Source of the DNA: a virus
Length of the DNA: 26,025 nt
Virus record (IMG/VR): IMGVR_UViG_3300044695_003869
Coordinates: 1 to 26,025 of that record
Direction: 5' to 3' (one strand)
Shown: in pieces, positions 1-26,025 of the stretch
Position numbering within the stretch: position 1 is the stretch's first letter
Layout: the number at the start of each line of letters is the position of its first letter
Program-made: the position numbers and the translations under genes
The notes under the pieces: model-generated
Seen by the model: the letters and a program-made list of their open reading frames with translations, nothing else
What the model was told of the DNA's origin: nothing
Database searches by the model: none

Positions 1-12
1 CCAGTGCCTCGA

Positions 13-354
13 TTACCTCAGGCGACACAGCGGGAACCTTTCGTTCAGGCGCTCGGCAGCCTCGGCGTTGGCTTCCATCAGGGCGGTCGTGTCGTAGGCG
101 GCCATCCACTCCCCGTGACTGCCGTATTCCTCCCGTTGGGCAGCGTGGGCCAGTTCATGCCACAGGGTTTCCCCGGCCTCCTCGACGCTCAGGTAGGTGC
201 TAAGGGTCACCTCATGGACACCCCCGGCGATGCCCTTATACCGGCCAGCCGTCTTCCGTTGACCAGTGACCTTGACGCGCACAGGGCGGGCGATGTTCAG
301 CCTCGCACGGGCCACCAGCACCCCGGCCTTATCCACCTCCCAGTCCCTAGACAT
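13..354 (-). CDS. SprT-like zinc metallopeptidase
   Basis: 113-aa protein with one clear signature, HELAH at residues 66-70, the HExxH zinc-binding and catalytic motif. A Glu-rich helix follows (Glu94 in MEANAEAAE) and could supply the third ligand, as in SprT/Spartan-like and other small phage metallopeptidases. It has no signal peptide or membrane segment, so it acts inside the cell if it is active. The start ATG overlaps the stop of the upstream small Cys-rich gene by 8 nt, so the two are translationally coupled and form the end of a leftward pair. The substrate is unknown. SprT proteins act on DNA-protein crosslinks, but the length here is only that of the catalytic core. Peptidase fold is well supported by the motif; exact family is inferred. 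Confidence 0.72.
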   Translation of the reverse strand: MSRDWEVDKAGVLVARARLNIARPVRVKVTGQRKTAGRYKGIAGGVHEVTLSTYLSVEEAGETLWHELAHAAQREEYGSHGEWMAAYDTTALMEANAEAAERLNERFPLCRLR

Positions 355-559
355 CCTCAGCCTCCGGTTCCGGACGCCTGCCGTAGAACTCCCGGTTCCA
401 TGAGTAAGGCGTCTCCCAGTCTCCCCCCGGGCGTCTCATCCTTACAACCCTGCCGGTCATCAGGCGCTCCTCACCACAGCGGCAGCGGCAATAGGTGTCA
501 CCCAACTCGGTGCCCAGCAGGACATCCCAGAACTCATGTCGGTGGGCGTCAGTCGGCAT
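347..559 (-). CDS. Small Cys-rich protein, unknown
   Basis: 70-aa protein of unknown function. Three cysteines lie in a CxCxCG cluster at residues 24-28 and several histidines sit near the N-terminus (DAHRHEF), so metal binding is possible. I chose the ATG at 559, with a GGTGA six bases upstream; a GTG directly before it (562) would add one residue. The C-terminus is proline- and acid-rich. It is coupled to the downstream metallopeptidase gene by an 8-nt overlap. No family is recognised. Transcription may come from the leftward promoter-like elements near 1108-1343, which would first read antisense through the plus-strand gene 609-983. Confidence 0.55.
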   Translation of the reverse strand: MPTDAHRHEFWDVLLGTELGDTYCRCRCGEERLMTGRVVRMRRPGGDWETPYSWNREFYGRRPEPEAEDV

Positions 560-608
560 CACCGGTCACCACACAAAGGTTGTCGTCTATGCTATTCTTG
601 TGGTGTAG

Positions 609-983
609 ATGAGAGCCAAAGATCTGACAACCGGAGACAAAGTCGTCATTGTTGACAGCGTGGTCAAGCGACGGCTTCGGAAGTGCCGGGTCACCGGCGA
701 GCCGTATGTCACGGCGGTCTACTGGGAGGCGGAGGTGCTTGATCCTCAGGCCACATACACGCCTCGTTACGAGCGACTTTGGACTAACGGCGCTAAGGGC
801 GTCAGGGTCAGGCTCCTCACCAACTGCCGGGAGGGTTACGCCGATGTCTACCGGCCCATCCCCACGGCGACCGCCGATGTCTACGAAGTCAACGGGAAGG
901 GCGACGAGATCACCATCCCGGCCAGACTGGTCATCAACACCAGAGCGGCCAACAAGAGGCTTCGCAAGGAAGGCGTCAGGTAG
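609..983 (+). CDS. Hypothetical basic protein
   Basis: 124-aa protein, not recognised. It begins RAKDLTTGDKVVIVDSVV, reminiscent of a short beta-rich, SH3/KOW-like fold in which a nucleic-acid-binding strand follows a TGDKV turn. The rest is basic with beta-type patterning and ends in a KRLRKEG tail. No catalytic motif or membrane segment is visible. The start ATG has no convincing Shine-Dalgarno. A TATTCT ten bases upstream could be a promoter -10 but has no -35 partner. The gene stands alone on the plus strand between a leftward pair and the promoter-rich region to its right. An open minus-strand frame runs across it, but this plus frame has the more protein-like composition. Confidence 0.6.
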   Translation: MRAKDLTTGDKVVIVDSVVKRRLRKCRVTGEPYVTAVYWEAEVLDPQATYTPRYERLWTNGAKGVRVRLLTNCREGYADVYRPIPTATADVYEVNGKGDEITIPARLVINTRAANKRLRKEGVR

Positions 984-993
984 CACCCGGGGC

Positions 994-1022
994 TTGACAA
1001 CCGCCGGGCAGTTTGGTATATT
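994..1022 (+). promoter_or_regulatory. Rightward promoter P1
   Basis: TTGACA at 994-999, a 17-bp spacer, then TATATT at 1017-1022 preceded by TGG (extended -10). Textbook sigma70/sigmaA layout. No gene starts shortly downstream; the transcript would run into the opposing element at 1108-1137. Confidence 0.75.
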
Positions 1023-1063
1023 GGTGGTGTAAGAGAGAGGTTCAGCGTGGAGGCCAGACACGA

Positions 1064-1105
1064 GAGGGGAGGGAACCCTCACACACCCCCCCGGGGTCTC
1101 CCCTC
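1064..1105 (+). other. Hairpin between facing promoters P1 and M1
   Basis: GAGGGGAG (1064-1071) pairs with CTCCCCTC (1098-1105), and ACCC (1075-1078) with GGGT (1094-1097), giving an 8+4 bp stem with a three-base bulge. There is no U-tract, so an RNA structure is more likely than an intrinsic terminator. Confidence 0.45.
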
Positions 1106-1107
1106 CG

Positions 1108-1137
1108 AGTATATCAGATTGACCGGCGGCATGTCGG
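1108..1137 (-). promoter_or_regulatory. Leftward promoter-like element M1
   Basis: On the minus strand, TATACT (1113-1108) is preceded by TGA, an extended -10. The -35 is partial: CCGACA (1137-1132) at 18 bp, matching TTGACA at four of six positions. It faces P1. Confidence 0.5.
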
Positions 1138-1156
1138 CGGACCCCCTCCGATGGCA

Positions 1157-1185
1157 GTGCCAAAGGGGGGCGACTATGATATACT
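1157..1185 (+). promoter_or_regulatory. Rightward promoter P2
   Basis: GTGCCA (four of six matches to TTGACA) at 1157-1162, a 17-bp spacer ending in TGA, and TATACT at 1180-1185. It faces M2. Confidence 0.55.
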
Positions 1186-1193
1186 GGGTGTGG

Positions 1194-1222
1194 CGTCTTC
1201 GGTTCGGTGTCAGGTGAAGACG
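1194..1222 (+). other. Hairpin between facing promoters P2 and M2
   Basis: CGTCTTC (1194-1200) and GAAGACG (1216-1222) form a perfect 7-bp stem with a 15-nt loop. It starts right after the predicted P2 transcription start and is also covered by an M2 transcript, so both RNA strands could fold here. Confidence 0.45.
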
Positions 1223-1251
1223 GTAGGCCGCCGCCGCGAACACGGGACACA

Positions 1252-1281
1252 AGCATATCATATTCGGCGGCATCATGCCTC
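1252..1281 (-). promoter_or_regulatory. Leftward promoter-like element M2
   Basis: On the minus strand, TATGCT (1257-1252) is preceded by TGA. The -35 is poor (GAGGCA at 18 bp, three of six). It rests mainly on the extended -10, which matches the other members of the group. Confidence 0.4.
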
Positions 1282-1314
1282 CCCGGTTGGTGCCGTATTA
1301 GCCTCCCCCGACGA

Positions 1315-1343
1315 ACCATAGCAGACCAGCGCCCGGTTGTCAA
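1315..1343 (-). promoter_or_regulatory. Leftward promoter M3
   Basis: On the minus strand, perfect TTGACA (1343-1338), a 17-bp spacer ending in TGC, then TATGGT (1320-1315). Its -35 box lies two bases from the -35 of rightward P3, making a compact divergent pair. Confidence 0.65.
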
Positions 1344-1345
1344 CC

Positions 1346-1374
1346 TTGAAAGTCGGCGGGCATTATGATATGCT
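1346..1374 (+). promoter_or_regulatory. Rightward promoter P3
   Basis: TTGAAA (1346-1351), a 17-bp spacer ending in TGA, TATGCT (1369-1374). A short GC-rich inverted repeat (GCGGG/CCCGC) follows just downstream, then P4. Confidence 0.7.
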
Positions 1375-1407
1375 AGGCGGGGAACCTTCGATTCGCCCGC
1401 TTGCCTA

Positions 1408-1436
1408 TTGACAATCTCCGGGCAGTATGGTATGGT
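1408..1436 (+). promoter_or_regulatory. Rightward promoter P4
   Basis: TTGACA (1408-1413), a 17-bp spacer ending in TGG, TATGGT (1431-1436). It shares TTGACAATCTC and the CANTNTGG spacer end with P5. Confidence 0.72.
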
Positions 1437-1480
1437 GTCTAGGGGGAGTCTCAATCTCACCCTTCGCTTCCCAACCGGGC

Positions 1481-1509
1481 TTGACAATCTCGTGGCAATC
1501 TGGTATGCT
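1481..1509 (+). promoter_or_regulatory. Rightward promoter P5, drives the 75-aa gene
   Basis: TTGACA (1481-1486), a 17-bp spacer ending in TGG, TATGCT (1504-1509). The leader is about 38 nt and carries GGAGGAGGTGAG ahead of the ATG at 1554. It is the best complete promoter plus ribosome site in the window. Confidence 0.8.
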
Positions 1510-1553
1510 GTGTTTGTGAGAGGAACGACGACAGAGCGGGAGGAGGTGAGAGA

Positions 1554-1781
1554 ATGACAGCGACTAACGAAGTCCCCACCCCGGTTGAGACCGATGTCCG
1601 GTGTGCCATTGCGGTCTACTGGTATGCCACGGAGGCGGAGGCGGAGGCGATGGCCGCCATTATGAAGGCGGAAGGCCGAACCTATGTCGGCGGTTGGAAC
1701 CACGGTGCCCTGTGCGGCAGAGACAAGGGGTTCGACTACACCACTAAGGACGGTCAGCGCCTTTACGCCGTCACCGACTAA
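1554..1781 (+). CDS. Small acidic protein, unknown
   Basis: 75-aa protein with no recognised family. A helical stretch (ATEAEAEAMAAIMKAEG) is followed by a Gly/Trp/Tyr-rich beta part, suggesting a compact alpha-beta domain. It has two cysteines and no membrane segment. The start is fixed by a strong Shine-Dalgarno (GGAGGAGGTGAG about seven bases upstream) and by P5, with P3 and P4 stacked behind it. That much promoter input for such a short gene suggests high or early expression, a common pattern for phage host-takeover or regulatory peptides; this role is inference only. A GC hairpin follows the stop. Confidence 0.75.
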   Translation: MTATNEVPTPVETDVRCAIAVYWYATEAEAEAMAAIMKAEGRTYVGGWNHGALCGRDKGFDYTTKDGQRLYAVTD

Positions 1782-1793
1782 CCTCGACCCCGC

Positions 1794-1816
1794 GCCCCCG
1801 GCTTCCCGTCGGGGGC
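1794..1816. terminator. GC hairpin between convergent genes
   Basis: GCCCCCG (1794-1800) and CGGGGGC (1810-1816) form a perfect 7-bp stem with a 9-nt loop between the stops of the plus gene ending at 1781 and the minus gene ending at 1832. Neither strand has a good U-tract, so it may be a weak bidirectional terminator. Confidence 0.45.
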
Positions 1817-1831
1817 TTCGGCTACCCGGGT

Positions 1832-2479
1832 TCATCCCTCCGGCTCCCCGGGCGGCAACTCCTCGACGGCTTCGGCTTCAAGGATCTCCTCAGGCTCGGC
1901 ACCGAAGACGGCCAGCAACTCCCGGGTCACCTCCGGGTCACTCAGCATTCCCCGTTTCTCCAACACTGCCATGACGCCGTGGGCCACATAGTCCCCGTCC
2001 ATCTGAATCCGGAACTCCTCAGGCTCCTTAGGCAGCAGCCCCGACGCCTGTAACCACTTGGCCTTATTCAGCAGCCCGTTGATCCGGTTGTTGATAGCGG
2101 CGATCTTGGTCGCCCCTTTCTCCCGGGCAGCAGCGGCAGCCAACTCCGAAAGGCCGGAGTCAATCTGGGCACTGATCTCCTCGACCACCTCGACAGGGTC
2201 CATCTTGCTCAGGCGTTGATTCTCCCGCTTCATCCTCCGGACGATCTCGCTCACGGTCTTTGGGGTGATCCCGTAGATCTGGGCTAGGTCGTAGTGATCC
2301 ACATTCCTCAGGTGCGCCCGGTAGATCTGTAAGTCCCGTTGGACTTGGTCGTAGCGGTCGCCTGCCTTCGTCCCTTTGTCGTTCGGGCCTCGCAGGTCGT
2401 CGGCTTCCAGTATCGCTTCGGCGTCTGCCAGCCGCTCTGCCTTAGTCCGGCGGCGGCCAGTCGGGGGGTTCGCATCCAT
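1832..2479 (-). CDS. HTH DNA-binding protein, small-terminase-like
   Basis: 215-aa protein. A helix-turn-helix is clear at about residues 61-86 (HYDLAQIYGITPKTVSEIVRR). A long helical region follows (residues 95-150), containing KIAAINNRINGLLNKAKWLQ and SGLLP, a pattern like the oligomerisation helices of phage small terminase subunits. The C-terminus is acidic and proline-rich. It starts five bases after the ATG-TAG end of the HNH-fold gene and is probably read on the same mRNA. No large terminase is in the window, so the packaging role is inferred from architecture; a transcriptional regulator is the main alternative. Confidence 0.65.
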   Translation of the reverse strand: MDANPPTGRRRTKAERLADAEAILEADDLRGPNDKGTKAGDRYDQVQRDLQIYRAHLRNVDHYDLAQIYGITPKTVSEIVRRMKRENQRLSKMDPVEVVEEISAQIDSGLSELAAAAAREKGATKIAAINNRINGLLNKAKWLQASGLLPKEPEEFRIQMDGDYVAHGVMAVLEKRGMLSDPEVTRELLAVFGAEPEEILEAEAVEELPPGEPEG

Positions 2480-2481
2480 GC

Positions 2482-2952
2482 CTACATGGTCTCACCGCTC
2501 CCGGCGTTCCTCCCGGCATCTACTTTGCGCTCCCGCAGCGCCCAGTATTCCCCCCTCGCAATCCTCCCCGCAGTCCTCGGGCTTATGTCGAAGATCCTCG
2601 CCACCTTCCGCTCGCTCATCCCCGACAGTATCGCCAGATACGCCTTCCTCGCCAGCCGCTCGTTGAGCCTCGCATGTCCCCTCCGGTAGGTCGCCTCCGT
2701 CGGTGTCACCGCAGCGTGGTGAGAAGGTCTAACGCATAGCCTTATGCCGCAATCCGCAACCACGATCATCCCCTCCGGCACCGGGCCGTTCTCCCCCTCC
2801 CACATTGCCCTCGCCGCAGTGGTCATGGTCTTCCCCTTCCTCCTCAGGGGCTTGCCCTTAGCGTCGGTTACTCCCTCCCATATCCAGCAGCCACATGCCT
2901 CAGCATGTTCCCCGTCTCGCTCTCGGTCAGCATCTCGCCAGAGTCGTCTCAT
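2482..2952 (-). CDS. HNH-fold protein with lost catalytic residues, plus HTH
   Basis: 156 aa from the ATG at 2952. Residues 20-92 follow the HNH_3 homing-endonuclease layout: CWIW at 22, an AARAMWEGENGPVPEG helix-turn, the Cys pair C68/C73 and His78. In that family the core normally reads V-x-H-x-C followed by CVNPxHL. Here the first His is Ala66 and the Asn of CVNP is Arg75 (CVRPSHH). Zinc ligands are kept but the catalytic His and Asn are gone, so it probably binds DNA without cutting. Residues 97-135 form a C-terminal helix-turn-helix (SERKVARIFDISPRTAGRI). The frame is open to an ATG at 3063, but that start has no ribosome site, whereas TAGCAT lies seven bases before 2952. An isolated GGAGGAGGA at about 2991-2999 fits no standard start codon. 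Confidence 0.72.
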   Translation of the reverse strand: MRRLWRDADRERDGEHAEACGCWIWEGVTDAKGKPLRRKGKTMTTAARAMWEGENGPVPEGMIVVADCGIRLCVRPSHHAAVTPTEATYRRGHARLNERLARKAYLAILSGMSERKVARIFDISPRTAGRIARGEYWALRERKVDAGRNAGSGETM

Positions 2953-2959
2953 GCGCTTT

Positions 2960-2965
2960 ATGCTA
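2960..2965 (-). promoter_or_regulatory. -10 element for leaderless start at 2952
   Basis: TAGCAT on the minus strand ends seven bases before the ATG at 2952, which has no usable Shine-Dalgarno at normal spacing. Same geometry as nine other starts in this window. Confidence 0.45.
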
Positions 2966-3065
2966 TCCTCCACGGTCCCGGTCAGGTCTGTTCCTCCTCC
3001 TCGGTGTCTCCACGGGTCTGGCCGCGTCCCTCGCTCATGCGTGAACGGGTGGCGGGAACACATCT

Positions 3066-3099
3066 AAGGCTCGGCGGGTATGCGTATCCGTCGGGCCTT
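3066..3099 (+). terminator. Rho-independent terminator, plus strand
   Basis: AAGGCTCGGCGG (3066-3077) pairs over 12 bp (two G-T wobbles) with CCGTCGGGCCTT (3088-3099) around a 10-nt loop, followed by TTTGTTCC. The U-tract is on the plus strand only, so it would stop rightward, antisense transcription. Confidence 0.6.
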
Positions 3100-3180
3100 T
3101 GTTCCGTCCGGGGTCAGGTGTAGGTTGCCGGGGGTCAAGGGAAGAACGCCGGGCGGTCACGGCGCTCGGCTTTCCATGAG

Positions 3181-3207
3181 CGGCCTCACTAGGACTTGGT
3201 GGGGCCG
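3181..3207 (+). terminator. Second plus-strand hairpin, probable terminator
   Basis: CGGCCTCAC (3181-3189) and GTGGGGCCG (3199-3207) form a 9-bp stem with one wobble and a 9-nt loop, followed by TTCGTGTTTGTG. The tail is only moderately U-rich. Confidence 0.45.
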
Positions 3208-3303
3208 TTCGTGTTTGTGGGTTCAACGCCTTCCCTATATCCGGAGGTTGGATGCTCAGGTCATTGCCGGTGGATTGAAGGGTCTCAGCAAAGTGCCAGC
3301 CAG

Positions 3304-3314
3304 TGTGGTATGCT
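3304..3314 (+). promoter_or_regulatory. Extended -10 promoter for gene 3363
   Basis: TGTGGTATGCT with the -10 TATGCT at 3309-3314 and a TGG extension. It matches the CAGTNTGGTATGCT core of P1, P4 and P5, but the -35 region (CAGCAA at 17 bp) is poor, so it may need an activator. Confidence 0.55.
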
Positions 3315-3362
3315 CCCCGGCATCATTGAGTGGGTCGAGTGAAGGAAAGGGGGTGAATAGAT

Positions 3363-3686
3363 ATGGCGGAGAGACTTGAAGACGCGACCCTGCCCCCTCG
3401 GAAGGGCAAGGTCAAGCGCAGCAGAGAACGCTACCCCTACGGGGAGTGGTTCGACGGGGCGGTCTGGCGGCTTCGCAAGGGCGAAGACTTCACGGTCAGC
3501 CCTCAGTCCATCCGGACGGGCATCCATTCGGCGGCTCGTCGGAGGGGCATCAAGGTCGCTACGCGGATCTATGGCGATACGGTCATGGTTCAGCGGAAGC
3601 AGGAGACCGAGCCTCAGGTCACTACCAACAGCACGGACGACACAGCGGTCCGGCCACGGTGGGGATTCTGGGGACGGCGGCAGTAG
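3363..3686 (+). CDS. Small phage protein, unknown (aromatic/basic core)
   Basis: 107 aa. The core at residues 24-78 reads YPYGEWFDGAVWRLRKGEDF, then SIRTGIHSAARRRGIKV and a final strand GDTVMVQ. This strand-helix-strand layout is familiar from many small actinobacteriophage proteins of unknown function and resembles a compact nucleic-acid-binding fold. The start is supported by AAAGGGGGTGA about six bases upstream of the ATG and by the extended -10 at 3309, about 45 bp earlier. The C-terminal 30 residues look disordered. It is first in the rightward group that includes the metallophosphoesterase, separated by 84 bp. Function is not known. Confidence 0.7.
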   Translation: MAERLEDATLPPRKGKVKRSRERYPYGEWFDGAVWRLRKGEDFTVSPQSIRTGIHSAARRRGIKVATRIYGDTVMVQRKQETEPQVTTNSTDDTAVRPRWGFWGRRQ

Positions 3687-3757
3687 CAGGAGACCCCGGG
3701 TTATAGCGTGTAGTGCTATACCCGGGGTTTCCCAGTTTTGCGTCCGGCGGTGGTGCT

Positions 3758-3763
3758 TAGGAT
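3758..3763 (+). promoter_or_regulatory. -10 element or ribosome site before 3771
   Basis: TAGGAT ends seven bases before the ATG at 3771, the TANNNT-N6/7-start geometry seen at other genes here. The AGGA inside it could also act as a weak Shine-Dalgarno, so the two readings compete. Confidence 0.4.
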
Positions 3764-3770
3764 AGTCGCT

Positions 3771-5030
3771 ATGGGAGACCATCCGAAGTATTCATATCCG
3801 GCCAAAGACGAACTCATCAGCCTCCTCAGGCGCTACGGTCAGTATGGGGCAGCCAGTGTCATCGGTTGTTCACGCTCGGCCTTACAGCACCACCTCAGGA
3901 AGCAGGAGATCACCGCAGCCCAGTGGCGGACGCCACCTAAGGCTTGGGTGCCCCGGGAGAAGGATCAGGTCGGTGACCTATCCATCTCGGAGGAAGAGAT
4001 CCTCAGGCAGCGTGTAGCGGAGTTGGAGAAGGCTCTCCGCAAGGACCGCAAGTCGGAGGTCATGGAGGAGCGGCTCATCAGGGCCATCGAGAAGGCAGCA
4101 GCCTCAGCGCACCCGGTCTACAACGCTCGGACGCCTAAGCCGATGAAGACGGCGGCAGGCAAGCAGGCCAAGTCGAAGAAGGGCAAGGCGCAGCACGAGA
4201 TGGTGTTGCTGTGGTCCGACACTCACGCCGGTGAGGTCGTCTCTAAGGAAGAGACCAACGGCCTCAACGAATACAACTGGGACATCATGTGGAAGAGACA
4301 CCACAGGATGCGGGAGTCCATCTACTCGTATCTGGATAACCGTCCATACCCAATCGAGAAACTCCATGTCCTCGCGCTCGGGGATATGCTCTCGGGCAAC
4401 ATCCACGACGAACTGGTCGCCACCAACGAAGAGCCTTACATGGAGGTTCTGGCAGACTTCGCAGCCGACGGTGCGGCGTGGTTGGCAGGGTTTGGCGAGC
4501 GGTTCAAGGAGATCACCTTCACCGGCGTGGTCGGCAACCACCCCCGGGCACACCGTAAGCCGTGGGCCAAGAATGCCCATGACAATGGTGACTGGTTGGT
4601 CTACCGCTACATGCGTGACCTACTCAAAAACAACGAGCAGTTTGTTGATTGGAACATCCCGACGGCGGCCTACACCATCACGGAGATATGCGGTCGCAAC
4701 ATCATGTGCCTTCATGGCTCCGGAATCCGCTCGACGATGCCCGGCGTCCCGTGGTCCGGGGTTTCGCGCCGGGCAAACAACCTCGCGCTCAACTACCAGA
4801 AACAGGCCAACAAGGGCATTGACATGTTCGTGCTAGGCCACTTCCATAACGGGTCATTCGTGACTTCGGACGCCGGTCAGATTGTCCTCAACGGCTCGGT
4901 CAAGGGTGTGGACGAATACTCCCTCCAAGCCTTCGGTGGCGGTCGCCCGGCGCAGCAGTTCCTCCTCACCCTTCATAAGAGCCACGGGGTCACCGATGTG
5001 TCCATGCTCGACCTTCAAGAACATGACTGA
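3771..5030 (+). CDS. Metallophosphoesterase with N-terminal HTH
   Basis: 419 aa. Residues 12-45 look like a helix-turn-helix (LLRRYGQYGAASVIGCSRSALQ pattern). Residues 70-110 are a charged coiled coil. A calcineurin-like phosphoesterase domain follows from about 145, with all five metal motifs visible: SDTH (D150, H152), GD (204-205), GNH (255-257), LHG (H315) and GHFH (356-359). Such proteins are metal-dependent nucleases or phosphatases (the MRE11/SbcD fold); the HTH suggests a DNA substrate. I chose the ATG at 3771 over a TTG at 3738 because only the former has a plausible upstream signal. Its stop overlaps the start of the coiled-coil gene. The fold is certain from the motifs; the exact substrate is not known. 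Confidence 0.88.
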   Translation: MGDHPKYSYPAKDELISLLRRYGQYGAASVIGCSRSALQHHLRKQEITAAQWRTPPKAWVPREKDQVGDLSISEEEILRQRVAELEKALRKDRKSEVMEERLIRAIEKAAASAHPVYNARTPKPMKTAAGKQAKSKKGKAQHEMVLLWSDTHAGEVVSKEETNGLNEYNWDIMWKRHHRMRESIYSYLDNRPYPIEKLHVLALGDMLSGNIHDELVATNEEPYMEVLADFAADGAAWLAGFGERFKEITFTGVVGNHPRAHRKPWAKNAHDNGDWLVYRYMRDLLKNNEQFVDWNIPTAAYTITEICGRNIMCLHGSGIRSTMPGVPWSGVSRRANNLALNYQKQANKGIDMFVLGHFHNGSFVTSDAGQIVLNGSVKGVDEYSLQAFGGGRPAQQFLLTLHKSHGVTDVSMLDLQEHD

Positions 5031-5436
5031 CGGGCCAGAGAAGGGGTCTGACAGCCTCGACAACATCAGGGAGCGTGGCAACTACGAGAAGGCCAAGTAT
5101 GCTGCCGAGCGTATCCGTCAGGTGAAGGAAGGCAACGGATTCGACAATACGGCCACGGAGGTCAGGACGGACCCGGTCCTCAGGGGCATACAGGATGTCG
5201 CCATCTCGACCAAGATCGCTATCAGCAGCGCGGTCAGGGCACTGGAATACGCCGAGACTACTCTCCGGGAGACCGAACTGGCAGAGGCAGCGGCCAAGAA
5301 GGTCTCCGAGAGCGTGTCGGATGTCAAGGCACAGCGCAAACACATCGAGAGCGCCGAGAAGAAACTGACCAAGTCGTTGGAGACGATGAAGAAGGTCAGG
5401 GACGAACTAGACGCGACGCTTAGGGGCAAGCGATAG
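5023..5436 (+). CDS. Coiled-coil protein, unknown
   Basis: 137 aa, almost entirely helical and highly charged. Heptad-like patterning runs from about residue 50 to the end (ALEYAETTLRETELAEAAAK, then KHIESAEKKLTKSLETMKKV), typical of a long coiled coil. The ATG lies inside the last codons of the metallophosphoesterase gene (8-nt overlap), so translation is coupled and the two proteins may work together. An SbcC-like partner for an SbcD-like nuclease is a tempting analogy, but no ATPase motif is present. Its last 30 bp overlap tail-to-tail with the leftward gene ending at 5407. Confidence 0.75.
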   Translation: MTDGPEKGSDSLDNIRERGNYEKAKYAAERIRQVKEGNGFDNTATEVRTDPVLRGIQDVAISTKIAISSAVRALEYAETTLRETELAEAAAKKVSESVSDVKAQRKHIESAEKKLTKSLETMKKVRDELDATLRGKR

Positions 5437-5625
5437 CCAGCCCCGGTCTTCGGCGGCTACCGCAGCGGTCTCGACTCGTCTAAGGGTCCAGCCTAAGTCA
5501 GCAGCCAGCGCAGCGGAGTGGTGGGCCTTGCCCTCACTCGACAGGAGGATGGATGACGCCACCATTCTCCGGAGGTCCGGCTCCTGCTCGCTATCGCGGA
5601 TCTCGATCAGGCGCTCGCGGGTCAT
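5407..5625 (-). CDS. Small winged-helix-like protein
   Basis: 72 aa. The second half, SAALAADLGWTLRRVETAAV then EDRGWL, has the spacing of a winged helix-turn-helix recognition unit. No other domain is visible. I chose the ATG at 5625, which overlaps the ParB-like stop as ATGA; an upstream GTG at 5637 would add four residues. It is last in the leftward run 7991-5407 and converges with the coiled-coil gene, overlapping it by 30 bp with no terminator visible. Probably a DNA-binding regulator; target unknown. Confidence 0.6.
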   Translation of the reverse strand: MTRERLIEIRDSEQEPDLRRMVASSILLSSEGKAHHSAALAADLGWTLRRVETAAVAAEDRGWLSLAPKRRV

Positions 5626-6221
5626 GTCTGGGCACACGCCTCGACGATTCGTAGCGCCTGTTCGGAGTCGTCTAGGCCGCTCAGGAGGTCACGGATGACT
5701 TCCGCCTGTTCGGTCCTAGCCACGATCCTTACCTCCACGGTCTCGGGCGGCTCATCAGGCAGGTCCGTTACATCCTCAGGCTCAGGGCGCTCAGGTGTCG
5801 GCGGCTCGTAGCCTCCCATGTCCAGCAGGTCGTTCAACTCGGCCTTGCCCATGCTCAGGCGCTTACCAATCTCCTCAGGCTCTATCCGGGCAGCGATGTC
5901 TGCCAGCAGGTGCGCCAGCCTCACCGGGACGAACTTTCCTCGCAGACGGTTCATGGTCAGCATTCTAAGGCGGGCGTCCGTCTCTCCGGCCTCCTCGACC
6001 ACGCAGGGCACCGTCTCGGCCCCCAACTCGCCCAGCACCCTCCAACGATGCTCTCCGTCTATCAGGCGGTAGCCACCCTCGACGGGCCTCACCAGAACCG
6101 GTTGGACGAAGCCCCGGCGGCGGATGTCGTCTTTCAGGGCTTCCAGCATCTCGCCGCTCATCTCGTTGGGGTTCTCCGGGTCCGGCTCGATGTTCCCGTG
6201 CGGGATGTCCTCGACCTTCAT
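5622..6221 (-). CDS. ParB-like nuclease-domain protein, copy 1
   Basis: 199 aa. The N-terminal 105 residues are a ParB/sulfiredoxin-fold domain: IEPDPENPNEMS, then a DDIRRRGFVQPVLVRP segment, then GGYRLIDGEHRWRVL with the nucleotide-binding box GEHR at 56-59. A possible HTH follows (EIGKRLSMGKAELNDLL, about 117-133), then a proline/acid-rich linker and a short C-terminal domain. ParB-fold proteins bind CTP or act as nucleases; free-standing phage versions are common and their role is poorly defined. It is coupled by ATGA overlap to the DUF6321 gene upstream. A close paralogue lies at 7329-7991. Confidence 0.85.
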   Translation of the reverse strand: MKVEDIPHGNIEPDPENPNEMSGEMLEALKDDIRRRGFVQPVLVRPVEGGYRLIDGEHRWRVLGELGAETVPCVVEEAGETDARLRMLTMNRLRGKFVPVRLAHLLADIAARIEPEEIGKRLSMGKAELNDLLDMGGYEPPTPERPEPEDVTDLPDEPPETVEVRIVARTEQAEVIRDLLSGLDDSEQALRIVEACAQT

Positions 6222-6601
6222 GCTTGCTTCCGGTCTAGTGCTTCCTTGCGGCGGCGGGCCTTAGCGGCTATTGCTTGCGCGGCAGCCCGCGTCTTTGGGA
6301 CAGGCTCGCCCCACGCGGTCGCCATCAGGGCCAGACGGGTCGGCTTACCGTTGTCATCTACGAGCGGACCCTTCGGATTCGTGTAGAAGCGGGTCGCCCA
6401 ACTAATCCACCGGCGCTTATCCCGGTCAGAGGCGGCGGAGTAGTTCTTCACCCCGGGGCGGATATTCGCACCCCCGGCTTTCAGGCTCTTCCTACCCTTA
6501 GCATTCAGGCCGCCCTTAGGGTTCTGGCCTTCCTTACGCGCCCACGCGGCCTCCTGTAACTCGATACCCCAGTCGTTCAGGTGTCGGAAGGCGTCGCTCA
6601 T
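6218..6601 (-). CDS. DUF6321-like protein
   Basis: 127 aa, basic. It shows the conserved blocks NPKGGLNAKGRKS (27-39) and RWISWATRFYTNPKGP (65-79), then PTRLALMATAWGEPVPKT, which I recognise as the DUF6321 pattern found in phages and some bacteria. Function is unknown; the density of Lys, Arg and Gly suggests nucleic-acid contact. The region before the ATG has no Shine-Dalgarno. Instead TAGGGT lies six bases upstream, inside a perfect 7-bp inverted repeat. Its stop overlaps the start of ParB-like copy 1. Confidence 0.75.
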   Translation of the reverse strand: MSDAFRHLNDWGIELQEAAWARKEGQNPKGGLNAKGRKSLKAGGANIRPGVKNYSAASDRDKRRWISWATRFYTNPKGPLVDDNGKPTRLALMATAWGEPVPKTRAAAQAIAAKARRRKEALDRKQA

Positions 6602-6605
6602 GCCT

Positions 6606-6624
6606 ACACCCTACCGGAGGGTGT
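6606..6624 (-). other. Perfect inverted repeat over the -10 of gene 6601
   Basis: ACACCCT (6606-6612) and AGGGTGT (6618-6624) are a perfect 7-bp inverted repeat with a 5-nt spacer, between the decoration-gene stop (6629) and the ATG at 6601. The minus-strand TAGGGT (6613-6608) sits inside it. It could be an operator or an mRNA hairpin ending the decoration transcript; no U-tract follows. Confidence 0.5.
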
Positions 6625-6628
6625 TACC

Positions 6629-7285
6629 TCAGGCTAGGTCGAGATCTACGATGACGCGACCGAGCGGGTCAGTCTCGTCGTCAACGACTACGCCGACCGG
6701 AGTGTAAGCCGTGCCGCCCGCAGTGGTCGTAGCCACGGTGACGGTAGAGGCACCTCCGGTCAGGCTCGTCCCATTGGCCGTGAACTGGGCGACATTGGTG
6801 TCGGCCAGTGCGCCAGTGAAGGACACGGTGTAGACGCTCCCGACCTTGCCAACCGCTACATCTCCGACCCCGATGTTGCTCAGGGCTTCCAGCGCGGACA
6901 GGACCGCCGCCGCCGATGCGTTGTAAGCGATAGCAGTCGTGGTCTGACCGGAGAAGGTCAGCGTGAAGGTGCCGCCCGTAGCGTCAATCGTGACCGTCTG
7001 AACCTCGTCACTGGCCGAGTCACTGGTCAGCGTCGAGCCGTTCAGGTAGAGCAGGTCGCCCGTCGAGAAGACAGCGTCAACGGCAACTCGACCGCGCTTG
7101 ATGAGGAAGAACTCCTCGCCGTCCTCGATCACATCTTGGTCAGCAATGACGGAGTCGAACGAAGCGCCCTCCTGCTTGACGGCAACGCCGACGATGTTGT
7201 CTTCCTCGACCAGATCACCGTGTAGGTAGTCTCCGCCAGAGGAGTTGTCCGTGTAGAAGCCGCGAGTTTCTTGGTTGAAGGGCAT
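6629..7285 (-). CDS. Capsid decoration protein (DUF2190-like) with inserted Ig-like domain
   Basis: 218 aa. The N-terminal 90 residues and the last 25 (TPVGVVVDDETDPLGRVIVDL) have the layout of DUF2190-type head decoration proteins, in which a KxGDLLYL strand is normally followed quickly by a GVALxD strand. Between them, residues 93-190 are an extra beta domain (VQTVTIDATGGTFTLTFSG, then ALEALSNIGVGDVAV, then FTGALADTNV). This Ig-like module occurs in many actinobacteriophage structural proteins. It would decorate the capsid surface, and the insert would project outward. The gene stands apart from other head genes. No ribosome site is seen; TAAGAT lies six bases before the ATG. Confidence 0.75.
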   Translation of the reverse strand: MPFNQETRGFYTDNSSGGDYLHGDLVEEDNIVGVAVKQEGASFDSVIADQDVIEDGEEFFLIKRGRVAVDAVFSTGDLLYLNGSTLTSDSASDEVQTVTIDATGGTFTLTFSGQTTTAIAYNASAAAVLSALEALSNIGVGDVAVGKVGSVYTVSFTGALADTNVAQFTANGTSLTGGASTVTVATTTAGGTAYTPVGVVVDDETDPLGRVIVDLDLA

Positions 7286-7291
7286 ACCGTA

Positions 7292-7297
7292 ATCTTA
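7292..7297 (-). promoter_or_regulatory. -10 element for leaderless start at 7285
   Basis: TAAGAT on the minus strand ends six bases before the decoration-gene ATG. No clear -35 and no Shine-Dalgarno. Same geometry as neighbouring genes. Confidence 0.5.
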
Positions 7298-7328
7298 GGC
7301 ACAGGGCCAGCGACAGCCCCGCTCGGAC

Positions 7329-7991
7329 TTACTCGTCAGCGGGCTTGGCCGGTAGGGTCTGACTCAGTATCTCGATCAAGGCATCGGCCCGGGTGACAGC
7401 CCCGGCTACCATGCGAGCCTCGATAGCCGCCTCGACGCTCTCGGCACCACTCGGGGTGAACCGCCATGAGAACACCTCAGGTTGCGGCTCGACCTCCTCA
7501 GTCACGGTAGCGATGTCCTCGTCAAGAGACTCGCCCGCCAGCACGGTCGTCAACTCGTCACCTTCCATGCCCAGCACCTCCGTCAGGGTTTCCTCGCCCA
7601 TCTCATCGGCTAGGCCGGAGACCACCCCAGCCAACTTGCCCGGGTCGAAGGATCCCCGCAACCGATTCATACTTACCATCCGTAAGCGGGCATCGTCCTC
7701 GGGTCGGTCGTCAACCACACAGGGCACGGTCTCGATGCCAGCATCTTTCAGGACGCGCCACCGATGCTCGCCGTCAATAATCGTGAACTGCCCCGGGCGA
7801 CCCTCGCCGTCATCGGTCGGGCGCACCAGCACAGGCTGGACGAACCCCTTATCTTGGATGTCCCGGCTCAGTGCTTCCAGCACGGACTCGGTCATCTCGT
7901 TTGGGTTGGAGGGGTCAGGCTCGATCCGGTCGGTCGGGATCTCGACCACCTCGACGGACTGCCTCCTCATGCTCTCGATGCTTTCGGGCAT
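7329..7991 (-). CDS. ParB-like nuclease-domain protein, copy 2
   Basis: 220 aa, clearly paralogous to the protein at 5622-6221 over the first 125 residues. It shares IEPDPxNPNEM, GFVQPVLVRP, IDGEHRWRVL (GEHR at 74-77), ETVPCVV and the RLRGxF block. The C-terminal 95 residues differ and are acidic. It has about 17 extra N-terminal residues and a longer loop before the GEHR strand. TATGAT lies six bases before the ATG, no Shine-Dalgarno is visible, and a strong terminator lies just upstream, so it starts its own transcription unit. With copy 1 it brackets the decoration and DUF6321 genes. Confidence 0.85.
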   Translation of the reverse strand: MPESIESMRRQSVEVVEIPTDRIEPDPSNPNEMTESVLEALSRDIQDKGFVQPVLVRPTDDGEGRPGQFTIIDGEHRWRVLKDAGIETVPCVVDDRPEDDARLRMVSMNRLRGSFDPGKLAGVVSGLADEMGEETLTEVLGMEGDELTTVLAGESLDEDIATVTEEVEPQPEVFSWRFTPSGAESVEAAIEARMVAGAVTRADALIEILSQTLPAKPADE

Positions 7992-7997
7992 CCTTAC

Positions 7998-8003
7998 ATC
8001 ATA
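7998..8003 (-). promoter_or_regulatory. -10 element for leaderless start at 7991
   Basis: TATGAT on the minus strand ends six bases before the ATG of ParB-like copy 2. It lies downstream of the terminator at 8035-8065, as expected for a new unit. The -35 is weak. Confidence 0.55.
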
Positions 8004-8034
8004 CCGTCATGTCGGCTCAGTAAAGAGAAACCGC

Positions 8035-8065
8035 CCGCGCCGAGGGGGGAGGAAACTCAGCGCGG
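8035..8065 (-). terminator. Rho-independent terminator after the Rpf-like lysin gene
   Basis: Read on the minus strand, CCGCGCTGAG (8065-8056) pairs with CTCGGCGCGG (8044-8035) over 10 bp with one wobble, followed by GCGGTTTCTCTTTAC, a U-rich tail. A smaller hairpin with a TTTC loop (8097-8078) precedes it. It separates the lysin gene from ParB-like copy 2. Confidence 0.78.
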
Positions 8066-8125
8066 ACGGCTCCCAAGCCCTGACCGAAAGGTCAAGGTTC
8101 CTCACACTACTGCCTCAATCGGCGG

Positions 8126-8671
8126 CTACGCGCAACCCCACGGAGAGGTGCCGTAGAGTGAAAGCAACCGGTTGGCTACCTTCATCTGCTGCCGCCATGT
8201 GGCATACCCGGCATTGCTCGGCATACCCGGATACTTATACCCGGACCAAGTCCCATACCAGAATCCGAGGCCGCCCTGATAGGTCGGCCCGGTGTGTGAC
8301 CAGTTGATGCCCATGTAGCCCGGACCCGGCTGCTCACAGCGACCGATGGCGATCCACAGGTCATGGTTCGGCGGCAACAGACTCCGCTTGACCTTGCCCC
8401 AACGAACCTTCATCACGGATCTGTGATTGGGTCCGGCGGCGCACTTCAACATGTGCCGGTGCTTGGCCTTAGCCCCTTGCGGGATCTTGGACTCACCAAC
8501 AAACTGGCGGCTCCACTCCCTGTGACTCTCAGCGGTGTGTAGGTGGTCATGGCCGCCACAGGAAGCACTGGCCTGAGGCGAGTCCGGCTTGCCCGGACCG
8601 ATGATCGTAGCCGACGCTGGGGCGATTATCAGGGTGCCCAGCAGCGCCAACGACGCTATGATTGTTCGCAT
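8126..8671 (-). CDS. Secreted Rpf-fold transglycosylase/lysozyme (lysin)
   Basis: 181 aa. The N-terminus is a Sec signal peptide: a short basic start, a hydrophobic core at residues 4-18 and PASA just before a likely cleavage site after Ala21. Residues 103-180 follow the resuscitation-promoting-factor fold: LWIAIGRCEQPG with the catalytic-position Glu113, INWSHTGPTYQGGLGF, then ATWRQQMKVANRLL and a terminal PWGC. Cys112 and Cys180 match the conserved Rpf disulfide. It should cleave the glycan strand of peptidoglycan outside the membrane. Residues 35-100 have no known fold. TATGCT lies six bases before the ATG. The two-helix membrane protein upstream makes a lysis pair likely. Confidence 0.8.
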   Translation of the reverse strand: MRTIIASLALLGTLIIAPASATIIGPGKPDSPQASASCGGHDHLHTAESHREWSRQFVGESKIPQGAKAKHRHMLKCAAGPNHRSVMKVRWGKVKRSLLPPNHDLWIAIGRCEQPGPGYMGINWSHTGPTYQGGLGFWYGTWSGYKYPGMPSNAGYATWRQQMKVANRLLSLYGTSPWGCA

Positions 8672-8677
8672 TCCATT

Positions 8678-8707
8678 AGCATATCCTCACCGTCGGAGGT
8701 ATGCCAG
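8678..8707 (-). promoter_or_regulatory. Promoter of the lysin gene, leaderless geometry
   Basis: CTGGCA (8707-8702), an 18-bp spacer and TATGCT (8683-8678) on the minus strand. The -10 ends six bases before the ATG, so transcription would begin at or next to the start codon. Confidence 0.55.
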
Positions 8708-8708
8708 A

Positions 8709-8858
8709 TCAGCGCATTACGGCATGAACGATTGCGGTGACCGCAACCAGAATGAAGGCAGCCTGAATGAACGGGTTGTTCCCGAAGGACCGGTGGGGGC
8801 TAATCGCGCCCAGCACGAGCAGGACCGCGACGGAGATTACGAAGGCTACCTCGGTCAC
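8709..8858 (-). CDS. Two-helix small membrane protein, holin candidate
   Basis: 49 aa from the GTG at 8858, which overlaps the upstream regulator's stop as GTGA. A farther ATG (8918) would add 20 charged residues and a long overlap. Two hydrophobic segments (EVAFVISVAVLLVLGAI and FIQAAFILVAVTAIVHAVM) are joined by a short polar turn (SPHRSFGNNP), the form of a class II-type holin. It lies directly before the secreted lysin. A signal-peptide lysin needs only membrane depolarisation, so a pinholin role would fit. No sequence family is recognised and the function is inferred from topology and position. Confidence 0.55.
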   Translation of the reverse strand: MTEVAFVISVAVLLVLGAISPHRSFGNNPFIQAAFILVAVTAIVHAVMR

Positions 8859-9082
8859 CGTCTGCGCTTCTCTTCGGCCCGCTTGTGGGCCAGCCTTTCC
8901 ACATCCTCGCGCAACCATACACGGGTGGCCCTGAGCCTTGCTACCGGCGGCGGCATCACTCCGGTCCTGACATAGCGGGCGATCCGGGTTCTCTCGACCC
9001 CGAGGATTTCACTGGCTTCCATTGCCCCGACCAGATCCCCGGAGGTCTCTGGGGTGCGGCGGATCTCGACGAACTCTGCCAT
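8855..9082 (-). CDS. MerR/AlpA-like HTH protein
   Basis: 75 aa. Residues 18-60 form a MerR-type winged helix: MEASEILGVERTRIARYVRTGVMPPPV, then RVWLREDVERLA, the layout used by excisionases and AlpA-like regulators. Short basic tail. No integrase is seen in the window, so an excisionase role is not supported and a transcriptional or DNA-bending role is as likely. It is coupled to both neighbours: its ATG overlaps the upstream membrane-protein stop (TGATG) and its stop overlaps the holin-candidate GTG. Confidence 0.72.
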   Translation of the reverse strand: MAEFVEIRRTPETSGDLVGAMEASEILGVERTRIARYVRTGVMPPPVARLRATRVWLREDVERLAHKRAEEKRRR

Positions 9083-9264
9083 CAGGCCACAGGCTCCCGG
9101 TCCCTGATGAGGAACTCGTGATCGCTACGGAGGGAGGTTAGGCCAGCCTCCGGCTCCGGCTCCATTGTCAGTTGTTGGTGATCCTGATAGCGCCGGGTGG
9201 ACGCTCGGTATGCGGCGACACCGATTACGACAAACACCGACAGGACCGATAGCAAGATGACCAT
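9082..9264 (-). CDS. Single-pass small membrane protein
   Basis: 60 aa from the ATG at 9264. One transmembrane helix at the N-terminus (MVILLSVLSVFVVIGVAAY) is followed by a charged cytoplasmic or external tail. A first in-frame ATG at 9300 would add a 12-residue basic leader, but it overlaps another small frame and has no ribosome site; AGAGACGAGG lies just before 9264. The N-in single-helix plan fits accessory lysis (antiholin-like) or superinfection-exclusion proteins, but no family is recognised. Coupled by TGATG to the HTH gene. Confidence 0.55.
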   Translation of the reverse strand: MVILLSVLSVFVVIGVAAYRASTRRYQDHQQLTMEPEPEAGLTSLRSDHEFLIRDREPVA

Positions 9265-9287
9265 CTTCCTCGTCTCTCTTGGTCGGG

Positions 9288-9377
9288 CTAGGCTACGCAT
9301 CGTAGCACGGGTCCAAGCGCCATCAAGATGATGAACGCTGCCAGAAGGCAGAGCCTGAATACTCGCTCAGGCCGCAT
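9288..9377 (-). CDS. Possible 29-aa membrane peptide
   Basis: A short frame starts within the last codons of the RusA gene (11-nt overlap) and ends at 9288. It encodes a basic start (MRPERVFR) and one hydrophobic stretch (LCLLAAFIILMALGPVL). It fills the only gap in this otherwise gapless run. There is no ribosome site of its own, so it would depend on coupling. The hydrophobic coding and position make it possible, not certain. Confidence 0.3.
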   Translation of the reverse strand: MRPERVFRLCLLAAFIILMALGPVLRCVA

Positions 9378-9861
9378 CGGGCAGGTCGTCGAGCAGGTTC
9401 GGGGCAGTCTCCTGAACCACAGGCTCGGTTAGCGCGGTGACGGTTACCCGGGTCTCACAGGTCTCGTCGCTTCCGGCGTATCGCTTGACCGCTCTCAACT
9501 CCGCTATCTGTGAGTCGTCCTGATAGGCAATGGTGTTCAGGGCGTCCTGAACGATCTTGACAAGGTTGTCTATGTCGCCGCCATACTTGCCACGACCCGG
9601 GCGCGTCAGCAGGTGTGAGGGCTTGATTCCCTGTTTGCCGAAGTGCGACTGAGGCCGGTCGAACAGGAACTCGCACTCCATCATCAGCGGGCCGTGGAGT
9701 TGCGGCAGTTGTGCGGTTCGCCAGAGCAGCGCGATCTCGCCCATCTTGGCCTCCCTGTCAGGGGCGGTGAAGTAGTGGGGCTTGCCGGAACGGAAGTTGG
9801 CTTTCGCCCTCGCCCAAGTCATCGGCTTCCCCGGGATCACTATGGTGTGACTCTCGCCCAC
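9367..9861 (-). CDS. rusA: RusA-like Holliday junction resolvase
   Basis: 164 aa, close to typical RusA length plus a C-terminal tail. It has the family landmarks: PGKPMTWARAK at the N-terminus, DRPQSHFGK, then GGDIDNLVK with catalytic-type Asp96 and Asp98 and Lys102, DALNTIAY, QDDSQI (Asp116) and a following conserved Lys126. RusA is a homodimeric metal-dependent endonuclease that cuts four-way DNA junctions. That fits the RecT and Cas4-like exonuclease farther along the same leftward block, which would create such junctions. The start is a GTG with TAAGAT six bases upstream and no good Shine-Dalgarno. Confidence 0.88.
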   Translation of the reverse strand: MGESHTIVIPGKPMTWARAKANFRSGKPHYFTAPDREAKMGEIALLWRTAQLPQLHGPLMMECEFLFDRPQSHFGKQGIKPSHLLTRPGRGKYGGDIDNLVKIVQDALNTIAYQDDSQIAELRAVKRYAGSDETCETRVTVTALTEPVVQETAPNLLDDLPDAA

Positions 9862-9867
9862 ACCTTG

Positions 9868-9873
9868 ATCTTA
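9868..9873 (-). promoter_or_regulatory. -10 element for leaderless start at 9861
   Basis: TAAGAT on the minus strand ends six bases before the GTG of rusA. It is the same hexamer and spacing as at 7292-7297. Confidence 0.45.
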
Positions 9874-10071
9874 TGCGCGAGACTCAGGCGCTACACAGGA
9901 TGTCGCGGACTCCTGTATTGAGGTGGGCTTGTATTCGCCCTCGATGACATAGGTGAAGATCGAGCCGTTGCGGTCGGGTATGCGGACCTTCCACCTGTCT
10001 CCCAACTTACCGACGATCTCGCCCGTCCGGTCATAATGCTTGTGGCCGTTGCTCGTTATCAGCACTCTCAT
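9871..10071 (-). CDS. KOW/SH3-like small protein
   Basis: 66 aa. The N-terminal 45 residues alternate short strands with a KOW-like core (TGEIVGKLGDRWKVRIPDRNG), typical of small SH3-like barrels that bind nucleic acid or protein. The C-terminal 20 residues look disordered. Its ATG overlaps the stop of the GP88 gene (ATGA), so it is co-translated with it. Function unknown. Confidence 0.6.
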   Translation of the reverse strand: MRVLITSNGHKHYDRTGEIVGKLGDRWKVRIPDRNGSIFTYVIEGEYKPTSIQESATSCVAPESRA

Positions 10072-10883
10072 GCGGCGATCCCCCTTTGGACGCTTGTCTT
10101 CCGGCGGCCCTTCTCGGCCTCAATCTGACCGAAGGTCTTATGGCCCATTCGCTTCTTGAAGGCCGGAATGTTGTTGGCAGGGATTCCGACCCGCGTAGTG
10201 TCCAGCAGGACACAGTAGAGATCGTTCTCCTCTTGGTCAGTATATCCCGCATCAGCCAGTGACACCAGATCGGGAAACACCTCAGCATGGCGGTCCTCGT
10301 CCGGGTCGAGCAGATGATCCTCGACGCCGCCCAGTGAGAAGATCACACGGAAGTTCGGCGGGAAGCCCTCCTCTCCGACCATGCGCTTGACCCGGCTTAC
10401 TTCTTTGGTGTAGGCGTAGAACAGGATGTCGTCAACCTGCCGAGCGATCTCAGCCCAACGCATCAGGTAATCGTCAGAATAGAAGTCTCCGGAGTCGTGG
10501 ATCCTTACGGCGATGCCTCCCGAATCCATCCAGCCCTGAGTCCACTCGTCAAGGATTAGCCGGTCTCGGTCCTCAGGGAAGCGCGGCTCGCCACTGGGCC
10601 GGAACTTCTTGGCGGCCAGTTCGGAGAGCATCCTCTCCTGCCACTCCTCAGGCTCGTCGAGCGTCATCATCAGGTTGCGCTGGTGGGCCTCCTTGACCTT
10701 CGGGAACAGGTAGGTGCCGTTCCGTGCGTAACAGTAGTCCTTACAGGCACCGGCACTAGGGCACACATTCACCACTCGCCCGTCGGGCAGTTTGGTCACC
10801 CACGCTGGCAGTGTCCAGTTCCAGACACCGTCGCGGCGCAGTTCACCATTCTGGCGCAGTAGAGGCTTAGGCTTGGCAGGCAT
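10068..10883 (-). CDS. GP88-family phage protein
   Basis: 271 aa from the ATG at 10883. It carries the GP88 signature: VCPSAGACKDYCYARNGTY with Cys41, Cys47 and Cys51, KVKEAHQRN, then RIHDSGDFYS and LFYAYTKE. The three closely spaced cysteines suggest a metal or Fe-S site, and the SGDFYS block sits where an active site would be. The family is widespread in actinobacterial and other phages and its biochemical role is not established to my knowledge. A longer frame to 10931 would overlap the kinase gene; TAGGTT lies seven bases before 10883, so I prefer the shorter start. Confidence 0.8.
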   Translation of the reverse strand: MPAKPKPLLRQNGELRRDGVWNWTLPAWVTKLPDGRVVNVCPSAGACKDYCYARNGTYLFPKVKEAHQRNLMMTLDEPEEWQERMLSELAAKKFRPSGEPRFPEDRDRLILDEWTQGWMDSGGIAVRIHDSGDFYSDDYLMRWAEIARQVDDILFYAYTKEVSRVKRMVGEEGFPPNFRVIFSLGGVEDHLLDPDEDRHAEVFPDLVSLADAGYTDQEENDLYCVLLDTTRVGIPANNIPAFKKRMGHKTFGQIEAEKGRRKTSVQRGIAA

Positions 10884-10890
10884 TCGGATG

Positions 10891-10896
10891 AACCTA
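10891..10896 (-). promoter_or_regulatory. -10 element for leaderless start at 10883
   Basis: TAGGTT on the minus strand ends seven bases before the preferred GP88 start. AGGT could also be read as a weak ribosome site. Confidence 0.35.
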
Positions 10897-10903
10897 GCGA
10901 CGC

Positions 10904-11500
10904 CTACGGATGGTAACGGTGGGCATACCACATGACGCGCTCGACCTCGTCCTCCAAGTCGTCGAGTGTGCCCTCGTTATTGACCGTGCGGTCTATCAGG
11001 TCGTCTGGTAACGGGCGCTCGGAGGGGTGATCGTTCGCCGGGGAGCCATCGGTCCTGACCACCTTCCAGACTTCACCGCCTGTCGTGCGGATGGCCTCGG
11101 CCTCGTTTGGGAAGCGGACATCGGTAATCAGCAGGAGGTCTACCTCGGGCGGGTCCATGTCAACGACCTTGACCCAGAAGTCAGCATCGAACATGTCACG
11201 GTGGGCCTCAGTGCCGTAGCGTTGTAGGAACTCCCTGCCCGACACCCGGTGGATGGTCTCGCCCGACTCGACGATCTCAATCGTCTGACTGGCCTTGAAG
11301 CGGTCAGCCCACTCGCGGACGGCAGCGGTTCCGACTTGGTCTCCGTCGAAGCGGACGCCCAGTGCGCGGGCAGCGGACACCTTGATGGCGTCAGCGAAGG
11401 CCACCTCTTTGGTGCGCTCTGGTGACAGTTTCGCTATCAGCGATGCGACCGTGTTCTTGCCAGATCGAGCGTAGCCCGTAAGCCCTACTACCCGGGTCAC
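10904..11500 (-). CDS. Deoxynucleoside monophosphate kinase
   Basis: 198 aa. The P-loop is GYARSGKNT (9-17), typical of phage T4 gp1-like dNMP kinases, where Asn or Asp follows the Lys. The second hallmark, LLITDVRFPNEAEAI, lies in the middle and a C-terminal D-R-x-V-N-N-E-G-T block is also present. The enzyme phosphorylates dNMPs to dNDPs to feed phage DNA synthesis, in the cytoplasm. GTG start overlapping the upstream stop (GTGA). It sits between a replication-loader block and GP88, as expected for nucleotide metabolism. Confidence 0.88.
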   Translation of the reverse strand: MTRVVGLTGYARSGKNTVASLIAKLSPERTKEVAFADAIKVSAARALGVRFDGDQVGTAAVREWADRFKASQTIEIVESGETIHRVSGREFLQRYGTEAHRDMFDADFWVKVVDMDPPEVDLLLITDVRFPNEAEAIRTTGGEVWKVVRTDGSPANDHPSERPLPDDLIDRTVNNEGTLDDLEDEVERVMWYAHRYHP

Positions 11501-11748
11501 CCGGCGACTCCGGTGATGACCACCACCAGCAATAGCGCCACAAGCATCATCGGGACGATGACCTCGGCTAGGTTGAGTGGGTATTCCTGACCGATGTCGT
11601 TGGCACAGTCAACACAGAACAGTTCGCGGGTCGGGTTCCACAGTGCCGCCCTGCTGCCGATCCGTAGCCTTCGACGGCAGTTCTCACAGTAGCCCGGCTC
11701 GTTGACCGTCCCCATTACGAATCCGTCGGGGACTTCCTTATCGCTCAT
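11497..11748 (-). CDS. Zinc-ribbon protein with C-terminal membrane helix
   Basis: 83 aa. Two CxxC pairs (C21/C24 and C45/C48) form a small zinc ribbon. A C-terminal hydrophobic helix follows at residues 62-80 (EVIVPMMLVALLLVVVITG), so it would be tail-anchored with the ribbon in the cytoplasm. It is coupled on both sides: ATGA from the helicase-loader gene, which provides AAGGAGAGGC as ribosome site, and GTGA to the kinase gene. Function unknown; the anchor could tether a replication or nucleotide-pool protein to the membrane. Confidence 0.68.
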   Translation of the reverse strand: MSDKEVPDGFVMGTVNEPGYCENCRRRLRIGSRAALWNPTRELFCVDCANDIGQEYPLNLAEVIVPMMLVALLLVVVITGVAG

Positions 11749-12476
11749 GCCTCTCCTTCCCTAGATTGTGCGACCCGTCTATCATTGCCGTCAATCCGGA
11801 CGGCTTTACAGTAGCCAGCCAATCGAGAGGCAATAGGCTCACCGTAGGTCTTTTCCAACTCTGGGTATCGCATGTTGGTGGTCACCAGCAGCGGGGTGTC
11901 GTTGTTGACCCGCTCGTCAATGGCTTGGAACAGGATGTCCCGGGCGAAGTCGGTTGGGTTGACCTTGTCTATGTCGTCCAGCACCAGTGCCATGCTCGCG
12001 TCGAGCAGCACCGCGTTGACCTCGTCTTTGGCGGTGGTCCGAAACCCGGCCTTAGCCTGAGCCAGCATCCGGGCTACCGAGAACCAGCGAAGCGCCCGAC
12101 GATCCAAGTAGCCGTTGGCGGCGGCGGCTGCCGTCCAAGTCTTCCCAACCCCAACAGGCCCGGTGATGACCAGCCCCAAGATCTCGCCCCGGCTCCACAG
12201 GTCAGCAGCGGCCAGAGCCTCAGTGTTGGCCTCCACTCGCTCCAACCCGTGAAGCCTCACGGACCTCAGTTTCTCCGGCAAGCCCGACGATGACACACGG
12301 CTCACACGCGCCTCTGCCAGACGCTCGGCCTCGGCCTGAGCCTCGACCTGAGCCTCCCTAGCCACGCACCCATCGCACAGGACTCCGAGAGCATTGGCAA
12401 ACCGGCTGCCCTCCGGAGGAGCCTCCACCAGAACCGGAGCGCCACAGTCGGCACATGCCTTCTCGACCCTCACCAC
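11745..12476 (-). CDS. DnaC-like AAA+ helicase loader
   Basis: 243 aa. The N-terminus has a zinc module (C8, C11, C34, C37). A helical linker leads to an AAA+ ATPase core: Walker A GPVGVGKT (106-113), Walker B LVLDDID (164-170), sensor 1 TTN (199-201) and an arginine-finger-like SRL (217-219). This is the DnaC/IstB-type arrangement, and DnaC loaders place the replicative helicase at the origin. The gene directly follows a winged-helix initiator (GTGGTGA overlap), the same initiator-loader order as lambda O-P. The replicative helicase itself is not in the window, so it may come from the host. Confidence 0.87.
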   Translation of the reverse strand: MVRVEKACADCGAPVLVEAPPEGSRFANALGVLCDGCVAREAQVEAQAEAERLAEARVSRVSSSGLPEKLRSVRLHGLERVEANTEALAAADLWSRGEILGLVITGPVGVGKTWTAAAAANGYLDRRALRWFSVARMLAQAKAGFRTTAKDEVNAVLLDASMALVLDDIDKVNPTDFARDILFQAIDERVNNDTPLLVTTNMRYPELEKTYGEPIASRLAGYCKAVRIDGNDRRVAQSREGEA

Positions 12477-13282
12477 GGTGAATGCTCCGGAGCCGTTCTC
12501 CGCTCATCTGCGAAGCGTTTGTCGGTCCTGCCATCCTGACCCATTGCCAGACACCTCGGGAACGCCTGAGGGCCGTAGATCACTCCGATGGTTGTCGGCT
12601 TGCCCTGCCACCACGGGTGAGCGCAGTTGTAGCGGACCACCTCGATGTGCCGGTCGAGCGTTACCTCGGGGTTCTCCCGGATTCTCCCGACGATCCGTTT
12701 CAGGTGTTCGGTCGCCTTGCCCCGGGTGCCGGTCAGGTGGAACTCGGTCCCGGCCAGCATGTTCCACTCGGCCATGATCGTCCGGGCCATGCGCCACTCC
12801 TCAGCGGTCAGCCGGTGACGGTCCACGGTCACGGGCGGCGGTCGGTCCTCATCCGCCTCTTGGTTCGGTCGGTCGCCCTCGCCCGAAGTATTCCCACTCT
12901 TCACAGTAGGACTATCCCCAACAGTAGTGCTACCAAGTGGAGTAGGTAATACCCCTGACGGTTCCCCGGAAGCAGCCTCTTCCGGTGGCAAAGTTTTCCG
13001 GTGGCAAAGTTTTCCGGTAGGCATGAGGAGCGTTATCATGTCGCTGGTTCGGTGCCCCTCCGCGTTGTAGCGAGGCTTCCGTGCTATCAACCCTAGCGCC
13101 TCCAACTTGACCAACCTAGTTCGGACCGTTCTATCGGTTCTCCCGATTTTGCGGGCTAATCCGGCCTGACCCGGCCAGCAGACGCCCTCGTCATCAGCGT
13201 GGTCTGCTATCGCCATTAGCAGCAGTTTCTCGCCCTCAGCGAGTTCCTGCTCCCAAGCCCATGAAAGTGCCTTTACGCTCAC
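12470..13282 (-). CDS. Winged-helix replication initiator (DnaD/lambda O-like)
   Basis: 270 aa. Residues 1-90 are a winged helix of the RepA_N/replisome-organiser type: AEGEKLLLMAIADHAD, DEGVCWPGQAGLARKIGRTDRTVRTRLVKLEALGLI. A low-complexity linker (about 90-150) follows, then a helical C-terminal domain (EEWRMARTIMAEWN to the end). The layout matches phage initiators that bind origin repeats with the N-terminus and recruit the loader with the C-terminus. The linker-coding DNA contains two and a third tandem copies of a 16-bp unit at 12982-13018. GTG start overlapping the HNH stop (GTGA), with GAGGGGAGAGGGG as ribosome site. Next gene is the DnaC-like loader. Confidence 0.8.
   Translation of the reverse strand: MSVKALSWAWEQELAEGEKLLLMAIADHADDEGVCWPGQAGLARKIGRTDRTVRTRLVKLEALGLIARKPRYNAEGHRTSDMITLLMPTGKLCHRKTLPPEEAASGEPSGVLPTPLGSTTVGDSPTVKSGNTSGEGDRPNQEADEDRPPPVTVDRHRLTAEEWRMARTIMAEWNMLAGTEFHLTGTRGKATEHLKRIVGRIRENPEVTLDRHIEVVRYNCAHPWWQGKPTTIGVIYGPQAFPRCLAMGQDGRTDKRFADERRTAPEHSPW
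12982..13018. repeat. Tandem 16-bp repeats, candidate origin iterons
   Basis: The unit CCGGTGGCAAAGTTTT occurs at 12982-12997 and 12998-13013 without mismatch, followed by CCGGT. The period is 16, not a multiple of three, so the copies code for different residues. The flank at about 12888-12955 is noticeably less GC-rich. Position inside the initiator linker matches the lambda origin arrangement. Confidence 0.6.
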
Positions 13283-13692
13283 CCCCTCTCCCCTCTCCCA
13301 TACTCAGCAATCAGTTCGTCTTTGAGTCCCAACTCTTTGGCGAAGTCCCACGCGGCAGCAGGGATCGCGCCCAGCGGTATCGCTTTGTGCGAGACCGTAT
13401 GTTCGTGATGGCATTGGCGGCACAGGACTATGGAGTTTCTTGGATCGGTAAGCAAGTCCCGTCTTCCGGTTTCACGGATTTTTCTTTCGACGGCGAGTCG
13501 CTTGATCCTTCTCTGAGAGATGACATGGTGGACCTCCAACCATGCGTTCGGGTCGCGCTTCTCGGGCGGGCACACCTCGCAGCCCTGCCATGCCTTCCGC
13601 ATCTTGCGGGCTTCCCGGTAGAACCGATCCCATGCCGCCCGGTTGGGGTCTTTCGGTGTCCGGTTGACCTTGCGAACTCCGGGCGTAGTCAC
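13279..13692 (-). CDS. HNH endonuclease
   Basis: 137 aa from the GTG at 13692, which overlaps the upstream stop as GTGA and has GGGGGGTG just before it. Zinc pairs CEVC (38-41) and CRQC (91-94) flank the ββα-metal core: LEVHHVI with His55/His56, TDPRNSIVLC with Asn86, and HHEHTVSH. All expected catalytic residues (His, Asn, His) are present, unlike the HNH-fold protein at 2482. A longer frame to 13824 only reads antisense-like Pro/Arg-rich sequence. It may be a nicking nuclease for replication or packaging, or a homing nuclease; the location directly upstream of the initiator favours a DNA-replication or recombination role. Confidence 0.8.
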   Translation of the reverse strand: MTTPGVRKVNRTPKDPNRAAWDRFYREARKMRKAWQGCEVCPPEKRDPNAWLEVHHVISQRRIKRLAVERKIRETGRRDLLTDPRNSIVLCRQCHHEHTVSHKAIPLGAIPAAAWDFAKELGLKDELIAEYGRGERG

Positions 13693-14255
13693 GATGGCAC
13701 CCCCCGGGTGAAGACAAACTCCTGAGCAGCGGGTCGGCTCGGGATGTCCGGAGGTAGCGGCCCCCGGGAGAGCGCGTCTATCGGGACTCGGGTATAGTCC
13801 TCGACCGGTTGACCGACCTCCCAAGCATCCGGACCCTGAATCCAGCCCAGCACCCTGACCTCGGTGAGTTCGGGCGGGACTACGAAACAGGCAACGATGG
13901 TCCGTCCCATATCGCGCTCCCGGACCGCGAAAGTGGTGGTGCCGAAGTCTCGGACCCGGCGCACCTCGATGTTCTCACCGACATCGGCAAGGTCAGCGAA
14001 CTCGCCATGACGGGACGCCAACCATGCGCCCCCGGCAGTCCAGTATTGGTTGAGCAGCCGGGCCGTCGCGCACTCAGCGGCAGCGGCAGCGTGAGATGCC
14101 GTCCGCTCATCCTCCCGGCGTGAAGCGTCAGAGTAGTGGGGTGCGTTGGCGCGGCTCAGGTTAGCGGCGGTTCTCTGGGCACCGACGGTAGCCACATGCG
14201 CTATCTCCCACGGTCGCAGCACGACCCTGTAATGCGTTGCCTCCCCTGCCTTCAT
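13689..14255 (-). CDS. PD-(D/E)XK-nuclease-like protein
   Basis: 188 aa. The middle shows a restriction-endonuclease-like arrangement: a helix ending ECATARLLNQYW (Glu61), then FADLADVGENIEVRRVR with Asp91 and Glu97-x-Arg99, then a beta strand with conserved GWIQG (137-141). In PD-(D/E)XK enzymes the catalytic set is E, D and ExK; here ExK is ExR. The ADVG-x-x-IEVR block and GWIxG are familiar from phage and mobile-element proteins annotated as hypothetical. Residues 30-60 are helical and may mediate dimerisation. Coupled to both neighbours (TGATG upstream, GTGA downstream). Nuclease activity is inference. Confidence 0.6.
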   Translation of the reverse strand: MKAGEATHYRVVLRPWEIAHVATVGAQRTAANLSRANAPHYSDASRREDERTASHAAAAAECATARLLNQYWTAGGAWLASRHGEFADLADVGENIEVRRVRDFGTTTFAVRERDMGRTIVACFVVPPELTEVRVLGWIQGPDAWEVGQPVEDYTRVPIDALSRGPLPPDIPSRPAAQEFVFTRGVPS

Positions 14256-14899
14256 CAGTCCAACATGTCCGCCACTTCTCTGGCCTGTTGCTCATCACAG
14301 AAGTAGGCCACCACCTCGCCAGTGTCCTGATTCAGCAGGACGGTGGTGACACCGAAGTCCTCCATGCCGGTGAAGGGTCGGGTCGTGTAACTGGTGCCCT
14401 CGATGATGACCGGCTCGGGGACAGGGGCCGGGGGCGGGGGGTGAGCCTCGCGCTCTAATGCCGCCGCTAGACGCAACAGGGCGGCCTCTGACGGCCCGTT
14501 GACCACCTCGGCATCGAATCGGTCATCAGGGATGCCCGCGAGCCTCTGCCACTTGCTTGACTCCTTCTTGGTGATGCCAATCGAGTCCAGCGAGTAATGG
14601 TTCCCGTTGGTCACCATATCCTGAGCCGGTCGTCCGGGCCTCAGGTTCAGGTCTTTGAGCAACTCACCCGCCCGGCGCTCTGCCCGGAGTTTGATCTCGG
14701 CACACCTCTGTTGGAGGATCTCGCCATACTCGGCTCGCTTGGCGTAGATCTCCAACGCCTCAGCCTTGTCACGGATCTCCTTGACCTCGCGGACGGTAGT
14801 TGCCTCGTGGATCGCCAACTGCGCCCTGTCGAGCAGCGCAAGTTCTCGGTCCTGCTCGGCCTCATGCCGCGTCGTCAAGGTCTCGATGGAATGGCTCAC
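14255..14899 (-). CDS. Helical phage DNA-binding-type protein
   Basis: 214 aa. Residues 22-80 are a helical block (EATTVREVKEIRDKAEALEIYAK, then CAEIKLRAERRAGELL) and residues 100-130 follow as SLDSIGITKKESSKWQRLAGIPDDRF. Together they form a module often found in phages and genomic islands next to ParB-like or methyltransferase domains; the second block resembles a helix-turn-helix. A proline-rich linker (about 155-165) leads to a short beta C-terminus. No enzymatic motif. GTG start inside the upstream stop (GTGA), with AAGGAGG as ribosome site. A DNA-binding role is inferred from the HTH-like block. Confidence 0.62.
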   Translation of the reverse strand: MSHSIETLTTRHEAEQDRELALLDRAQLAIHEATTVREVKEIRDKAEALEIYAKRAEYGEILQQRCAEIKLRAERRAGELLKDLNLRPGRPAQDMVTNGNHYSLDSIGITKKESSKWQRLAGIPDDRFDAEVVNGPSEAALLRLAAALEREAHPPPPAPVPEPVIIEGTSYTTRPFTGMEDFGVTTVLLNQDTGEVVAYFCDEQQAREVADMLD

Positions 14900-15111
14900 G
14901 CGGCCTCCTTAGGGGGTGGCGGAACATCTCCGGGCTGGGCTATCTCGATGGCCGTTGCGGTGAGGGCGTCGGCAATCCCACGCGCCTGATCTAGCGGGAT
15001 GACCAATGAGGTGTGGACCCCGTCAATCGAGGCCGCCTCGATGATCTTGACTGGGATCTTCTCGTCGTTAGGGCCGTTCAGGTGCCCGTCTGCCACTTGG
15101 ACGCTCGGCAT
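14896..15111 (-). CDS. Small protein, unknown
   Basis: 71 aa. The start at 15111 is set by AAAGGAG nine bases upstream, the best leftward ribosome site in this block; the frame runs on to 15216 but that part is Arg/Cys-rich and lacks support. The protein has beta-type patterning (KIPVKIIEAASIDGVHTSLVIPL) followed by a helix (ARGIADALTATAIEIA) and a Pro-rich end. No family recognised. Its stop overlaps the GTG of the next gene. Confidence 0.65.
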   Translation of the reverse strand: MPSVQVADGHLNGPNDEKIPVKIIEAASIDGVHTSLVIPLDQARGIADALTATAIEIAQPGDVPPPPKEAA

Positions 15112-15238
15112 CGCTATCGTCTCCTTTGGTTGGTGGAGCGAACAGTGATCCTTCGGGCATCGGCGGGCAGCGGTGACCAGCACGAAACGCGGCTTCCTCT
15201 GGCAGGAGTAGTCCACACTTCGGGCATCGGTCGTCCAT
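15068..15238 (-). CDS. Small zinc-ribbon protein
   Basis: A 56-aa frame from the ATG at 15238 encodes MDDRCPKCGLLLPEEAA, then AGHRCP: a CxxC pair (C5/C8) and an HxC (H22, C24), the pattern of a tiny zinc ribbon. The tail is disordered and extends 44 nt into the next gene, whose ribosome site lies within this frame. The start lacks a spaced Shine-Dalgarno, but TACGAT lies seven bases upstream. The coherent CPKCG motif argues that this is real; it is short enough to be missed by standard length cut-offs. Confidence 0.5.
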   Translation of the reverse strand: MDDRCPKCGLLLPEEAAFRAGHRCPPMPEGSLFAPPTKGDDSDAERPSGRRAPERP

Positions 15239-15245
15239 GCCCCCC

Positions 15246-15251
15246 ATCGTA
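15246..15251 (-). promoter_or_regulatory. -10 element for leaderless start at 15238
   Basis: TACGAT on the minus strand ends seven bases before the zinc-ribbon ATG. No clear -35. Confidence 0.35.
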
Positions 15252-15259
15252 TGCCTGAA

Positions 15260-16507
15260 TCACTGGCCCTCCTGTTGTTGTTTCAGGCTCTCGTCGAGAG
15301 CGTTCATCAGGTCAGCGTCATCGGGTGAGTCGGCGGCGTCAACACGACTGTGTTGATCGAACCGGCTCGTCTTCGACACCTCGTATAGGTCTTCAACTTG
15401 GAGACCGGCACCGTGCTGGGCAAGGGCCGTTTCCAGTTCCTCCTTAGTCGGGCGCTTGGTCCGGGTGGACTCCCGGTAACCAAGAACCCGGTTAGGGTCT
15501 TTGGCGTGTTTGACGGGGATCGGCCCGCGAGATCCGGCCCATGCTTTGAGTGCCTTGTCCCTCTGGTTGACGGCAGCCTTCGCAACGATCTGTTCGGCGG
15601 CCCAACGCTCGGCGGTCTCCTCGTTGGTAATCGCACCCTCTACGCGGGCGGCTGGGAAGATCGGGCACGAGGCGGGCCGGGGGCAGAAGACACAGTGAGC
15701 GCCGGGCGACGGCGTGAACAGTTTGGGTTCCTCGCCATCGTTCAGCGGCCACTTGCCATGCTCCCATGTCCGGTCCCACCTCTCGACCAGCGCGGCCAAC
15801 TCCTCTTCGATGTCGGGCAACTCGGTCCGGAAGACCGTGGCCTCCCGGCTTTCGGAGTAGCGGACATAGTGTTCGCGCAAGGTCACCCGCTCGATGGCCT
15901 GATACCGGCGCATCACGAGGTAGGCGTAGAACCGCTGTTGGAAGTAGCCGCGATTGGACAGGTCTGTCTTCGGCGGCAGCGACCAAGAATCCTTCCAGTC
16001 AATCACCACGGCCCAGTCCGGCTCGGGGATGAACAGGGCGTCGAGTGCGCCGGTGATGATCCGGGGAACCCGGCCACCCTCGGGGTTCTCGTATTCGATC
16101 TCGGCATCTATCCGCTGCTCGATGTCGGCTAGGAACTCGATGTCGAACTCGTTGTCATGCGCCCACTTGACCACGACCCACCTGAGATCCTTGACCTGAT
16201 CGAAGGGCACATTGACGACCTCCTCATCGGGGACATCGTGTTGGCGCAGGCACTCACGGAGAATGGCGAGCGCGACCTCTTGGTCTATCTGGGTCTCACC
16301 CAACTCGGCCATGAGGGCGAGCGCCTTAGCCGCGAATCGGTGGAAGATCTGCCCCCGGCCCTGAGGGTGTCCTGACCAGTGGGAGCGGTATTCCTCGTCG
16401 AATCGCGCCAGCAGGCTACATTGCTGGAAGGTAGATAGACGGCTCTGCCTGAGTTTCGGAAACTGCCTTACCGCCAGTGGGTAGGGCAGGTCACCGCCCC
16501 CGCTCAT
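15260..16507 (-). CDS. Cas4/RecB-like PD-(D/E)XK exonuclease with Fe-S cysteines
   Basis: 415 aa. Nuclease motifs in order: STFQQC (Cys30), RGQIFHRFA (His56), GALDALF (Asp156), VVIDWKDSW (Asp170-x-Lys172) and QQRFYAYLV (the QxxxY motif, 190-196). Cysteines 272, 275 and 281 (HCVFCPRPASCPIF) with Cys30 reproduce the one-plus-three cysteine set that binds a 4Fe-4S cluster in Cas4 and AddB-type nucleases. A 130-residue helical C-terminus follows. It should resect DNA ends in the cytoplasm to give single strands. Coupled by ATGA to the RecT gene upstream, a classic exonuclease-annealase pair for phage recombination. Confidence 0.85.
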   Translation of the reverse strand: MSGGGDLPYPLAVRQFPKLRQSRLSTFQQCSLLARFDEEYRSHWSGHPQGRGQIFHRFAAKALALMAELGETQIDQEVALAILRECLRQHDVPDEEVVNVPFDQVKDLRWVVVKWAHDNEFDIEFLADIEQRIDAEIEYENPEGGRVPRIITGALDALFIPEPDWAVVIDWKDSWSLPPKTDLSNRGYFQQRFYAYLVMRRYQAIERVTLREHYVRYSESREATVFRTELPDIEEELAALVERWDRTWEHGKWPLNDGEEPKLFTPSPGAHCVFCPRPASCPIFPAARVEGAITNEETAERWAAEQIVAKAAVNQRDKALKAWAGSRGPIPVKHAKDPNRVLGYRESTRTKRPTKEELETALAQHGAGLQVEDLYEVSKTSRFDQHSRVDAADSPDDADLMNALDESLKQQQEGQ

Positions 16508-17364
16508 TCGACGACTTCGGCCTCGACCACCGGCTCGTGCTTGGTGATCTCCGCCTCGATCTCTTCCAGCAGTTTGCGCCGCTGGTTGTCATCGGCGTCA
16601 TGTAGCAGGGCGGCCACCTTAGCCGGACGCCAGTTCTCAGGAGCGTAGACCCGGATGCGGTCAACGGCGTCCCTGAGGGCCGACGCCAACTCCGGGTTGT
16701 CTCCGTAGTCGGGCTGTGGCTCCTTGCGCGTCAGATTGTTGGCGGTCGTAGCGGGGGCGGCTGCTCCCCGGTTGTAGTCCACCTCGGCCTCTCCGACAAT
16801 GCCGCTGATCGAGTAAGCCTTCCGGAGCGCGTAGGACTCGGCCACCTTCAAGATCATGGCGCTGGGGTGCTTGCCCCAGATGGGTGACGACCGCTTGTAT
16901 TCCTCCAATGGCGCGTAGAAGTAGGTGCTGCCGTGATCCCGGCGCTCGACCATCGCCCACGCTCCGATGACCTCGCCACGGGCGGTCGGGTCTCCGTAGC
17001 CGTGCTTTACCTGTCGCTCTCCGTTGATGAAGGCGACCTCAAAGGTGTCGCCCTTGCGGACGACATCACAGTCAAGCCGGACAAAGTCGGGCTGCCGGTG
17101 AGCGTGTGCCAACAGGCCATCGCGGGAGACGATAATGCTGACACCACCGCCGCCCATCTTGGCGGCGTAGGCTTGCTTGGCGAAAGGGTCCAGCCCGTAG
17201 CGGGCACAGACCTCCAAGAACATGACCAGTTCGGCGTCGGAGCAGTCCTTCGCAACGGTAGCCTTGATAGCGCGAACCTGAGCCGGATCGAATCCGTAGC
17301 GAGCAGGTTGGAGGATGCTACTGTCCTCGCGGACGGCGACATCCTGTGTTGGCTCTTCACTCAT
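16504..17364 (-). CDS. RecT/Bet-family single-strand annealing protein
   Basis: 286 aa. It matches the Bet/RecT annealase layout: VRAIKATVAKDCSDAELVMFLEVCARYGLDPFAKQAYA, then VSIIVSRDGLLAHAHRQPDF, GAWAMVERRDHGSTYFYAPLEEYK, and SPIWGKHPSAMILKVAESYALRKAY. It coats single strands and pairs them with complements, working with the coupled Cas4-like exonuclease. The C-terminal 90 residues are acidic and variable, as usual for this family. GGGGGAAG lies just before the ATG. Preceded by a structured non-coding leader of about 170 nt, it is the first gene of the long leftward DNA-metabolism run. Confidence 0.9.
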   Translation of the reverse strand: MSEEPTQDVAVREDSSILQPARYGFDPAQVRAIKATVAKDCSDAELVMFLEVCARYGLDPFAKQAYAAKMGGGGVSIIVSRDGLLAHAHRQPDFVRLDCDVVRKGDTFEVAFINGERQVKHGYGDPTARGEVIGAWAMVERRDHGSTYFYAPLEEYKRSSPIWGKHPSAMILKVAESYALRKAYSISGIVGEAEVDYNRGAAAPATTANNLTRKEPQPDYGDNPELASALRDAVDRIRVYAPENWRPAKVAALLHDADDNQRRKLLEEIEAEITKHEPVVEAEVVE

Positions 17365-17425
17365 ACTTCCCCCTTCGGTCGGATTGGTGACCGTAGGCTA
17401 GAAGGCGCGTCGGACGACAACGACA

Positions 17426-17451
17426 GAGGCCGCCCGGCGAAAGGCGGCCTC
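17426..17451 (-). terminator. Perfect 9-bp hairpin before recT
   Basis: GAGGCCGCC (17426-17434) and GGCGGCCTC (17443-17451) are perfectly complementary with an 8-nt loop. On the minus strand the following bases are TGTCGTTGTCG, only mildly T-rich. It either ends lysis-gene transcription or attenuates the recT leader. Confidence 0.5.
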
Positions 17452-17540
17452 AATGTCGCAACCGAGTGTGTGAGTGAGTCTGCGCCGTAGCAACCCGACC
17501 GGGGTTCCCCTGAGAGGAGGCGCAGTTCGGTTAGGGGACA

Positions 17541-17546
17541 AGCATA
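17541..17546 (-). promoter_or_regulatory. Weak promoter candidate for recT operon
   Basis: TATGCT on the minus strand with TG directly before it. The nearest -35-like hexamer, TTCACC, is 20 bp away, so the fit is poor. It would give a leader of roughly 170 nt containing the 17426-17451 hairpin. Confidence 0.3.
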
Positions 17547-17681
17547 CAGGCCCGCCACGCGGGACCGGTGAAACTACCTCAGAGCCACAGACTCAACCAG
17601 ACGGCCAGCCAGACGACAACTCGCCACAGGCTCAGATAAAGCCGTGACGCCTTGCCCTGCCTGTCTCCCCCTGCCCTCGTG

Positions 17682-18173
17682 CTACCAGCGAGCGCGGTAG
17701 TTCCGGGCGTCGGTGTGGGCGCTACCCGACGGATAGTGCCCGATCCCGTGGTTTGCCCAGATCTTCTGAATGGCGGCCTCAAACCGATCCCGACCAAACC
17801 TGTTGATGGTCTCGACCGACCAGTCACAGGCATCCGCACTCATATGCCGTGAGGCGGAAGCGCCACCGACGGCAGCGTTGTGAGCCGGGGAGCGGTAATA
17901 CGAGAGGGCACCAAGCGGCTTGTCACCGAGTTGATGACGGAGCCTCTCACACAGGAACGCCTGACGCTGGGCGTTCTTCCTCAGCGACTCAGGGACCGGG
18001 GTTCCGTCCTTGCTGGCCCACTCCTGCCGGGTGAAGTTCGGGCTGACATAGCCATGCTTCCAGCAGAACCTCTTGAACCGGCGCGACCGGCTGGCCCGCC
18101 TGCCATATGGGTGTTCCCACATATTGCGGAAGCGGTGCCGCTTACCCAGTTTCGACTCTGGGAACCTAGCCAT
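17682..18173 (-). CDS. M15-family peptidase (endolysin component)
   Basis: 163 aa. The C-terminal 90 residues follow Peptidase_M15 (VanY/D-Ala-D-Ala carboxypeptidase fold): LSYYRSPAHNAAVGGASASRHMSADACD gives the zinc ligands His110 and Asp117, and GSAHTDAR supplies His153. The N-terminal 50 residues are strongly basic with a KRFCWKHGYVSPNFTRQEW block that may bind cell wall or DNA. It would cut peptide stems in peptidoglycan. No signal peptide, so it needs the holin. The ATG overlaps the holin stop by 8 nt. With the amidase two genes upstream, it gives this phage two peptidoglycan-peptide hydrolases in one operon. Confidence 0.83.
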   Translation of the reverse strand: MARFPESKLGKRHRFRNMWEHPYGRRASRSRRFKRFCWKHGYVSPNFTRQEWASKDGTPVPESLRKNAQRQAFLCERLRHQLGDKPLGALSYYRSPAHNAAVGGASASRHMSADACDWSVETINRFGRDRFEAAIQKIWANHGIGHYPSGSAHTDARNYRARW

Positions 18174-18381
18174 CGGACTTCATGTATCCGGCTGCGAAAG
18201 CGATGACGGTAGCCAGCGCAGCGGCAACATCCGAGGGGAGGTCAACGCCCACCTGAGCCAGTCCGAAGACCAGCAGCACCGACAGGGCACCGCCCAGTCC
18301 GGCGGCCTTGACCTTAGGCGCGACGCTCAGTTTGCCGAGTTGCTCTTCGGTGGGTCCGGGATCTCCTGCGAGGTGTTCCAT
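18166..18381 (-). CDS. Holin
   Basis: 71 aa. A charged N-terminal 25 residues is followed by two hydrophobic helices (GLGGALSVLLVFGLAQVGV and AAALATVIAFAAGYM) with a short turn (DLPSD), ending in KSDG. This is the usual form of small actinobacteriophage holins. It lies between an amidase and an M15 peptidase, both lacking export signals, so it is the natural pore former. AAAGGAC eight bases upstream of the ATG is a good ribosome site, just after the amidase stop. Confidence 0.75.
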   Translation of the reverse strand: MEHLAGDPGPTEEQLGKLSVAPKVKAAGLGGALSVLLVFGLAQVGVDLPSDVAAALATVIAFAAGYMKSDG

Positions 18382-18383
18382 GT

Positions 18384-19034
18384 TCAGATGTCCTTTCCGA
18401 GGCGGGGGATGAGGTTCTTGCCGGGGCAGTCGGTGGGGTTCAGTTCGTAGTGGCCGTAAAGCGGCTTATCGGCAACGCCGAGGATCTCCCGTGCCCGGCG
18501 GCAGCCAGTGAGTCCGGCTTTGGTGGGCTTGCTGACATCGTAGTTTCCGTCGAGTGCCCAACCGGCATAACCGGTGTTATGTCCTAGCGTGTGCGCTCCG
18601 ACATAGCGAGCCGGGCGGCCCTCGTAGATCCGACCTGACGGCATGACGACCAGTGCGTAGCCGATGTCCGTCCAACCGTTGTTCAGGTGAATCTGTTGTA
18701 GCGCCCTCATCCGCTCTTTCTCCTGCTCGACCGTTGCCTTCGCAGGCAGGGTCGGCATGGCGGTGTGGTGCTGGACGCCAGCGTTGAGACTGACCTGAGT
18801 CGAGTAGGAACCGTTAGGCTCGGCAGCACCCCACTCCTCGCGGGAGTAGACCTTCGTCAGTTGGCGCTCCTTGACGGCCTGCTCGATCAGTTTGTTCAGG
18901 TGTGCGATCTTGGCCTGATTCTTCTGGAAGGCTTTGAGGTGACCCTTGCGCCCAGTCTTTTGGTAGCGGGCGTAGTTGCGAGCGCGGGCCTTGCGGCGGC
19001 GGTCACGCTTGCGGATAAGTTTGCTGAGTTTCAT
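18384..19034 (-). CDS. N-acetylmuramoyl-L-alanine amidase (endolysin)
   Basis: 216 aa. An unusual N-terminal 55 residues is extremely basic and helical (KLIRKRDRRRKARARN, then a coiled stretch). Residues 60-216 are an Amidase_2/PGRP domain: zinc ligands at VQHHTA (His89/90) and GHYELNPTDCPG (His195, Cys203), with GYALVVMPSGRIYEGRP and GAHTLGHNTGYAGWALDGN between. It cleaves the bond between MurNAc and L-Ala. No signal peptide. AAAGGAGATAG before the ATG is a strong ribosome site. The basic N-terminus may bind the negatively charged envelope. First gene of the lysis module, directly after the tail-fibre gene. Confidence 0.88.
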   Translation of the reverse strand: MKLSKLIRKRDRRRKARARNYARYQKTGRKGHLKAFQKNQAKIAHLNKLIEQAVKERQLTKVYSREEWGAAEPNGSYSTQVSLNAGVQHHTAMPTLPAKATVEQEKERMRALQQIHLNNGWTDIGYALVVMPSGRIYEGRPARYVGAHTLGHNTGYAGWALDGNYDVSKPTKAGLTGCRRAREILGVADKPLYGHYELNPTDCPGKNLIPRLGKDI

Positions 19035-19067
19035 CTATCTCCTTTACGGTTGGGCAGCAAGATTAGG

Positions 19068-20816
19068 CTAGGCAGCGGCGTAAGTGATTCCGTCGAATAG
19101 CCACCGCAAGGGCTGGGCGGAGACATCGGCGTCGGTTACCCGGCCATACATGAATCCATCGGCAAGGATCACCATCAGAGTGCTTAGGAAAAAGGACGAT
19201 GTCTGTCTGGCGATTCCGGGGACCACCATGTCGGTGGTTGGGCGGTAGCCAGACGGCAGACGACCCAAGTCGAGAACGATGTAGTCCACTCCTGACACCG
19301 AAACTGTGGTTAGGTATCCCGGCCAACTTGCGAACAGGAGCGAACCTCCAAGCGTCACTAGACCGCCAGCCTTCCGTCCTACGACATTCGTAAGCCCGCC
19401 GCTAGGAGCCGTAGCGGTGCCGGAAACCGACACATTGACCGTAGGGTTGGGGTAGGTTCCGGTCAGGTCTCCACCGGCAGAACCGGTCGGAGTCCGGGAA
19501 TCCGATAGTCGGGAGTCGTTACCGGCACACGCCTGAGTGGCGCTAGTGCCGAGAGTTCTCCGAGACGCGGTTCCAGCAGCAGCGTCTGAGGCGAGACTCA
19601 GTTTGGACTCAGCGATGGCAGCCGACGCGGAGATGTCGTCGTTGACGATGGTCCCGTCGAGGATCTTCGCACTGGTGACTGCGCCATCGTTGATCTTTGC
19701 GGTGGTGACCGCCGAGTTACTGAGGCTCTGGCTGGCGAGGGTGCCGAGAGACATGAGACCTGAGCCGTTGGAGATGGGGACATGCCCAGAGGTGGTGGCC
19801 TGAGTCAGCGTCAAGGTCGTGCCGACCGTCAAGCCCCCAGTAACACTCAGGCTGGTTGCCCCGCCTGAGCCATCGTCAATGGTTGCGGCGTTGGAGCCAG
19901 AACGACGGAGCCTGACATCTGGCGAGGCAGCGCCGGACCCAAACCGAATATCACCACCGGCAGTGATACTGATCCGGTCGTTGGCATCACTTGTGACCTT
20001 CGTCGAGAGAACGAGGTCGGCGCTGGCGGTGCGCCGAATGGTGAAGGCGTCATCAGTCTGGAACGCATCGTTACCAGTTCGGTAGATCTCAACATCGCCA
20101 ATGGTGATCCCAGTATCGGCTGTCGTGTTACTCAGGTTCAAGGTGTCCTTGCCACCCGCGCCACTAAGGGTGACCCCATCAGTCCCAGTGACCGTGATGC
20201 CCCCAGCCTGAGTTGAGGCACCGGCAGCAGTGATCTGGTAGTTGACCGTGCCAGAGTTGTTCTTGACTTGAACGACTGAGGCCGTTTGGCTGGACAGACC
20301 TTGAACCAGAAGTCCGGGCTGGGTAGTGGCGTCGGGAGTCCCGACCAGACCGAAGTCACCAGACGGGCGCGGCCCGCCAACTGGCCGAAAGGCGGTGATG
20401 GCTCCGGAGGCAACATCCACTTCGCCCACCTTCCGGAACAGGGCCGTGCTGGGGTTACCGTCTGAGGTGGTCCGGATGGTGAGGCCGAAGGCGTAGTCGG
20501 TGCTGACATCGGGGGGGCCGGTTGGGCCACCCCCAAAGTTGTTGTCCGAGGCCGTCACGAAAACATTGCCAGTGCCGGTGGTGCTGCTGAGACCCCCGGG
20601 AAGCGTTGCCGTCACCGTAGAGGTGACGAACCGATAGCGACCCTGAATGGCGACAGCGACCTGATCGTTGCCCGACCCGGCGGTGATGCTTAGGGTCGTT
20701 GAGTTCGCAACCTTGATCCTGAGACTCGGCATACTCGCACCGAGCAGTTCCTGAATCGGATCGAAGAATCCCTGATGAACTACATCACCGTAGTTGAGGG
20801 GCATGTGCTGGGTCAT
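19068..20816 (-). CDS. Tail fibre / receptor-binding protein
   Basis: 582 aa, Ser/Thr/Gly/Ala-rich. The first 60 residues (NYGDVVHQGFFDPIQELLGASMPSL) look like a baseplate-attachment head. The shaft has repeated beta motifs, including short AVTTAKINDGAVTSAKILDG and DDISASAAIAESKLS units typical of trimeric fibre stems, then GGDLTGTYPNPTV, a motif common at fibre tip junctions. The last 110 residues are a compact beta tip that would contact the receptor. Its place right after the gp48-like baseplate gene fits the Mu-type order. ATGA overlap with that gene. The receptor is not predictable. Confidence 0.75.
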   Translation of the reverse strand: MTQHMPLNYGDVVHQGFFDPIQELLGASMPSLRIKVANSTTLSITAGSGNDQVAVAIQGRYRFVTSTVTATLPGGLSSTTGTGNVFVTASDNNFGGGPTGPPDVSTDYAFGLTIRTTSDGNPSTALFRKVGEVDVASGAITAFRPVGGPRPSGDFGLVGTPDATTQPGLLVQGLSSQTASVVQVKNNSGTVNYQITAAGASTQAGGITVTGTDGVTLSGAGGKDTLNLSNTTADTGITIGDVEIYRTGNDAFQTDDAFTIRRTASADLVLSTKVTSDANDRISITAGGDIRFGSGAASPDVRLRRSGSNAATIDDGSGGATSLSVTGGLTVGTTLTLTQATTSGHVPISNGSGLMSLGTLASQSLSNSAVTTAKINDGAVTSAKILDGTIVNDDISASAAIAESKLSLASDAAAGTASRRTLGTSATQACAGNDSRLSDSRTPTGSAGGDLTGTYPNPTVNVSVSGTATAPSGGLTNVVGRKAGGLVTLGGSLLFASWPGYLTTVSVSGVDYIVLDLGRLPSGYRPTTDMVVPGIARQTSSFFLSTLMVILADGFMYGRVTDADVSAQPLRWLFDGITYAAA

Positions 20817-21574
20817 ATCTCATCTCCCACAATGCTGATGCCGGTCCGGAAGGTGTCGGCCCCGGCGATGTCTGTTTCACTGATCTCGATGTGTGCTGGT
20901 GTAAGGCGGCGGGACATATCCTCAAACACACCCACACGGTAGTCGCCCCGCTGGACTACGGCAGTCCCGCCAGCGACGGAACTCGGCAGCCCGGCGACGC
21001 CAGTGAAGGTAGTGGCGGTCGTGCCAGTGAAGGTGATCGCAACCTCATCTACATAGATCGTGCCGGACGGGGCAAAGCCCGTGGTGCTGGCGACTGTCAG
21101 CGTAGCGCCGGTCGAAGGTAACCCGGTCTGAGTGCCGTTCACCGTAGTGTCAGCCCTGAGTAGGACGGCGATGTCCGTGAAGGCTATCTCGTAAGGTGCG
21201 TAAGCGCCAGCGGCATCCGTGTTCTCCGCGTGTCGCCATGTCGCCGGAGCCAGCACACTGCTGAGGAGGTCATACCAACCCTGACCAGCGCCAGCGGTTC
21301 GCCGGATAATCGCAGCCTGAACGGTTGCCTCACGACGCTCGACAGAAACTCCATCGGGCTGGACGGGCAAGTCTAGGAACTCTTCCCAGTATCGCAGCAG
21401 GTCTTCGGTAGCGTTGATTGGGATCAGCCGCTCGCGCAAGTCGAGTAGGTAGTCCTCGATCCTTTTCAGTTCAGCCCCGACGGCGTTGATGAATGCCCTG
21501 ATGACAGGGTCAGTCTGGGCGTAATACGGCATATCGTCAAGAATCGCAGCACCCTTGTCAGTCAGTTCGGTCAC
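20813..21574 (-). CDS. Baseplate protein, Mu gp48/tail protein I-like, with inserted beta domain
   Basis: 253 aa. The N-terminal 110 residues are helical (DDMPYYAQTDPVIRAFINAVGAELKRIEDYL, then ATEDLLRYWEEFLDLP), the pattern of Mu gp48/phage tail protein I, which caps the baseplate wedge. Residues 145-209 are an inserted beta module (LPSTGATLTVASTTGFAPSG, IYVDEVAITFTG, FTGVAGLPSSVAGGTAVVQ), and the final 45 residues (RVGVFEDMSRRLTPAHIEI) return to the family pattern. A related module is inserted in the adjacent baseplate J protein. GTG start with TATACT six bases upstream. Confidence 0.78.
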   Translation of the reverse strand: MTELTDKGAAILDDMPYYAQTDPVIRAFINAVGAELKRIEDYLLDLRERLIPINATEDLLRYWEEFLDLPVQPDGVSVERREATVQAAIIRRTAGAGQGWYDLLSSVLAPATWRHAENTDAAGAYAPYEIAFTDIAVLLRADTTVNGTQTGLPSTGATLTVASTTGFAPSGTIYVDEVAITFTGTTATTFTGVAGLPSSVAGGTAVVQRGDYRVGVFEDMSRRLTPAHIEISETDIAGADTFRTGISIVGDEI

Positions 21575-21580
21575 TCATCC

Positions 21581-21609
21581 AGTATAGGTTCGCCTCGGCG
21601 TTCGGCCAG
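21581..21609 (-). promoter_or_regulatory. Promoter for leaderless start at 21574
   Basis: CTGGCC (21609-21604), 17 bp and TATACT (21586-21581) on the minus strand, ending six bases before the GTG. The -35 resembles the CTGGCA of the lysin promoter. It would give extra expression of the gp48-like, fibre and lysis genes inside the tail block. Confidence 0.5.
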
Positions 21610-21621
21610 AGACGGAGTTGG

Positions 21622-23049
21622 CTAGGCCGTAGTCAGAGTGATAGTGCCGATCTCTGGCACCTCCAACGCACCTACGACAAAGTTGGCGTTGGACCCGTCG
21701 AGTTCGACGAGGGAGAGGTCAAGGTCGTAGACGCCGGGCACCCTGAGGATCAGGCTGGCGATCCTGTTGACCAACACAAAGCCTGCGCCAGTCTCAACTC
21801 CCGGCTCACCCTCGGCCCCCGGGGGCAGGTTGTTGATGAACTCAGTCAGCACCGCCTCAATCTCGGCCTGAACGGCAATGGTGCCACTGTCACCATCTAG
21901 CGTGTAGCCCTCACGCAATGTCAACTCGGCGGCGACATCCACGGCTACGGTCTGGGCGGTCCTCACTGTGACGATAGCGCCGACGGGCGCAAGTCCCCGG
22001 CCTGTGTCGTGCTGGACTACCTTTGTGTTGTCACTGACGGTGGCGGGTAGGCCAGCCACACCAGTGAAGCGCGGTGAAGGTGAAGTCGTGACGCCAGAGT
22101 AGGTGACCAGATGGTCACCAACATAGAGTTGACCGGAGTCAGCGAACTCACTGATCGAGTCCACGATCAGGGTGGCAGCAGTGGGCGGAAGGGAGGTGAG
22201 GTTACCGTTGACCTGAGTCTCTGCTGCGAAGGGATCTAGCAGTGATTGGAGACCTTCGATTATGGCGTCGGACACCGGATTGTTCTCGACATCGGTTACC
22301 ACGACCCTGACGGTTCCGGGGCCGTTCCAGAGGGGCGTCACGCGCACGAAGCCAACGCCCGGGTAATCGAGTGACCACCGTTGATAGTCGGCCACAGAAC
22401 CACTGCCCTGCGCCGCAGACCAGCCCAGTTTCAGGCGCTCCCGGTAGGCGGCATCAGTTTCGACATCTGCCCCGCCCGTGATAGATGCGGCATTGGTGAC
22501 AGTTGCGATGCCGTCAATCGGACTGAGCAAGAGCGTTGCCGCCCCGGTTGCGACATTGCTGGCAGACCCCGGCTCGACCGCCTCAACGGCAAGCGTAACC
22601 GATTGGCTGCTTCCTACGATGGTGTCCGACTCGGTAGTGCGAAAGACGACAGGGTCTTCCTCAGGGTCTGTCTGGATCGTCGAGACCTCAGTCTCGGTTC
22701 CAATCAGAACATTGGATGCCGTAGCAGATGAGGTGAAGGTCACCTCGCCCGTTGCCCTGACCTCATCATTGCGCTCGATTCCAATCGTTTCGCCATGAGC
22801 GTCAAGGTAGTCGCCCCAAGCAAACTCGACCAGACTCGCGGCCACCGTGTCGGTGGTAGCCACATCCCACAGGCGTTCCAGTTCCAGCGCAATGGCTGAC
22901 CGGATGTCGGCGTAGAAGGTTCCCGGGGTTGTGTCAATGAACCGATCATCACCGGGATCGAGACCCGCGTTGACATCGGCGTCAATGCGGGCAATGATCG
23001 TGTCAATGCTCTCGATCCTGATGGGCAGGAAGTCGCTCAGGTCAGCCAT
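21622..23049 (-). CDS. Baseplate J-like protein with inserted beta domain
   Basis: 475 aa. It follows the Baseplate_J family: an N-terminal wedge-binding part (TTPGTFYADIRSAIALELERLWD, WGDYLDAHGETIGIER), a beta core with TGEVTFTSSATASNVLIGTETEV, GSASNVATGA and DVETDAAYRERL, then SGSVADYQRWSLDYPGVGFVRVTPLWNGPGTVRVVV. Residues 279-349 are an insert (SLPPTAATLIVDSISEF, LYVGDHLVTYSG, FTGVAGLPATVSDNTKVVQ) placed just before the conserved LAPVGAIVTV segment. The protein links the wedge to the fibre network in contractile tails. TGATG overlap with the upstream XkdS-like gene. Confidence 0.87.
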   Translation of the reverse strand: MADLSDFLPIRIESIDTIIARIDADVNAGLDPGDDRFIDTTPGTFYADIRSAIALELERLWDVATTDTVAASLVEFAWGDYLDAHGETIGIERNDEVRATGEVTFTSSATASNVLIGTETEVSTIQTDPEEDPVVFRTTESDTIVGSSQSVTLAVEAVEPGSASNVATGAATLLLSPIDGIATVTNAASITGGADVETDAAYRERLKLGWSAAQGSGSVADYQRWSLDYPGVGFVRVTPLWNGPGTVRVVVTDVENNPVSDAIIEGLQSLLDPFAAETQVNGNLTSLPPTAATLIVDSISEFADSGQLYVGDHLVTYSGVTTSPSPRFTGVAGLPATVSDNTKVVQHDTGRGLAPVGAIVTVRTAQTVAVDVAAELTLREGYTLDGDSGTIAVQAEIEAVLTEFINNLPPGAEGEPGVETGAGFVLVNRIASLILRVPGVYDLDLSLVELDGSNANFVVGALEVPEIGTITLTTA

Positions 23050-23612
23050 CAGAACGCCGCCTCCGGGTCCAGTTCGGCCTCAAACGGTATTGCCGTCCCA
23101 TCCGCAAGGATGACATCGAAAGAGATCGCCACTGCCGCATCCCCCTGAGGTGTCAGGCCATCGTCAATCACGATGTTCTCGACGGCAGAGATGGCCGGGT
23201 GGAATGTCAGGGCTTCCTCTATGTCAGATTCCAGCGCCGTAACATCGTCAGGGTTGCCGCCCAGAAAGTCGGTGACGGACTGACCTAGCCCAAACTCAGG
23301 CGGCTGGGCAACGGATGACCCCTGATGGGTCCGTAGACACTTCTCAATCCAAACGGTGATTGAAGCCTCACCACGCACCGTGGAAGGGCTGCGGCCCTCC
23401 ATGACGAAGTGCCCCTCGTCGAAGTCAAAGGCCCAGCCTCGACCAATCGGGGGCAGGTCAGCCTCAACGACCTCGACTTCCTCATCGCCTTCCAGAGATT
23501 CAATCTCTTCCAGTTCCTCAGTGCTGGCGTCTAGCAGCGCCTGAGCATCCAGTTCGCCCTCGCCGGGGAACAGTTCCTCGATCTCTATGGGTTCTTCTGG
23601 CAGGTCACTCAT
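23049..23612 (-). CDS. Baseplate wedge protein, gp46/XkdS (DUF2634)-like
   Basis: 187 aa. Residues 57-150 match the gp25/XkdS-type wedge fold: GWAFDFDEGHFVMEGR, an EASITVWIEKCLRT helix, SSVAQPPEFGLGQSVTDFLGG, then DIEEALTFHPAISAVENI. The first 50 residues are a very acidic extension (PEEPIEIEELFPGEGELD, EELEEIESLEGDEEVEVV) not usual for the family. In Mu and PBSX this gene comes just before baseplate J, as here. It is coupled to the glycosyltransferase gene upstream (ATGA) and to baseplate J downstream. Confidence 0.78.
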   Translation of the reverse strand: MSDLPEEPIEIEELFPGEGELDAQALLDASTEELEEIESLEGDEEVEVVEADLPPIGRGWAFDFDEGHFVMEGRSPSTVRGEASITVWIEKCLRTHQGSSVAQPPEFGLGQSVTDFLGGNPDDVTALESDIEEALTFHPAISAVENIVIDDGLTPQGDAAVAISFDVILADGTAIPFEAELDPEAAF

Positions 23613-24697
23613 AGGCTCAGTTTATCCCGGGTATCGAGCAGAGGCCCGTAGCGATGAGTGGACAGGCCAGACCAGTCTGAGAACCAGCCCTCATCAGCCA
23701 GCGTTGCCAACTGATCGAAGTAGGCTTCATACTTGGGTCTAACCGCGTCGTATGTGTAGTTAGCAACGGCGTGTGCCCTGATCTTGGAGCGGTCGAGATC
23801 CGAGCATCGCTCGACGGCATCGCAGAACTCACCCAGCGTTCGTGCCCGGTAGCCGGTGAGTCCGTGGATGTTGGTCTCAGGGAACGCCCCAAAGTCTGTG
23901 GTCACGGTCGGGCAGCCCGCACTCAGGTGGGCCTCGGGGACGATGTTGCCGAAAGGCTCTGAGTAGGTAGTGGGCGCGAGCAGGGCCGTGGCTCCGGCCA
24001 TCAGTGCGTTGCGCTCTTCTGGCTCTACTGCGCCGATGTATTCAGCGAGTTTGTAGCGCGGTCGGTAGTCGCCCTCACCAGCCAAGATGATCGTCATGCC
24101 CAACCTACGGGCGGTCTCGATAGCAACGCTTACACCCTTGCGCTCAATCAGTCGCCCGACATAAAGGAGGTAACCCATATCGTCGGCCTCATCGGGGAAC
24201 TCTGAGAGGTTGAAGTATCCCGGTATCACCGTGTCGTAGAAGGGTGGGTCAATGGTTCCGATGCCGCCACTTGCCTCTCGCCCATAGGTGGCGTTCATCC
24301 ATGCGTAGGACTCAAACACCCGGTGGACCCACTTCATGCTACCCGGGTAGCCTATCCCCAACTCAAAAGGAGTCAACTCCGGAAGTTGGTTGACCAGTTC
24401 GGCCTGACAGATACCCCCGGGTAGGGCGAGCAAGTCACCCGGCTCGGCCCGCTCTGCGATCTCGACTATGGCCTGCTCGTTGCTCGCCGCCCAACCCTCT
24501 TGGGTGAACTCTGGTGGTTCCTGCTCGTCGTAGCAGGCGACATAGTTCGGCAGGTCGTCGTGCCGGGGATCGCCGTAGACGATGACCTCGATGCCCTCCA
24601 TCATCTCGGGAAAGCGCACCACCTTGTTGGTGAAGGCGCAAGTCGAGTTAGCCTTAGTGACGGGCTGGCCGGGAAGTGCTGGTAGGTGAACCTTCAC
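23609..24697 (-). CDS. GT4-type glycosyltransferase
   Basis: 362 aa. It has a GT-B fold, glycosyltransferase family 4: the C-terminal half has YLLYVGRLIERKGVSVAIE (177-194), LAGEGDY, a GAVEPEERNALMAGATALLAPT segment and the EX7E motif E247-x7-E255 (SEPFGNIVPEAHLSAGCPTVTTDFGAFPE). The N-terminal acceptor domain is less conserved. No signal or membrane segment, so it acts in the cytoplasm with a nucleotide-sugar donor. It is coupled on both sides (GTGA, ATGA) to tail genes, so it is part of the tail operon; virion protein glycosylation is the most economical role. Host-envelope modification is the alternative. Confidence 0.85.
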   Translation of the reverse strand: MKVHLPALPGQPVTKANSTCAFTNKVVRFPEMMEGIEVIVYGDPRHDDLPNYVACYDEQEPPEFTQEGWAASNEQAIVEIAERAEPGDLLALPGGICQAELVNQLPELTPFELGIGYPGSMKWVHRVFESYAWMNATYGREASGGIGTIDPPFYDTVIPGYFNLSEFPDEADDMGYLLYVGRLIERKGVSVAIETARRLGMTIILAGEGDYRPRYKLAEYIGAVEPEERNALMAGATALLAPTTYSEPFGNIVPEAHLSAGCPTVTTDFGAFPETNIHGLTGYRARTLGEFCDAVERCSDLDRSKIRAHAVANYTYDAVRPKYEAYFDQLATLADEGWFSDWSGLSTHRYGPLLDTRDKLSL

Positions 24698-24882
24698 TCT
24701 GGCGGCGGCTCGGGTGGCGTGAACTCACCCGTTTCGGCGTTGTAAGTCCACCCGATCCACGCTCCGGAGTCCCCACGCTCGACGAGGGCGAGGTCTTCGG
24801 GCGGGGTGTAGTTGGCCTCACCGTCATAAACAATCGCGTTCACGATCAGGCCGTCGTCGGTTCTGTATTCGAGGAAGATCAT
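24694..24882 (-). CDS. Small tail-associated protein, unknown
   Basis: 62 aa. It ends [21 protein letters not shown]; a GWxYxxxxGxFTPPxPP end is common in short phage proteins encoded beside tail fibres, where they may aid fibre assembly. The first half is beta-patterned ([21 protein letters not shown]). It is coupled to the fibre gene upstream (ATGA) and to the glycosyltransferase downstream (GTGA). No domain is certain. Confidence 0.62.
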
Positions 24883-26025
24883 CCGTAGACCCAGACCTTT
24901 ACCTCGGCCCTGCCTCCGTCGCCGCCCTTACCGGCGGTTGTTCCTGACGATCCGGCGCTTGCTCCTCCGCCTCCGCCTGCTCCGCCGGGGACACCTCCGT
25001 TACCGCCTGCTCCGGCCGAATAGGTCGAGGCTCCCCCTCCTCCCCCTCCTCCTCCTTGCGAGGCCGATCCGTTGCCACCCGCTCCCCCGGTAGTGCCGGT
25101 CCCGGCCGTTCCTGCCGACCCGCCTCCCCCGGTAGCGACGGCCGCAGTCCGGGCCGCTGTGAAGATGTTCGTCGGGTCGGTCTCGTAAGAACCTCCCGCC
25201 CCTCCTACGAAGGCGGTAGTCGGAGTCGCGGCGACTCCTCCCCCTGCTCCTCCGCCTCCGGCTCCCTTGTAACCCTTAGATCCGGCTGCCCCTGCCCCGG
25301 CGAGGGCGGCGGTTCCGCCGCCTCCGGTAGCCGGGTTTATCTGCTGCGAGATCCCGACTCCGCCGAGGGCCGATCCCGTAGATGCCCCGCCGTTGAACCC
25401 TCCGCCTCCGCCGATGTAGTAGAGAGGCCCGAACCGAGAAAGACCGCCCCGGACGCCGTGGAAGCCGGTCCCGGACGGGTTCGCCCCGGTAGGGCCGACC
25501 CCCCCTGCCCCGACGGTAACGGTTACCGATCCGGTGACCTCGTCGCCGGTCAGGACATCGCGGTAGATTCCGCCGCCCGCTCCGCCTCCTCCTCCGAAAG
25601 AGTTAGAAGCCCCGGAACCTGATCCTCCGGACCCTCCGGCCGCTACGGTCTCGACGACGATTACCTTCGCCCCTGCGGGGATCGAGTAGGTCGTGGACGA
25701 TGTAAAGGTCTCGGAGTCGAGGAGGGACATCGCTCCTGCCGGACCGGAGGGACCACTTGGGCCACTCGCGCCCGCCGGACCACTTGCGCCCGTTGCTCCT
25801 GCGGCTCCCGAGGGTCCGGTCGCGCCTGTGGCTCCGGTCGCGCCCTCTGGCCCGCTCGGACCCGATGGGCCGGACGGACCCGTCGCGCCAGCCGCACCTG
25901 CCGGACCACTTGGCCCGGTTGCCCCCGTCTCCCCAATGATGCTTGCGCCGCTATCTACCCAAGTGAAACCGGCTCCCGGATCGGTCCAAGTCCAGATCGA
26001 GCCGTCGCTCAGGTCTATGTAGAGG
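24879..26025 (-). CDS. Collagen-like, glycine-rich tail fibre (5' end outside window)
   Basis: At least 381 codons, open through the right edge, so the N-terminus is missing. From the edge inward: a short Trp-rich segment ([18 protein letters not shown]), 23 uninterrupted Gly-X-Y triplets ([10 protein letters not shown] onward, coded between 25934 and 25728), then a junction ([19 protein letters not shown]) and about 270 residues of glycine-rich sequence with GGGG and GGAG runs, ending EVKVWVYG. An ATG at 25728-25730 is internal: the collagen repeat reads through it in frame. Gly-X-Y repeats form trimeric collagen-like stalks, and glycine-rich tips form polyglycine-type receptor-binding domains. 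ATGA overlap with the next small gene. Confidence 0.82.
25728..25934 (-). repeat. Collagen-like Gly-X-Y triplet repeat
   Basis: 23 consecutive codon triplets Gly-X-Y in the fibre gene, X mostly Pro or Ala and Y mostly Ser, Thr or Ala (GPS, GAT, GPA). No interruption. DNA copies vary at third positions, so this is not a recent tandem duplication. Confidence 0.85.

Follow-up and report, generated by a model that had tools for sequence, protein, structure and literature searches.

Exported Rpf-type enzyme apart from the lysis genes

The viral fragment analysed here in full (the window: 26,025 bases from IMG/VR, G+C 62%) was found to encode an exported Rpf-type transglycosylase, SP-Rpf, at a distance from its lysis genes. 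Judging from sequence, we favour, if only slightly, the reading that SP-Rpf is a Sec-exported and holin-independent lytic transglycosylase of the Rpf fold, which would act as a helper in wall remodelling and not as a second complete lysis system. The positions of the features discussed are given in Table 1. A near-identical twin of the window is present as contig IMGVR_UViG_3300034104_002747, and the window had no match in phage records when compared at the DNA level.

Table 1. Positions of the features considered in the window, with the evidence for each
Feature	Position	Strand	Evidence
ParB-like protein	7329..7991	-	PF02195, E 4.1e-15; first gene past the hairpin
Terminator-like hairpin directly 3′ of the SP-Rpf gene	8026..8074	-	19-pair stem, 11-nt loop, then CTTTACT; z-score -4.56
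Exported Rpf-type transglycosylase (SP-Rpf), 181 aa	8126..8671	-	PF06737, PHROG, PDB sequence hits, AF2 fold, viral relatives
Rpf/transglycosylase domain, residues 104-180	8132..8362	-	Pfam, PDB matches, alignment, fold
N-terminal helical domain, residues 37-100	8372..8563	-	kept in six viral proteins; model helices
Predicted Sec signal peptide, residues 1-21, cleavage between APASA and T	8609..8671	-	sequence inspection
Two-helix membrane protein, about 49 aa	8709..8858	-	two hydrophobic segments; GTG start
Small HTH protein, excisionase/MerR-like	8855..9082	-	MerR_1, E 2.7e-5, over cut-off; HTH_17; phrog_4691 excisionase, E 1.5e-6
Small protein, single N-terminal hydrophobic segment	9082..9300	-	no family over cut-off (Pfam, PHROG)
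Terminator-like hairpin between lysis cassette and RecT	17426..17451	-	10-pair stem; z-score -2.84
M15 peptidase (Peptidase_M15_3)	17682..18173	-	PF08291, E 2.7e-11
Holin	18166..18381	-	phrog_9284, E 3.1e-13
Amidase_2 endolysin	18384..19034	-	PF01510, E 2.8e-7; phrog_1493, E 3.1e-21

The original prediction of a signal-peptide Rpf-type transglycosylase was borne out by several lines of evidence. The C-terminal part matches PF06737 with an E-value of 2.4e-6 and 28.5 bits against the curated cut-off of 27, the PHROG match is a 'transglycosylase', and the sequence matches in the PDB are RpfE, RpfC and RpfB of M. tuberculosis. The 15 best PDB fold matches of the AF2 model (pLDDT 83) were all to Rpf structures, with probabilities of 0.99-1.0 and TM-scores up to 0.79 (by target length) but E-values of only 3e-3 to 0.17. 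The predicted catalytic residue is Glu113 (8333-8335), and the cysteines lie just before it (Cys112) and near the C-terminus (Cys180), as in Rpf; in RpfB such a pair forms a disulfide. The C112-E113 pair is found in 58 of 58 aligned rows, a count that is biased by the retrieval of sequences with the CEQPG pattern; W178 is invariant and C180 is present.

The N-terminus reads MRTIIASLALLGTLIIAPASA followed by T, and was taken by inspection as a predicted signal peptide with an A-x-A site. This site suggests cleavage; in a SAR endolysin the weakly hydrophobic N-terminal anchor is not cleaved. As judged by sequence and heuristic, SP-Rpf has one mark of an exported (signal-peptide) endolysin, being a muralytic enzyme that carries a cleavable Sec signal peptide. 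Between the signal peptide and the Rpf domain lies an N-terminal domain with the motif C-x-H-x2-W ... KHR ... CA ... M-x3-W and three confident helices in the predicted model. It is common to six family members, the window included; Pfam gave no match for it and the PDB search nothing credible.

Rpf domains are already known in phages from tape measure proteins and some endolysins (PMC1796659, PMC3314691), and the nearest cultured-phage protein matches of SP-Rpf, which are weak, fall inside tape measure proteins. SP-Rpf might thus be an entry enzyme carried on the virion, opening the wall for injection of the DNA in the manner of the Rpf-like motif in mycobacteriophage tape measure proteins; this would agree with how common such domains are in the tape measure proteins of actinophages (PMC1796659). 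We regard this role as highly improbable, since SP-Rpf stands alone, has a cleavable-looking signal peptide and is encoded among DNA-metabolism genes rather than within a tail gene. Assignment to the tape-measure or virion-associated lysin class was also rejected, the ORF being separate and not a domain inside a tail protein.

Gene order and putative transcription units

Almost all genes in the right-hand two thirds of the window are on the minus strand. Their order begins with tail and baseplate genes followed by the Amidase_2, holin (phrog_9284) and M15 peptidase genes, and continues with RecT, a PD-(D/E)XK exonuclease, a replication protein, a DnaC-like loader, a dNMP kinase, GP88 and RusA. 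After RusA there are small genes, then the Rpf gene and then ParB-like genes. The predicted amidase-holin-M15 cluster was confirmed by Pfam and PHROG matches, with about 9.0 kb between it and the gene for SP-Rpf.

Hairpins were found by a custom hairpin scan. The consensus promoter/terminator scan allows loops of up to 8, because of which it missed the hairpin that follows the SP-Rpf gene. From 22.8 to 6.1 kb there are only two strong intergenic hairpins on the minus strand, one before RecT and the other right after SP-Rpf. The simplest reading would therefore be, from these hairpins and the gene direction, that the Rpf gene closes a RecT-to-Rpf unit and is not transcribed within the lysis unit. 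It may be noted that operon structure here means hairpins plus gene direction, and a promoter inside the RecT-to-Rpf run would alter it. Also, downstream hairpins as strong as the one in the window are not general among the relatives outside lysis cassettes. Membership of SP-Rpf in the late lysis cassette was considered and rejected in view of the 9 kb distance and the separate unit marked by the hairpins. Since its gene is at the end of a recombination/replication unit, SP-Rpf is plausibly expressed on a schedule other than that of the late endolysins. The claim that the enzyme is separate from the lysis cassette holds in the window, and other phages show such a separation as well.

The host clues are mixed: baseplate J points to Firmicutes and haloarchaea, GP88 to the Streptomyces phage Gilgamesh, and the amidase to Streptomyces, Klebsiella and others. 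As a result, no host was assigned from these matches; judged from the enzyme family, an actinobacterial host is likely.

Some other genes of the window may be recorded here. The ParB-like proteins at 5622-6221 and 7329-7991 (minus strand) have closely similar N-terminal segments (IEPDPxNPNEM...LVRP) and are separated by a tail-like protein and a small gene without assignment. The tail-like product (6629-7285, minus strand) resembles major tail proteins (phrog_10909, E 3.4e-13) and lies among the ParB-like genes, far from the tail block. A glycosyltransferase of the 'moron' category (23609-24697, minus strand; phrog_3408, E 3.4e-47) is flanked by tail genes and a collagen-like/glycine-rich ORF.

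Small genes upstream of the Rpf gene

The two-helix membrane protein predicted before the Rpf gene is real. Its open frame, 8709-8918 on the minus strand, reaches an ATG at 8918, but the likelier start is the GTG at 8858-8856, which overlaps the stop codon TGA of the HTH gene (GTGA) and gives a product of 49 aa. The original prediction also placed a further one or two small membrane proteins here. Only the gene furthest upstream agrees with this, having a hydrophobic segment, while its neighbour encodes a soluble HTH protein of the MerR_1/HTH_17/excisionase type.

Were the two-helix protein to act as holin or pinholin, with the Rpf enzyme as the exported endolysin that goes with it, the genes would form a second dedicated lysis module for backup lysis. 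The arrangement itself speaks for this, as a two-helix ORF is directly upstream of the Rpf gene in 16 of the 16 relatives that are found in lysis cassettes. Yet the two-helix protein of the window has no Pfam match up to an E-value of 1 and no PHROG match up to 5, which leaves it outside the holin families, and its only relative in the viral collection is in the twin contig. Among the 39 other relatives outside lysis cassettes, none has a two-helix neighbour directly upstream. Moreover, one of the supposed membrane proteins within the run binds DNA, conservation gives no support for the three small genes as one module, and a full cassette with a holin exists separately. A self-contained second lysis module, as originally proposed, is therefore quite unlikely.

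Relatives of SP-Rpf

Relatives of SP-Rpf were found at 56 viral loci, the twin included, when IMG/VR was searched with a profile. Nearly all of them encode short proteins with a signal peptide, a variable linker and an Rpf domain with the CEQPG insertion. By a simple heuristic rule, a signal peptide was found in 47 of the 56 loci as against 12.6% of background ORFs. The invariance of CEQPG is partly built in because the retrieval patterns contain part of the motif; GG, W142 and W178 are conserved too, though absent from these patterns. Family proteins are 60-66% identical across contigs of 38-62% G+C, and the window protein is 60-64% identical to relatives whose contigs have 51% and 38% G+C. 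When the same comparisons were made by codon position, the identity was only 0.38-0.49 at the third position and 0.76-0.80 at the second. The protein has thus remained similar while third codon positions diverged, which points to purifying selection on SP-Rpf.

We also scanned 84,980 prokaryote species (one genome each) twice with short peptide patterns. The 15 and 98 pattern matches obtained included no relative, where more distant cellular Rpfs are missed by design since the patterns are short. Ordinary actinobacterial Rpfs do exist, as seen from plasmid matches in Arthrobacter and Dietzia (about 41%). Within the limits of this short-pattern search, the CEQPG branch is apparently restricted to phages. 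In a tree of the core domain, which has few columns and whose deep forks were not used, the nearest relatives of the window are L013, L003 and L015 (96/93). The neighbouring ParB-like protein has as relatives the twin contig and one distant ParB.

Genomic placement of the relatives

Three kinds of placement were seen. The first is made of 16 contigs that form one branch (94/86). Here the tail genes are followed by a lysis cassette of a CHAP endolysin (PHROG endolysin, E 1.6e-7), then a two-helix holin-like protein and last the exported Rpf, separated in most by a few bases. In L029, where the lysis cassette likewise has the exported Rpf at its end, a tyrosine integrase (5748-6563, minus strand) lies between this cassette and the tail genes. 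In the second kind, which takes in most other contigs and the window, the Rpf gene lies among DNA-metabolism genes or beside a recombinase; in the branch nearest to the window it is outside the lysis cassette. The order of lysis genes, DNA metabolism and SP-Rpf is shared by the window and five other records, and a holin of the same family precedes the Rpf gene by 7.5-9.6 kb on one strand in G005, G006, G007, G009 and G014. The distance is 9.8 kb in L039 if this contig is circularly permuted, while L060 differs in having the holin 0.3 kb downstream of the Rpf gene. In the third kind (L057 and L063) the Rpf gene is in a tRNA cluster and the holin is far off.

The 16 cassette members support a helper role in lysis. 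They also argue against the alternative of a factor for lysogenic conversion or growth, whereby extra Rpf from a prophage or from early infection would keep host or neighbour cells growing or return them to growth. The placement near integrases in temperate relatives also suits such a lysogenic role and is a point against the helper. Of the 9 records that carry a recombinase, 7 have an integrase or resolvase no more than 2 kb from SP-Rpf (5 of 7 with related pairs counted once, P about 0.0025 against random placement), and in three records (L016, L039 and L061) an attP-like tRNA 3′-end sequence is close to both the integrase and the Rpf gene. In an M. abscessus prophage, a stand-alone gene for a 'resuscitation-promoting factor' is found next to terminase, with ParB-like genes close by. 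Two reports indicate that the Rpf level of the host is of importance to phages: 4 of 6 host rpf genes were up-regulated in the infection of Rhodococcus by phage WC1 (PMC10986025), and infection by phage is reduced in Rpf-deficient mycobacteria according to a conference report (PMC12908700). However, no integrase or resolvase was found in the window, which is a fragment. Taken together, we consider the growth-factor role unlikely. A broader idea is that phage-restricted exported Rpf-type factors, secreted early or from prophages, might revive slow or dormant cells or keep them active, whether infected or neighbouring, and so counter dormancy as a refuge from infection; this seems improbable.

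Exported partners and the proposed helper role

In two of the nearest relatives (L003, 1044-1640, and L013, 8550-9128) the product of the gene directly after Rpf is exported and has an NlpC/P60-like core. The matches (E 0.0037 and 0.02, respectively) are below cut-off, but the D-C-S-G and G-H-A-Y motifs are present. Among cultured phages, BRock and Alone3 of Streptomyces have directly before the exported Rpf-LysM, and about 1 kb before the endolysin, an exported protein that was called NlpC/P60-like from the D-C-S-G motif and a 'peptidase' annotation. Therefore, two phage groups with different Rpf sequences both appear to pair the activities that mycobacteria pair as RpfB-RipA. The suggestion that the enzyme might remodel the wall fits with this pairing. 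In L015 the next gene after Rpf (8234-8698) encodes an exported protein without family match, and its likeness to a 3D/RlpA-type barrel was seen by eye only.

For the holin-independent wall helper that we favour, the following sequence of events may be proposed. SP-Rpf would be made independently of the late lysis genes, would cross the membrane by Sec without a holin and would be matured by signal peptidase. The mature enzyme would then reside in the wall, cutting glycan strands from outside and loosening the wall without immediate lysis. Once the holin releases the amidase and the M15 peptidase, SP-Rpf would become fully effective and complement these peptide-cutting endolysins. By family chemistry, the amidase cuts the bond between glycan and stem peptide and the M15 enzyme cuts peptide bonds, and neither cuts glycan strands. 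Since the lysis cassette holds only such peptide-side cutters, the Rpf domain would supply the missing glycan cut. On their own, Rpf enzymes are weak and they work together with peptide-cutting hydrolases, so that early export would not have to lead to lysis; RpfB by itself has minimal activity on the wall and shows synergy with RipA (PMC2262848). Accumulation in the wall has a precedent among exported endolysins (PMC6116005).

The walls that phages of slow-growing environmental bacteria have to breach are often those of non-dividing cells. A holin-independent Rpf enzyme exported by the phage would, if true, provide a distinct route of wall preparation, and for temperate phages it would be a means of changing the growth state of the host. 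As the family is broad, with 56 loci, and apparently phage-restricted, and counterparts are carried by cultured phages of Rhodococcus and Streptomyces, the question of lysis helper or wake-up factor is directly testable.

Comparison with known systems

SP-Rpf is like the actinobacterial RpfB, RpfC and RpfE in its fold, the catalytic Glu beside a Cys, the GGL motif, the C-terminal W and Cys, and the export signal. Unlike these, it has the CEQPG insertion motif and an extra N-domain, and it falls far under the NCBIfam RpfC equivalog cut-off (27.8 bits against 200). Counterparts in cultured phages are gp46 of Rhodococcus phage Weasels2, gp43 of Streptomyces phage BRock, gp184 of Alone3 and gp102 of the prophage prophi79-1, which are known from annotation alone. 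Like SP-Rpf, each is a gene of its own with a signal peptide and an Rpf domain, and that of Weasels2 is 12 kb from lysin A. In contrast to SP-Rpf, the four proteins are canonical Rpfs without the CEQPG insertion or N-domain, and some have LysM. In prophi79-1 a run of ParB-like genes comparable to that of the window is near the Rpf gene. Gene 107 of Rhodococcus phage Shagrat (L073, 2995-3501), annotated as a glycosyltransferase, reads as an exported Rpf with a LysM-like tail. Databases thus already contain 'transglycosylase-like' proteins of uncultured phages as well as stand-alone exported Rpf genes of cultured ones; in the openly licensed literature we came across no study devoted to an exported phage Rpf with a gene of its own and none that treats such proteins as a class.

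Phage use of an Rpf-type catalytic domain is also seen in Rpf-like motif 1 of the Barnyard tape measure protein and in the LysA of Hammer-type mycobacteriophages (PMC3314691). The Barnyard motif differs from SP-Rpf in being embedded in a tail protein without signal peptide, and would act at entry if at all. The Hammer-type LysA is a modular endolysin in which the transglycosylase domain is flanked by others, as opposed to the small exported SP-Rpf. Sec export without a holin, as proposed here, has a precedent in Lys44 of phage fOg44 (PMC6116005). Lys44, however, is the endolysin of its phage, whereas the phage of the window has separate endolysins and the SP-Rpf gene is outside their cassette. 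As read from these sequence comparisons, what is new in the window gene is its apparently phage-restricted subfamily, its predicted new N-domain and its separation from the putative lysis unit.
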